A stretch of DNA of 52,320 bases from assembly GCA_019310525.1 (NCBI GenBank), contig JAFDEE010000033.1, positions 1 to 52,320 of the forward strand, read 5' to 3'. The DNA comes from Deltaproteobacteria bacterium. GTDB taxonomy: Bacteria; Desulfobacterota; DSM-4660; Desulfatiglandales; HGW-15. The notes beneath the pieces were generated by a model. It saw nothing but the letters and a program-made list of their open reading frames with translations, was not told the origin of the DNA and made no database searches. The position numbers and the translations under genes are program-made. Positions 1 through 52,320 of this stretch are shown here, piece by piece (the stretch's first letter is position 1; every line of letters starts with the position of its first letter).

Positions 1-82
1 CTGCCTGCCCCTTGGAATGGCAGATAGGTCCGGCACAGGCAGGCGCAGAGATTGGGGAAAAGGGCCATTTATGGATGGGCAC
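1..82 (+). repeat. Right-end fragment of the dispersed leader element (copy G)
   Basis: Positions 46-76 match the right part of the element seen complete at 41305-41446: a cgcagagattggg block, then an A/G run, then the terminal arm. The terminal arm is the alternative type, TTTATGGATGGGCAC at 68-82, which is the inverse (14 of 15) of GTGTCCATCCATAAA at 19044-19058. Positions 1-45 hold a CTGCCTG / CAGGCAG inverted repeat and may be the variable centre. The left half lies outside the window. Confidence 0.6.
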
Positions 83-327
83 GAAATAGGGAGATCCCGC
101 TTCCCCCCCATGTAAAACAAGGCATACTCATCCTGCCTTCCGAAATTTCCCCTGACCTCCCGGGCACCAAGTTTGATTTTCAATGAAGCTCACCCCTGCA
201 CGCAGCAGGGAATCTTGAGCTGAATGGCTATTAGGGTTCACCATGTCATTCTTGCAGCGAGCTACAGGGCTACAGGGTATCCTGGCGAAGGCGAATGAAA
301 CGCGGTGCCGGATTAACCAGAAAAGCC

Positions 328-356
328 TTGACATGACCTTCACTTGTGCATTTACT
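328..356 (+). promoter_or_regulatory. Possible sigma70-type promoter of the secreted hypothetical gene
   Basis: TTGACA at 328-333, a 17-base spacer and TTTACT at 351-356. Transcription would start near 363, shortly before the GGGAGG ribosome-binding site at 378-383. The -35 box is perfect and the -10 box is poor. No other feature was seen in 83-327 apart from a short motif shared with 19702-19724. Confidence 0.4.
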
Positions 357-390
357 CATCCTAATCATATTACGAAGGGAGGTCAAATCT

Positions 391-744
391 TTGCTTCGTC
401 CTACCTGGCAAATCGCTTTTTTGACGGGATTGTTTTTCTTGGGGTACCCGAGTTTTTCGAGCCTTGCCCAACCGTTCGGTGTGGGGAGTACGCGCCCCCC
501 GGAGATAAAACAGCACCTTTCCCTGGGCTGTCCGGGTGGACGGTTTGTCTTCGGACAGATTTCCGATTCCAGCAAGGACCAGTACATGCTGGATACCGCT
601 ACCGGCCGGCTGTGGCGCATAGCAGAGAGTGGGGAAGTAGGTATCTTCCTGCGTCCTGTTCCCTACCGCACGGAGTCGGGCCGGTATTCTCCCCTTCCGG
701 ACGAACCGCCGCCTAGGGAAAAAAAGAAACCGGGTAAAAACTGA
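391..744 (+). CDS. Small secreted protein of unknown function
   Basis: I do not recognise a named family. A TTG start at 391 is preferred over the upstream ATG at 346, because GGGAGG at 378-383 lies seven bases before it. It also makes the protein begin directly with a signal peptide: basic Arg-Pro-Thr, then a hydrophobic stretch of about 15 residues, then a cleavage-like SLAQP. The mature part of about 90 residues contains YMLDTATGRLWRI followed by a Pro-rich C-terminus ending in several Lys. The Leu-Asp-Thr-x-Thr-Gly-Arg-x-Trp pattern looks like one strand of a small beta domain also seen in other short exported proteins, but that is only an impression. The protein would be periplasmic or secreted. 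It stands alone, with cca convergent 110 bases downstream. Confidence 0.6.
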   Translation: MLRPTWQIAFLTGLFFLGYPSFSSLAQPFGVGSTRPPEIKQHLSLGCPGGRFVFGQISDSSKDQYMLDTATGRLWRIAESGEVGIFLRPVPYRTESGRYSPLPDEPPPREKKKPGKN

Positions 745-855
745 AGCGATACAGAGAAAGGTTCGCATTCAGTGCAAAACGATTGATCCCGGGACTTACT
801 CCCGAGGGGAGCCCGGGACAGAACCGCCCCCGAAAAGACCCCTTGCTTTCCCCGG

Positions 856-2178
856 CTAGGCCCTCAACTCTTCTTCCAGCAGCGTGATGAGCCTCCGACG
901 CGTGTTCAATTGGGGGGCCTCGGTTACCCGCTCCAACAAGTGATTCAATATCCTTCCCACCTCAGGACCGGGGGAAAGATTCAGGATCTCCATCACTTCA
1001 TGGCCGTCAATGGCCAGGTCCCGGATGCCTATCGCCATGGATCTCCCTTTCACCTCCTCGACTCTCCTCTCCAATTCCGAAAGCTCGTGAAGGGGAATAT
1101 CTTCCCTGCCGTGGGCCAGGAGATCAGCACGGCGAAACGCAATGAGGCGGTCCAGATTCTCAGGTCCGACACGGCGGACAAAACGTCTGACCGCGCTGTC
1201 TCCCCATCCGGAATGGTAACCGACCACATGGTTCCTGATGAGGTGGGTTACCTCCTGTATCATGTTCCGGCTGAACTTGAGCCGATCCATGATTTGGGCG
1301 GCCAGGATCGCGCTTTCATCTTCGTGACCGTGAAACCGGAAAACCCCTTCCACCTTTTTCCGAACACGGGGTTTCCCAATATCATGAAAAAGGGCCACCA
1401 GCCGGAGGACGGGCTCGGCTTCGACCCGATCCAGGGTCTCCATGATATGTCTGTAGATGGTGAAACGATGGTATTTGGGGTTTTGGCGTTTCCCATACCC
1501 TTCCAGGAGTTCGGGCAGGATGTAGTCCATGAGCCCTGTCCTCCTGAGCATCGAAAATGCCTTTGAAGGAGCGGGGACAAGAAGGATCTTCATCAATTCG
1601 TCCCGCATTCTCTCCTTTGCCGCACCGGCCACCAAATCCGCCATATCTCTGATGACCTCTTGAGTGACCGGTTCAATCCGAAATCGGGTCTCGGCGGCGA
1701 TCCGCACGGCCCGCAGAAGCCTGATGGGGTCTTCGAGAAACCGTTCCCTGGGCTCTTCCACTGCCCTGACCAGTCCTCTCTTGATATCGGCCTTCCCTCC
1801 AAAAGGATCAATGATACACTCCCCCATTGGATCATAGGCCATGGCGTTGATCGTAAAATCCCTGAAACGCAGGTCTTCCTCGATGCTCCGCCCGCGCCCC
1901 TCAGCCCCTTTGAACGGCGTTATCTCCAGGTGTTTTTCTCCCATGACAAGGGTTACGGTATCGTGCTTGAGAGAAAACCTGGGGGTATCCCGGAATACCG
2001 CATGGATCCGGGCCGGATCCGCTGAGGTGGCCACATCCCAGTCAGATACGCTCTCCCGCCCCATCATCATGTCCCGTACGGCCCCACCCACGACAAAGGC
2101 CTTGAATCCGGAACGATCCAGTCGTTCAATCGCTTCTCTCACGAATAGAGGTATTGCCTCTCTATAGATTGGGTTCAT
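856..2178 (-). CDS. cca: CCA tRNA nucleotidyltransferase / poly(A) polymerase family with HD domain
   Basis: Cytoplasmic template-independent nucleotidyltransferase that adds or repairs the 3' CCA of tRNA. The N-terminal domain has the class II signature VVGGAVRD near residue 25 and the metal-binding pair in DWDVATSA. An RNA-binding middle region (RFLEDPIRLLRAVRIAAETRF) follows. A C-terminal HD phosphohydrolase domain carries LFHDIGKP and HGHEDESA. The start at 2178 (MNPIYREAIPLF) has GGAAGG seven bases upstream; the frame is open up to 2304 but the extra 42 residues look unlike the family. At 440 residues the length is normal. Since both tRNA genes in this window already encode CCA, the role here may be mainly repair. 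Discrimination between CCA-adding and poly(A) activity cannot be made from motifs alone. Confidence 0.9.
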   Translation of the reverse strand: MNPIYREAIPLFVREAIERLDRSGFKAFVVGGAVRDMMMGRESVSDWDVATSADPARIHAVFRDTPRFSLKHDTVTLVMGEKHLEITPFKGAEGRGRSIEEDLRFRDFTINAMAYDPMGECIIDPFGGKADIKRGLVRAVEEPRERFLEDPIRLLRAVRIAAETRFRIEPVTQEVIRDMADLVAGAAKERMRDELMKILLVPAPSKAFSMLRRTGLMDYILPELLEGYGKRQNPKYHRFTIYRHIMETLDRVEAEPVLRLVALFHDIGKPRVRKKVEGVFRFHGHEDESAILAAQIMDRLKFSRNMIQEVTHLIRNHVVGYHSGWGDSAVRRFVRRVGPENLDRLIAFRRADLLAHGREDIPLHELSELERRVEEVKGRSMAIGIRDLAIDGHEVMEILNLSPGPEVGRILNHLLERVTEAPQLNTRRRLITLLEEELRA

Positions 2179-2260
2179 CCCCATCCCTTCCGGTCGCCTT
2201 GAATCTTTTCCTTGCTTCCATGAGTCCCATGATTTCACCGAGCCCGACATATATAAACTA

Positions 2261-2280
2261 CTATCGGCTGAAGCCGATAG
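2261..2280. repeat. Perfect 9-bp palindrome upstream of cca
   Basis: CTATCGGCT-GA-AGCCGATAG is a perfect inverted repeat with a 2-base centre, 82 bases before the cca start. It lacks a T-run on either side, so it is not a standard terminator. It could be an operator or a leader hairpin; a TATAAT box for leftward transcription lies at 2363-2368, which would place the palindrome in the cca leader. Confidence 0.5.
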
Positions 2281-2757
2281 CTTTAGGGGCCAAGTAAAAA
2301 TCATCTTTCCTTGAATCCCGATTTCTCACTCGAACCCAGGGCCCCTTGGATCCTTGAACCCTATTATAAAACGATCTAATAAAGTCTTCTTCTGAAGGCG
2401 CAGGTTTCTCCCCTTCCCAGATTGGGACATTAAAACATTTTGGATATTCGACATGCCCCTGACTTGACGAACACTATCCTGCGACTTTTGAACAGTAACA
2501 CAAACGCCCCCGTCAATCCAGTCCGGGCCAGAGTATGCCCTCCCCAATGTCCTCCTTCATGGGATCTCTTCCTGCAAGGAGATAAACTTCGCAGCACTGA
2601 AACCGCTCGGGAATGCAAGCATTCCCTAAGGGGAGGGTTCAGAGGCGAGTGGATGGTGCTTGTCAGCTTCCCGGCCCTGTGTTACAGTCCCTGCGTCCGG
2701 TATCCGCGGATTCCGCGAACCGAAATCCTGACTGAGCCATTGGAGGCTGAAGAGTTC
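2281..2757. other. Divergent intergenic region between cca and gltX
   Basis: No convincing gene. A consensus -10 box for leftward transcription (TATAAT read from the minus strand) lies at 2363-2368, without a good -35. For gltX, GGAGG at 2743-2747 serves as ribosome-binding site. The frame upstream of the gltX ATG is open back to 2440 but its translation looks nothing like a synthetase. Confidence 0.4.
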
Positions 2758-4179
2758 ATGACAACCCAGAAAATCGTCACACGTTTTCCTCCCAGCCCTA
2801 CGGGGTACCTGCATATCGGTGGGGCCCGCACCGCTCTTTTCAACTGGCTTTTCGCCCGCCAGAAGGGAGGCAAATTCATCCTTCGCATCGAGGACACGGA
2901 CAGGGAACGATCCACACCGGAGGCCACCAACGCCATCCTGGAATCCTTGCGATGGCTTGGGCTTGACTGGGACGAAGGGCCATATTTCCAGTCCGAGAGG
3001 TACCCGATCTACCAAGAATTCATCGAGCGCCTCCTCTCGGCGGGGAAGGCCTACCACTGTCATTGCAGCCCCGAGGACTTGGAAAAACGGCGCAAGGAGG
3101 CCCTGGCAAAGGGGTTGAAACCCAAATACGACGGCAGGTGCCGCGACCTCGGACTGGGCCCGACCCCTGGATCGGTCGTTCGGCTGAAGGCGCCCCAGAC
3201 AGGGAAGACCGTGTTTCATGACCTGGTTAAGGGTCCTCTTAGCTTTAACAACGAGGAACTGGACGACCTGATCCTCAGGCGTTCAAATGGAATGCCGACT
3301 TACCACCTTGCCGTCGTGGTCGACGACATCACCATGGGAATGACCCATATCATCCGGGGAGACGATCATGTCAACAACACACCCCGTCAGATCCACATCT
3401 ACCAGGCCCTGGGCGAACCCCTTCCCCACTACGCCCACGTTCCCATGATCCTCGGGCCGGACAGGACCAGGCTGAGCAAACGACACGGAGCCACCTCCGT
3501 ACTGGCATACAGGGACATGGGATACCTGCCCCATGCCCTCCTCAACGCCCTGGTAAGGCTCGGCTGGTCTTACGGAGATCAGGAAAAATTCACCATCGAA
3601 GAACTCATTGAAAAATTTTCCCTGGAAAATGTGGGTAAGTCCGCCGGGATCTTCAACGCTGAAAAACTGCTTGATCTCAATGCCCGCTACATCAGGGAAT
3701 CGGATACAGCAGCCCTGGCGGAGGCTGTCCTCCCTTTCCTGGAGAAACGCGGGTTTAAAGGCCTGGACAAGAATGAGGTGGCACGAGCCGTCGAGACCTT
3801 GAAGCTGCGAAGCCGTACCCTTGATGAGATGGCGGAATCAGCCCTTTTCTATTTTCAAGACCAAGTGAGCTACGAGGAAAAGGGGGACCGGAAGTTCCTC
3901 AAGCCCGGCATCCTGGATCTCCTGGAGGAAATCAAGGGGACCCTCGCAGGGACGGAGGATTTCAGCGAGAAAGGACTGGAAAGGGTCTTCCTGGACTTCC
4001 TGGAGAAAAAACAGATCAAGCTGGGAAAGATCGCGCAACCCATCCGTGTGGCCCTTACAGGCAGGACGGCCAGTCCCGGATTGTTCGAAGTCATGGCGGT
4101 TCTTGGAAGGGAAAAGGTCCTGGACCGCCTCGAACGTGCCATTTCCCACATCCGGGCCAAGGCGGGAAAATCCCTATGA
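2758..4179 (+). CDS. gltX: Glutamyl-tRNA synthetase
   Basis: Class I aminoacyl-tRNA synthetase that charges tRNA-Glu with glutamate in the cytoplasm. The HIGH-type motif is in SPTGYLHIGGARTALFNW near residue 12-28, and KMSKS is represented by RLSKRHGA near residue 240. A Cys-x-Cys...Cys zinc-binding-like set appears as YHCHCSP and GRCRD, as in GluRS enzymes that carry the knuckle. The start at 2758 (MTTQKIVTRFPPSPTG) fits family N-termini and has GGAGG ten bases upstream. At 473 residues the length is typical. An excellent terminator-type hairpin follows at 4209. Whether it is discriminating or also charges tRNA-Gln cannot be decided here, since no gatCAB or glnS is in view. Confidence 0.97.
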   Translation: MTTQKIVTRFPPSPTGYLHIGGARTALFNWLFARQKGGKFILRIEDTDRERSTPEATNAILESLRWLGLDWDEGPYFQSERYPIYQEFIERLLSAGKAYHCHCSPEDLEKRRKEALAKGLKPKYDGRCRDLGLGPTPGSVVRLKAPQTGKTVFHDLVKGPLSFNNEELDDLILRRSNGMPTYHLAVVVDDITMGMTHIIRGDDHVNNTPRQIHIYQALGEPLPHYAHVPMILGPDRTRLSKRHGATSVLAYRDMGYLPHALLNALVRLGWSYGDQEKFTIEELIEKFSLENVGKSAGIFNAEKLLDLNARYIRESDTAALAEAVLPFLEKRGFKGLDKNEVARAVETLKLRSRTLDEMAESALFYFQDQVSYEEKGDRKFLKPGILDLLEEIKGTLAGTEDFSEKGLERVFLDFLEKKQIKLGKIAQPIRVALTGRTASPGLFEVMAVLGREKVLDRLERAISHIRAKAGKSL

Positions 4180-4208
4180 CCACTCCATCCAGGGCGGTAC
4201 GAGCCAAT

Positions 4209-4255
4209 GAGAGGAAACCTAAAAGACAGGTTTCCTCTCGCCCTTCCTTTTAAAG
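4209..4255 (+). terminator. Rho-independent terminator after gltX
   Basis: A perfect 12-bp stem (GAGAGGAAACCT at 4209-4220, AGGTTTCCTCTC at 4228-4239) with a 7-base loop, followed by a pyrimidine-rich tract CCCTTCCTTTT. It lies 30 bases after the gltX stop. Confidence 0.75.
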
Positions 4256-4418
4256 ATTTTTCTATTTTTTCATTCTTTTCCTTTACATTTCATCAATTTT
4301 CTCTTTATTCTATGTCCAATCCGCAAATATTATTGAATGTGAGGGAAATTCCAAAAAACGGGACCTCCAGTCGCATCCAAGGCTGAAGGTCCCGGCATGT
4401 GGGCGAACGATCCGGTGG

Positions 4419-5378
4419 ATGTCCAGGCACGAAACGGGGCCCACGGACTGGATCCCGTCCTTTTCAAAAAATACCGACTCGAAATTCCACCCTGATGCCA
4501 TGTTTTCCATAAAGACCGAAAGCCTTGAACTGAAACTCGAAGTGGTGCCGGTAAATTCTCTCTTGATCCACGAAGAGGTCCTGCCCAACCTGGCACACAA
4601 GTTGCTTCTCGAATTCAAGAACTGGAACAACTTGCAGAACCCGATCATTGTGGACGAAAACCACATCGTTCTGGACGGAAATCATCGGGCCTATGCCTTC
4701 AAAAAATTAAGGTTCACCTACATTCCGGTTTGCAAGATAGACTATTTCCACGAAAAAGCTGAACTACGGTACTGGTTCAGGGTCCTGGATGGAGTAAAGA
4801 ATATCGCCGTTGTCGAAAGGGTTGCAAAAGAACTTGGAGGTATTGTGCAGGAGGTGGGAGACAAAGAACGATTGAACGAGATCCTCGACCTGAATCCCTT
4901 GTCTTGCGGAATCCAGAAAAGGGACTATTGCGCCTCCCTCACCTTTCCCCGGGACACCGTCAAGGATGCGGTCGACGCTTACGGGGCCCTGGAAAAGATA
5001 CAAAAACGCTTGACAGCCCTGGGTATCGAGGTAAGATTCGTGCCTTGCCAGCACATCACGGAAGGGGATTTTTCCAACACCCTCAAAGATGACGAGGTCG
5101 TGCTATGGACCCCCAGGATGACCAAGAAAATGGTCGTGGATGCCGCGAAAAGGGGTCGGGTGTTTGCACCCAAATCTACGCGGCATTGCATTCCTGCCCG
5201 CCCCTTGAACGTGAATGTGCCCACCACCTGGTTCAAGGAAGAAGTGACCTTGGATGAAATGAATGATCGCTTCCGGAGGTTCCTTGAGGGGAAACGACTC
5301 AAGCGGTTCGGTCCCGGTCAGGTGATCGAGGGAAGATATTACGAAGAAGAAGTATTCGTTTTCTACGACAAGGCCTGA
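4419..5378 (+). CDS. ParB/SerK-SbnI-like protein, possible free-serine kinase
   Basis: The N-terminal half has the ParB/sulfiredoxin-like fold signature in the form seen in SerK and SbnI: VVPVNSLLIHEE (about residues 43-54), then IIVDENHIVLDGNHRAYAF (about 76-94), then IPVCKIDYF. Established knowledge: SerK of Thermococcus and SbnI of Staphylococcus belong to this branch and phosphorylate free L-serine to O-phosphoserine. The DGNHR block resembles DGHHR of SerK rather than the GERR box of chromosomal ParB. A C-terminal part of about 170 residues (ending near RHCIPARPLNVNVP) is additional. The next gene, 43 bases downstream, is a phosphoserine-phosphatase-like protein, so a role in serine/phosphoserine metabolism is a reasonable inference. 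The start is uncertain: ATG at 4419 or 4500, neither with a strong ribosome-binding site. Confidence 0.6.
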   Translation: MSRHETGPTDWIPSFSKNTDSKFHPDAMFSIKTESLELKLEVVPVNSLLIHEEVLPNLAHKLLLEFKNWNNLQNPIIVDENHIVLDGNHRAYAFKKLRFTYIPVCKIDYFHEKAELRYWFRVLDGVKNIAVVERVAKELGGIVQEVGDKERLNEILDLNPLSCGIQKRDYCASLTFPRDTVKDAVDAYGALEKIQKRLTALGIEVRFVPCQHITEGDFSNTLKDDEVVLWTPRMTKKMVVDAAKRGRVFAPKSTRHCIPARPLNVNVPTTWFKEEVTLDEMNDRFRRFLEGKRLKRFGPGQVIEGRYYEEEVFVFYDKA

Positions 5379-5421
5379 TTTTTCGAGGATCGATACCCAG
5401 GAAAAATCATGGGTGAAAACA

Positions 5422-6678
5422 ATGGGTGAAACGAACAAGATCTTGAGTCTGTCAGCGGTGGGTCTCGACTCACCCGGCCTGGTCTCCAAGATCACGAGAA
5501 CCATATACGAATTGGCAGGCAATATCATCGACGTGGAAGAGAACTGTCGTAGGGGGCTGTTTTCCATCTTTCTCGTGATCGATTTTTCATCCTCCGAAAA
5601 ATCCATGGACGACATCGAAAAGGCCCTGGGAGACCTTGAAAAGGAAACGGGACTGAAGGTAACTTTCGGAGTTTTTGAAAGCGACGAAATTTACTACCCC
5701 GGGGAGCGGGAACACCATATCGTCACCCTTCTCGGCACGGATAAACCCGGGATCATTATGCAGGTGTCCACCTTCTTCCACAAATGGAACATCAACATCG
5801 AGAATTGCAAGATGATCGCCAGGGGAGAATTCTTCTCCATGGAGATGGTAATCGACACCAGTCATATTCGTGTGGAGGAAGGACGATCGAGGGAGGAGGC
5901 CCTGGATCGGATGAAGGCAGAGCTTAAGGAGCTTTGTGGATTACTGGGGCAGAGCGTAGTCATCCAGAGTGAAGACATTTACAGGAAAGCCAAAAAGCTT
6001 GTCGTGTTCGATGTGGAATCAACCCTGATCCGACACGATTCCCTCACGCAGTTCTTCGAGAAAATCGCCGGAAAAGTGAAGGCCGCCAATGGAGAATCGA
6101 TCCATGGCGAGGAGGGAGAGAACGGTCTTGAGCGCCCTGAAGACTATGCCAGGCATTTGAAAGGCATCCCGATCAAGGACCTTGAAAGCTTCGGAGAGGT
6201 GCTCCAACTGAATCCCGGCTCCCTTGAGCTGATCCGAATCCTCAAGTCTATGGGCTTCAAGATCGCCCTTATCTCCTCGGGGTTCAGTTTTTTCATCAAG
6301 AGAATCTTCGAAGAGGCCGGAGTGGACTATGCCTTCTCGAACATGCTCGAGGTCGACCGGGAAGGCATCATCACTGGAAAATTGGAGGAGCCGGCCATCA
6401 CGCCGGCCAGCAAGGAAGAAATTCTCGAATTCATCATGGGGATGGAAAAGGTGGGGCCCGATCAGGTCATCGGGGTGGGGGACGGATCAACACAGTCTCA
6501 TTTCATCCGGAACACCGGTCTTTCCATCGCCTTCAAACCCGAAAACACCACTATCGCCACCGACGGCATCCTGGGTGGGGACAAGATCCTGAGCATGCTC
6601 TATTGTCTTGGCATCCCGAAGCAGGAAATCGAGAAGCACTTGAAGAACGCTCCTCCCCTTTCTCCACAACAATCCTGA
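5422..6678 (+). CDS. serB: SerB-like HAD phosphatase with two ACT domains and altered catalytic motifs
   Basis: Two ACT domains fill about residues 5-170 (SLSAVGLDSPGLVSKIT and VTLLGTDKPGIIMQVST). A HAD domain of the SerB branch fills about 190-400. Canonical SerB converts O-phosphoserine to serine using a DxDxT nucleophile motif and a GDGxND metal motif. Here motif I reads FDVESTLI, with Glu replacing the second Asp, and motif IV reads GVGDGSTQSHFI, so the ND metal ligand is absent. Motif II (LISSGFSFF) and the Lys of motif III (PASKEEIL) remain. Glu at the second position also occurs in ThrH, a phosphoserine:homoserine phosphotransferase. It may be a weak phosphatase, a transferase or a sensor. 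The start may be ATG 5422 or GTG 5413. It is probably co-transcribed with the SerK-like gene. Confidence 0.75.
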   Translation: MGETNKILSLSAVGLDSPGLVSKITRTIYELAGNIIDVEENCRRGLFSIFLVIDFSSSEKSMDDIEKALGDLEKETGLKVTFGVFESDEIYYPGEREHHIVTLLGTDKPGIIMQVSTFFHKWNINIENCKMIARGEFFSMEMVIDTSHIRVEEGRSREEALDRMKAELKELCGLLGQSVVIQSEDIYRKAKKLVVFDVESTLIRHDSLTQFFEKIAGKVKAANGESIHGEEGENGLERPEDYARHLKGIPIKDLESFGEVLQLNPGSLELIRILKSMGFKIALISSGFSFFIKRIFEEAGVDYAFSNMLEVDREGIITGKLEEPAITPASKEEILEFIMGMEKVGPDQVIGVGDGSTQSHFIRNTGLSIAFKPENTTIATDGILGGDKILSMLYCLGIPKQEIEKHLKNAPPLSPQQS

Positions 6679-6713
6679 CTCCCCCGAAACCCTGGGAGGA
6701 AAAACCGTTCCTT

Positions 6714-8141
6714 TTAGCCGTGTAGGGATTGATCCAACGCCTTTAAGGCCGTCTCCATCATGATTTCCGGCAGGGTCGGGTGGGCATGGATTGTGTCGGC
6801 AAGTTCCCGGACCGTGCACTCATTTTGGACGGCCAGGGTCCCTTCCGCGATCAGGTCGCTGGCATGAGGCCCAACTATGTGAACGCCCAGGATCTTTCCG
6901 CTTTTCCTCTCGGAGACTATTCTGGTCTCACCGGCGATTTCCCCGATCACGTGGGCCTTTCCAAGGTTCCTGAAAAGCACCCTGTCCACCCGAATATCCA
7001 GGCCCTCCGAGAGCGCCCCGGCTTCCGTAAGGCCCACGTCGGCCACTTCCGGAGAGGTGAAGACCGCGCCAGGAACGGCCCTGTAATTCATGAACAGGTC
7101 GTCTCCCATGGCGTTTTGGGCGGCGACGAGGCCTTCCTTGGAAGCCACGTGGGCCAGCATGGGTCTGGAGGGACCGAGAATATCCCCAATGGCATAGATT
7201 CCCGGCACAGAGGTCTCCATCTTTTCATTTACGCGGACCCACCCCTTTGCGTCCGTCTCCACCCCGGCACGTTCCAGTCCAACGGCTTCCGTGTTGGGTT
7301 TGCGTCCCACGCATACCAGGACCTTTTCCACATCACGCGTCAGGATCTTCTTGTCCTTCTCTTTCAAGTCATCGCAAAAAGGAGAGGGGCCGATGGTCAC
7401 GCGACAACCGTCCTCCCCCATCTCGATCGACGCTGCGGTCCGGTTCACCATGAACTCGATCTTCGATTTCTTCATCTCCCGCTCGAGGACCTTCGAGCAG
7501 CCCTCCTCCACCGACGGAAGGGGCAGAAGCCTTGAGAGACCTTCTACAAGGGTGACCCTGGTCCCAAGGGCGGAGAAGATGAATGCGAATTCACACCCGA
7601 TGACTCCGCCCCCCAGGATCATGAGAGATCGTGGAATCTCCTTAAGCAAAAAGGCATCGTTGCTTGAAAGGACCCGCTCCCCGTCGAAAGGAAAGTCAGG
7701 GAGATCCGCCGGCCGGGAACCCATGGCAAGGATCAACCGATCCCAGGGGACATCAATGGATTCTCCCTCAGGGGACCTGAATTCCACAACTCCGCCTTCC
7801 TTTAGGAATCCCTCGCCCTGGAGGTAGCGGACCCTGCTGTGGTCCAGCAAGGTGCGAATACCCCTTGCTTGATCCCGGACCACGCGGTCTTTCCGGGCCA
7901 TAAGAGTTTCCAGGTCCGGCCGAACATCCCCCTCCACCCGGATGCCAAACTCCGCCGCCCGCCTGAACCGGAGCAACATCTCGGCCGTGGTCTTCAAGAC
8001 CTTTGAAGGAATGCACCCCCAATTAAGGCATGTGCCTCCAACATTTTCCCGCTCGATGAGGGTGACATCCCCTCCCAACTGGGCCGCCCGAATGGCCGCC
8101 ACATACCCACCCGGTCCCGCTCCTATTACAACGATTTTCAT
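6714..8141 (-). CDS. lpdA: Dihydrolipoyl dehydrogenase
   Basis: FAD-dependent pyridine nucleotide-disulfide oxidoreductase (E3) that reoxidises dihydrolipoamide of 2-oxoacid dehydrogenase or glycine cleavage complexes with NAD. The sequence shows the N-terminal FAD-binding VVIGAGPGGYVAAIRAAQLG, the redox-active disulfide GGTCLNWGCIPSK (about residues 38-50), a central NAD-binding GGGVIGCEFAFIFSALG, the FAD-contacting YAIGDI and the C-terminal dimer-interface base motif HAHPTLPE. At 475 residues the length is normal. The ATG at 8141 has AAGGTGG six bases upstream; a GTG at 8150 is an alternative. No lipoate-dependent complex genes are adjacent, so it may serve several complexes. It is transcribed divergently from the Lrp-type gene. 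Confidence 0.95.
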   Translation of the reverse strand: MKIVVIGAGPGGYVAAIRAAQLGGDVTLIERENVGGTCLNWGCIPSKVLKTTAEMLLRFRRAAEFGIRVEGDVRPDLETLMARKDRVVRDQARGIRTLLDHSRVRYLQGEGFLKEGGVVEFRSPEGESIDVPWDRLILAMGSRPADLPDFPFDGERVLSSNDAFLLKEIPRSLMILGGGVIGCEFAFIFSALGTRVTLVEGLSRLLPLPSVEEGCSKVLEREMKKSKIEFMVNRTAASIEMGEDGCRVTIGPSPFCDDLKEKDKKILTRDVEKVLVCVGRKPNTEAVGLERAGVETDAKGWVRVNEKMETSVPGIYAIGDILGPSRPMLAHVASKEGLVAAQNAMGDDLFMNYRAVPGAVFTSPEVADVGLTEAGALSEGLDIRVDRVLFRNLGKAHVIGEIAGETRIVSERKSGKILGVHIVGPHASDLIAEGTLAVQNECTVRELADTIHAHPTLPEIMMETALKALDQSLHG

Positions 8142-8202
8142 AGTTTCCACCTTCTGACTTTAAAATTAACGATCCCTTTCCTCCAGAGACCAACATGTTA
8201 TG

Positions 8203-8231
8203 CATTAACACCTAAAAGTAGAACTTTTCAA
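8203..8231 (-). promoter_or_regulatory. Probable lpdA promoter
   Basis: On the minus strand TTGAAA (8231-8226), a 17-base spacer and TTAATG (8208-8203). It drives leftward transcription into lpdA 60 bases on. It is back to back with the Lrp-type promoter at 8281, so the Lrp protein could control both. Confidence 0.5.
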
Positions 8232-8280
8232 GACCTATAACCCAAAAATCTGCGATTATTGTTAAAATAAGTCAGACATA

Positions 8281-8309
8281 TTGACAGAACCTTCAATATT
8301 TATTAAACT
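8281..8309 (+). promoter_or_regulatory. Probable promoter of the Lrp/AsnC regulator gene
   Basis: TTGACA at 8281-8286, 17-base spacer, TAAACT at 8304-8309. Transcription would begin near 8316, which leaves no room for a start at 8319 and supports the GTG at 8358. Confidence 0.65.
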
Positions 8310-8357
8310 TGAGGAAGTTTGTCATCGAGAGCCCTGGACTTTTGGAGGCATGTTCCT

Positions 8358-8801
8358 GTGAAAATTGATGAAATCAATATCGCCATCATCCGTCACCTCA
8401 AGGACGGACGCAAGTCTTTTCATGATATCGCCACCGCCCTATCGGTTTCGGAAAATACGGTCCGGGCTAGGGCCAACAAACTGATGGAAGAGGGCTTGCT
8501 GGATGTATCGGGTCTCGTAGATCCTGAACTGCTTCCCGGGCACATGGTCGCCCTGATAGGGGTTAAGCTGGGATGTATGGATCTCGTTAAGAAGGGCAAA
8601 GAGTTCAGCGAACTGAAAGGTGTCGTATCCGTAGCGGTAGTAACTGGCCGCTTCGATCTTATTCTCCAAATCCTGCTAAACAACGAGTTTGGACTCCTTG
8701 AGTTTTATACCGAGGAGGTATCCCGAATTAAAGATGTCCAATCCGTTGAAACCTTTGTAGTATACAAGGCTTACAACATGAAAGTGCCCTATATCCTGTA
8801 A
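8358..8801 (+). CDS. Lrp/AsnC family transcriptional regulator
   Basis: A 147-residue one-component regulator. An N-terminal winged helix-turn-helix (about residues 3-55: IDEINIAIIRHLKDGRKSF, then ATALSVSENTVRARANKLMEEG) is followed by a RAM/ACT-like effector domain (about 65-145: VALIGVKLG and VVTGRFDLIL). Family members form octamers and sense amino acids or other small molecules. The GTG start at 8358 is preferred because GGAGG lies nine bases upstream and the family usually begins directly at the IDxIN helix; a TTG at 8319 would add 13 unrelated residues. It is transcribed divergently from lpdA, which it may regulate, though no operator was identified. Confidence 0.9.
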   Translation: MKIDEINIAIIRHLKDGRKSFHDIATALSVSENTVRARANKLMEEGLLDVSGLVDPELLPGHMVALIGVKLGCMDLVKKGKEFSELKGVVSVAVVTGRFDLILQILLNNEFGLLEFYTEEVSRIKDVQSVETFVVYKAYNMKVPYIL

Positions 8802-9093
8802 TCCTTGTGTGAAACGAAAGCCTTTTTCCGCCCACCAGATGGCCTTGCCCTCTGCAACATGGATGCGTACCAGCCGTGCTCTCTCCGAGGTTTCGATATC
8901 CTCATCACCTTCCATGATTCAAAGACATTGACAGGGAGGGGAAAATCTTTCATGATCTAGGCCATTCCGATCCGGGGCAATAATGGGATCAGGGTGATCA
9001 TTAACAGGCTGTTGAAGGAGAGGCGGAGGATAGGATTCCAGCGGGTTTGGAGTTGATGAACCGGACGAAAAATAGTGGACAAATCCATTCCGT
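8802..9093. other. Intergenic region before tRNA-Leu
   Basis: No gene recognised. A TTGACA occurs at 8929-8934, far upstream of the tRNA. TTAACAGGCTGTTGAA at 9001-9016 resembles the end of a common class of short bacterial intergenic repeats, but no matching partner is in this window. Confidence 0.3.
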
Positions 9094-9178
9094 GCGAGAG
9101 TGGCGGAACTGGTAGACGCGCTGGACTTAGGATCCAGTCTCTTCGGAGGTAGGGGTTCGAGTCCCCTCTCTCGCACCA
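9094..9178 (+). tRNA. tRNA-Leu (anticodon UAG)
   Basis: A 7-bp acceptor stem GCGAGAG / CTCTCGC closes the gene at 9094-9100 and 9168-9174. The D-arm contains GGTAGA. The anticodon stem CTGGA / TCCAG encloses the loop CTTAGGA, giving anticodon UAG. A long variable arm (CTCTTCGGAG) typical of leucine tRNAs follows, then the T-arm GGGGTTCGAGTCCCC. The discriminator is A and CCA is encoded at 9176-9178. It reads CUA and CUG. Confidence 0.97.
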
Positions 9179-9333
9179 CCGGCATAAATACCCAAAGAGG
9201 CCTTTTCTGAAACCCTCTCTCTAAAGGCCTTTCACGCCCCTTTGTCGAAACGAGCCAAGGTCGAAAAGGTCCGGGATTCACTAGCGATTTCACTCATCCG
9301 GGCTGTGCTTCCTGGAGAGAAAACGAGAGAGCC

Positions 9334-10446
9334 ATGATCGATTTTGAAATCGCCGGTAACAGCCTCTGGCATATCATCTCACTCTTTGCAATCCTTTTGG
9401 CCGGATTTTTGGGTGGAAAAATCGCCAGGCTGGTTCTTCTGAAGACCTCGGGACAATTCGAAAAAAAGCAGAAGCCGATCCTATCCATCGTGATGAGTTC
9501 TCTTGCCAAAGGGGTGGTATTCCTTTCCGTAGTGATCGCGTTTTCCATCGGCCAGGGAATCCTGAGTTTAGGACCGGGGGCCGCCGAACTTTTTAAAACT
9601 CTTACAGCGATACTCGTCAGCGTGGCCGTGGGATACCTCCTTTACTGGCTGGTGGAAGTCCCCAACACCTGGCTCACGAACATCTCGGCCAAAACCGAGA
9701 GCCGCCTGGACGACATGATCGTCCCCATCGTACGAAAAAGCCTCCGATTCACCATCGTAATACTGGTCCTGGTTCAGATCGCCCAACTCCTCAGCGACAA
9801 ACCCATAACCTCCATAATCGCAGGCCTCGGCATCGGCGGTCTGGCCGTCGCCCTGGCCGCCCAGGACACCATCAAAAACATCTTCGGCTCCATCATCCTC
9901 TTTGCAGACAAACCCTTTCAACTCGGGGATCGGATCGTAGTGGACGGCCACGACGGACCCGTGGAGGAAGTCGGCCTGCGGTCGACCCGCATACGCACGC
10001 TGGACGGCCACCTGGTCACCGTCCCCAACGGAGAACTTGCCAACAAGACCATCCGAAACATCGGGAAACGCCCTTACATCCGGCGAATCGCCAACATCAC
10101 CATCACTTACGACACCCCTCCCGAAAAGGTGGACCGGGCCTTGGAGATCCTCCGGGAAATCCTGGACAATCACGAGGGCATGCACCCTGATTACCCTCCC
10201 CGGGTCTATTTCAGCGACTTCAACGCCGAATCCCTCAACCTTATGGTGATTTACTGGTACCACCCCCCCAATTACTGGGATTACATGGCCTTCTCCGAAC
10301 GATTCAACAGGGAAGTTCTCCGCCGGTTCAATGAAGAGGGAATCGAATTCGCTTTCCCCACCCAAACTCTATACCTGGCAGGCGACCCATCGAGACCCCT
10401 CACCCTGAGGCTTCGACGATTGGATCAGCAACCCGACGATCCCTGA
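9334..10446 (+). CDS. MscS-family mechanosensitive ion channel
   Basis: Inner-membrane channel that opens on membrane tension to release solutes during osmotic downshock. At 370 residues it has about five hydrophobic segments: near residues 10-35, 48-75, 85-108, 130-152 and a final pore helix. The pore helix is the MscS hallmark, rich in Gly and Ala (IIAGLGIGGLAVALAAQD) and followed by TIKNIFGSIILFADKPF and QLGDRI, the start of the cytoplasmic beta domain. The C-terminal vestibule region ends near FPTQTLYLAGDPSRP. It has more membrane helices than E. coli MscS (three), like the YnaI/YbdG types. It is preceded by a GAGAG-type ribosome-binding site and stands alone. Confidence 0.92.
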   Translation: MIDFEIAGNSLWHIISLFAILLAGFLGGKIARLVLLKTSGQFEKKQKPILSIVMSSLAKGVVFLSVVIAFSIGQGILSLGPGAAELFKTLTAILVSVAVGYLLYWLVEVPNTWLTNISAKTESRLDDMIVPIVRKSLRFTIVILVLVQIAQLLSDKPITSIIAGLGIGGLAVALAAQDTIKNIFGSIILFADKPFQLGDRIVVDGHDGPVEEVGLRSTRIRTLDGHLVTVPNGELANKTIRNIGKRPYIRRIANITITYDTPPEKVDRALEILREILDNHEGMHPDYPPRVYFSDFNAESLNLMVIYWYHPPNYWDYMAFSERFNREVLRRFNEEGIEFAFPTQTLYLAGDPSRPLTLRLRRLDQQPDDP

Positions 10447-10581
10447 TGACCCCCTTGCCCATTCGATCCAGGGGACGCGACCTTGATTCCTCTCTCCTGC
10501 CGTCCCCCATTCATCACTTTCCCTATTCAAGATTTTCCTCTTTGCTGCCGATATAGGGTCGTAATCTGGGAGAGAACGGGT
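10447..10581. other. Short intergenic stretch after the MscS gene
   Basis: Nothing recognised besides a GGAGAG element at 10568-10573 preceding the mini-gene at 10582. The following 10660-10894 is also without a recognisable gene or terminator. Confidence 0.3.
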
Positions 10582-10659
10582 ATGTTGCGGATTATCAAAG
10601 AAACCTGGTGGTCCCTGGTCATTATCCTTTTAGGTGCTTATCTCTTCTGGCTCACCTGA
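10582..10659 (+). CDS. Possible 25-residue single-pass membrane peptide
   Basis: ATG at 10582 to TGA at 10659 encodes a short basic N-terminus (MLRIIKET), then WW and a continuous hydrophobic helix of about 16 residues ending LFWLT. A GGGAGAG purine stretch lies about ten bases before the ATG. Charge distribution is that of a small inner-membrane protein with the N-terminus inside. No family is recognised. It lies between the MscS gene and the BamE-like gene, both envelope functions. The length is too short to exclude chance. Confidence 0.4.
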   Translation: MLRIIKETWWSLVIILLGAYLFWLT

Positions 10660-10894
10660 TCCGGAAACCGAGAGTTTTCCCATTCAAAACCAGGCCACCC
10701 TTTTCCTTTCAGGATATCCTTTTCCGGAAAGCCTTGCCTCCCATATTATCTTCTGCTAGTGTATTGTTCTACATACGTTGCAATGCCCTGAAAAAATCCG
10801 CGGACCCGGTTGAGCCGATCTTTTTCGATTGGATGGATCGATGTTTCCCCCTGGGTCCGACATGTTCCCAACTCGGGGCACACCCTTACGGATC

Positions 10895-11305
10895 ATGACA
10901 CCCATAAAGCTTCCCAAAAGGTTTGCACTTTACAGAATCACCCTTCTGCTGATTCTGTCTCTTTCCCTTCTGATTCCTGTCCATTCCCGGGCCGAAGACG
11001 GAGAGATCATCCAACTTAGACGAAAGGTATCTGAACTCGAAAAAAGAATCAGGGATCTCGAGACCCGCCTCCAGGAATGCGAAAAGTATGGGATCTCCGA
11101 AAACATTTCTGAAAACGGTTGGCGCAACAAAAAGAACTGGCGGCGCCTCCAGGTGGGGATGAAGAGGGGCCAGGTAGAGGCCCTTCTTGGAAAGCCGGTT
11201 AAGGTCATCAAGGGAGTCCGGACCCTCTGGTACTACCCAAACATCTTTTGCGGTTACGTATCCTTCGATGAGAAGGGGAAGGTTACCGGTTGGAGTGAGC
11301 CGTAA
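10895..11305 (+). CDS. Periplasmic BamE/SmpA-like protein with coiled coil
   Basis: The chosen ATG at 10895 gives a signal peptide: LPKRFALYR basic part, then ITLLLILSLSLLIPV, cleavage near HSRAEDG. Next comes a predicted coiled coil of about 30 residues (LRRKVSELEKRIRDLETRL). The C-terminal domain (about residues 80-136) begins WRRLQVGMKRGQVEALLGKP, the recurring opening of SmpA/BamE folds, and ends in a beta strand with a Gly-Lys-Val-Thr turn. BamE is an accessory lipoprotein of outer-membrane beta-barrel assembly; this protein lacks a lipobox Cys at the signal cleavage, so it is a soluble relative rather than BamE itself. The ribosome-binding site is weak and the upstream frame is open to 10829. 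Confidence 0.75.
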   Translation: MTPIKLPKRFALYRITLLLILSLSLLIPVHSRAEDGEIIQLRRKVSELEKRIRDLETRLQECEKYGISENISENGWRNKKNWRRLQVGMKRGQVEALLGKPVKVIKGVRTLWYYPNIFCGYVSFDEKGKVTGWSEP

Positions 11306-11466
11306 AAACTGACTCGGTGATCTCGGGATCTGAGACCGCCGGCCGTCAATCTTCGATCAGGTGGAACAGGAAAGAATAAGGATTATACCAGTGATGATTT
11401 GAGACAGAAATTTCTCCCCATACATCAGGAAGTCAAAAACAGACTCTCTCTTTCCTTTTCTCTTTC

Positions 11467-11607
11467 TCAAGAGGGACTTTCGGCCGCAAGTTCGGCCAGG
11501 ATTTCCCGGTTCCGCTGGATTCGCTTCATGTCCGCTTTTCGATTGGCCTTGTTCGGCCTTTTCTTGCCTTTCCGGATGGCCCGGACTTTCTTTGTCTTGG
11601 AAGCCAT
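11467..11607 (-). CDS. Very basic 46-residue mini-protein (MASKTKK type)
   Basis: ATG at 11607 is preceded by GGGAGG (spacing 11). The product opens MASKTKKVRAIRKGKK and continues with KRIQRNREILAEL, about 18 Lys and Arg in 46 residues, with an acidic-tipped C-terminal helix. It looks like a small ribosomal or RNA-binding protein, but I do not recognise a named ribosomal protein. The gene follows the SPOUT methyltransferase by 69 bases on the same strand, suggesting co-transcription. The pairing with an rRNA/tRNA methyltransferase and a second basic mini-protein upstream supports an RNA-associated role by inference. Confidence 0.65.
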   Translation of the reverse strand: MASKTKKVRAIRKGKKRPNKANRKADMKRIQRNREILAELAAESPS

Positions 11608-11676
11608 ATCTCTAATTACCTCCCTAATGCCCGTCCAAAAATAAGACGGCTTTTTTATCCTCAACCTGCAAAATTG

Positions 11677-12483
11677 TCAAGACGTATTTTTCACGAAAGT
11701 CTCCACGGTTCGTTCCCACCCATCCTTACCGAACCTCCAAAGAAAAAGCGCGATTCCCGTCGCCATAGCGGCGTTCAGGGATTCAACCCCCGGCACCATA
11801 GGGATCCCCACGGTCTCCAGATGATCCATTCCCCCGGGGAGCCCCGGGCCCTCAAGACCCGGAAGGAGGCCAAATACGGGAGGGAAGCAGAAAGAGCGGA
11901 TGTCCTTGCCGGAAGGGGAAAGGGCCACGACGGGGTTTTCCGGCTCCATCAACGCTTTTATTGAAGGACCTTTTACCAAGGGAACCCGGAAAAGGCAACT
12001 CCCGGCGGCCCTGAGGCACTTGGGATGAAAGGGGTGGGCCGACTCCTCCAGCAGGACCACTCGTGGGACCCCGAACGCCGCCCCCGCCCGGATCACGGCC
12101 CCCACGTTCGCCGGGTCCTGGAAAGGAACGAAAAGGGTGCATCCCCGGGGCCAATGACCCGGATCCCATTTGTCGAGACGGGGTGCCCGGAGGAGCAGAA
12201 CAGGCCCTCCTGTCCCGAAGATATCCACCTCCCTGAAAAGCGCCGGACTCAGGCGATAAAGGGGGAGGCCCGCCGGTACGGCCAACCCCGAAATCTTCCG
12301 CCCTTCCTTCAAGACCAGTGCTTCGCAAAGGTCGGGAAAGTCCCGGAGGATTTCTCCGACCTGCCGGGCCCCATAAAGGAGTGTGTATCCCGATTTTTTA
12401 ACCCCTCTGGGACCGGACACTTTGACAAGCATCTTGAAAAATGAATTGTTCCGGCTGGCGATCTTCACTCCTTCCATGGACAT
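11677..12483 (-). CDS. SpoU/TrmH-family RNA 2'-O-methyltransferase
   Basis: A SPOUT-class enzyme that transfers a methyl group from S-adenosylmethionine to a ribose 2'-OH of rRNA or tRNA. The N-terminal part (about residues 1-95) resembles the SpoU substrate-binding domain. The trefoil-knot domain shows motif 1 QDPANVGAVIRAGAAFG, motif 2 FGLLPGLEGPGLP and motif 3 IPMVPGVESLNAAMATGIAL. Motif 2 normally begins ALVLGxE; here LLPGLEG is slightly divergent. Which nucleotide it modifies is not deducible; RlmB is a separate gene in this window (42699). The start could be ATG 12483 or ATG 12477, which are in frame and two codons apart. Confidence 0.85.
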   Translation of the reverse strand: MSMEGVKIASRNNSFFKMLVKVSGPRGVKKSGYTLLYGARQVGEILRDFPDLCEALVLKEGRKISGLAVPAGLPLYRLSPALFREVDIFGTGGPVLLLRAPRLDKWDPGHWPRGCTLFVPFQDPANVGAVIRAGAAFGVPRVVLLEESAHPFHPKCLRAAGSCLFRVPLVKGPSIKALMEPENPVVALSPSGKDIRSFCFPPVFGLLPGLEGPGLPGGMDHLETVGIPMVPGVESLNAAMATGIALFLWRFGKDGWERTVETFVKNTS

Positions 12484-12666
12484 TCATCCCTGGACGGCCG
12501 AACTCTTGTCCCCCGGCGCCCCGGGAAAGGTCCAAGCCCAACCTTTTCGGGCGGGCCACTCAGGAACCCGGTCAGCGATCTAAGATCATCGGCTGAAAGG
12601 GTCCGGGGGCGAAAAGTCCCGGCGATGGATGGAACCCCGTATCCCGCCATCCATAGCTTAGCCCCC
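12484..12666. other. GC-rich spacer with hairpin between mini-protein and methyltransferase
   Basis: No gene is recognised in this 183-base spacer, which has several GC-rich inverted repeats. The clearest is ATGGATGG (12625-12632) with CCATCCAT (12647-12654), a perfect 8-bp stem with a 14-base loop. A frame open on the minus strand through this region has no support other than its length. Confidence 0.4.
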
Positions 12667-12783
12667 TTAGCGGGAGGACGATGCACCAAATTTTTCTCTG
12701 TTCCGTTGCTTCAACCTCTTCTGCCTTCGCCTGCGGCGGCGTTCTATCTCTCGCCTGCGCTCGATCTTCTTGTGTCTTGCCAT
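12667..12783 (-). CDS. Arg-rich 38-residue mini-protein (MARHKK type)
   Basis: ATG at 12783 is preceded by AGGAGG with a ten-base spacing. The 38-residue product opens MARHKKIERRREIERR, continues with a run of Arg and Lys and ends GASSSR, about half of all residues being Arg or Lys. A promoter (12905-12933) and a hairpin-containing leader precede it, so it is very likely expressed. It resembles in composition small ribosome-bound proteins, but I recognise no specific family. The methyltransferase gene follows 183 bases downstream on the same strand. Confidence 0.7.
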   Translation of the reverse strand: MARHKKIERRREIERRRRRRQKRLKQRNREKFGASSSR

Positions 12784-12815
12784 ATTGTTCTTTCCTCCTG
12801 ATTCTCATTTTTTCA

Positions 12816-12848
12816 CGACCCGAAAACGGCTGCTTCCCCGGCGGGTCG
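12816..12848 (-). promoter_or_regulatory. Stem-loop in the leader of the Arg-rich mini-gene
   Basis: CGACCCG (12816-12822) and CGGGTCG (12842-12848) form a perfect 7-bp stem with a 19-base loop, lying between the promoter at 12905 and the ribosome-binding site. On the minus strand it is followed by GTGAAAAAATG, so it is not a terminator for that direction. It could be an autoregulatory leader, as is common for ribosomal protein genes. Confidence 0.4.
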
Positions 12849-12904
12849 GAACAGTACTTGGTCAAAAAGAACCGGGATCCACGCCCCGGATTACTCCCCC
12901 TTAC

Positions 12905-12933
12905 CTATAAAGGCTTGAAAGGCCCCTCGTCAA
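12905..12933 (-). promoter_or_regulatory. Probable promoter of the Arg-rich mini-gene
   Basis: Minus strand TTGACG (12933-12928), 17-base spacer, TTATAG (12910-12905). The transcript would carry a leader of about 115 bases before the ATG at 12783. Confidence 0.6.
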
Positions 12934-13005
12934 CAAATAAAACCTCAAACCCCTTACCTGCTAGAACGCCTCCCGAACACGGTCTCCTGGTCCGGCAATT
13001 TCCTG

Positions 13006-13034
13006 TTGACCGTCATGGGATCTTTTCCTATATT
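13006..13034 (+). promoter_or_regulatory. Probable speE promoter
   Basis: TTGACC at 13006-13011, 17-base spacer, TATATT at 13029-13034, with the speE ATG 50 bases after the -10 box. It is back to back with the mini-gene promoter at 12905-12933. Confidence 0.65.
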
Positions 13035-13083
13035 CGCCCAGGTGGCTTCACGTTGTTCAAATCCCCTTTTCGCGAGGAACCTA

Positions 13084-13986
13084 ATGGTGGATACAAAAGA
13101 AATGAATATCGGACTGGTGGATTTTGATCCCAAAAACAACCAGATCGTGGACTTGTGGTTTCAAGACAGTATCGAGTTCGGGCACGGATGCAGTCTTCAC
13201 ATCAGGATCAAAAACGTCCTCTATCATGCCCGTTCCGATTTCCAGGAGATCGTAATCTTTGAAACCGAAAAGCTTGGAAGGATGCTCGTCATCGATGGGA
13301 TTACCATGCTCACGGAATACGACGAGCACGCTTACCATGAAATGATCGTCCACGTTCCCCTCCTGCTGCACCCGAAACCTTCAAGGGTACTGGTCATCGG
13401 CGGGGGGGACGGCGGCACCGTAAGGGAGGTCGTCAAACATGCAGAGGTGGAGTCCGTCCATGTATGTGAAATAGACAGACAGGTGGTCGAATCCTGCCGC
13501 CGTTACTTGCCTTCCCTGGCCTCCTCTTTTGATGACCCCCGGGTTGAGGTCTTTTATGAAGACGGCGCCCGTTTCGTGAAGGAACATCCAGACTCTTACG
13601 ATATCATCATCGTTGATTCGACCGATCCCCTTGGGCCCGGCCAGATCTTATTCCAGAGACCCTTTTACGAGGACATGAAGCAATGCTTGAGGGGGCAGGG
13701 TATTGCAGTCACCCAATGTGAATCCATTTACCTCCATGAAGACGTCATCCGCGGGGTTCACTCCTTTGCGAAAGAACTCTTCCCCAAGACGGGATACTAT
13801 TACACCCTTGTCCCCACTTACCCGAGCGGGACCATAGGGTTCTACTTCTGTTCTCTCGGGCGGGATCCATTAGAGGATATCGACGAAGAAAGGGCTTTGC
13901 GGCTTCCGGGGCTGAAGTATTATACTCCACAAGTCCACCGCTCCGCCTTCACCTTGCCCCTTTTCGCCGCCCGGTTTCTGGAATAA
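13084..13986 (+). CDS. speE: Polyamine aminopropyltransferase (spermidine synthase)
   Basis: Transfers the aminopropyl group of decarboxylated S-adenosylmethionine to putrescine or a related diamine. The sequence has the N-terminal beta domain (VDLWFQDSIEFGHG, and FGRMLVIDG-like LGRMLVIDGITMLTEYDEHAYHEM), the Rossmann motif VLVIGGGDGGTVREVVKH, the acidic CEIDRQVVE and the catalytic-loop DSTDPLGPGQILFQRPFYE. At 300 residues the length is normal. The ATG at 13084 has GAGG six bases upstream; the frame is open to 13006 but the extension falls over the promoter. No speD or speA is nearby. Substrate preference, spermidine versus norspermidine, cannot be read from the sequence. Confidence 0.93.
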   Translation: MVDTKEMNIGLVDFDPKNNQIVDLWFQDSIEFGHGCSLHIRIKNVLYHARSDFQEIVIFETEKLGRMLVIDGITMLTEYDEHAYHEMIVHVPLLLHPKPSRVLVIGGGDGGTVREVVKHAEVESVHVCEIDRQVVESCRRYLPSLASSFDDPRVEVFYEDGARFVKEHPDSYDIIIVDSTDPLGPGQILFQRPFYEDMKQCLRGQGIAVTQCESIYLHEDVIRGVHSFAKELFPKTGYYYTLVPTYPSGTIGFYFCSLGRDPLEDIDEERALRLPGLKYYTPQVHRSAFTLPLFAARFLE

Positions 13987-14030
13987 CACAGGGGGAGCCC
14001 AGTTCAGGTCAGGGGTCCCGCCTTGGGGGT

Positions 14031-14879
14031 TCAGGAAGCAACCTGCTCCAACTCCAAGCTCAAATCCACAGCCCGGACCGAATGGGTCAGGGCCCCGACC
14101 GAGATGATATCCACCCCGGTCCCGGCCACTTCCCCAATGGAATCAAGGTCGATTCCTCCAGATGCCTCGACAAGGACCTTTCCCCCCGCGATCTTGACGG
14201 CCTCCCTCATCTGTTCGACACTCATGTTGTCCAGGAGCACGGCGTCCGCACCCGCCTGAATGGCCTCCTTGAGTCCCGCCAGGTCTTCCACCTCGACCTC
14301 AATTTTCAGGGTATGGGGTATCCCGGCCCTGGCCAGTTCCACTGCACGCCCGATGGAGCCCGCGGCGGCGATATGGTTGTCCTTGATCAGGACGCCGTCA
14401 TAGAGGCCCATGCGGTGATTATACCCGCCTCCCATCCTGACGGCATACTTGTCCAGATACCGCAGGCCCGGGACTGTCTTCCGGGTGTCCGTCACCCTGA
14501 CCTTCGAAGAACCGGCTCTTTCCACGAAACGGTGCGTCAAGGTGGCGATTCCGCTCATTCGCTGCAACAGGTTCAAGGCCGTGCGCTCTCCCATAAGGAT
14601 ACCCCGGATCCCACCCTTGAGCCGGCAGACTTTCTCGCCCCCCTGAACCCGATCCCCGTCTCGGTGATAGGGCTCCATCCGAATGTCGGGAGACAAGAGT
14701 TCGAAGACCCGGTTAAAGACTTTCAACCCCGCCAGTACCAATTCCTCCTTGGCGATGAGAATAGCGCTTCCCTGTGAATCGGGTTCGATCAAGGCCTCCG
14801 TGGTGATATCCCCGGGACCGATATCCTCCTCGAGAACCCTTCGGAGAAGGGGGTCCAATGAAAAGGAAAAATCATTCAT
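14031..14879 (-). CDS. nadC: Nicotinate-nucleotide pyrophosphorylase (quinolinate phosphoribosyltransferase)
   Basis: Converts quinolinate and PRPP to nicotinate mononucleotide in de novo NAD synthesis. Typical blocks are LLRRVLEEDIGPGDITTEALI near the N-terminus, GERTALNLLQRMSGIAT, RVTDTRKTVPGLRYLDKYA with GGGYNHRMGLYDG, then LIKDNHI and VLLDNMS. At 282 residues the length is normal. The ATG overlaps the end of valS by eight bases, indicating translational coupling and one transcript. nadA and nadB are not in view. Confidence 0.95.
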   Translation of the reverse strand: MNDFSFSLDPLLRRVLEEDIGPGDITTEALIEPDSQGSAILIAKEELVLAGLKVFNRVFELLSPDIRMEPYHRDGDRVQGGEKVCRLKGGIRGILMGERTALNLLQRMSGIATLTHRFVERAGSSKVRVTDTRKTVPGLRYLDKYAVRMGGGYNHRMGLYDGVLIKDNHIAAAGSIGRAVELARAGIPHTLKIEVEVEDLAGLKEAIQAGADAVLLDNMSVEQMREAVKIAGGKVLVEASGGIDLDSIGEVAGTGVDIISVGALTHSVRAVDLSLELEQVAS

Positions 14880-17523
14880 GGATCGACTCGAAAAAAGAGA
14901 GGTTTTGATGGAGTTTCCTTAGTTTCGCATCTCCTGTTTCAACCTTTTCCCTCACCTTTGCCACTATGTCCTCGGGGGCCTTGGACATGAACTGCTCGTT
15001 CGAGAGCTTCTTCCGGGCCGCTTCCAGGTCCTTCTCGATCTTACGGATTTCCTTCTTAAGCCGCTTTTTCTCCTCCTCGAAATCCAGAAGCCCCTTCAGG
15101 AGCACGTGAACCTGGTTTTCACCAAAAACCGCCGTGGCAGAGGCCTCGGGCTTGGCAATCTTTGTTTCCACGGTCGCGGAATCGATCCTGGCCAGGCTTC
15201 GAATATAGTCCATGTTCCCCCGCAAAACGTCCGCATCCTCCTTGCGCGGGGCCTCGATGGCGATGCTCACCTTCTTGGAGGGCGCGATATTCATCTCCCC
15301 CCTGATATTCCGGATCCCCGTGACAACCCCCATGATCAGCTCCATTTCCGAGAGGGCCTCCAAATCCTGCGGGAACTCTCCGGGTTGTGGAAAAGGTGCG
15401 ACCATGATGCTGCCTTCCGTCCCTGGAAGCCTGTGCCAGATCTCCTCGGTGACAAAGGGCATGAAGGGATGCAGGAACCTCAGGACGGCCTTGAGGGTCT
15501 CGCGGACCACATGGCGGGCTGATCCCTTCAGGATGGGATCGGTGGAATAAAGGCCCTGTTTGGCCATTTCCAGGTACCAGTCACAGTACTCGTGCCAGGC
15601 GAACTGGTAACAGAGTCCCGCCGCGTCGTTGAATCGATACTCGTCCAGTGCCCGGGAAATCTCGGCGCTCACCTGACCGATCCTTGTCAGGATCCAGCGG
15701 TCGGGCAGCGTATATTGAAGAGTTTCCGGGGCGTTGCCCTCGTCTCCTTCCAGGTTCATGAGGGCGAGCCGGGCCGAATTCCAAATCTTGTTCACGAAAT
15801 GCCGGTATCCCGATATCCTTTCCTCAGAGAGCTTGACATCCCGTCCCTGGGCGGCCAGGGCGGCAAGGGTGAACCGGAATGCGTCCGTGCCGAACCGGTC
15901 CATGACCTCCAGGGGATCGATCACATTCCCCTTGGATTTGCTCATCTTCTTCCCTTCTGCGTCTCTGACCAGGGCATGGATATAAACATCCTTGAAAGGG
16001 ACGTCTCCCATGAAGTGAAGCCCCATCATCATCATTCTTGCCACCCAGAAAAAAAGGATGTCGAAACCCGTGATGAGCACCGAGGTGGGATAAAAGGTCT
16101 CAAGCGCATCGGTCCGGTCGGGCCAGCCAAGGGTGGAAAAGGGCCAGAGGGCCGAGCTGAACCAGGTGTCCAGCACGTCGGTCTCCTGCTCGATGTGCCC
16201 ACTACCGCAGAAACGGCACTGTTCTGGCGTTTCCCTGGCCACGGTCACCTCCCCGCACTCCCTGCAATACCAGGCCGGAATGCGATGGCCCCACCAGATC
16301 TGCCGGGATATACACCAGTCCTTGATATTGGTCATCCACTCATAGTACACCGCCTCCCAATTGGAGGGTACGATTTTAGTACGGCCCTCCCGGACCGCCC
16401 GAACGGCCTCCTCCGCCAGGGGTCCGACCTTTACGAACCATTGCTTGGAGAGGAGAGGCTCGATCATGGTCTTACACCGGTAACAATGCCCCACGGCGTT
16501 CCGGTAAGGCTCCACCTTCTCAAGGAGACCGGCCGTCTCCAAATCGGCCACGATCTTTTCCCTGCATTCGAAACGGTCCATTCCCTCGTAGGGACCCGCC
16601 AACTTATTCATCCGTCCCCGCTCGTCGATCACCTTGATACGTTCGAGGCCGTGCTTGTTCCCGATCTCGAAGTCGTTGGGGTCGTGGGCGGGTGTGATCT
16701 TGAGGGCACCGGTACCGAACTCCATGTCCACGTAACGGTCGAAGATCACGGGTATGGGCTTGTTCAGCACCGGCAGGAGCACCTTGGCGCCCGAGAGGTT
16801 ACTATAGCGTTCATCATCGGGATGGACGGCCACCGCCGTATCCCCGAGAAGGGTCTCGGGACGCGTCGTGGCCACGGTAAGGGATCCCTCCCCATTTTCG
16901 AAGGGATAGCGCACAAAATAAAGGAAGCTGTCCATCTCGGCATGTTCCACTTCAAGATCCGCCAAGGCCGTCTGGCACCTCGGGCACCAGTTGATGATAT
17001 AGTCGCCCCTGTAAATAAGGCCCTCCTCGTAAAGTTGAACGAATACCTGTCTCACGGCCCGTGACAATCCTTCATCCATGGTAAACCGCTCGCGGCTCCA
17101 ATCGCAGGAACAACCCAGCCTCTTGAGCTGATTGAGAATCACCCCCCCGTATTTTTCCCTCCACTCCCAGACCAGTTCTATGAATTTATCCCTTCCCACC
17201 TGGTGCCGGTCCAACCCTTTAGCGGCCAGATCCCTTTCCACCACGTTCTGGGTGGCGATACCGGCGTGATCGGTGCCCGGTTGCCACAGGGTATTAAACC
17301 CCTTCATTCGCTTGTAGCGGATGAGGATGTCCTGCAGGGTATTGTTGAGGGCATGCCCCATATGAAGCGAGCCCGTAACATTGGGCGGGGGGATGACGAT
17401 GCAGAAAGGTTCCCGTTCAGACCTTTCCTCTCCCTTGAAAAGACCGTTCTCTTCCCAGTACCGGTACCACCGGATTTCCACGTCTCTCGATTCATAGGCC
17501 TTGGGCATAATCTCGTCATGCAT
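14872..17523 (-). CDS. valS: Valyl-tRNA synthetase
   Basis: Class I synthetase charging tRNA-Val. HIGH motif LHMGHALNN near residue 54; KMSKS motif KKMSKSKGNVIDP near residue 530; CP1 editing domain between (TTRPETLLGDTAVAVHPDD). Zn-type Cys pairs appear at WCPRCQ and near WYCRECGE/CRFCGSG. The C-terminus is the ValRS arm, a coiled coil of about 65 residues (FEEEKKRLKKEIRKIEKDL). At 883 residues it is normal. The ATG at 17523 has AGGAG seven bases upstream. Followed by nadC with overlap, and preceded by a terminator-like hairpin that separates it from the acidic-protein gene. I looked for a T-box in the 100-base leader and saw none. Confidence 0.97.
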   Translation of the reverse strand: MHDEIMPKAYESRDVEIRWYRYWEENGLFKGEERSEREPFCIVIPPPNVTGSLHMGHALNNTLQDILIRYKRMKGFNTLWQPGTDHAGIATQNVVERDLAAKGLDRHQVGRDKFIELVWEWREKYGGVILNQLKRLGCSCDWSRERFTMDEGLSRAVRQVFVQLYEEGLIYRGDYIINWCPRCQTALADLEVEHAEMDSFLYFVRYPFENGEGSLTVATTRPETLLGDTAVAVHPDDERYSNLSGAKVLLPVLNKPIPVIFDRYVDMEFGTGALKITPAHDPNDFEIGNKHGLERIKVIDERGRMNKLAGPYEGMDRFECREKIVADLETAGLLEKVEPYRNAVGHCYRCKTMIEPLLSKQWFVKVGPLAEEAVRAVREGRTKIVPSNWEAVYYEWMTNIKDWCISRQIWWGHRIPAWYCRECGEVTVARETPEQCRFCGSGHIEQETDVLDTWFSSALWPFSTLGWPDRTDALETFYPTSVLITGFDILFFWVARMMMMGLHFMGDVPFKDVYIHALVRDAEGKKMSKSKGNVIDPLEVMDRFGTDAFRFTLAALAAQGRDVKLSEERISGYRHFVNKIWNSARLALMNLEGDEGNAPETLQYTLPDRWILTRIGQVSAEISRALDEYRFNDAAGLCYQFAWHEYCDWYLEMAKQGLYSTDPILKGSARHVVRETLKAVLRFLHPFMPFVTEEIWHRLPGTEGSIMVAPFPQPGEFPQDLEALSEMELIMGVVTGIRNIRGEMNIAPSKKVSIAIEAPRKEDADVLRGNMDYIRSLARIDSATVETKIAKPEASATAVFGENQVHVLLKGLLDFEEEKKRLKKEIRKIEKDLEAARKKLSNEQFMSKAPEDIVAKVREKVETGDAKLRKLHQNLSFFESIHE

Positions 17524-17544
17524 GGGTTACACTCCTAAAAAATC

Positions 17545-17579
17545 ATATAGAAAAGGGGCCGCAGCAACTGCAACCCCTT
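17545..17579 (-). terminator. Terminator-like hairpin before valS
   Basis: Read leftward, AAGGGG (17579-17574) pairs with CCCCTT (17558-17553). Inside it GCAG pairs with CTGC around a three-base loop, and TTTTC follows. It lies 46 bases after the stop of the acidic-protein gene and 30 before valS, so it would end the former or attenuate the latter. Confidence 0.55.
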
Positions 17580-17625
17580 AACTAAACACAAAACGTCCGA
17601 ATTTCAAAGTTCTTTTTTGCTGCAA

Positions 17626-18813
17626 CTAGTCCGAGGAGGTATCAAGGCTCTTTCGGAGAGAATCGATCGCCTCGGTGATGAGCTTCTCCGCTACTTCAGC
17701 CATGGTCTCCCGGGCAGTGTTTTCACTCAATTCCCGTACGGCCTGTTTCATTGTGGGCTCGAGTCCTTCCCGGATCCGGTCCACGGCTTCCCCGAGAAAT
17801 CTCTCCAGCCTCTCCTCCATAACTTCGCGCACGGCCCTATCCACCGCCTCCTTGACCACGGGAGCCACCATGGCCTCGAGCTCTTCCCTGCCAAGGACCG
17901 ATGCGGGCTCCGGAATGGTTTCAGGGGGGCCGGCTTCCTGTTCGACCGCAGCAACCCCTTCCTCCCCGGGAACACCCTCGCCGGTCATAGGGGTTGCTTC
18001 CAGATCCCCTTCGGGTTCCGGTAAAGGAGCCCCTATCTCATCGGCCGCCAGGTCCGCTTCCCCGGGAATTTCCTCGCTGAGCATCTTCTCGAGATCCTCC
18101 TCGGTGATCTCCTCTGGGTCCCCGGTGGTCTCCATCTCCTTGGCCGGCGTCTCTTCCAGGCCCCCGGCCGACACTTCGTCCGTTTCCATCCCTCCGGGCT
18201 CCAGCTCCGCAGCAGAAGGGCTTACCTCTTCGAGCAAACCTTCGAGATCTGATTCACTGATTTCATCCTCGCCCTCGCCAAGATCCGCCTCATCACCGGT
18301 AATCAGCTCATCAGCACCCTCCTCGGGTTCTTCCTCCAGAATCCCCGCTAAGTCCTCAGCGCTGATCTCCTCTTCATCCAAGGAGACGCCCTCTTTCGCT
18401 TCTTCTTCCTCGATTTCAAGGTCCAGGTCGTCCACGGCCTTTTCCAATAGGGCGTCTTCAAGTTCCCCTTCGGAGATCTCCCCTACACCCTCTTCATCAG
18501 GCTGGAGTCCCGCCCCGAAATCAGGGCTCTCTTCATGCAAAGTTTCGGCAAGATCCCCCTCCTCATGCTCTGACTCTTGTTCACCGGGAGGAATTTGATC
18601 ACTGTCGGAATCCACCCCCTTTTGAACTTCCAGGTCTTCCTCTGCGGTCGTTTGAAATTCCGGGCCCTTCTCCACGAGGTCAACGAGTTCGATGACCTCC
18701 TCCCCGCCGGCTTCCTTGTCCTCCTCCTCCAGCGACAGTTCATCAAGGTCAAAATCGAGCAACTCCTCGTCCTTCAGCACCTCATCGTCCAAGGGCCTAT
18801 CTTCCTTGTCCAT
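17626..18813 (-). CDS. Extremely acidic protein with four short repeats and a C-terminal helical domain
   Basis: 395 residues; residues 1-305 are dominated by Glu and Asp. Four degenerate 13-residue repeats occur: EISEGELEDALLE (112), EISAEDLAGILEE (149), EISESDLEGLLEE (184) and EITEEDLEKMLSE (235), consensus E-I-S/T-x-x-D-L-x-x-L-L-E-E. The C-terminal part (about 306-390) is a run of amphipathic helices with alternating Glu and Arg, beginning GREELEAMVAPVVKEAVDRA. There is no signal peptide or membrane segment. The repeats look like short helical interaction motifs on a disordered acidic tether, with the C-terminus as an oligomerisation or docking module. I do not recognise a named family and suggest no enzymatic function. 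It stands between valS and tRNA-Arg. Confidence 0.75.
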   Translation of the reverse strand: MDKEDRPLDDEVLKDEELLDFDLDELSLEEEDKEAGGEEVIELVDLVEKGPEFQTTAEEDLEVQKGVDSDSDQIPPGEQESEHEEGDLAETLHEESPDFGAGLQPDEEGVGEISEGELEDALLEKAVDDLDLEIEEEEAKEGVSLDEEEISAEDLAGILEEEPEEGADELITGDEADLGEGEDEISESDLEGLLEEVSPSAAELEPGGMETDEVSAGGLEETPAKEMETTGDPEEITEEDLEKMLSEEIPGEADLAADEIGAPLPEPEGDLEATPMTGEGVPGEEGVAAVEQEAGPPETIPEPASVLGREELEAMVAPVVKEAVDRAVREVMEERLERFLGEAVDRIREGLEPTMKQAVRELSENTARETMAEVAEKLITEAIDSLRKSLDTSSD

Positions 18814-18834
18814 GGTCGGGCTCCGTTTCTCGTT

Positions 18835-18849
18835 GGTTTTTCAAAGGTC
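18835..18849 (+). repeat. Isolated terminal arm of the dispersed element
   Basis: GGTTTTTCAAAGGTCTC at 18834-18850 matches the right terminal arm of the element (consensus CGTTTTTCAAAGGTCTC) except for its first base. No element body is adjacent. It lies 21 bases upstream of the start of the acidic-protein gene, in opposite orientation to it. Intergenic 18851-19043 holds nothing else that I recognise. Confidence 0.45.
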
Positions 18850-19043
18850 TCCCTGTATCCACCGGTTACAGTGAATGTCCGTCATCAAGTCTCCGTCTTC
18901 TCCTTGGACCGTCCTGTTAGTAAAATTCCGGTCATTTCAAGGTACACGGACGGTACTCAATGGTAACATTACGGAAAAATTATAGAAATGATCATCTCTA
19001 ACTGTCAAGATTTTTTCTTCTTTTTATTAATTCAAATTAACTG

Positions 19044-19165
19044 GTGTCCATCCATAAACAGGCAATTTTATTCAAGGTCAAGGAAGGCGAAAAATTTATG
19101 TGTTTCAAGGATTAAAATTTGTCCGCACGCAGCGACGACCCTCCGCCTTCCGGGAGCATATCTCG
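19044..19165 (+). repeat. Dispersed leader element, copy C (left part, alternative end)
   Basis: Starts with the alternative terminal arm GTGTCCATCCATAAA (19044-19058). It then follows the common body: caattttattcaaggtcaaggaaggcg, a shortened AT-rich inner hairpin, ggattaaaatttgtccgcacg and ccgccttccggg. GGAAGGCG and CGCCTTCC form a stem. No right terminal arm is visible. It lies about 90 bases upstream of tRNA-Arg in the same orientation. Confidence 0.7.
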
Positions 19166-19255
19166 AATGATGCACTGATCACGGCCGGACATTTCCTCAG
19201 GTTGGCTGTTGACCTGAAGATACAAACCTGGTAGAAAGATTATTAATTATATTGT

Positions 19256-19332
19256 GGGCGATTAGCTCAGTTGGATAGAGCGTTGGTCTCCGGAACCAGA
19301 GGTCGCGCGTTCGAGTCGCGCATCGCCCACCA
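19256..19332 (+). tRNA. tRNA-Arg (anticodon CCG)
   Basis: Acceptor stem GGGCGAT (19256-19262) / ATCGCCC (19322-19328). D-arm GCTC...GAGC. Anticodon stem TTGGT / ACCAG around the loop CTCCGGA gives anticodon CCG. T-arm GCGCGTTCGAGTCGCGC. Discriminator A and encoded CCA at 19330-19332. It reads CGG. Copies of the dispersed element flank it on both sides. Confidence 0.97.
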
Positions 19333-19335
19333 TAG

Positions 19336-19525
19336 GAAAGAATTGAAAAACGTTCGATTTTGTTCAAGGTCAAGGAAGGCGAAAATTTTAACCGCAAGAA
19401 TACACTGAGTATTCCGAGGATTCTAATTTGTCCGCGTTCAACGACGACACCCCACCTTCCGGGGGGACCCTTGGGTTGAGCCTGACAATAATGTTGGACA
19501 AAAGAGAACGCTTTTCAAAGGTCTT
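19336..19525 (+). repeat. Dispersed leader element, copy D
   Basis: Near-complete copy starting a few bases after the tRNA-Arg CCA. Left arm TTGAAAAACG (19343-19352), right arm CGCTTTTCAAAGGTCTT (19509-19525). Second stem TTTTGTTCAA (19358-19367) with TTGGACAAAA (19494-19503), where a G to A change relative to other copies turns a U-G into a U-A pair. The inner hairpin contains GAATAC-ACTGA-GTATTC. The centre is longer than in copy B. Confidence 0.75.
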
Positions 19526-19801
19526 AGAAGATCAAGGGCTTAGATCGATTTCTAAGCCTTTTTTATTGACCCGAAAGCTCTTTTTCCAACCCCTGAAACT
19601 CCTTTCTGGTTAGTCACAACATCTCGTTGTGCTCCGAGTGGCCTTCTTTCCCGGAATCGTGGACACACCAAACAGCGAAATCGTATCGATAAAGCTCCCC
19701 TCCGCAAGCTACAGGGCATCCCGGCAGGGCGGCCCGGGAGAGCGTCTCGAAATGGGTAGAGAGAAGGGTCGAACTGCACGACCCCCAAGGAGACAAGGCA
19801 G
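19526..19801. other. Intergenic region before the gene remnants
   Basis: No gene seen. AGCTACAGGGCATCCCGGC at 19708-19726 resembles a motif at 260-285. AAGGAG at 19788-19793 serves the frame starting at 19802. Confidence 0.3.
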
Positions 19802-20206
19802 ATGAAAGCCTATATCTTGATGTCCGACGGGAAGCTGGAACCTTTCGACGACCACCCTCGCGAGTGTCTGATCGTGAACCGGCCCTTGGCCAGCCTTCAG
19901 CAGGAGGCCATGGAAAAGGTGGACCTGTCCCCCGTGCCAGTGGCAGACCTCGCGCTCATTGACGACAGGGACGAATACATAGTGTTCGACGACTACCTGT
20001 ATTTTACCCCCGAACTCCTCCTGGAATTCATATCGAGGTCCCGCCCCTTGCGGTGCAGGACGGTAGCGGCGTTCAAACGGGGGATCACAACGCTCAGGAC
20101 CATTTCGGCCACCCAAAGCGTGGAGGAGTGCGAAGACCTCGTCAAGTATCGACTTTGGTACGTACCTTCGGAAGACAAACGGGGTGAAGATACGCGGGCC
20201 GTGATA
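19802..20206 (+). pseudogene. N-terminal remnant of a gene of unknown function
   Basis: A normal gene start: AAGGAG nine bases before ATG and a protein-like sequence for about 135 residues (MKAYILMSDGKLEPFDDHPRE and later YRLWYVPSEDKRGEDTR). It then runs abruptly into unrelated residues and a stop at 20308. The first 135 residues show regular alpha/beta character without a signal peptide; I do not recognise the family. The break coincides with the point near 20206 where another reading frame takes over with a membrane protein sequence, so this looks like a deletion that joined two genes. It could in principle still be translated as a 168-residue protein with a short aberrant tail. Confidence 0.5.
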
Positions 20207-20504
20207 ATTATGGGTGTTCAATGTACCCGAAGGTGGCACGGGTGCCATCAGCCATGCCTTTTACGCCTTGGGCGGGAAATACTCCATCACGGCCAAAGGA
20301 TTCTATAAGGGATTGGGGTGGTGGAGCATCCTGTGGACCTATGTGATATTCACCATCGCCACCTGTATCGGCGCCTATTCCATGAAATGGAACATGAAGC
20401 GCTATTTTATCGGATGGACCATTATTTTCTTCGGTTCCTCGACGTTTTGTCATCGGGTTTTAACCTTAGAGATCATGTGTTCAGCCGCGATCCATCGGCC
20501 ATGA
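20207..20504 (+). pseudogene. Fragment of a polytopic membrane protein
   Basis: In a different frame from the preceding remnant, an ATG at 20214 opens a frame with PEGGTGAISHAFYALGGKY, then a charged loop and two hydrophobic helices (WWSILWTYVIFTIATCIGAY and YFIGWTIIFFGSS). It reads like an internal or C-terminal part of a transporter. The N-terminus is missing and after about residue 75 the sequence loses protein-like character, suggesting a second break. No ribosome-binding site precedes the ATG. The family is not recognised. Between its stop and 20599 nothing else was seen. Confidence 0.45.
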
Positions 20505-20599
20505 TCCGCTGACACAATCGAACATGAATATCGTGGCACCACCATGCAACACCCTTGGCACAGCCGGGACCTGACAGCAAAACCGGTGGATTATGGTTG

Positions 20600-21025
20600 T
20601 CATCTAATTCTGTCTGTCTGGGTTTTTTTGAGTTTATCAAAGCTTCGCATGCCTCCAATACCAAGCATTCCTGTAACGATGGCGAACAACGGACCTGCCT
20701 GGAATACGGGCGGAGGCTTTATCTCAGCAGATATCCAATTATTCGCCTGAGAAAGGGTCCAGAGCCAAACCATCAACGGATAAATTATGAACTGATAGGC
20801 CAAAGCCAATCCGCCGACCCAACCGATAAACGGCCGCCAACCGGCCACAAAAATGCTTTTATGTTGGGCCTCGGCTCTATTGATCTCAAGTTGACCTTTC
20901 ACCAATTCAGCCTCGATTTCCTTTTCTTTCAAGGCGATCTTTAACCGCTCTTCATCTGAAGTGAAAAGGTCATCTGCGATCTTTCCCACACCTTGTATAA
21001 TACTTCCAATACCTAACAAATTCAT
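20600..21025 (-). CDS. Phage-type holin, three-helix family (Holin_3TMs)
   Basis: 141 residues. An N-terminal segment (MNLLGIGSIIQGVGKIADDLF), then a charged helix rich in Glu, Lys and Arg, then FVAGWRPFIGWVGGLALAY with two or three hydrophobic helices, ending basic. The phrase GWRPxIGW is characteristic of the three-TM holin family of phages and gene transfer agent-like elements. These proteins permeabilise the inner membrane to release endolysin. The ATG at 21025 overlaps the endolysin stop as ATGA, showing translational coupling; a start at 21055 is possible but lies within the endolysin gene. It is the last gene of the cassette. Confidence 0.8.
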   Translation of the reverse strand: MNLLGIGSIIQGVGKIADDLFTSDEERLKIALKEKEIEAELVKGQLEINRAEAQHKSIFVAGWRPFIGWVGGLALAYQFIIYPLMVWLWTLSQANNWISAEIKPPPVFQAGPLFAIVTGMLGIGGMRSFDKLKKTQTDRIR

Positions 21026-21537
21026 GCCAATGCCCCCAATGTTCGATTGATCCATCCAAGGAGAAACTTCTTCTGGCTTGGATCACGATTACAAATTTCC
21101 GCATAACGCGCCACTTTTGCCAAAGCATATTTGGTTACAAAGGTCTCTTCCCCGGCCTCGTTCAGCTTTGCGATCGATTTTGGGCCGATAACCCCGTCAG
21201 GTGTAGCGCCGACAACGATCTGAGCAAGCTTTGATGCGGTTCTAACCCCGGCGTTCACCGAAAAATCAAACAGACTCTCCGCGATTCTTTGTTTGGTGAG
21301 ATCATCTCCTTTGATTTTGTCCCAAAAGTTATCTTTGTAAAAATCACGCACCATCTGGGTGAGCTGTGGATTTTCCAAATCGTTTTTATCTATCAGTTCC
21401 CAACCATTCCAGTTCGGGTGATAGTTTCTGGCGATTCCCGCGTAGGTTTCACCTCCCCGGTCGCCGGAAACCCTGTGCAAAACATAACCACCCTCATTTT
21501 TTATCATCTTTTCAAAAGCACTATTGAAATCCGCCAT
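21022..21537 (-). CDS. GH108-family peptidoglycan hydrolase (endolysin)
   Basis: 171 residues, start at 21537 with GGAG six bases upstream. The N-terminal catalytic domain begins FNSAFEKMIKNEGGYV, where the Glu of ENEGGY is the catalytic acid of glycosyl hydrolase family 108, followed by DRGGETYAGIARNYHP. The C-terminal part has the peptidoglycan-binding signature VVGATPDGVIGPKSIAKLN. It cleaves the glycan backbone of peptidoglycan. No signal peptide is visible, so export should depend on the coupled holin. The gene is AT-richer than the neighbouring chromosome, as expected of horizontally acquired phage-derived DNA. Confidence 0.88.
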   Translation of the reverse strand: MADFNSAFEKMIKNEGGYVLHRVSGDRGGETYAGIARNYHPNWNGWELIDKNDLENPQLTQMVRDFYKDNFWDKIKGDDLTKQRIAESLFDFSVNAGVRTASKLAQIVVGATPDGVIGPKSIAKLNEAGEETFVTKYALAKVARYAEICNRDPSQKKFLLGWINRTLGALA

Positions 21538-21663
21538 TTCATCTCCTTTTGAAAGATAAGGTTTAATGCATTCCCGGGAAGGGATCGCCCCTTTCATCTT
21601 CCCAACTTACGCGAAAATCCTTGTACTGTGTTCAACTGCCAATAGACTTCGTTTACCAGACCA

Positions 21664-22377
21664 TCACACATGTTTTTCCAGAATAATAGTGGTCAACAGA
21701 CGGGTAAGAATTTCCCCTCTGTTAGCGAAAAACAACCAATTCTTGTTTGAGTCGATCACAGGGATGGAGTCCGTATGCATTTTTTGCATTTTTTCCAGCA
21801 CAGTCATTACAGAAGCATTTTGTTCCACTGTTTCTTTGTTAATACCAACGATCATATCCTTAAGTCTATAATAATCTACGGCCCTGTCTTCTCTTGGCAG
21901 TTGGGCTACAAATGTACTTGATGGGATCCAACCATCGAATTTCCCTCTATGCTGAAAAACAACGAATTGCAAACCAAGAGTACTTATATATTGTTTCAGC
22001 AGATCCACTGAATACCTAGGACCATTTGACAATATCAGCGTATTGATGGTCTTTGACGGATTATTCCGGAGTTCTCGTTTCAATCTCATAAGGTAAAGCT
22101 CTGAACTCTTTCTTATTGCTCCTGCATGACCACCGACGGCTTTTATTGATATATTTTCAGTTGTTAAATCTCGGATCTCGGTTCGTTTGGCAGCCTCGCC
22201 GAGTTTCAAAAATCCCCCTATTTCCACACTCCTACCTGACTTTATGCTTTTAAGTATTATATTGTACACTTCACCGGCTTCTTGATTGAAAACCAAAAGT
22301 AAGATTACTATGAAAAAAGGCCAGACCAATTTGTTTATCAGGGGAATCCAATCGGTTATTCTTCTATCTTCGCCCAT
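21664..22377 (-). CDS. Membrane-anchored protein with CBS-like C-terminus
   Basis: 237 residues with GGAGGG before the ATG. One N-terminal membrane helix (about 18-37: [14 protein letters not shown]) is followed by a soluble part with [20 protein letters not shown] and an Arg/Lys-rich helical region, then a beta/alpha region ([21 protein letters not shown]). The tail, [32 protein letters not shown], has the pattern of a single CBS motif. No family is recognised for the whole. It precedes the endolysin and holin genes on the same strand (126-base gap) and shares their AT-rich composition. The context suggests it belongs to the same cassette, possibly as sensor or immunity partner; that is inference. 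Confidence 0.6.
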
Positions 22378-22401
22378 GGCCTTCCACCCTCCATTGTTTT
22401 A

Positions 22402-22417
22402 TTTCCATCCATAAATG
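22402..22417. repeat. Isolated alternative terminal arm (CCATCCATAAA type)
   Basis: TTTCCATCCATAAATG matches the alternative end found at 19044-19058 and 68-82 in 12 bases of its core. No element body was recognised beside it. It lies 25 bases upstream of the 22377 gene start. Confidence 0.4.
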
Positions 22418-22456
22418 GTATTTCAGCGTTTCCGGGCCTTTTTCAAAATCTACCTA

Positions 22457-25400
22457 CTACTTGAAGTCCTCCCTCAGGATCTTCTCCATGGTCTCAACCA
22501 GGAAATCGGCGTCCCTTTCGGAGAAAGGCATTGGAGGCCTGATCTTCACCACGTTGTGGTATGGACCGTCGGTCCCCAACAGGATTCCCTCCTCCCGCAT
22601 ACGATCGGCGATGAAGGCCGCTTCCTCGCCTGCCGGTTCAAGGGTTTCCCGGTCTTTAACGAGTTCCACACCCAGGAACAGGCCGGACCCTCGAACGTCC
22701 CCCACGATGGGATACCGCTCCACAAAAGGACGGAGGCCTTCGAGCATCCTCCGGCCGACGTGAAGGGCATGTGCCTGGAGATCTTCTTCCAGTACTACGT
22801 TAAGCACCGCCAGTCCTACCGCGCAGGATACTGTGTTTCCTCCGAAGGTACTGAAAAACTCCATTCCGTTATCAAAGGATGCCGCAATCTCGGGCGTGGT
22901 GATGACCGCGCTTAAGGGGTGCCCGTTTCCGATGGGTTTCCCGAGGACCACGATGTCGGGTACCACCCCCTGGGCCTCAAAGGCATAGAAGTGGGTTCCG
23001 ATACGGCCGTATCCCGTCTGGACCTCGTCCGCTATACAGAGCCCCCCGGCTGCACGCACGTGACGGTAGACCTCGGACAGGTACCCCTCGGGGAAAAAAA
23101 TCTGTCCCCCCACGCTGGGGCAGCTCTCAGCTATGAATCCCGCCGGTCCTCGGCCCTTCTCCTCCAATTCCTCGATGATCCGTTTCACGTGAAGAGCGTA
23201 CTTCTTACCGGCCTCGGGATCGTCCCGCTTATAAGGACCGCGATAAGTATCGGCGATCGGAGCCCTGTGAACCCAGTCGGGAGCACCGGCTCCTCCGGGG
23301 CCGTCGTGCTTGTAAGGGCTGATATCGATCAGGGAGGTGGTATGACCGTGGTAGGCCGCCTCCAGGACGATCATATCCTTACGTTTCGTATGGGCGCGAA
23401 CCAGGCGAAGTGCCAGCTCATTGCCTTCACTTGCCGAATTTACGAAGAAGCACACGCTGAGTGGCCTTGGCAAGGTGTTGCACAGCTTCTCTGCAAGCCG
23501 GTTGATGTGGTCGTGCAGGTATCTCGTATTGGTGTTCAACACCCCCATCTGGCTGCAAGCGGCCTCTACGACCCTCGGGTGGCAGTGCCCCACGTGGGGC
23601 ACGTTGTTATATGCATCCAGGTATTTCCTTCCCGTCTCATCATAAAGGTACTGCATCCAGCCCCGTACCACCTTGACCGGGTCCCGGTACCCGATGCTCA
23701 AATTCCGGCCGATTCTCTTCTTCCTCTGGGCCAGGGTCTCCGCCTTGGTCGGCTCCGGAGGCGGGAAAAGTCTGTCCGGAATCCGGAGGATGAGGTTGGG
23801 ATCGGGCGAGAACGCGGTCCAGACCCTGCGTTCAGCGGCCCGGCATACGCCGGGGAAATCGCAATCGAGATCAAGGGAGTCAATAATGATCTGGAAGTGG
23901 AGATGGGGGGACCAGCCGCCGTTTACATCCGGGGTTCCTATGGTCCCGACTCGGTCCCCGGCCTCCAGATGCATCCCCACCTGTAGACCTGCGATGGATT
24001 CCCGGTCCAGGTGCCCGTAAAGGGTAAAAAATGGAATGCCGTCGCTTGTTTCATGTCTCAAAAGAACGACAGGCCCGTAATCGCGTTCCTCCTTATTGTC
24101 CGCAAAGGCATGTATGATACCGGGGAGTGGAGTATGGACCGGGGTCCCGGGGCGGGAGAAGAGATCCATTCCAAGGTGAACGGTGCGGTACTCACCCACA
24201 GGGCCCTCTCCCACCTTGAAGGGGGGCATGTGGTAGAGTCGGGCTTCATTGTACCGGCCGATGCCCACGAGTGCACCCGTCTCCTCCATCTTTCCGAAAA
24301 TTCTCTCTGTAAGTTCCGGCTCTCTGTTTTCCGAGGGATCCCCCTTGACGAGAGGGCTTCCGACGCCCAAATCCAGGACGATACAAGGCTCCTTTTCCAT
24401 ATCAAAGCCCAGTATCGGGGCGTAGGGCTCTTTTCTGCCCTTGAGCCACTCGGTCACGACCAGGGCACGTGGAACGGGGGCCAATCCGCAGGCCTCTCTT
24501 AAAACCGCTTCGGCGAACCGGGGGGGGATTGCTGAAAGAACAGGCAGTGTTTTTCGAATCGGCCCCTGGCTCACCACAAGGTAATCATCCTCCGGCCGCT
24601 GTCTGACCTGCCATGCCGCCACGGAAGCGCTCAGGCAAAGGCGCATCTTCACAAGTCCAAAAAGCGCCCGGATTTCCGGCTCCTCGAGGGGAAATTCGGC
24701 GTGGTATCCTTCGACCACCTGGGCCGCAACCCCCAGGGGATCGGGCTTGTCTAACACGGCGTAAGCCAGAGCCACGGCCAGATCGGCCACGGTATAGCTG
24801 TAAACCATGTCCCCGAAATCGATTATCCCAGTGACACGTTGCCCCCTGGAATAGAGATCCTGGCCTCCCCCTACGATAACGTTGTAATCATTGGCGTCGT
24901 TGTGGATTACGCTTTTCCTGAGCCCTGGAAGGAGGGGTCGGACATCTCTTTCAAACTCCGCCATGCACTGCTCGACCAGCCTCCGAATTTCCGGTTCCTT
25001 TATCAATGGGCCGTACTCCCCGATCACCTCTTCGGCCCTGGCTAGGTCCCAGTGGAATGCCCTATGTGCCCCGGGATGATCGAAATCGGCAAGGGCTCTG
25101 TCCAGCTGTGCAACACGCCGCCCGAGATCCTGAAACAAGTCACTCGAATGGCGACTTATCTGCCCAAGAGGTCTGCCAGAGAGAAAGGATACCAGCCGCA
25201 CGAAATGGGTCTTTCCGTCCGGGGACCGGACCTCTGAAATCAGGGTTCCCGTCCTGGAGGGGAATATCTTCGGACAGAAGGGCACCTTCCCTTCAAGGTG
25301 TACCAGGGCCTGGTTCTGGGTTTCGAGAAAATCACGCTCCTCCCTGGCGTTTGCAATCTTGAGGACGTAACGCTCACCGCCCTCCGCTTCCAGGAGAAAA

Positions 25401-25516
25401 TTCTGATCCCTCTCGCTGGGTAGCGGGGAGGCTGTAGCCCGGATCCCGAAAAGATCCAAGGCGATCTCGGAGGCTTCGGATTCTGAAAAACAGGGTGTAT
25501 CGTCAAGCAGGGGCAT
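22457..25516 (-). CDS. Trifunctional fusion: APH-type kinase, M23-like domain, class III PLP aminotransferase/phospho-lyase
   Basis: 1019 residues in three blocks. (1) About 1-340: APH/ThrB-like small-molecule kinase, catalytic [13 protein letters not shown] (about 203-215) and IIDFGDM (231-237). (2) About 415-560: M23 metallopeptidase-like fold with HLGMD (447-451) and HLHF (538-541), so zinc ligands are retained. (3) About 600-1019: fold-type I PLP enzyme of class III with [12 protein letters not shown] (Asp830) and [10 protein letters not shown] (PLP Lys860). Established knowledge: animal hydroxylysine kinase and the phospho-lyases for phosphohydroxylysine and phosphoethanolamine correspond to blocks 1 and 3. 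A likely action is phosphorylation of an amino alcohol followed by ammonia-and-phosphate elimination; the substrate is unknown. The start has AGGATAACC before ATG. It stands alone. Confidence 0.88.
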
Positions 25517-25654
25517 GGTTATCCTTTCTTTTGCAGTACCGGGAAACCGGTTTCTAACTAGTTTCCATCAATAAGGCCGATTTTGGCAATCTTTCTCCTT
25601 CCCCTCCGGGGCGTACGTAGGTCCTACGGGCCAGAGATTTGACCTTGCATAAAT

Positions 25655-25677
25655 TTTCTCATTTATGGATGGATACC
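25655..25677. repeat. Terminal-arm fragment (TTTATGGATGG type) at the histidine kinase 3' end
   Basis: TTTATGGATGGATAC at 25662-25676 is 13 to 14 of 15 identical to the right arm of copy G (68-82) in inverted-complement logic. It abuts the stop codon of the sensor kinase (25680). The 25517-25654 stretch, preceding it, has no recognisable gene or element body. Confidence 0.4.
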
Positions 25678-25679
25678 AA

Positions 25680-28406
25680 CTATCCCTTCAATCCATCCAG
25701 CACCCTCCGTACGGTCTTTGCCAGTGTGGTCATATCTATGGGTTTCATAACAAAGGCCTTGATACCCAATTCCCGGGCCTTTTCCTCGTGGATCCCTTCA
25801 CTGTACCCGGTGCACAGGATGATAGGGATATCTGGGCGGATCGCCATGATTTCCTGGGCCAGCCTATCACCCCTCAATCTGGGCATGGTCAGGTCGGTGA
25901 TCACCAAGTCGAATCCTTCCGGACTGGAGCGAAAGACATCCAGGGCCTCAATGCTCTCCGTCTTGGAAAGGACCCGGTACCCAAGCTTTTCAAGCAAAGG
26001 ATGGTAAACACCGATTACGGCCTGCTCATCATCCACGAGGAGAATCCGCTCCTTTCCACCGGGAAGGGGTTTACGGCGTCCGGTCTCAGCCGCGGGCCGT
26101 GCTTCCAGGGCGGGAAAGAGGATTTGAAAAACCGCACCCTCCCCGGGTTGGCTGCGAAAAGCAATTTTCCCTCCGTGTTTCTCTACGATGCCCTGGGCCA
26201 CAGCGAGTCCCATCCCGGATCCCTCGCCAACATCCTTGGTGGTGAAATAGGGATCGAAAATCCTGCCTTGGATCTCCAGGGGGATCCCGTGTCCGGAATC
26301 CTGTACCGTGAGCCGGACATAGTCGCCCTGCCCGGCATCCGGGAAGTCCGGATCGCTTTGATCTGCCTCCACTCGCACATCCTCAACTGAAATCTCCAGG
26401 ACTCCGCCATCCTCTTTCATGGCATGGGCCGAGTTCATGCAGAGGTTGATCAGGACCTGATTGATCTGGGAAGGATCCGCCGAAATTTGCCGGGTCTTTT
26501 CCGGGACGGACAACCGGATATCGACGGTGGTGGGGATAGAGGAGCGAAGGAGTTTGACAAACTCCTTTACGAGCGGGACCAGATCGAGGGGCTGCAGGCT
26601 ATGGTCCACGTGCCTGCTGAAGGCCATGATCTGCTGGATGACGTCCCTGGCACGGAAGCTTGCCTTCTTGATCTCCTCCAGATTGTAGCGGATAGGGCTC
26701 CATTCAGGGGTATCAGTGAGGGCCAAATCCGTATTTCCGATGATGATTCCAAGAATGTTGTTGAAATCATGCGCCACCCCTCCGGCCAGGGTGCCGATGG
26801 CCTCCAGTTTCCGGGCCTTCTGGAGCTGTTCCTGGAGTCGCTCCTGCTCCGTGATATCTCTCAGGAGTCCTTGGATGACGAATTTTCCTCCGTAGGTTAC
26901 GATGGATCCTGAAACCTCGGCTCGGAATGATGAGCCGTCCTTTCTCAAGGCCTGGTAAATATCGGTTGTATAGGACCCGGTCTTTCCCACAAGGTATCCC
27001 TTGATCCGCCTCTGGACACGGTCGTGGTCTGCAGGAGCGATGGCGTCCCATAGTGTTATTTTAAGGGCTTCTTCCATGGAATACCCGAATAGTTTGCAGA
27101 TCCGCCTGTTGAGGAACAGGAAGCGGCCGGACGGAATCTCCGCCATGAAAAACCCTTCCAGGGTATTCTCCACCAGGGAGCGGTACCTTTCCTCGCTCTG
27201 CATAAGTTCCGCTTCGGCCTTCTTTCGTTCCGATATGTCGTTTCCTATGACGAGCACCCCGGGTTCTCCCCTGAATTCGATGGGCAGGGCCGCAGCCTCC
27301 AGAAGGAGCTTTCCGCCGTCCTGCTTCATGACCTCGATCTCGGCAGGGGAGGAGCCCTGCCCATCCTTCGCGCTTTTCTCTACACTGGAAGTGATGGCCT
27401 CCAGTGAAAGGGGATCCATTATATCCCCGGCTGCCAGGCCCATAAGCTCCCCGGATCCTGAAAAACCGAGCATACGGGCGGCGGCCGGGTTGTTGAATGC
27501 GATCCTGCCCTCCTGGATGACGAGGATGAAGTTGGGAGAGGCCTCGATCAGGGCCCGGTACCGTTCCTCGCTTTCACGAAGGGCCTCTTCGGTGTGCTTT
27601 CGTTCAGAGATCTCCTGGACCAGCTCACTGTTTTTCTCCGCAAGGTCAGAAATTTTCTCCCTCACGGCATCCCGCATTCGGGCGAAACTCCTTGCCAGCA
27701 GGCCGAGTTCGTCCCTGCGGCCGGTATCGATGGGATGGCTGAGGTTGCCGGAAGCAATCTCGACCGCAGCCTGGATAAGGGTCGAAACCGGCCTGGTGAA
27801 GCGGTTGATCACCACAAAAAGGACCGCCAGCACCAGGAGAGTTACCACGAGAAGGATCTCACCCAGGGTCCTCCGGAAGGCGGCTCCGTCGGCGTATTTG
27901 AGTTTAATCGGAACCGCATACCCGACGATCCATCTCCATTCCTTGAAAAAGGAGAAGATACACCAGATCTTCTCCCCGGCGGAATTCATGAAAACCAGTT
28001 CTCCCCTCTTCTCCTTCAACATCTCCCGGACATACCCTTTCTCAGCGAGGGACCGGTCGCCGCGGGAAAGACGGGGATGCATAACGACCTCGCCGTTTTC
28101 CTTCAGGATGAACGGAGATACGGCCTGTCCTGGAGACTTGTAATGGAGCCTTCGCAAGTCTTTCAACGCGGATTCCTTGAAATCCTCATCATAGGCCGCC
28201 CTCATTCCAGTAGCCTCGAGGCGGTCAACCCTTCTCTCAAGCATCCCGATGATATTTTCGATCTTCTCGAAATACACGGCTCTCTGGCTTTTATCCAGGA
28301 TCGTTTTCAGCCGGTTATCCGCCAGGAGGAGGATGCAGAGCGCGGCGATTGCGAAGGCCATGGCGATGATGACCAGCAACTTAAAGGTGATGGAATTTCT
28401 CCCCAT
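25680..28406 (-). CDS. Hybrid sensor histidine kinase (Cache-HAMP-PAS-PAS-HK-REC)
   Basis: 908 residues in the inner membrane. TM1 about 8-30; periplasmic Cache-like domain about 35-180 (ending IWCIFSFFKEWRWIVGYAVP); TM2 185-202; HAMP to about 260; PAS 1 about 280-395; PAS 2 about 405-520; HisKA with phospho-acceptor His about 546 (LAGGVAHDFNNILG); HATPase with N box near 658, DSGHGIP near 704 and GSGMGL near 730; C-terminal receiver domain with LLVDDE, phospho-acceptor Asp about 838 (VITDLTMP) and Lys in VMKP. Its ATG shares one base with the stop of the substrate-binding protein (TGATG), with GGAGG five bases upstream. It probably receives its signal through that partner. No separate DNA-binding response regulator is adjacent. 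Confidence 0.93.
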   Translation of the reverse strand: MGRNSITFKLLVIIAMAFAIAALCILLLADNRLKTILDKSQRAVYFEKIENIIGMLERRVDRLEATGMRAAYDEDFKESALKDLRRLHYKSPGQAVSPFILKENGEVVMHPRLSRGDRSLAEKGYVREMLKEKRGELVFMNSAGEKIWCIFSFFKEWRWIVGYAVPIKLKYADGAAFRRTLGEILLVVTLLVLAVLFVVINRFTRPVSTLIQAAVEIASGNLSHPIDTGRRDELGLLARSFARMRDAVREKISDLAEKNSELVQEISERKHTEEALRESEERYRALIEASPNFILVIQEGRIAFNNPAAARMLGFSGSGELMGLAAGDIMDPLSLEAITSSVEKSAKDGQGSSPAEIEVMKQDGGKLLLEAAALPIEFRGEPGVLVIGNDISERKKAEAELMQSEERYRSLVENTLEGFFMAEIPSGRFLFLNRRICKLFGYSMEEALKITLWDAIAPADHDRVQRRIKGYLVGKTGSYTTDIYQALRKDGSSFRAEVSGSIVTYGGKFVIQGLLRDITEQERLQEQLQKARKLEAIGTLAGGVAHDFNNILGIIIGNTDLALTDTPEWSPIRYNLEEIKKASFRARDVIQQIMAFSRHVDHSLQPLDLVPLVKEFVKLLRSSIPTTVDIRLSVPEKTRQISADPSQINQVLINLCMNSAHAMKEDGGVLEISVEDVRVEADQSDPDFPDAGQGDYVRLTVQDSGHGIPLEIQGRIFDPYFTTKDVGEGSGMGLAVAQGIVEKHGGKIAFRSQPGEGAVFQILFPALEARPAAETGRRKPLPGGKERILLVDDEQAVIGVYHPLLEKLGYRVLSKTESIEALDVFRSSPEGFDLVITDLTMPRLRGDRLAQEIMAIRPDIPIILCTGYSEGIHEEKARELGIKAFVMKPIDMTTLAKTVRRVLDGLKG

Positions 28407-29431
28407 CACTGCCTCCCTTTTCTGATGAATGTGGCCCTGTCGATGAGTTCCATGGGAAATTTGATTTCGAGTTTTCTGGCCAAGTCCATATTGAGCAGAA
28501 TCCTCGCCTGCCTGTTTCTGGTTATGGGAATCCGATCGGGGGCCACTCCGTGCAGGATACGGAGTGCGGTGCGTGCGGCATACTCACCGAACTCCTGATT
28601 GACTTTCGCAAAACTCACCAAGACCCACCGCCCCAGATGGGTCGAGACCGTTCCGGTCGGAACGCACGTGTTTTCCATGACGAACTTCTCGGCGGCTCGG
28701 TCGTTCCAACCCTTGATTCCGGAATTGTTCCGAAAGAAAAGAATATCCACTTCCCGCTGAATAGTCTTGTATTGCCTGCGCCATTGGAAGAAGTCATCCA
28801 CGAGGGCGGTTCGGTCGAAACGGAGGTGGAGCACACGGAGGTAATATCCGAGGGCCTTGCGATCGGTAAGAGTATCCCCGCTGATCATGCCGATTCGGTC
28901 ACCCCGCGAGTACTTCCGAAGTTCATCAAGGAGTTCCATGATCAATTCCACTTCAATCTGCCCGGTGACATTCCGGCATGGGTATCCGTAAACGGCTGCA
29001 TCCCAGTTGACTCCGATGAAAACCACGGGCAGATCCGAATCCCGATAATAGGGAACAATGAGGTACTGGTTGGCGGGGTTGGCGGGGTCATCGGCCGCAA
29101 TGATAAGATCCGGCTTCCACCTCTCTATGACCTCCCTGGCCTTGAGGGCCGCCCTTTTGAGCATTTCCGGTGATTTCTTCCGCTTTTCGTCAAGATAGAC
29201 CACCTCCATTTTCACTCCGGAGGCCTCAAGGATTCGGCGTGCGGCCCTCTGCATGATTCGGCCCGGCACATACTCGGCATGGTAGGAATCCACGTAGATC
29301 ACTTTCTTTAAGGGATTCGCCAGAGCCTTCGCCCCGGCCTTCACCACCGATTCCATCTTCCCTGAAAACAGAAGGATGGAGGAGAAAGCAAACAGCCCGA
29401 GAAACCTTGCCGCAAAAACGGATATCTTCAT
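28406..29431 (-). CDS. ABC-type substrate-binding protein (PF04392-like), sensor partner
   Basis: 341 residues. Start at 29431 with GAGGGC upstream gives a signal peptide: MKISVFAARFLGLFAFSSILLF. The mature part has two alpha/beta lobes, starting KVIYVDSYHAEYVPG, with KPDLIIAADDPANPANQYLI and VVFIGVNWDAAVYGYP, and GDRIGMISGDTLTD; this fits the periplasmic-binding-protein fold of the TrpX/YgbA-like ABC family. No permease or ATPase is adjacent; instead the gene is translationally coupled to a sensor kinase with a periplasmic domain. The likely role is ligand capture and presentation to the kinase, not uptake. The frame is open to 29539 but that extension is unlike a signal peptide. Confidence 0.8.
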   Translation of the reverse strand: MKISVFAARFLGLFAFSSILLFSGKMESVVKAGAKALANPLKKVIYVDSYHAEYVPGRIMQRAARRILEASGVKMEVVYLDEKRKKSPEMLKRAALKAREVIERWKPDLIIAADDPANPANQYLIVPYYRDSDLPVVFIGVNWDAAVYGYPCRNVTGQIEVELIMELLDELRKYSRGDRIGMISGDTLTDRKALGYYLRVLHLRFDRTALVDDFFQWRRQYKTIQREVDILFFRNNSGIKGWNDRAAEKFVMENTCVPTGTVSTHLGRWVLVSFAKVNQEFGEYAARTALRILHGVAPDRIPITRNRQARILLNMDLARKLEIKFPMELIDRATFIRKGRQ

Positions 29432-29661
29432 GTCTGCCCTCGTCAACAGGGCATATTCATATACCGATCCCGCCACGGATCCGTACAGGGCCTTGATATT
29501 GGATTTTGGGCGGGAAGATCGCGGGAGATGAGAAGTCAAGACTCGTTCGCGCTTTTTTTCGCTCGAGAGTATAAGGTCGGTCGCTATGCTCTTCCCTGTA
29601 CCGGGACAGATTTTTTTATCCTTAGAAACGCTCTAGAAGGAGAGACCGTACGAAAAAAATC

Positions 29662-29690
29662 TGCATATAGAAATTTTCCGAAATTGTCAA
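29662..29690 (-). promoter_or_regulatory. Probable promoter of the sensor pair
   Basis: Minus strand TTGACA (29690-29685), 17-base spacer and TATGCA (29667-29662); with 15 bases TATATG is an alternative -10. It would give a leader of about 220 bases before the substrate-binding protein. Confidence 0.5.
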
Positions 29691-29816
29691 GGGAAAACTA
29701 TGAGTTACTGCAATATAAGTGCTTTTTTCTGGAACTTTCGATCTGATCCTGCTTTCAGCCCTTTGATCCTTTCCCGCGGCCCCGGCCCGGGACCCCCGTG
29801 ATCCTGTAAAAGGTGT

Positions 29817-29846
29817 TTGACAGGCGCAACAAATCTGGATTAATAA
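29817..29846 (+). promoter_or_regulatory. Probable promoter of the V4R-PAS-LuxR gene
   Basis: TTGACA at 29817-29822, 18-base spacer, TAATAA at 29841-29846; the ATG is at 29934. Confidence 0.6.
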
Positions 29847-29933
29847 CAAATAGTTCTTCGATACATTCACCAGCCTCCATAAAGGGCGCGTCCCCACAGG
29901 CCTTTATTGAAACAGCACCAGTTGGGGGAAAGA

Positions 29934-32393
29934 ATGAGCGAAAAAAGAAGATCCCTCAGGACGGTAGAGGTCCCCCTCTCCTTTCAGCCCGCCTTCAACC
30001 ATGCCGAGGAGTACGTAGCACGATACTTTGATCAAAGGCTGGAAGATCCCTCCCGGGGGCGCATCGAAATCTCAGGGGAACGATACATCCTTGTGAGAGC
30101 GGCCTCCATGTCCAAGGAGTTTTTCGACCTTGTAACATCCCTTTACCGGGACCGGGGAGACCGGCGGGCAAGGGCCGAGGCCCTGAGTTTCTTATTCGAT
30201 CTGGCCCATGCCATCGGAAAGGCTGATGCAAAGAGTTTCTTCACCAAGATGGGCGTAAAGGACCCCATCGAGAAGCTTTCCGCAGGCCCGGTGCATTTCG
30301 CCTATACCGGGTGGGCTTTTGTCAAGATATTTAAAGAATCCCGTCCCACCCCGGACGAAAATTACTTTCTGATTTACGATCATCCCTTCTCCTTCGAGGC
30401 CGATGCCTGGCTCAAGAGAGGCGAGAAGACGGATTTTCCCGTGTGCATGATGAACGCGGGGTATTCTTCCGGGTGGTGCGAAGAGAGTTTCGGGGTCTCT
30501 CTTGTTGCCGCAGAAGTGCAATGCCGCGCCATGGGCGATGATTGTTGCCGTTTCATCATGGCCCCTCCCTCAAGAATCAAGGACCATATTGCCAGGTATC
30601 AAGGTGAAACGCCCTCAGATGACCGCGATCCCGGCCCTTTCGGAATCCCGGAATTCTTTCAGCGGAAGAGACTTGAGGATGAACTCATCAAGAGCGAGGA
30701 GACGGTCCGGGCACTTTTGAATGCTCCCAACGACCGGGCCATGCTGCTTGATGCCGGAGGGAAGATCCTGGCCCTTAACAAGACGGCCGCCGATACCTTT
30801 GGGAAAAGAGTGGAGGAACTTATCGGGCGAAACGCATTTGATCTGCTTCCCGAAACTCTCTCTAGCCGGAGGAAGTCCTGGCACGAGCAGGTAGTCCGAA
30901 CCGGAAAGCCTTACCGTTGCGAAGACCGCTGGAACGGCCGGTGGATGGATACAACCGTTGACCCTGTAAGGGATGCCCAGGGAAACGTGGCCAGGGTGGC
31001 TGTGGTGAGCAGGGACATGACGGATTATAAGCGCATGGAAGAGGCCCTTCGCAAAGAGAAGGAATTCAATGCCACTTTGATCAAGACATCTCCAGCCCTG
31101 TTCGTGGCGATCGATGCAAAGGGTCGAATACTGCTGATCAACGAGGCCATGCAAAAAACCCTTGGATACTCACATGAAGAAGTCGCCGGGAAAAACTATT
31201 TGAAAACCTTTGTTCCCAGAAGTGAATGGCCTTTCCTCAAGGCCGTGTTCCGGGATCTTCGTGGAGCTGGAACGACCGTCAACGAGGGAAAAATGGTCAC
31301 CAAGGACGGCAGGGAACTCATCGTCGAGTGGCACAGCCGGCATATCCTCAAGGAGGACGGAAGGCTCGATTACTTTCTTGCCATCGGGGTGGACGTAACG
31401 GAACGCAAGCGCGCGGAAGAGGAGTTGAGAAGACACCGTGATCATCTGGAAGAACTGGTAAGGGAACGTACCGACAGCCTGACAAAAACGAACGAGCGGT
31501 TACAAAGGGAAATTGCTGAACGGAAGCAGGCCGAAGAGGCCCTCAAGAAAAGTGAGACCATGCAAAGGGCCATATTCGATCAGACCTTGCAGTTTACGGG
31601 CGTCCTGAAACTGGACGGCACAGTGCTCAAGGTAAACAAGACAGCTATGGATTTCATCGGGGCCCGGGAGCTCGAAATCACGGGGATGCCCTTCTGGGAA
31701 ACACCCTGGTGGGAACAGTCCGAGAAGGAGCGCGAACGGCTGAAAAGGGCTGTGGGCCTGGCGGCCAAGGGGGAGCTTGTGCGGTTTGAGACCACCCATG
31801 CCGCCGCCGACGGTCGGCAGATGGACATAGACTTCTCGCTCAAGCCGGTGCGGGATGATACGGGAAAAATCCTCCTTCTCATCGCCGAGGGTCGGGACAT
31901 CACTCCTCTGAAAACCGCGATGAGGGAACTCAGGAAGAGCGAGACTCGTTTGAAGGTCCAGTCCAAGAGCCTTGAAGAAGCCAACATCGCATTGAAGGTC
32001 CTGCTCAAACAGGTAAAAGAAAAGGAAAAGGAGGACAAGGAAAACATCCTTTCCAACGTGAAACAACTCGTGATCCCGTACCTTACCAAATTGAAGAAGA
32101 CGGGGCTCGACAAGGGACAGATGACTCTGGTGGAAATCCTTGAGACGAACCTGAACAGCATTGTCTCTCCCCTTGTGACACGCCTCTCCTCCACATTCCT
32201 GAACCTGACCCCCATGGAGATCCGGATAGCCCACCTCGTCAAAGAGGGTTTGACCAACAAGGAAATGGCGGATCTTCTGGGGACTTCGCTGAATACCGTT
32301 TCCTCACACCGCCATAGTATCCGCACCAAGCTGGGACTGAAAAACAACGGCACGAACCTTCGATCCTACCTGCTTTCCCTGGAAAATCAGTGA
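29934..32393 (+). CDS. V4R-PAS-PAS-PAS transcriptional regulator with C-terminal LuxR-type HTH
   Basis: 819 residues, soluble. About 20-115: XylR-N-like region with ERYILVRAASMSKEFFDLV. About 120-210: V4R domain ending in the Cys-rich EVQCRAMGDDCCRF (Cys197, 204, 205). Three PAS domains follow near 250-365 (LLNAPNDRAMLLDAGGKIL), 375-495 and 540-655. A helical coiled linker runs about 660-745. A LuxR-type winged HTH spans about 752-819 (LTPMEIRIAHLVKEGLTNKEM and LNTVSSHRHSIRTKLGL). There is no histidine kinase domain, so it is a one-component activator. V4R/XylR-N domains bind small hydrophobic ligands in known aromatic-degradation activators. ATG 29934 has GGGGGAAAG upstream. Divergent from the sensor pair, which may be its target. 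Confidence 0.88.
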   Translation: MSEKRRSLRTVEVPLSFQPAFNHAEEYVARYFDQRLEDPSRGRIEISGERYILVRAASMSKEFFDLVTSLYRDRGDRRARAEALSFLFDLAHAIGKADAKSFFTKMGVKDPIEKLSAGPVHFAYTGWAFVKIFKESRPTPDENYFLIYDHPFSFEADAWLKRGEKTDFPVCMMNAGYSSGWCEESFGVSLVAAEVQCRAMGDDCCRFIMAPPSRIKDHIARYQGETPSDDRDPGPFGIPEFFQRKRLEDELIKSEETVRALLNAPNDRAMLLDAGGKILALNKTAADTFGKRVEELIGRNAFDLLPETLSSRRKSWHEQVVRTGKPYRCEDRWNGRWMDTTVDPVRDAQGNVARVAVVSRDMTDYKRMEEALRKEKEFNATLIKTSPALFVAIDAKGRILLINEAMQKTLGYSHEEVAGKNYLKTFVPRSEWPFLKAVFRDLRGAGTTVNEGKMVTKDGRELIVEWHSRHILKEDGRLDYFLAIGVDVTERKRAEEELRRHRDHLEELVRERTDSLTKTNERLQREIAERKQAEEALKKSETMQRAIFDQTLQFTGVLKLDGTVLKVNKTAMDFIGARELEITGMPFWETPWWEQSEKERERLKRAVGLAAKGELVRFETTHAAADGRQMDIDFSLKPVRDDTGKILLLIAEGRDITPLKTAMRELRKSETRLKVQSKSLEEANIALKVLLKQVKEKEKEDKENILSNVKQLVIPYLTKLKKTGLDKGQMTLVEILETNLNSIVSPLVTRLSSTFLNLTPMEIRIAHLVKEGLTNKEMADLLGTSLNTVSSHRHSIRTKLGLKNNGTNLRSYLLSLENQ

Positions 32394-32646
32394 TTTTTTC
32401 TCACCATTTTCTAACCAAAATAACCTTCTTGACCCCATATCTCCTACCGGATATGTAAAGATAATCCAGGTCTTTCAGCGTTGTTTTGGGTTCCTGCGAC
32501 CTTTCCCCGTGCGAGCGCCGCGTTTCATCACTCTCCTCCCTTTTCTACTGAGATGCATGTTCCCGCTCTCCTGCCTTCAATCCTGGATGATCTCCTGCCG
32601 GAGACGGTTCCATGGCTCGTTGTGAAGTTTCCGCCATTGCGGTTAA
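32394..32646. other. Intergenic region after the V4R regulator
   Basis: No gene, tRNA or terminator recognised. It is followed directly by the left arm of element copy E at 32647. Confidence 0.3.
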
Positions 32647-33126
32647 GAGACCTTTGAACCCAGATTATGCATGACAAATCTTGAAAGAAGTTGTTTCTTT
32701 AATGATTGCGGACCGTTGGACATCTTTCCAAACCAAATTGCATTCACCAGAAAGGTGCAGTCCGGGAACATCAAATTCATTCAAAATTTGTCACCCTTCG
32801 GGATTGCCGATTTTGCCGAATCTGCTGCGTTGCAAGGCGCTCGAAGTACAAAAGTACGTCTTCGCACCTTGGGCCTTGCATCTTCGACAAACTTGGCAAT
32901 TGCACAATCCGGGTTGCAAAACGTTTAATTTTGTTCAAAGTCACGGGAAAGGAAAATTTCGACCATCCCGCTTAGGATGCCAAGCGGCAGAGGCACCATG
33001 CATTGGAGTATTTCGAGGATTGAGATTTGTCCGCACGAAGTGACGACTCCCCGCCTTCCAGGCTGATCCCCGGTTTCAGACCAACGGTGAGGAGATCGGG
33101 CAAAGTTAAGCGTTTTGCAAAGGTCT
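32647..33126 (+). repeat. Dispersed leader element, copy E, split by an insertion
   Basis: Left arm GAGACCTTTG (32647-32656) is interrupted and resumes CAAAACG (32917-32923); right arm CGTTTTGCAAAGGTCT (33111-33126). Joined, left AGACCTTTGCAAAACG and right are perfectly complementary over 16 bases. Other copies have A where this copy has C in the left arm, and T where it has G on the right, so both sides changed together. Body: ttttgttcaaagtcac, inner hairpin, ttgtccgcacg, ccgccttcc and atcgggcaaag. It lies 80 bases before trpB, same direction. Confidence 0.75.
32657..32915. repeat. 259-bp inverted-repeat insertion inside element copy E
   Basis: Ends AACCCAGATTATGCA (32657-32671) and TGCACAATCCGGGTT (32901-32915) are inverted with 13 of 15 identity. 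Removal of the segment restores the left arm of copy E. The interior has imperfect palindromes, including CGAAGTAC-AAAA-GTACGTCTTCG near 32848-32870, and the phrase gattgccgattttgccgaatctgctgcg-like blocks. No frame in it looks like a protein. It resembles a non-autonomous, MITE-like unit. Confidence 0.65.
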
Positions 33127-33205
33127 GGTTATGGTCCTGGGTGCCTGCTGGGAGCCCCCCCGTGGGCGGGATAATAAAACCATCATCAAACGAAGGAGGG
33201 AGAGC

Positions 33206-34591
33206 ATGGACAGGAAAAAGATTTTTCTACCCGAATCCGAGATTCCACGTCAATGGTACAATATACTGGCAGATATGCCCACTCCCATGGAGCCGCCGCT
33301 TCATCCTGGAACCGGTGAACCCATTGGGCCCGAGGATCTGTCTCCCATTTTCCCGATGCCCTTGATTGAACAGGAGGTGAGTACCCAGCGCTGGATCGAC
33401 ATACCGGAAGAGGTGCTCGAAAAATACATGCTCTGGCGGCCCTCGCCCCTCTATAGGGCCTTCAATCTTGAAAAGTATCTGGATACCCCCGCAAGGATCT
33501 ATTTCAAGAACGAGGGGGTGAGTCCGGCAGGCAGTCATAAGCCCAACACCGCCCTGGCCCAGGCATACTATAATAAAATCTCAGGCACCAAGCGCATCAC
33601 CACTGAAACCGGGGCAGGACAATGGGGCAGCGCTCTTTCCATGTGCTGCGCCCTTTTCGGGCTTGAATGCAAAGTGTTCATGGTGAAGATCAGTTACAAC
33701 CAAAAGCCTTACCGAAGGATCATGATGGAGACCTGGGGTGCAAATTGCGTGCCCAGCCCGAGCCCAGAGACCAAGGCCGGCCAGATGATACTCTCCGAGA
33801 ACCCCGAATCCCCTGGGAGCCTGGGTATCGCCATCAGTGAGGCAGTGGAATTGGCGGTTCAGGATGACGAGGCGAAGTACTCCCTGGGAAGCGTATTGAA
33901 TCACGTTATGCTCCACCAGACCATCATCGGCCTGGAGGCCCAGAAGCAGATGGCCATAGCCGGAGACTACCCGGATGTTGTCATCGGTTGCGCCGGCGGG
34001 GGAAGCAATTTTGCAGGCATATCCTTCCCCTTTCTGAGAGACAAGATCAACGGGAAGGACATCGACGTAATCGCGGTGGAGCCGACCTCCTGTCCCACCA
34101 TGACCAAGGGGCCTTTCGCTTACGATTTTGGGGATACCGTGCAGATGACACCCTTGCTGCCCATGCACACCCTGGGACACAGCTTCGTGCCCGCACCGAT
34201 CCATGCCGGAGGCCTCAGGTACCACGGGATGGCCCCGACGGTGAGTCAGCTTATCATGGACGGTCTGATCAGGCCGGAAGCCATCCCTCAGTTGGAGACC
34301 TTCCAGGCCGGCATCACCTTCGCCAGGACTGAAGGGTTCATCAGCGCCCCCGAAACGGACCATGCAGTGGCGATGGTCATACGGGAAGCACTGAAAGCCA
34401 AGGAAGAAGGGAAAGAAAAGGTGATCCTTTTCAACTGGAGCGGGCATGGCCTCGTGGACATGGCCGCCTACGAGGCTTATCTCAGGGGCAAACTTGCGGA
34501 CCATGCCCTGCCGGAGGACGAGATCCACAGGGCCCTGAACGACATTGAGCCCTTGCCTAAGCCGAAACAATTCAAAAAGGGAACCATATAG
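33206..34591 (+). CDS. trpB: Tryptophan synthase beta chain, TrpB2 type
   Basis: 461-residue PLP enzyme that condenses indole with serine to give tryptophan. PLP Lys about 112 in [16 protein letters not shown]; catalytic Glu region [14 protein letters not shown]; phosphate-binding GCAGGGSNF. The long N-terminal extension ([16 protein letters not shown] and [10 protein letters not shown]) is typical of TrpB2 as opposed to TrpB1. TrpB2 does not need TrpA for stability, and indeed no trpA is adjacent; it is generally thought to salvage indole. ATG 33206 has AAGGAGGGAG directly upstream; the frame is open to 33131 but that overlaps the repeat element side. Two nested repeats lie in its upstream region. 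Confidence 0.93.
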
Positions 34592-34608
34592 CCTTCCACG
34601 CAGGGGCG

Positions 34609-34639
34609 GGAGGGAGCGGGGGACTCACCCGCTCCCTCC
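34609..34639 (+). terminator. Strong hairpin after trpB, without T-run
   Basis: GGAGGGAGCGGG (34609-34620) and CCCGCTCCCTCC (34628-34639) form a perfect 12-bp GC-rich stem with a 7-base loop. It ends 48 bases after the trpB stop. No T-tract follows, so it may protect the mRNA 3' end or terminate poorly. The following 34640-34851 has no recognised gene. Confidence 0.5.
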
Positions 34640-34851
34640 AACCTCTCTCCTGGACCACCATCCCGTTCACCCCCGATTCCATGCCCACCCCCCTCTGGCC
34701 CCGGCTTCAGGTGGAATCCGCCGGGGTTGCGGAAATCCGCTGGAGCATTTATAAAGGTCCTTGACAGAAATGGATATCGAAAAAGTCGGCCGTTTCCCGA
34801 CCCGGGCCGCCCTCTTTCTGAACCATCGAACGATCCAAAGGAGCAAACACC

Positions 34852-37209
34852 ATGAGACCTTGCCGAAAAGTCTTCCTGATGGGAATTTTCCTGTTGTCCG
34901 TTCTTTTCTCGGCCCTGCTGCTCCAGGGCTGCTCGGGCGGAAAAGAAGGGGAGAAAAGGGAAAAATCCTCAGCAAAAACCACCTCAAAAGCCACCTCGAA
35001 AACTTCGATCGAACTCATCCTGGAGGACTTAAAAGCCGGTAAAATCGATTATGAAACCGCCCTGATCTATCAGGTCTACGCCGTTTTCAAGCATCACGGT
35101 CTCCCCCGCCAATATGCCTCTGACAAGATGACCCGAAGGGCCACCACTCTATTCAAAGAAATCAGAGAGAAGTGGGATACCCTCTCTCCTGCGGCCCGGA
35201 ACAAACTCAGGCCTTTCCTGGTAAACCCGCTTTCCCCGGAAAGCTTTTACATGAAAGGCCCGGAGGCTGACAAAAAAAAGAAGACCAGCTTCCTTTCCCT
35301 GGCCTATGCAGGAACCCCTCCTATGCCCAATACAGGTAATCTCAACCATTACGACGCCGCCAACGGAAAAGTGAAAATCTGGTACCGCTCAAATGAGCGG
35401 CAACAGGCCCAATGGATCCTGGAATCCTTTGACCAGGACAAGGTCTTCGAGAAAGAGACCACGCTCATGGGAAGGCAACCCAAGTCCGACGGTGGGGCGG
35501 TCGGGACAGACCAACGCCTGGATATATTCCTGGCGAATATGAGCGACATGGGCCTGACCGTGGGTGGTCCTGTGGTTAATCACAAGACCTATGTCCACAT
35601 TTTCATCAACAAGGGCATGTCCAAAAAAGAAATCCAAAACAGCACGGCCCACGAGTTCTTCCACGCCATCCAATATAATATGGACTGCAACGAGGCCAGC
35701 TGGTGGATGGAGATGACGGCCACCTGGTGCGAAGATTTCATCTACCCGGACTATGACATCGAACACCAATATCTCGACTGGTATTTCAAAAACTTCAAGA
35801 TGCGAAAATCCCTGGCCTTCGAAGACGGGAAACACGAGTACGGGGCTTACGTGTGGCCCCTGTACCTGGTTCAGAAGCACGGGAAGGATATCATCGGAAA
35901 AATATGGCGTGCCTGTGAATCATCCGCCGCCCTCACGGCCTTCGTCAACACCATCCCAGGGGGAGTAGAAAAGGCATTTAAAGAATTCTCCCTCTGGATG
36001 TATAACGAGGAACCGGCCAAGTATTTCAGGGACGGCGCCAGGCCCGGAAGATTTCTTCCTGCCAAACCTTCCATCTCCAACAACCGAATCACGGTGGCCG
36101 GAAGTGTGAACACGCCGGTGAATCTCTCGTACCTTTCCCTCACCATGGAGCGGTTCTATTTCAAACCCGGGGACAAGCAGCACATCCGTTCCATCGATTT
36201 TGACCTGACCAATCTTCACAAGAGGCATCCCAAACTGGCCGTATGGGCGATCATCAAGATCGCCGGGGAAATCGAGGTACAGGAAGACTGGTCTGGGGTA
36301 GATTTCCGCAACTATTGCTTTGACCTTCCTGAAGAAGACCTGGAAGAAATCGTGTTTATCTTCGCCAATCCTACTGCCACCGAGGACTTCAATGGAGCGA
36401 ACCTTGTGGATTACACGGCCAAGGAGTACGGTTGCGATGCAAAACTTGACATCAAATGGGATATCCAGTCATCGTGGGCCGGCGACTGGGAGTACCTGTA
36501 TCCCAATTCAGGCGGAATGAAGGCCCGGATGGGCGGCAAGGTCCAGCACCGGGAAGGCGGGGAATTGAGCGTCAGCTTCATAGAGAACATCGTTGATCCT
36601 GAGATCGCCGATGACCCTGAAAGCGGCAAACGTCTCGTCCCTTACGGAGGGTTTTCCTACCATTCGAGCGGCTCTTCCCGGGCAGATTTCCTCCCCGTAG
36701 CCCCCCAGGGACTGAGGGGCTCTTCCAGCATCATCTGCCGGGCCTCGGACACCTGGGAAGGGGATGAAAGGAGTAAAGCCACAAAGACCCTGCTGCGCCT
36801 CAAAATCATTCCTCCGGAAAAAAAAGAAGAACGGGTTCAGGTGACGGAGGAGGAGCTCAACCAAATGCCGGAAGAGATGCGCAATCAAGTCAAGCAACTC
36901 TTGGAGCTTTCCCGAAATCTCCAAAACTCCATGGGAGGGAAGTTCAGCGATCAGGAACCCAAGGAAGGGGAATTAAAGTACAGTATATTACTCTCATTCG
37001 GTGCGCTGCCTGCCACCAGTACGGTCAGCATGGGTGTAAACGACGCCTCGAACGTAACGGAGTCGACCACGATCACGCCCGATTCGATCGAACTTGAAGG
37101 CGTTTTCAAACAGGAAAAGCATGTCATCCCCATCAACAAGACGATCCGGAGCACTTTCGGGTCCGCACACTTGACAGGGACCCTGCGGCTCAAAAAGAAG
37201 CGAAAGTAA
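34852..37209 (+). CDS. Lipoprotein zinc metalloprotease, MXAN_6640-like
   Basis: 785 residues. Lipoprotein signal peptide with lipobox LQGC (Cys27), so anchored in the envelope after cleavage. A Ser/Lys/Thr-rich tether follows. A catalytic zinc motif HEFFHAIQYN (His267, Glu268, His271) is followed by WWMEMTATW, where Glu287 is the likely third ligand as in gluzincins. Before it lies LDIFLANM and a beta-rich stretch. The C-terminal half (about 400-785) appears to be several beta domains. This arrangement resembles putative metalloproteases described in myxobacteria; no substrate is known. ATG at 34852 follows AAAGGAGCAAACACC. The 3' end overlaps convergent tsaC by 20 bases. Confidence 0.82.
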   Translation: MRPCRKVFLMGIFLLSVLFSALLLQGCSGGKEGEKREKSSAKTTSKATSKTSIELILEDLKAGKIDYETALIYQVYAVFKHHGLPRQYASDKMTRRATTLFKEIREKWDTLSPAARNKLRPFLVNPLSPESFYMKGPEADKKKKTSFLSLAYAGTPPMPNTGNLNHYDAANGKVKIWYRSNERQQAQWILESFDQDKVFEKETTLMGRQPKSDGGAVGTDQRLDIFLANMSDMGLTVGGPVVNHKTYVHIFINKGMSKKEIQNSTAHEFFHAIQYNMDCNEASWWMEMTATWCEDFIYPDYDIEHQYLDWYFKNFKMRKSLAFEDGKHEYGAYVWPLYLVQKHGKDIIGKIWRACESSAALTAFVNTIPGGVEKAFKEFSLWMYNEEPAKYFRDGARPGRFLPAKPSISNNRITVAGSVNTPVNLSYLSLTMERFYFKPGDKQHIRSIDFDLTNLHKRHPKLAVWAIIKIAGEIEVQEDWSGVDFRNYCFDLPEEDLEEIVFIFANPTATEDFNGANLVDYTAKEYGCDAKLDIKWDIQSSWAGDWEYLYPNSGGMKARMGGKVQHREGGELSVSFIENIVDPEIADDPESGKRLVPYGGFSYHSSGSSRADFLPVAPQGLRGSSSIICRASDTWEGDERSKATKTLLRLKIIPPEKKEERVQVTEEELNQMPEEMRNQVKQLLELSRNLQNSMGGKFSDQEPKEGELKYSILLSFGALPATSTVSMGVNDASNVTESTTITPDSIELEGVFKQEKHVIPINKTIRSTFGSAHLTGTLRLKKKRK

Positions 37210-37852
37210 TGGAGGGACAGGCGGCGAGGTGAGGTTCCAGGATTTCCTTTTCCACCATCCCCTCCCGAATGAATCGGGGGGGATGGACGGTTACATCAAG
37301 TACCGTGGACCCCTTTCCTCCCGGGGTCCTGCCGCCGTCAAGAATCAGATCCACCTCTTCCCCGAGGGTCTCCATGACCTCCCGGGCGCTCCGGCAGGCC
37401 GGGCTTCCTGTGGGGTTGGCGCTGGTTCCGGTTATGGCCGTGCCCACTTCCGCGGCAAGCCTGGTCGGGACAGGGTGGCTTGAGAGTCTAATACCGATCT
37501 TTCCCGTGCCGCCGGTCAAAAGGGGTGAGAGGCCGTGACGGGCCTCCAGGACCAGGGTGAGCCCGCCGGGCCAGAATCTTTCCATGAGCCGCCGGGCCAG
37601 GGGGGGCACTCGCGCCACATATCTTTCGAGGACATCCACGGAAGGGATAAGAATCAGCACGGGATGTCCCTCTCGCCTCCCCTTGATCCGGAAAAGCCTC
37701 TGGAGGGCCTTCTCATCCAGGGCATTCACACCGAGGCCGTAAAACGATTCCGTGGGGAAAACCACTGCCCCACCCTTAAGCAATACCTCGGCCCCCAGTT
37801 CTATCCCCCGATCCGACTCTTTGCCGCTTGAAACCCGGATGATCCTGGCCAT
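37190..37852 (-). CDS. tsaC: L-threonylcarbamoyladenylate synthase (YrdC/Sua5 family)
   Basis: Makes threonylcarbamoyl-AMP from threonine, bicarbonate and ATP for the t6A37 tRNA modification. The YrdC domain fills all 220 residues: GGAVVFPTESFYGLGVNA, then RLFRIKGRREGHPVLIL, SSHPVP, TAITGTSANPTGSPAC (SxN motif). No C-terminal Sua5 domain is present, so it is the short TsaC form. The ATG at 37852 (MARIIRVSSG) lies four bases after the purE stop; the frame is open to 37999 within purE and was rejected. The 3' end overlaps the metalloprotease gene by 20 bases on the opposite strand. tsaB, tsaD and tsaE are not here. Confidence 0.9.
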   Translation of the reverse strand: MARIIRVSSGKESDRGIELGAEVLLKGGAVVFPTESFYGLGVNALDEKALQRLFRIKGRREGHPVLILIPSVDVLERYVARVPPLARRLMERFWPGGLTLVLEARHGLSPLLTGGTGKIGIRLSSHPVPTRLAAEVGTAITGTSANPTGSPACRSAREVMETLGEEVDLILDGGRTPGGKGSTVLDVTVHPPRFIREGMVEKEILEPHLAACPSITFASF

Positions 37853-37856
37853 GGTC

Positions 37857-38357
37857 TCAGGGATTCCATACACCTGTCGGTTCACGGGCTTCCCGGGCCA
37901 GGTTTTCCCGGTAGGCCTTGATTCTGGCTGCAACGGCGCTATCCGTAAGCCCCAGGATTTCACCGGCCAGCACCGCGGCGTTCTTGGCTCCTCCCGCACC
38001 GAGGGAGACGGTGGCCACGGGGATACCCGGGGGCATCTGGACTGTTGAGAGCAAGGCGTCTATTCCTTTTAAAGGAGAGGAATCAATGGGGACGCCGATT
38101 ACGGGAAGGGTCGTGTGGGCGGCGATGAATCCCGCCAGGTGTGCGGCCCATCCCGCCCCCGCGATAATGACCCGGAGGCCCTTTTCTTCCGCTTCCTCCG
38201 CAAACCGTCGGGTATCCTCCGGGGTACGGTGTGCCGAAAGCACACGCACTTCGTGTGGGATTCCCAGTTCGGCCAGGGTCCGGGTGCAGCCTTCCATCAC
38301 CGGCCCGTCCGACTTGCTCCCCATCACCACGGCCACCAAGGGTTTCTCATCCGCCAT
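37857..38357 (-). CDS. purE: N5-carboxyaminoimidazole ribonucleotide mutase
   Basis: Class I PurE of purine synthesis, converting N5-CAIR to CAIR. 166 residues with VAVVMGSKSDGPVMEG, SAHRTPEDTRRFAEEA, IAGAGWAAHLAGFIA, LPVIGVP and the SVQMP-like TVQMPPGIPVATVSLG with GAKNAAVLA. Start at 38357 (MADEKPLVAVV) has AAGGAG eight bases upstream. The catalytic His of the SAHRT motif is present. It is followed, four bases on, by tsaC. purK is not in view. Confidence 0.95.
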   Translation of the reverse strand: MADEKPLVAVVMGSKSDGPVMEGCTRTLAELGIPHEVRVLSAHRTPEDTRRFAEEAEEKGLRVIIAGAGWAAHLAGFIAAHTTLPVIGVPIDSSPLKGIDALLSTVQMPPGIPVATVSLGAGGAKNAAVLAGEILGLTDSAVAARIKAYRENLAREAREPTGVWNP

Positions 38358-38488
38358 ACCTCGTCTCCTTTCTTTTTCCTTGAAAACACGCAATGAATTC
38401 CTTCCGGACTGCTTCCCGCCGGGACCTGAAAGGGTTCCGACGCTCATTGAAGCGTCAAAAGGGGCGGTCCAGCAGCACACAGGGATTT

Positions 38489-39133
38489 TCAGCGCTCGGC
38501 CCTTGCCATGCCAATCAGGGGATAGATAGCCATGCCGGCCAGCCAGGCGATGTCTTCGGCGGAGAGAAGGCCTGTGATATTCCCGTCGAAGAGGATGTTC
38601 CCCTCGGGTGGGAATTCATCGTCCCCCTTCCATAGGATCAGGGCCAGGGGCACCAGGGGGAAGGCCTGGATCACCACCGAGACGTCTCCGTGATCAAAGT
38701 CTTTAGCGCCGTATACCCGCCCGGCCAGGTCCCGAAGCAATTCCGGGCGATCACCGAAGCCCTGGACCAAAGGATTCTTTGCCCTTTTCAAAAAGGCGTC
38801 CAGGTAGAACCGTCCGTCCGGGATCTCCTGGTAGGCGATCCACCGACCGCTCAGGGGGGCCCCGCTCGTCTCCCAGGCCCCGCGAAGATAATGGGCCAGC
38901 AAGACCTTCTGCTGGACGGGCAATTCTTCGCCCGTATCCCGGTAGTTCATAGTCATTCGGGGCCAGGTGACCAGCACCTCCCTGTTGAGAAAGGCCAGGG
39001 AAAACCCATCAACCCCGGCTCCCTTGCCCTGGGGTTGGGCTCCCGCATAAGACGCCAGGAGATCGGGATTTCTGCCTGAAAGCTCTTCAATTGCCAATTC
39101 CAATGCCTGGTTGTAATCGTCGATCCGTGCCAT
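38489..39133 (-). CDS. DUF3786-family protein
   Basis: 214 residues, soluble. Start at 39133 has GGAGG three to four bases before. Recognisable blocks are the N-terminal MARIDDYNQALELAIEEL, a central WPRMTMNYRDTGEELP-type segment, ILWKGDDEFPPEGNILFDGNI and the C-terminal LLSAEDIAWLAGM. These match the DUF3786 pattern, a family common in anaerobic Desulfobacterota and often near corrinoid or C1 metabolism genes; the function is unknown and no such partner is here. Transcribed in the same direction as purE-tsaC (131-base gap). Confidence 0.78.
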   Translation of the reverse strand: MARIDDYNQALELAIEELSGRNPDLLASYAGAQPQGKGAGVDGFSLAFLNREVLVTWPRMTMNYRDTGEELPVQQKVLLAHYLRGAWETSGAPLSGRWIAYQEIPDGRFYLDAFLKRAKNPLVQGFGDRPELLRDLAGRVYGAKDFDHGDVSVVIQAFPLVPLALILWKGDDEFPPEGNILFDGNITGLLSAEDIAWLAGMAIYPLIGMARAER

Positions 39134-39259
39134 TCGGCCTCCTTACCCGGCGCTTCACACGGGAAATGCCGGTTCCATAATAACGTATAGTAACACCTTA
39201 ATCCTGCAAGCGTCGAGTCTGCCTAAAGATGCAAGATTCAGGTTGAAAGCTGAGTGTGT

Positions 39260-39265
39260 TATAGT
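39260..39265 (+). promoter_or_regulatory. Possible -10 box upstream of the Smr gene
   Basis: TATAGT at 39260-39265, with TTCAGG at 39237-39242 as a poor -35 box (17-base spacer). It lies 77 bases before the ATG at 39342. It is part of the divergent region between the DUF3786 and Smr genes. Confidence 0.3.
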
Positions 39266-39341
39266 AGAAACGCTCCCAGGAATTCAAGACCTTATGCCCC
39301 TATTTTTGGTCCCCTTGACCGTGGAAAAAGGAACTTCCGGT

Positions 39342-40007
39342 ATGGCCAGGAAAAAGGACAACTTCAACCCGGCTTTCAAAGACCTCCGCGTGAAATGGGA
39401 AAGGGCCCGGAGGAAAGCTGAAGATGCTCACGGATCCCCCGCCATTCCCCGCACAAAGGAGGAAAGAGGTGAGGACCGGGTCTTCCTCGAGGCCATGTCG
39501 GATGTCATTCCCCTCGAAGATGATAAGCGAAAAGTCCCGCGAAGGACAAGGTCCCATCCCAGGCCCTCCCATCCCGCACCCGACGACGAGCAGGCCGCCA
39601 TGAATCACCTCCATGGCCTGGTACGGGGGGTCGTTGAAATGGACATGACCTTTACGGACGAGTATATGGAGGGATGTGTCAAGGGTTTCAGCCGCCGACT
39701 GATGAAAAAGCTCAAGAGGGGGGAGTTCCCGGTCCAGGACTTCATCGATCTCCACGGGCTGACCCGCCGGGAGGCTGAAGAAGCCGTTCGAGGCTTTCTT
39801 ATCCAGAGTCACAGGGTAGGACTCCGGTGTGTTCTGATCGTACACGGCCGGGGCCTGAATTCCCCGGACAGTTTCCCGGTCCTCAAGGAAGGGCTGCCCC
39901 TTTGGCTCGGGAAGGGCGCAATCCGAAAGGTCGTTCTTGCCTTCGCAACGGCCCGGCCCTATGACGGGGGTACGGGGGCGATCTATGTTCTGCTCCGAAG
40001 GCGCTGA
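39342..40007 (+). CDS. Smr-domain protein
   Basis: 221 residues. N-terminal charged part (MARKKDNFNPAFKDLRVKWE and a Lys/Arg/Pro-rich linker) and a C-terminal Smr domain (about 135-220) with DFIDLHGLTRREAEEAVRGF, VLIVHGRGLNSPD and ATARPYDGGTGAIYVLLRR. The Smr fold is a nicking or RNA endonuclease domain of MutS2 and stand-alone proteins; the DLHG and GRG motifs are both retained. The ATG at 39342 has AAGGAA nine bases upstream; the frame is open to 39243. Its cellular role is unknown. Followed 141 bases on by a GTPase-like gene. Confidence 0.85.
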   Translation: MARKKDNFNPAFKDLRVKWERARRKAEDAHGSPAIPRTKEERGEDRVFLEAMSDVIPLEDDKRKVPRRTRSHPRPSHPAPDDEQAAMNHLHGLVRGVVEMDMTFTDEYMEGCVKGFSRRLMKKLKRGEFPVQDFIDLHGLTRREAEEAVRGFLIQSHRVGLRCVLIVHGRGLNSPDSFPVLKEGLPLWLGKGAIRKVVLAFATARPYDGGTGAIYVLLRRR

Positions 40008-40148
40008 GGGAGCCTTCCGATCCCGCCCGGATTCCCAAGATGCTGTTTCGGCAAAGGAGACGTTTTGCCGTGAAAAATGCGCTTCCATGTTCTATAATCC
40101 CCTTGGCGCTTCATTCGTCCTGATCATCCAACCTGCCGGAGGAAAAAC

Positions 40149-41198
40149 ATGAAACTCGGCATCATCGGCCTTCCCCAGGCCGGCAAGTCCACCATCTTCG
40201 CCGCCCTTACCGGGGCCAGGGGCGAAAAGGACGTCTCGAAAACCGGCAAGGGGGACCGGAGGATCGGGACGGTGAAGGTGATGGATGAAAGGGTGGACTT
40301 CCTGGAAAAGCTCTATTCTCCCAAGAAAACCACCTATGCCAGGGTCGAGTACCTGCTCCCCCCCCCTGCTGCCGGAGGAGGAGACGGGTCGGTATCGGAG
40401 AGTGCTCTATGGAACCGGGTGCGCGTGTGTGACGCCCTGATCCACGTACTCCGGAACTTCAAGACCCCTGGAGGGATCGAACCCGCTCCCGAGGAGGACT
40501 TCTGGCGGCTCGAAGAAAATATGATCCTGGCCGATCTCGTGGTGGCCGAGAAACGGCTCGAACGCATCGAGCTGGACAGGAAGCGGGGAAACCCTCCCAA
40601 CAAGAAAGAATTCGAACTTCTCCAACGAGCAAAAGAGATGCTTGAAATGGGCCGGCCCCTTCGGGCCGATGCCGATCTCTCATCGGCGCAGGTTCTGCGG
40701 GGATTCACCTTTCTCTCGGCCAAGCCCCAGCTCCTCGTGATCAACAACGACGATGACGACGAGTCCATGCCCGATTGGGAAAAGGGGCCCGAGGATCTGG
40801 AGTCGATGGTCGTGCGGGGACGGCTTGAAATGGACATCGCGGCCATGCAGCCGGAGGAGGCCCGAGAGTTCCAGAGGGAATTTCACATCGAAACATCGGC
40901 CCTGGACCGGGTGATCCAGGCCTCTTATCGGCTCATGAAACTCATCTCCTTCTTCACGGTCCTCAACGACGAGGTGCGGGCCTGGACTGTCCCAGAGGGA
41001 TCCACCGCCCTTGACGGGGCCGGGGCGGTGCATTCGGACATCCAGAAGGGCTTCATCCGGGCGGAAGTCCTCCCCTTCGAGGCGCTGAAACGCCACGGGA
41101 CCTTCCAGGCGGCAAAGAAGGCTGGAGAGGTCAAGCTGGAAGGCAAGGAATACCTGATTCAAGACGGTGATATCATTGCATTTCGATTCAACCTATAG
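40149..41198 (+). CDS. Divergent YchF/Obg-like GTPase with TGS-like C-terminus
   Basis: 349 residues. P-loop GLPQAGKSTIFAALTG (G1) at the N-terminus and a C-terminal YchF-type DUF933/TGS domain (SFFTVLNDEVRAWTVPEGST, DIQKGFIRAEVL, LIQDGDIIAFRFNL). Between them the usual YchF DIAGLV (G3, switch II) is absent; the corresponding place is occupied by LPPPAAGGGDGSVSE. The G4 position has LVINNDDDDE instead of NxxE/NKxD. A coiled-coil segment (about 120-180) is as in YchF. So nucleotide binding is likely but hydrolysis coupling is doubtful. A paralogue with a conserved YchF probably exists elsewhere. ATG 40149 has GGAGG six bases upstream. It is followed by a hairpin at 41207. Confidence 0.78.
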   Translation: MKLGIIGLPQAGKSTIFAALTGARGEKDVSKTGKGDRRIGTVKVMDERVDFLEKLYSPKKTTYARVEYLLPPPAAGGGDGSVSESALWNRVRVCDALIHVLRNFKTPGGIEPAPEEDFWRLEENMILADLVVAEKRLERIELDRKRGNPPNKKEFELLQRAKEMLEMGRPLRADADLSSAQVLRGFTFLSAKPQLLVINNDDDDESMPDWEKGPEDLESMVVRGRLEMDIAAMQPEEAREFQREFHIETSALDRVIQASYRLMKLISFFTVLNDEVRAWTVPEGSTALDGAGAVHSDIQKGFIRAEVLPFEALKRHGTFQAAKKAGEVKLEGKEYLIQDGDIIAFRFNL

Positions 41199-41206
41199 GA
41201 ACCCCC

Positions 41207-41244
41207 AAAGGGTTGTGGTCCCTGTTTCATGGCCGCAACCCTTT
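41207..41244 (+). terminator. Hairpin after the YchF-like gene
   Basis: AAAGGGTTGTGG (41207-41218) pairs with CCGCAACCCTTT (41233-41244): 12 bp with one G-U, loop of 14. It starts eight bases after the stop. No T-run follows. Confidence 0.5.
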
Positions 41245-41304
41245 CGACCCATGATCCAAATCCTGAGTCAAAAAGCATACGGTTTCGAAAAGGTCTCACA
41301 ATAG

Positions 41305-41446
41305 GAGACCTTTGAAAAACGTTCAATTTTGTTCAAGATCAAGGAAGACGAAAATTTTAACCACAGGAATACCTTGAGTATTTCGAGGATTAAAATTTGA
41401 GTCTGACGCAGAGATTGGGCAAAAGGGGGCATTTTTCAAAGATCTC
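41305..41446 (+). repeat. Dispersed leader element, copy B (complete, short form)
   Basis: 142 bp. Left arm GAGACCTTTGAAAAACG (41305-41321) and right arm CATTTTTCAAAGATCTC (41430-41446), two mismatches. Second stem TTTTGTTCAA (41327-41336) / TTGGGCAAAA (41415-41424). Inner hairpin AAAATTTTAACC...GGATTAAAATTT with GAATAC and GTATTTC near its tip. Just upstream, AGGTCTC-ACAATAG-GAGACCT (41291-41311) looks like an abutting arm of another copy. The argC ATG lies 27 bases after the element. Confidence 0.8.
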
Positions 41447-41472
41447 ACAACAAAGGAGGATGAGTAGAGCCC

Positions 41473-42534
41473 ATGGACAAGATCAAGGTCGGCATTATCG
41501 GAGCCGGCGGTTACGGAGGATGCGGAGCCATCGAACTGCTCTTGCGGCATCCCACGGCTGAAATCACTGCACTCATCGACAAGCAGGACACGGGGCGGCC
41601 CATCAGCGGGATCTATCCCCACCTCGAAGGGTTCTGCGACTTGCCTCTCATGGACCCGGAAGACCCCGACCTGCCCGAGAACTTCGACGTTGTCTTCTTC
41701 GCCACACCTGACGGCGTGGGACAGACCCAGGCCCCCCATTGGCTGGAAAAGGGAGCCAAGGTGATCGACTACAGTGGAGATTTCCGCTTCAACGACCCGG
41801 AGACATACAGGGGCTATGCGGCCAGGATTGGAAGGCCGGGAGAACACGCCTCTCCGGACCTCCTTTCCCAGTCCGTTTACGGCCTGGCGGAACTCCATCG
41901 GGAAGAGATCGCCAAGAGCCGCCTCGTCGGCAACCCGGGCTGCTTCGCCGTAAGCTGTATCCTGGGCCTGGCGCCGGCCGTGAAGGCGGATATCATCGAG
42001 CCGGAATCCATCGTCTGCGACGCCAAGACCGGCGTATCCGGAGCCGGGAAAAATCCCTCTCCGACCTTTCACTATCCAGCCCGCTATGATGCCATGAACG
42101 CCTATAAGGTCTCGGGTCATCAACACGTCTTTGAAATCGAGAGAGAACTAAGCCGCCTGGCCGGGAGGGAAATCCGCATCACCTTCACTCCCCATGTTGT
42201 ACCAATGTGCAGGGGGATCCTTACCACGATCTATGGGGACCTGAAGGAAGGCATCGGGATAGAGGAGGCCCAGGAGGCCTACCGGGAGTTTTTCGAGGAA
42301 AGCGTCTTCGTACGGATTTACGGTCCCGGGAAAGGCCTCACCACGGCCGACGTTCGAGGGAGCAATTTCTGCAACCTGTCCCTCAACGTGGATGAAAGGA
42401 CCGGGAAGATGATCCTTGTCAGCATGATCGACAATCTGGTCAAAGGGCAGGCAGGAAGCGCCGTTCAGAACATGAACATCTTGTTCGGACTCGACGAGGC
42501 CACAGGTCTCATCCACCCCGGGCAATATCCATAG
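41473..42534 (+). CDS. argC: N-acetyl-gamma-glutamyl-phosphate reductase
   Basis: NADPH-dependent reductase of arginine biosynthesis. 353 residues. N-terminal nucleotide-binding VGIIGAGGYGGCGAIELLLRHP; the active-site Cys in VGNPGCFA (about 158); catalytic His region KVSGHQHVFEIE; TFTPHVVPMCRGILTT; dimer and C-terminal VKGQAGSAVQNMNILFGL. AGGAGG precedes the ATG at 41473, with a spacing of about 13 bases. The rest of the arginine pathway is not here. The upstream 27-168 bases are occupied by the repeat element copy B, so the gene probably carries it in its leader. Confidence 0.95.
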   Translation: MDKIKVGIIGAGGYGGCGAIELLLRHPTAEITALIDKQDTGRPISGIYPHLEGFCDLPLMDPEDPDLPENFDVVFFATPDGVGQTQAPHWLEKGAKVIDYSGDFRFNDPETYRGYAARIGRPGEHASPDLLSQSVYGLAELHREEIAKSRLVGNPGCFAVSCILGLAPAVKADIIEPESIVCDAKTGVSGAGKNPSPTFHYPARYDAMNAYKVSGHQHVFEIERELSRLAGREIRITFTPHVVPMCRGILTTIYGDLKEGIGIEEAQEAYREFFEESVFVRIYGPGKGLTTADVRGSNFCNLSLNVDERTGKMILVSMIDNLVKGQAGSAVQNMNILFGLDEATGLIHPGQYP

Positions 42535-42650
42535 ACTTCGCTTTTCTGCTTGCCGCAAAGGCCATCTTGGGATGCGACCGCACCCGGGGCTTCATTCACG
42601 TTCGCAGGGAAACCCTGAAGCTTGCTACAAGAATAAATGCGATTCCCCTT

Positions 42651-42684
42651 AAGATAATACTCCCCGCTGCCCGAAGCGGAGAGT
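42651..42684 (-). terminator. Probable terminator of rlmB
   Basis: Read leftward, ACTCTCCGCT (42684-42675) pairs with AGCGGGGAGT (42668-42659), 10 bp with one U-G, loop of six, followed by ATTATCTT. It lies 15 bases after the rlmB stop. On the plus strand it could also serve the convergent argC. Confidence 0.55.
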
Positions 42685-42698
42685 TTCATCCGGGCGTC

Positions 42699-43508
42699 CT
42701 ATTGCAGGTCCCCCCGCGGGGAAAAGCGCGCCTGTCGTTGCCGGTTGATCTCGGAGAGGATCACACCACCTGCCACGGAAACGTTCAGGGATTCCACGAC
42801 ACCGTGGCCGGGGATCCGCACCACCTGGTGGCACCGTTCCCGGACACCGCGTGTCAATCCCCTGTCTTCCCGGCCCAGCACCAGGACTACGTCCCGGTTC
42901 CAGTCCACCTCGTAGACCGTTTCCGGGCCGTTCCCATCGGCACCAATGAGCCAAAAGCCTTTTTTCTCTGCGTAGTCCAGCGCCCTCCCCAAATTCACGA
43001 CCCGGGCTACGGGCAGGCAGGCGCAGGCCCCTGAAGACCGTTTCATGACCCTTGGCGTGACCCTTGCCGAGCGATCCTTGGGCAGGATGAGACCATGGAC
43101 CCCGAAAAAGGCGGCCGCTCGGATGAGGGCCCCCAGATTTCCCTCATCCGTGATATGATCCGCTGCGAGGATCAATCCTCGACCCGGCTCCCGAAGCGCG
43201 GCCTCTATGATCTCGTCCTTGTCGGTATAACTGAAGGCTCCTGCCTCGGCCGCGATTCCCTGGTGAGGGATGTCCGGGAACATGGCATCCAGTGCGGAAC
43301 GATCCCGGTATGTGACGGGAACCCCCCCTGCCTCGGCAAGCTTCAGGACCTCTCTTATCCGATCGGTCTCTTTCTCCCTGGCAATCCAGAGGTTCATGAC
43401 AGGGGGATTCCCCCTTATCAGGGCCTCTCGCACGGCATGGAAACCCGGGACAAGGTTCCTCCCCCTCTGAAGGTCTCCACGGTGAGCCTTTTTCTTACCC
43501 TTTACCAT
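42699..43508 (-). CDS. rlmB: 23S rRNA (guanosine-2'-O-)-methyltransferase RlmB type
   Basis: SPOUT-class SpoU methyltransferase, 269 residues. N-terminal SpoU substrate-binding domain (about 18-95: VPGFHAVREALIRGNPP). Knot domain: ADHITDEGNLGALIRAAAFFG (motif 1), VVLVLGREDRGLT (motif 2) and RIPGHGVVESLNVSVAGGVIL (motif 3). These match RlmB/TrmH, which methylates G2251 of 23S rRNA. The C-terminus ends with a basic tail. The ATG at 43508 is the first Met of a basic opening MVKGKKKAHRGD. It forms no obvious operon. Confidence 0.88.
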   Translation of the reverse strand: MVKGKKKAHRGDLQRGRNLVPGFHAVREALIRGNPPVMNLWIAREKETDRIREVLKLAEAGGVPVTYRDRSALDAMFPDIPHQGIAAEAGAFSYTDKDEIIEAALREPGRGLILAADHITDEGNLGALIRAAAFFGVHGLILPKDRSARVTPRVMKRSSGACACLPVARVVNLGRALDYAEKKGFWLIGADGNGPETVYEVDWNRDVVLVLGREDRGLTRGVRERCHQVVRIPGHGVVESLNVSVAGGVILSEINRQRQARFSPRGDLQ

Positions 43509-43722
43509 ATCCCTGGCCGGACTCCGACACCTGAAGAAAATCCCACAAGTGATCGGTCACCTGGGCCTTCATCCTCCTATTTACCCTTCCTTTAGCAAGA
43601 GCCAACGCTCCTCCGGCGGCCTCCCTCCTGACCGGGGGCGAGGCCTGGCCTCAAGGGATGGGGCGGGGGGAATTGGATCAGGTCTGAAAGCAGTGCAACT
43701 GCGGGTCGTCCCCCGGGAAGAA

Positions 43723-44337
43723 TCAATCCCGTGAGGCGATCTGGATCATCTCTTTTATCCGGGGCATTTGGGCGGAGGTGCGGCAGCGCTCGGCGATAAT
43801 GATGGAGGCGAGTTCTTCCACGGCCTGCTCCAGGCTGTCGTTGAAAACGATATAGTCATACCAGGAACAGTTCTTGATGTCCGCAACCCCTTTTTTGAAA
43901 CGGGCCTCGATCACCGGCCCGCTGTCGGTAGCCCTCTTCTTGAGGCGGTTTTCCAACTCCTCGAGGGAGGGAGGGAGGAGGTAGATCAGGATGCTCTCCT
44001 TGAACAGTTTCCTCACGTTGGCCGCGCCCTGACTGTCTATGTCAAGGACTACATCGATCCCCTTCTCCATGGGCTCCCGCAAGGCGGCATAGGATGTCCC
44101 GTAATAGTGATTGTAAACGACCGCCCACTCGACAAAGGCGCCCTCGTCGATCATGCGCTGGAAAGTCTCCTGGTCCACGAAATGGTAGTGGACCCCTTCC
44201 TCCTCTCCTTCCCTGGGCTCACGGGTGGTATGGGAAACGGAAAACCCGAGCCCGTCCACCCGTTCTCTCAGGCCTCTTACCACCGTTGTCTTTCCGGTAC
44301 CAGAAGGGCCTGAAATGACGAACAATCGGCCTGGCAT
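43723..44337 (-). CDS. gmk: Guanylate kinase
   Basis: ATP-dependent phosphorylation of GMP to GDP. 204 residues: P-loop VISGPSGTGKTT (about 7-18), GMP-binding SVSHTTREPREGE and YHFVDQETFQRMI, YGTSYAAL, VLDIDSQGAANV and the lid with RLKKRATDS. The start at 44337 (MPGRLFVISG) lies two bases after the stop of the remA gene; longer frames would run into remA. It is the third gene of the yicC-remA-gmk cluster, an arrangement conserved in many bacteria. Confidence 0.95.
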   Translation of the reverse strand: MPGRLFVISGPSGTGKTTVVRGLRERVDGLGFSVSHTTREPREGEEEGVHYHFVDQETFQRMIDEGAFVEWAVVYNHYYGTSYAALREPMEKGIDVVLDIDSQGAANVRKLFKESILIYLLPPSLEELENRLKKRATDSGPVIEARFKKGVADIKNCSWYDYIVFNDSLEQAVEELASIIIAERCRTSAQMPRIKEMIQIASRD

Positions 44338-44339
44338 GG

Positions 44340-44612
44340 CTATTCTTCCATCTCGTCTTTGGTAAGCTTGAAATCCGGGCTGAAACGCTGGGCTATCGTT
44401 TCGGCCTGAATCGCCGAAAGGATGACGTGGTTGCTGTCGGTAATAATGACGGATCTTGTCTTTCGGCCCTGTGTAGCATCGATGAGCCTTTTCTCCTCGC
44501 GGGCCTCGTCCCTCAGGCGCTTGCTGGGGGCCGCATTCGGAGAAATGATCGCGATGACACGGTTGGATACCACAGAGTTTCCAAAGCCGATATTCACCAG
44601 CTTGTGTCCCAT
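44340..44612 (-). CDS. remA: RemA/DUF370-family DNA-binding protein
   Basis: 90 residues. Opens [15 protein letters not shown], then [43 protein letters not shown], all typical of the RemA (YlzA/DUF370) family. In Bacillus RemA is a helical-filament DNA-binding regulator of matrix genes; its role in Gram-negatives is not established. AAGGAGGGG precedes the ATG. It sits between yicC and gmk with small gaps (12 and 2 bases). Confidence 0.9.
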
Positions 44613-44624
44613 CGACCCCTCCTT

Positions 44625-45506
44625 TCATTCAACATTCTGGATCTGTTCCCTGAGTTTTTCAAGCTCACCCTTGATCTCCACGGTCAGGCCCGAGATAGAA
44701 GCATCGGAGGCCTTCGCGCTCATGGTATTCACCTCCCGGTGGATCTCCTGGATCAAGAAATCCAAACGACGCCCCACAGCCTCGTCCAGGGCCATGTAAT
44801 GCCGAAACTGGTTGACGTGGCTCCGGGCCCGGAGGATCTCCTCGGTGATATCGCACCTGTCCGCAAACACCGCCACTTCCTGGAGGATCCGGCCCTCATC
44901 CGGTTCAATCTCCCGGGAAAAGCTTTTCACGCGCTCCAGGAGCCGCTCTCGGTATCGTTCAACCACTTCAGGGGCCTTTCCCTCTATGACCTGCAGATGA
45001 CCTTCGATGGTGTCCAGACGTCTCGCGAAATCCTCCTCAATGGCCTTTCCTTCCCTGAGCCTCATATTCTCGTAGGAATCAAGGGCAAGCCGAAGGACCT
45101 CGTAAACCCCTGGTTTCACGGACTCGATATCCACCTCCAGGGGCTTGACCATCAAGACATCCTTCATCTGGCAAAGTTCATGGGCACTCAATTGGTCTCC
45201 CAGGTCGTAATCCGCCCGGAGTTGATCGTAAATCCTGAGATAGGAATCGACCAAGGGCCGGTTCAGCTCAAGGTCATATTCGGCGCCGCTGTGGTTCCCT
45301 TCCATCTGGAGGGCCACCTCGATGCGTCCCCTGCGCACCCTGGCGGCCACCTGGGATCGGATATCTTCTTCGAGCACCTGCAATGACCTGGGGATCCTGA
45401 GGATGATGTCCCGGTAGCGATTGTTGACCGACTTGATCTCCGCAGAAAACCGGGTTTCCCCCAGAGCGTACTCGCCGTTTCCATAGCTGGTCATACTCTT
45501 CAGCAA
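44625..45506 (-). CDS. yicC: YicC-family endoribonuclease
   Basis: 293 residues. A TTG start at 45506 gives the family N-terminus MLKSMTSYGNGEY and lies nine bases after AGGAGG; an ATG at 45494 would be too far from it (21 bases). Blocks: FSAEIKSVNNRYRDI, ELCQMKDVLMVKP-type middle region, and the C-terminal DUF1732 part with LDFLIQEIHREVNTMSAKA. E. coli YicC is an endoribonuclease that acts on a small RNA. The upstream 68-150 bases contain reversed element copy F. First gene of the cluster with remA and gmk. Confidence 0.9.
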   Translation of the reverse strand: MLKSMTSYGNGEYALGETRFSAEIKSVNNRYRDIILRIPRSLQVLEEDIRSQVAARVRRGRIEVALQMEGNHSGAEYDLELNRPLVDSYLRIYDQLRADYDLGDQLSAHELCQMKDVLMVKPLEVDIESVKPGVYEVLRLALDSYENMRLREGKAIEEDFARRLDTIEGHLQVIEGKAPEVVERYRERLLERVKSFSREIEPDEGRILQEVAVFADRCDITEEILRARSHVNQFRHYMALDEAVGRRLDFLIQEIHREVNTMSAKASDASISGLTVEIKGELEKLREQIQNVE

Positions 45507-45573
45507 GAGGGATCCCCTCCTTTCATCACCCAAAAATGCTGACCCACCGATCCTTCCTCCCTCGTCTCAACAG

Positions 45574-45657
45574 GAGACCTTTGAAAAGCGTCTGGCTTTG
45601 CCCGATCTTCCGCCTCTGTTACCGCTATGGCATGACAAGCTGTGTCAGACTCAAACC
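45574..45657 (-). repeat. Dispersed leader element, copy F (right half)
   Basis: On the minus strand this reads gtttgagtctgac, a variable centre, aggcggaagatcgggcaaag and the terminal arm CGCTTTTCAAAGGTCTC (45590-45574). It corresponds to the right half of copies A and B. The left half is missing. The DUF4416 stop codon (45651-45653) lies in the element sequence tttgagtctgac. It points toward yicC, whose start is 68 bases on. Confidence 0.7.
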
Positions 45658-46232
45658 AAAGACCCGCCCGAAGGCGGCGTGTTCAGGAGCGGCGCCCCGT
45701 TCTCGTCGATCCCGCGGAGCTGCCGCTTGTACCTCTCACGCACAGCATTGAAATAGGAAATAATCCGGGGCTCCGCATAGTCACGGTACGTCCATTCCAG
45801 CGGCCTGAAGCTCCCCCTCTTGAAAACCAGGGTCAAATCGGCGTAGATTCCTTTGGAAAGATAGATTCTGTGGGTATAGTTTTTCCCCGTGGCCAGCACC
45901 AGCCTTTCAAGCGACAGATGACCCGGGTCGATATTCACTCTTCTACGGGTCCCCTCCAGGTACCGACTCTCAAGGGTATTCGTCCAGAGTTTTGTCTCCA
46001 CCAATGAATCTGGAGATACGAGCCTCTCAAAGGAGACGAAGAGGCGGTGAAGGGGCCACCCCATTTCACGTTCATAGTACCGGGTCCGGTCGAAGTAAAG
46101 ATCCGGGCTTTTCCAATCCTCCGGGCCGAAAAGACCACGGAGATCTCCGAGGACCTGCTCCAGGAGATCCCTTTGCGGGGAAAAAAGGCTCGCGATCAAT
46201 TTCACCCGCTCAGGTTCCTTTGGACGGCTCAT
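45651..46232 (-). CDS. DUF4416-family protein
   Basis: 193 residues, soluble. Typical opening MSRPKEPERVKLIASLFS and a central YYEREMGWPLHRLFVSFE, TKLWTNTLESRYL, RRVNIDPGHLSLERLVLATGK-type blocks split here as NIDPGHLSLERLVLATG and LSKGIYADLTLVFKRG, characteristic of DUF4416. The function is unknown; the family is common in Desulfobacterota. The start at 46232 matches family N-termini; the frame is open to 46331, where it would overlap the rfaE1 stop as ATGA. The last residues (PPSGGSLV) and stop lie at or in element copy F, so the C-terminus may have been altered by it. Confidence 0.78.
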   Translation of the reverse strand: MSRPKEPERVKLIASLFSPQRDLLEQVLGDLRGLFGPEDWKSPDLYFDRTRYYEREMGWPLHRLFVSFERLVSPDSLVETKLWTNTLESRYLEGTRRRVNIDPGHLSLERLVLATGKNYTHRIYLSKGIYADLTLVFKRGSFRPLEWTYRDYAEPRIISYFNAVRERYKRQLRGIDENGAPLLNTPPSGGSLV

Positions 46233-46327
46233 AGTGGTTCCGTGTGGCTCCCTTTTGGAGGCGATACCCTTAAAAAACCCGTTCCAGGGAAAAAAGTCTT
46301 TCTCAGGCCGTTCGAAGCCAGGGAAGA

Positions 46328-47338
46328 TCATACCAGTTTTGAACGAATGGCCCTCTTGAGTTCCCCTGCGCTCACGGTGGAGGTTCCTACCTCTCCCACC
46401 ACTATGCCGGCCGCCAGGTTGGAGATGATAGCCGCCGATTTCAGGTCCATCCCTGAGGCCAGTCCGAGACTCAGGGCGCTGATCACGGTGTCCCCCGCGC
46501 CGGTGACATCGAAGACCTTTCGGGCCACCGTGGGAATGTGGATTATTTCACCTCCCTGCCTGAAGAGCGTCATACCGTCTTTTCCCTGTGTGATCAGCAC
46601 AGAGCGGCATTTCAAGGTCTGCAGGATATCCTGCCCCGCCCGTACCAGGGATTCCTCGTCGACGATCTCCAGACGGCAAAAGGCCCCGGCTTCATGATGG
46701 TTTGGAGTGATGATATCCGCACCTTCGTAATATTCGAAGTTCCCGGTATTGGGGTCAACGGCGAGTGGGATGCCCGATTTGTGGGAGATTTCCCGCAGGC
46801 CCTGCATCAGGGATCCTGTAATCACGCCCTTCCCGTAGTCGGCCACCACGATCCCGTCAAGGCGGCTCCCCATGCTGGAAACGAACTCGAGGAGTTTTTC
46901 CGTGTCGTCCCGGCCTATGGCCTTCCTGTTCTCCCGGTCAAATCGCACGACCTGCTGGTTGTGGGCGACTATCCTGGTCTTGATCGTTGTGGTCCTCTCA
47001 GAGTCCACGACGATCCCATCCGTGGGGCAGCCCAGGTCCCTCACCCTTTCGAGCACGGCCTTTCCGGTTCCGTCACCGCCCACGACCCCGCAAAGGATAC
47101 ATCGCCCTCCCAGGGAGACGATGTTATGGAGCACGTTGGCGGCGCCTCCCAACATCCGTGTCTCCTGCTTCACGTCTACCACGGGTACCGGGGCTTCAGG
47201 GGAAATCCTGCTGACATCCCCCCAGATATACTCGTCCATGATTATATCCCCTACCACCAGGAGGGTCGTATCCGGAAAGCCGTCGATGTGTTTTTCGAGT
47301 TCGTCTCCGTCGTAATTGAAAGCGGATTCCTGGATCAT
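46328..47338 (-). CDS. rfaE1: D-glycero-beta-D-manno-heptose-7-phosphate kinase
   Basis: PfkB-family kinase of 336 residues for ADP-heptose synthesis of lipopolysaccharide inner core. Shows LLVVGDIIMDEYIWGDV, RMLGGAANVLHNI, KTRIVAHNQQVVRFD (typical of heptose kinases), VVADYGKGVIT, PNHHEAGAF and the catalytic FDVTGAGDTVISA. The adenylyltransferase half of HldE is missing, so this is the separate RfaE1-type enzyme. The start at 47338 is the first ATG. The next gene on the strand is DUF4416. Confidence 0.9.
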   Translation of the reverse strand: MIQESAFNYDGDELEKHIDGFPDTTLLVVGDIIMDEYIWGDVSRISPEAPVPVVDVKQETRMLGGAANVLHNIVSLGGRCILCGVVGGDGTGKAVLERVRDLGCPTDGIVVDSERTTTIKTRIVAHNQQVVRFDRENRKAIGRDDTEKLLEFVSSMGSRLDGIVVADYGKGVITGSLMQGLREISHKSGIPLAVDPNTGNFEYYEGADIITPNHHEAGAFCRLEIVDEESLVRAGQDILQTLKCRSVLITQGKDGMTLFRQGGEIIHIPTVARKVFDVTGAGDTVISALSLGLASGMDLKSAAIISNLAAGIVVGEVGTSTVSAGELKRAIRSKLV

Positions 47339-47490
47339 GTTCCAACCTTCGCCGGCGCTTTCCCGCCGTTTTTTCCTGTAGAAACGTAACCCGTGACATT
47401 ATCATCGTAACCCGGGAATGTCTATTCTTTTTACCTGGGATCCTTCTCATAGTTCTCCTGAGCTGAGGGGGGGGAAACAGGGACAGGGTG

Positions 47491-47519
47491 TTGACTTTTT
47501 TCCGTCACACCCCTATATA
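47491..47519 (+). promoter_or_regulatory. Probable trkA promoter, immediately before element copy A
   Basis: TTGACT at 47491-47496, 17-base spacer, TATATA at 47514-47519 (TATAAT at 47516-47521 with a 19-base spacer). Transcription would start near 47526-47528, two to four bases before the element begins at 47530. Confidence 0.7.
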
Positions 47520-47529
47520 ATGACCCCAT

Positions 47530-47726
47530 GAGACCTTTGAAAAACGTTCAATTTTGTTCAAGGTCAAGGAAGGCGAAAATTTTAACCGCAGGAATACATT
47601 GAGGTATTTTGAGGATTAAAATTTGAGCCTGACGTAGCCTGTCCGCCGCTGTCTGGCGGGTTTGTCGCGCCGTAGCCGCGGCGAAGGCGGAAGATTGGGC
47701 AAAAGGGGACGTTTTTCAAAGGTCTC
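47530..47726 (+). repeat. Dispersed leader element, copy A (complete, long form)
   Basis: 197 bp. Left arm GAGACCTTTGAAAAACG (47530-47546) and right arm CGTTTTTCAAAGGTCTC (47710-47726) are perfect 17-base inverted repeats. Second stem TTTTGTTCAA (47552-47561) / TTGGGCAAAA (47695-47704), ten pairs with two G-U. Inner AT-rich hairpin GAAAATTTTAACC...GGATTAAAATTT. An additional GC-rich segment (about 47637-47692) carries small hairpins such as TCCGCC...GGCGGG. The trkA start is 83 bases downstream. Confidence 0.85.
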
Positions 47727-47809
47727 CCCATTTGAGCCTCCGCTATCTCGATAGGACCCCGACCTGAAGGCTCACCCCGGTAACCGATCCTTAGACTGGA
47801 GAAAAACCG

Positions 47810-49168
47810 GTGAAGATCATTATTGTCGGGGCCGGCGAAGTCGGCTTCCACATCGCCCAGAAGCTCACCGAGGAAAACCAGGATGTCTTCCTCATCGACA
47901 AGGATCCGGAGAAGATCAGGCGCATCAACGAGAATCTCGATGTCCAGGCCATCCTGGGTTCCGGCACCAGCCCCAAGACCCTGAAGACCGCCGGCATTCA
48001 GGATGCGGAACTCCTTGTCGCCGCAACGGACAGCGATGAAGTCAACCTCATGGCCTGCCTCCTGGCCCGCCACCTCAATCCCTATATCTTGAAAGTGGCC
48101 CGTGTACGGAGCCCCGAATTCCTCGCCGAAAAGGACCTTTTCGGTAAGGACCTCCTGGGTGTAGACCAGATCATCAACCCGGAATCCGTCATGGTGGAAA
48201 CGATCCGGAACCTTATGATAGCCCCGGGGGCCTCCGATATCGTCGATTTCGTGGATGGACGGGTCAAACTCGTTGGAATCACCGTGGACCAGGAATTTCC
48301 CTATGTGAACCGGAAACTCTCCTCCCTTGCCGACAGGGAGGGCAAGGTGCTGGTAGGAGCCATCATCCGGGACGACCAGGTTTTTATCCCCCACGGTGAC
48401 GACATCATTCGACCCCATGATGTCATCTACCTGGTGGTCCGAACGGAGGATCTGAAAGAGGGGTGTCCCTTTCTCCATGCGGGAAACGAAGGAGTCCGGC
48501 GGGTCCTTATCGTTGGAGGAGGGCAGACCGGCGCCGCCCTGGCCAGGGCCCTGGACGGGACCGGGACACATGTCAAGATCATCGACAAGGATACCCGGCG
48601 ATGTACGGAGCTTTCAGAGGAACTGGAAAAGGCGATCGTCATCAACGGGGACGGAACGGACAAGGACCTCCTCATGGAAGAAAACGTCAATGACGCTGAC
48701 TTCCTGGTCGCCGTTACGGGAGACGAAGAGAGCAACGTCCTGATCTCCCTCTTGGCCAAGGAGTTGGGGGCCAGGAGGAGCATTACCCGGATCAGCAAAT
48801 TGAGTTATATCCCTTTGGTCTCGGCCATCGGCATCGATACGGTGGTCAGTTCCAGGCTCTCGGCCATTCGTGCCATCCTCCAGTACATACGACGGGGGAA
48901 AATCATCTCAGTAGCCCCTCTCAAGGGTGAGCACGCCGAGGCGATCGAAGCGGAAGCCCTCCAAACGTCCGATATCGTCAATATCCCTTTATCAAGGGTA
49001 AGGTTCCCTAAAGGGGCCCTCATCGGCGCCGTGGTCCGGGGGGATGAAGTCATCATACCCCGGGGAGACACCGTGATAAGGCCCAAAGACAGGCTCATCA
49101 TCTTCACCCTTAGAACAGTTGTTCCCAAGCTGGAGAAACTTCTCACTGTCCGACTGGAATACTTCTGA
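47810..49168 (+). CDS. trkA: Trk potassium uptake system NAD-binding protein TrkA
   Basis: Cytoplasmic regulatory subunit of Trk K+ uptake, 452 residues, GTG start with GGAG eight bases upstream. Two tandem RCK halves: each with a Rossmann motif, IIIVGAGEVGFHIAQKL (residue 2) and VLIVGGGQTGAALARAL (about 232), NAD-binding acidic ends (FLIDKDPE and KIIDKDTR), and a TrkA-C domain ending with FVPHGDD-type VFIPHGDDIIRP and VIIPRGDTVIRPKDRL. It gates the TrkH channel in response to NAD(H)/ATP. The trkH gene follows with one base between. Its leader is predicted to contain element copy A. Confidence 0.95.
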   Translation: MKIIIVGAGEVGFHIAQKLTEENQDVFLIDKDPEKIRRINENLDVQAILGSGTSPKTLKTAGIQDAELLVAATDSDEVNLMACLLARHLNPYILKVARVRSPEFLAEKDLFGKDLLGVDQIINPESVMVETIRNLMIAPGASDIVDFVDGRVKLVGITVDQEFPYVNRKLSSLADREGKVLVGAIIRDDQVFIPHGDDIIRPHDVIYLVVRTEDLKEGCPFLHAGNEGVRRVLIVGGGQTGAALARALDGTGTHVKIIDKDTRRCTELSEELEKAIVINGDGTDKDLLMEENVNDADFLVAVTGDEESNVLISLLAKELGARRSITRISKLSYIPLVSAIGIDTVVSSRLSAIRAILQYIRRGKIISVAPLKGEHAEAIEAEALQTSDIVNIPLSRVRFPKGALIGAVVRGDEVIIPRGDTVIRPKDRLIIFTLRTVVPKLEKLLTVRLEYF

Positions 49169-49169
49169 C

Positions 49170-50618
49170 ATGCATCCCCGCCAAATCTTTCGTTTCATCG
49201 GGATTCTGCTATTTTTTCTGGGGCTTTCCATGTCCCTGGCCCTCCTGGTTTCTCTCATCTACCACGAACAGGCTTCGTGGGCCATTCTCTTCTCCCTGGT
49301 GATAACCTCTGCTGCGGGCCTTATCCTCTATTCCCTGGCGGGGAAAGACGGCGGGAACCACTTGAGCCACCGAGACGGGGTTGCCATCGTGACCCTTGGC
49401 TGGGCCGCGGCCGGACTGGTGGGATCACTCCCTTTTCTCCTTTCCGGCACCATCACGGGTTTCACCGACGCCTACTTTGAGTCCATCTCCGGGTTCACTA
49501 CCACCGGGGCCTCCATCCTCAGTAATATAGAGGCCGTCCCCAGGGGTCTCCTCATGTGGCGGAGCATCACCCAATGGCTGGGAGGCATGGGCATCATCGT
49601 TCTTTCAATTGCCATCCTGCCCTTTCTAGGCATCGGCGGAATGCAGCTTTACAAGGCCGAAATCCCAAGTCCAGTCGTGGACAAGCTGAAGCCTAGGATC
49701 TCCGATACGGCCAAAACCCTGTGGCTGGTCTACATCCTGATCACCATTCTGGAGATCTTTCTACTGCTCGGCGGGGGAATGGATCTTTTCGAATCGGTCT
49801 GCCATGCCTTCTGCACCATGCCCACCGGGGGATTTTCCCCCAAGAATGCCAGCATCGCCCACTACCAAAGCCCTTACATGGAAACGGTCATCATCGTTTT
49901 CATGGTTCTGGCCGGGATCAATTTTTCCCTCCACTACCGATTGATCAAAGGGGACTGGGGTGTCTTCGGAAAGGATCCGGAATGCCGGGTCTTTCTGACC
50001 CTGGTGGCAATATTCACCTTTATGGTGACGCTCGATATCCACGGCGCGGCATACGATTCCTTCCTCGCCGCTTTTCGTTACGCGGCCTTTCAGGTCAGCT
50101 CCCTCATGACCACGACTGGTTTCGTCACCGCGGACTATGATCAGTGGCCCGCCCTCTCCCAGAAAATCTTGCTCCTCTGCATGTTCCTCGGAGGTATGGC
50201 CGGATCAACGGGAGGAGGAATGAAAACCCTTCGGATTATGCTCCTTGCCAAGCATGCCTACCGGGAAATCTTCCGGATCATTCATCCCCATGCCGTAACC
50301 ACCGTGAAACTGGGTGGAAAGCCTGTTCCTCCGGATGTTCTGAGCAGCATCTGGGGATTTTTCGTCCTATACCTTGGACTCTTCGTGGGGGCTGCGCTTC
50401 TCATGTCCTCCATCGGGATGGACCTGATCTCCGCCTTTGCCTCGGTTGCCGCCTGCATCTTCAATGTGGGTCCGGGTCTGGGGACCGTGGGGCCTGTAAA
50501 AAACTACCTTGCTGTTCCCCTTGTGGGGAAGTGGACCCTCATTTTCTGCATGCTGCTGGGGAGGCTTGAAATCTACACGGTCATCGTTCTCTTGATTCCC
50601 GAATATTGGAGAAAGTGA
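49170..50618 (+). CDS. trkH: Trk potassium channel subunit TrkH
   Basis: 482-residue inner-membrane protein with four pore repeats. Selectivity-filter segments SGFTTTGAS, CTMPTGGFSP, TTTGFVTADY and MAGSTGGGMKT can be seen in order. Many hydrophobic helices, starting IFRFIGILLFFLGLSMSLA. The start ATG at 49170 overlaps no trkA codon (one-base gap), which implies translational coupling. It forms with TrkA the constitutive K+ uptake system. The gene ends two bases from the convergent TraB-family gene. Confidence 0.95.
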   Translation: MHPRQIFRFIGILLFFLGLSMSLALLVSLIYHEQASWAILFSLVITSAAGLILYSLAGKDGGNHLSHRDGVAIVTLGWAAAGLVGSLPFLLSGTITGFTDAYFESISGFTTTGASILSNIEAVPRGLLMWRSITQWLGGMGIIVLSIAILPFLGIGGMQLYKAEIPSPVVDKLKPRISDTAKTLWLVYILITILEIFLLLGGGMDLFESVCHAFCTMPTGGFSPKNASIAHYQSPYMETVIIVFMVLAGINFSLHYRLIKGDWGVFGKDPECRVFLTLVAIFTFMVTLDIHGAAYDSFLAAFRYAAFQVSSLMTTTGFVTADYDQWPALSQKILLLCMFLGGMAGSTGGGMKTLRIMLLAKHAYREIFRIIHPHAVTTVKLGGKPVPPDVLSSIWGFFVLYLGLFVGAALLMSSIGMDLISAFASVAACIFNVGPGLGTVGPVKNYLAVPLVGKWTLIFCMLLGRLEIYTVIVLLIPEYWRK

Positions 50619-50620
50619 TC

Positions 50621-51796
50621 TCAGGTCAACACCTTTATCATCAGGGGGATGGCGACAAAGGTACCCAGGGAACTGCCTATATTGGTGAAAACAACCACCA
50701 TGAGGATCCGCGTGATCTTGTTGCGCCAGAAGCCCTTTAGAGAAGAGATATCTTCGGGGAGGTTTTCGAAGTCTTTCACCTTTGGTTTTCCCAGAAAGGC
50801 CTCCACCAGTCCGGCAACCCAACCGGCGGCGATCATGGGATTGAGGGAAGTGAAGGGTGAGGCGACAACAGCGCTCAGGATGGTCAGGGGATGCGCCAGG
50901 GCGGCGGCTGCTCCCAGACCGGCCAGCACGGCGTTCGCCGATACCCACCATTTCACCATATTGGATCCGCTGCTGGGACCTGCAATGAAAAAACCCAGCA
51001 CGATGAGGCAAAGGATGAGGGCGGGAATCATCCACTTCAATATACCTCCGAGGCGCCCTTTAGGTGGAAGCCTCTCGAGGTCCGCCACGTCCACGGGTTC
51101 GTCCCAGTATCTCTCTATTCCCGGGACGTGTCCCGCCCCCACGATTGCAACGATCCGGTTCCCGGGGGCAGTCCGGATCTTTTCCGCCAGGTAGCGGTCC
51201 CTTTCATCTATCAGGATCTCCCGGATTTCCGGGAAGGACTCCCCGATCTCCGAGAGGAGGGTTTCCAAGACATCCCGGTTTTTCATTTTCTCAACATCTT
51301 CTTCGGTGATGTCTTCCATTTCCCCCACGGAAGCAATGAGATGGAACAGAAGTTTGAGCTTTTTCCAAAAACCCATGAGTCTCCAGGTCCGAGAAAGGGT
51401 GATCCGAATATCTCGATCCGCCGGGTATATATGGGCACCCACGGCCATTCCTGCTTGAACGGCCCTGATCATCTCCTCCCCGGGCCGGATACCCAATTTT
51501 CTCCCGATTTTCTTTTGAAAATAAGACAGCATAAGGTTGGAGAGCAATAAAAACGCCTTTTTTTCCTTGATGACTTTCAGCAGTTGCATCTCCTGCCATT
51601 GCTGCTTCTTGATGAGAGCCTGATATCTGGACCTGCACAACTCAATGCAGACCGTGTCGGGTTTCTCCTCTTTAATCACCCTCTCAACCGTCTCGGCACT
51701 CTGCTTCGATATGTGCGCGGTACCGATCAGGATAATTTCCTTTTCCCCGGAAGTCATCCGACGGATATTTCCTGCATCATTTTCCATGTTGATCAT
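50621..51796 (-). CDS. TraB/PrgY-family membrane protein
   Basis: 391 residues. N-terminal TraB domain with IILIGTAHISKQSAE (GTAH motif), DTVCIELCRSRYQAL and the second catalytic-type motif IVAIVGAGHVPGIERYW (GxxH), with YPADRDIRITLSRTWRL between. The C-terminal third holds four to five membrane helices (WMIPALILCLIVLGFFIAG, VLAGLGAAAALAHPLTIL, MIAAGWVAGLVEAFL and MVVVFTNIGSSLGTFVAIP). Family members in enterococci inhibit a sex pheromone, and a metalloprotease-like (Tiki) activity has been suggested; the function here is unknown. The start could be ATG 51796 or 51787. It is convergent with trkH with a two-base gap. Confidence 0.82.
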   Translation of the reverse strand: MINMENDAGNIRRMTSGEKEIILIGTAHISKQSAETVERVIKEEKPDTVCIELCRSRYQALIKKQQWQEMQLLKVIKEKKAFLLLSNLMLSYFQKKIGRKLGIRPGEEMIRAVQAGMAVGAHIYPADRDIRITLSRTWRLMGFWKKLKLLFHLIASVGEMEDITEEDVEKMKNRDVLETLLSEIGESFPEIREILIDERDRYLAEKIRTAPGNRIVAIVGAGHVPGIERYWDEPVDVADLERLPPKGRLGGILKWMIPALILCLIVLGFFIAGPSSGSNMVKWWVSANAVLAGLGAAAALAHPLTILSAVVASPFTSLNPMIAAGWVAGLVEAFLGKPKVKDFENLPEDISSLKGFWRNKITRILMVVVFTNIGSSLGTFVAIPLMIKVLT

Positions 51797-52043
51797 CCCA
51801 TGTACTCATCCCGCCCTTTCAGTCGATTCAAAAAGAGGAACTCAGGGTGAAGGACCCGATTTTGCCACCCTTAAGGAACGGCTTATAAAACACCAATCCA
51901 CGAATCATATCTGGCACTGGCGAGTTTCACATCCAGAAAGGATATCCATCCTAAGACACTCTCCCTTACCACGGGCTGCCTGAAAAGGAAACTGTTTTCC
52001 TTGTACCGGGCCTGGGCCGAACCTCCAGTCCCATGGACCTGTC
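51797..52043. other. Intergenic region upstream of the TraB-family gene
   Basis: No gene recognised. It includes a short inverted repeat AAGGAAA-CTG-TTTTCCTT near 51986-52003. A TATAAG box on the minus strand near 51887 lacks a matching -35. Confidence 0.3.
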
Positions 52044-52084
52044 AAAAAAAAGGGCGTTTCGAATGGAAAATCGAAACGCCCTTT
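52044..52084 (-). terminator. Strong leftward Rho-independent terminator
   Basis: A perfect 14-bp stem AAAGGGCGTTTCGA (52049-52062) / TCGAAACGCCCTTT (52071-52084) with an 8-base loop. On the minus strand it is followed by an 8-base T-run (52051-52044). It ends a transcript coming from the right edge. Confidence 0.85.
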
Positions 52085-52320
52085 GGGAAACCCTCTACCT
52101 CCAGTTCACTCAAATGGAGCAGGTAATTTTACACTACCGGCCACGTGGGCTCTTCCTGTCCTTCTTCCGGGAAAGTAAGGTTTCCGATTTCTGTTATTTG
52201 GATATAAACCCAAATTATGCGTTAACGGGTAAAAGGTTTTAGAATTTGTGTTCGAGTTCGACAGAGCGGTTATCTTGTTGCTGCTTTCCGGGGATTGTCC
52301 AACATGTATTGAGATTTTTT
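52085..52320. other. Right edge: unassigned transcript 3' region
   Basis: No confident gene. On the minus strand three frames touch the edge: one reads MLDNPRKAATR and stops at 52270, one ends with SVELEHKF at about 52240, one stays open to about 52097 with no protein-like pattern. The strong leftward terminator at 52044 implies a leftward transcript here, protein-coding or small RNA. Confidence 0.3.

Follow-up and report, generated by a model that had tools for sequence, protein, structure and literature searches.

The repeats described here probably form a superfamily of non-autonomous DNA transposons that combine separately evolving ends with a conserved RNA core. The core is about 100 nt long and, in the base form, which carries no optional module, the whole element mostly measures 141-143 bp. 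The window, that is, the whole stretch of 52,320 nucleotides that was analysed, is one of the 158 contigs that make up a 3.78 Mb assembly.

Copies in the window and in the genome

Seven copies of a structured element had been listed in the sequence-only reading of the window, and all are present at or near the places given, together with the inverted ends, the second stem and the inner hairpin attributed to them. Complete copies with class-A ends (the end classes are defined below) are found on the + strand at 41305..41446 and 47530..47726. The former, upstream of argC, is the 142-bp base form, with the ends GAGACCTTTGAAAAACG and its inverse and the 100-nt core at positions 41326-41425. The latter corresponds to this base form plus an extra hairpin module (M3a) by the right end; its ends are GAGACCTTTGAAAAACG / CGTTTTTCAAAGGTCTC, it scores 72 bits with the covariance model R1, and it is directly abutted on the left (47525..47529) and on the right (47727..47731) by the target-site duplication CCCAT (both unstranded). 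A class-A copy with a decayed left end and module M2 lies just after tRNA-Arg (19336..19525, + strand), and the left part of a class-B copy (GTGTCCATCCATAAACAGGC), the right part of which is lost, lies upstream of tRNA-Arg (19044..19165, + strand). The right part only of a class-A copy is located upstream of yicC (45574..45657, - strand), and the right part of a class-B copy, with module M3b and cut by the contig start, at 1..82 (+ strand; class-B end at 64-82). The copy previously placed at 32647-33126 is real, but it is a class-A copy with modules M1 and M2 at about 32914..33126 (+ strand), the left end of which (GAGACCTTTG) is split, its first 10 bases being found at 32647-32656. The interrupting element, of about 259 bp (32657-32915), has inverted ends of its own, AACCCAGATTATGCA / AACCCGGATTGTGCA (read by eye).

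Two remnants can be added to the earlier list, a class-B left end (25639..25677, - strand) and a lone class-A right end (18836..18851, + strand); the latter is upstream of the gene at 17626-18813 and is perhaps the trace of a lost copy. Class B is thus represented in the window by 1-82, 19044-19165 and 25639-25677, and class A by the other copies. The copies listed earlier do not have a single set of ends in common, since those at 1-82 and 19044-19165 belong to class B. Among the genes named as neighbours, the assignments trkA, argC, yicC and tRNA-Arg hold, and trpB is a PLP-dependent, trpB-like gene.

The repeats are far commoner than first described, with about 250 core matches in the 3.78 Mb genome. 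The class-A end has 320 matches genome-wide (up to 2 mismatches; 1 for the reversed control), the class-B end GCCATTTATGGATGGGCAC has 223 (up to 3 mismatches; control 0), and an 18-base word of the core has 248, with mismatches allowed (control 4). Contigs of this genome (C43, C76, C109, C140 and others) often end within a copy, as would happen where repeats interrupt the assembly; the repeats may help to explain the fragmented assemblies of these mostly uncultured bacteria.

End classes, target duplications and partner transposons

Class A has the end GAGACCTTTG and a 5-bp target duplication, whereas class B has the end GTGTCCATCC and a 6-bp duplication. Among base-form elements of this and other genomes, an exact 5-bp duplication flanks 51 of 77 elements of class A, and class B shows a 6-bp duplication in 17 of 35 and a 7-bp duplication in 2. 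For two further classes, duplications were found in 11 of 17 base-form elements of class D (6 bp) and in 4 of 8 of class C (4-5 bp). The target duplications of classes B and D tend to TAnnTA. These exact duplications are direct evidence of transposition. The repeats also have terminal inverted repeats of about 17 bp, a duplication of fixed length (A, 5 bp; B, 6 bp, in some cases 7; D, 6 bp), a base form of only about 142 bp that contains no transposase gene, and ends in common with autonomous elements of relatives; long copies with a transposase inside were not found. The repeats are therefore, with high confidence, non-autonomous mobile elements (MITEs), although not ordinary ones. A mobile element had been one of two options raised earlier, and the target-site duplications and the autonomous partners bear it out.

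In relatives, a 1491-bp element with the ends GAGACCTTTGAATAATT / GAGACCTTTGCATAACC and the duplication TGAAG encodes an IS5-family transposase (NF033581, above cut-off), and further IS5-type elements have the ends GAGACCTTTG or GAGAGCTTTG. A 1693-bp element, also in a relative, has the ends GTTTCCATCCGGAAA and the duplication TAAATA, encodes an ISNCY-family transposase (NF033593, above cut-off) and has as its neighbour a miniature copy whose ends are of the same kind. Another genome contains a second ISNCY-type element, 1664 bp long, with the duplication TAATTA and the ends GTGTCCATCCATTAATGG, which are near the class-B ends of the window genome. From these ends and duplications, the IS5- and ISNCY-type transposases of relatives presumably move the copies. 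The core was absent from the transposons tested, and its sole match in those loci is the adjacent miniature copy.

An intact partner transposon was not found in the genome of the window itself, in which a transposase search gave three PF01609 matches, none of which has A or B ends of its own. The locus L182 was considered as a partner and rejected: it is an insertion sequence of the IS4 family (L182:1-1625; 467-aa transposase; ends near CAATGTCATTAACTTAA) that has landed at the end of a class-B copy. The insertion point coincides exactly with the class-B end and is marked by a near-duplication of 10 bp, GGATGGRCAC; the IS4-family element may target class-B ends. A 2.6-kb pair of ends in L225 was likewise set aside, since two separate ends with ordinary genes between them had been paired by chance.

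The core and its fold

The core occurs under at least four well-sampled end classes. In named public genomes it is found with ends A, B, C (GAGCCAGTTTCAAAACG) and D (GTGCCTGAACGAAAACT), and distant families have further ends, e.g., GAGGCTGTCCGAGAATG, GGCTGTCTTGAAAAATG and GAGCCTCTTGCAAAATG. The class-A and class-B cores of the window genome are 90.9% identical to each other, and therefore closer than each is to its own class elsewhere (86.2% between own and foreign class-A cores, 85.0% for class B). In a rough tree of the inner core, which rests on 81 columns, the end class changes 26 times, against at least 47 with shuffled labels, as expected if ends are inherited for a time and then replaced. 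With partners from two transposase families, and with the core under both A and B here, both families share ends with one core, within a single genome. Evolution thus appears to be two-part, the core staying recognisable while the ends are exchanged. Optional hairpin modules, common to classes A and B, are found at fixed sites in many combinations; among 137 copies of this genome, M1 was counted 47 times, M3a 31, M2 21 and M3b 18. A sister form (L352, L354 and L393:2952-3128) keeps the outer core and has a different, GC-rich apical domain, e.g., GGAGGCGACCTGCAGGTCGCC, so that the apical hairpin itself may be exchangeable.

In the order, the covariance model finds the core in 51 of 85 genomes; in the sample from the phylum, 41 of 198 genomes and 37 of 145 genera have it. 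No match was obtained in family f4 of the order, from which 18 genomes (G019, G024 and G026 among them) were searched. In one of these, G026, an IS5-type partner with class-A ends is present and the core is absent. Named records with the core, among the matches listed, are from Desulfobacterales, other Deltaproteobacteria and loosely labelled proteobacterial assemblies, and the strict core pattern had no match in viral contigs. A described family of such repeats in this group was not found in the open-access literature that was searched.

The sequence-only reading had proposed a folded RNA and, as a check on it, a search for an excess of compensatory changes. In an alignment of 19 diverse cores with 100 nearly gap-free columns, 95.2% of the cells of a 32-pair hairpin can pair; 14 of the 32 pairs are changed on both sides, with 46 doubly changed cells against a mean of 14.6 in shuffled alignments. 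None of 500 shuffles reached the covariation score, so that the excess was indeed found, and structures slid along the alignment collapse. On the + strand, G-U pairs outnumber A-C mismatches in the core by 168 to 21 in 52 representatives of less than 90% identity to one another, a count in which much of the asymmetry comes from few columns and the cells are related by descent. The excess is seen in 48 representatives and its reverse in none; it persists when a nearly fixed G-U pair is left out and has the same direction in classes A, B, C and D separately. For the 12 outermost positions of their ends, the same elements give a ratio of 42:35. The ends are read as DNA by transposases and thus serve as an internal control, which does not support a mutational strand bias as the source of the excess. 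The + strand also folds better than the - strand (-53.3 and -39.9 kcal/mol, respectively); for the copy at 41305, the fold has z=-8.9 and the covariance model R1 gives 118.7 bits on the + strand and 32.8 on the - strand. The core thus has both the compensatory changes and the strand-specific wobble pairs of a structured RNA, in agreement with the earlier proposal, and, as judged from these patterns, selection very likely acts on the RNA fold of one strand.

It is quite unlikely that the repeats are instead ordinary MITEs, that is, several unrelated internal-deletion derivatives of insertion sequences with an inside that has no function. Inverted ends, target duplications, intergenic placement and ends common to IS5- and ISNCY-type elements would all be accounted for. 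Deletion derivatives, however, would keep the internal sequence of their own partner, whereas the partner transposons lack the inside of the present repeats, which is conserved across the phylum under different ends and shows covariation and a strand-asymmetric wobble.

The purine motifs AAGGA, CAGGA and GAGGA are invariant or nearly so and lie in or beside loops. They would be explained if the core acted in trans as an RNA or served as a platform to which a host protein binds, e.g., the GGA-binding regulator CsrA; two of the motifs lie partly in stems, which argues against this reading, and we regard it as unlikely. No conserved reading frame in the core was apparent by eye, and a reading of the internal loop as a K-turn does not fit. 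At the gathering threshold the window has no Rfam match besides tRNAs, and a relaxed scan of 47450-47820 gave nothing near threshold.

Orientation and a possible role for the RNA

All seven copies had been described as pointing toward the next gene, which suggested a family of leader RNAs, or a mobile element retained only in leaders. Three of them (19044, 19336 and 47530) lie between divergent genes, where either orientation faces a gene of the same direction, and are therefore uninformative. Orientation was scored with a simple gene caller of our own for 137 of the about 250 copies of this genome and for 134 copies elsewhere. Between co-directional genes, 46 copies are sense and 24 antisense in this genome (p=0.0115), and 35 and 16, respectively, in other genomes (p=0.011); when pooled, 81 are sense and 40 antisense (p=2.4e-4), so that the rule of seven in seven fails genome-wide. 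A further 20 copies sit between genes that converge; in this genome, the share of copies in divergent and in convergent gaps is about what the length of these gaps would lead one to expect. With about one-third of the co-directional copies antisense, some copies between convergent genes, and gaps used in keeping with the amount of intergenic DNA, neither a leader family nor retention only in leaders is upheld. It is highly improbable that the repeats are riboswitch-like or attenuator leaders that regulate downstream genes and have spread by duplication: the strong conserved fold and a sense bias near start codons (113:59) would suit such a family, whereas the target duplications and class-specific ends indicate transposition, the downstream genes of the window copies are unrelated to one another, and no match was found in Rfam.

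The bias is carried by class A, with 55 sense and 18 antisense copies (p=1.7e-5), against 16 and 14 for class B (p=0.036 for the difference). A bias that reaches significance in class A alone cannot be due to the shared core only; it may stem from the ends or from the insertion process, given that class B, with the same core, is without bias. An effect of the replication strand is not supported either, as the wider neighbourhood of class-A copies in divergent and convergent gaps is balanced (16:15). These data also bear on the idea that selection acts on a fold of the + strand as single-stranded DNA, formed for example in the course of replication or transposition, and not on an RNA. G-T pairs are tolerated in DNA hairpins, and the strand asymmetry fits either molecule. 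The partners are, however, IS5- and ISNCY-type transposases, which are DDE enzymes acting on double-stranded ends, and the sense bias tracks the adjacent gene and not the wider neighbourhood, and does so in class A only; selection on a DNA fold thus appears to have a low probability.

In the explanation that we favour, a superfamily with exchangeable ends and an RNA core, the inverted repeats of about 17 bp would be recognised by IS5-family enzymes in class A and by ISNCY-family enzymes in class B. A copy would be moved by whichever transposase knows its ends and would insert between genes, where 5 or 6 bp of the target are duplicated, and the core, often lengthened by optional hairpin modules, would persist while the ends change. 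The core may be transcribed within neighbouring transcripts and act there in cis: a compact fold that can be processed by RNase would leave the downstream message neither blocked nor destabilised, the insertion would be tolerable, and elements with an intact fold would spread best. Such a cis effect is our leading guess, a tentative one, for which the RNase III substrates of Correia elements and the orientation-dependent ERIC sequences are precedents; the lack of an orientation bias in class B is its main weakness. There is a small chance that the core RNA helps the element to propagate, e.g., by recruiting a host or transposase factor common to several transposase families; if so, the repeats would be an RNA-assisted DNA transposon parasite, with the RNA as its permanent identity and the ends as disposable adaptors.

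Comparison with known repeat families

The usual definition of a MITE rests on its ends, with the inside regarded as filler. In the present repeats the inside appears to be the lasting part, one structured RNA having outlived several types of ends, and in a single genome the ends of two transposase families carry one core. The RNA family, phylum-wide and with as many as hundreds of copies in one genome, appears not to have been described before, and the need of a parasite for a conserved RNA becomes a directly testable question. There is a close likeness to the Correia repeat enclosed elements, or NEMIS, of Neisseria, which also have inverted ends, a conserved core, an optional internal segment and many intergenic copies. 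Correia-type ends have a TA target duplication, whereas the duplications found here are of 5 or 6 bp and the ends are different, so that the present repeats are not members of that family. Correia elements are about 107-155 bp long and give rise to folded transcripts that RNase III binds or cleaves (PMC2649163, PMC2229807). They are confined to one genus, unlike the present core, which is found phylum-wide and under the ends of two transposase families. The ERIC (or IRU) sequences of enterobacteria, of about 127 bp, are found in transcripts, and their orientation matters for the effect on the mRNA (PMC2229807); their sequence differs, however, and an exchange of ends is not described for ERIC in that source. 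RUP, of pneumococcus, is a MITE with ends matching those of the autonomous IS630-Spn1 (PMC2229807), but it has a single partner and a TA target, and no conserved RNA core is described for it in the same source.

Animal SINEs are retrotransposons copied via RNA and differ in this from the present elements, which belong to the DNA transposons and have inverted ends. In SINE superfamilies the helper-specific tail is exchanged. A central domain is conserved in CORE-SINEs, V-SINEs and other animal SINE superfamilies, while other parts vary by family (PMC8010984 and references therein). With a core and exchangeable ends, the repeats described here appear to work alike, as a bacterial counterpart of the animal CORE-SINEs.
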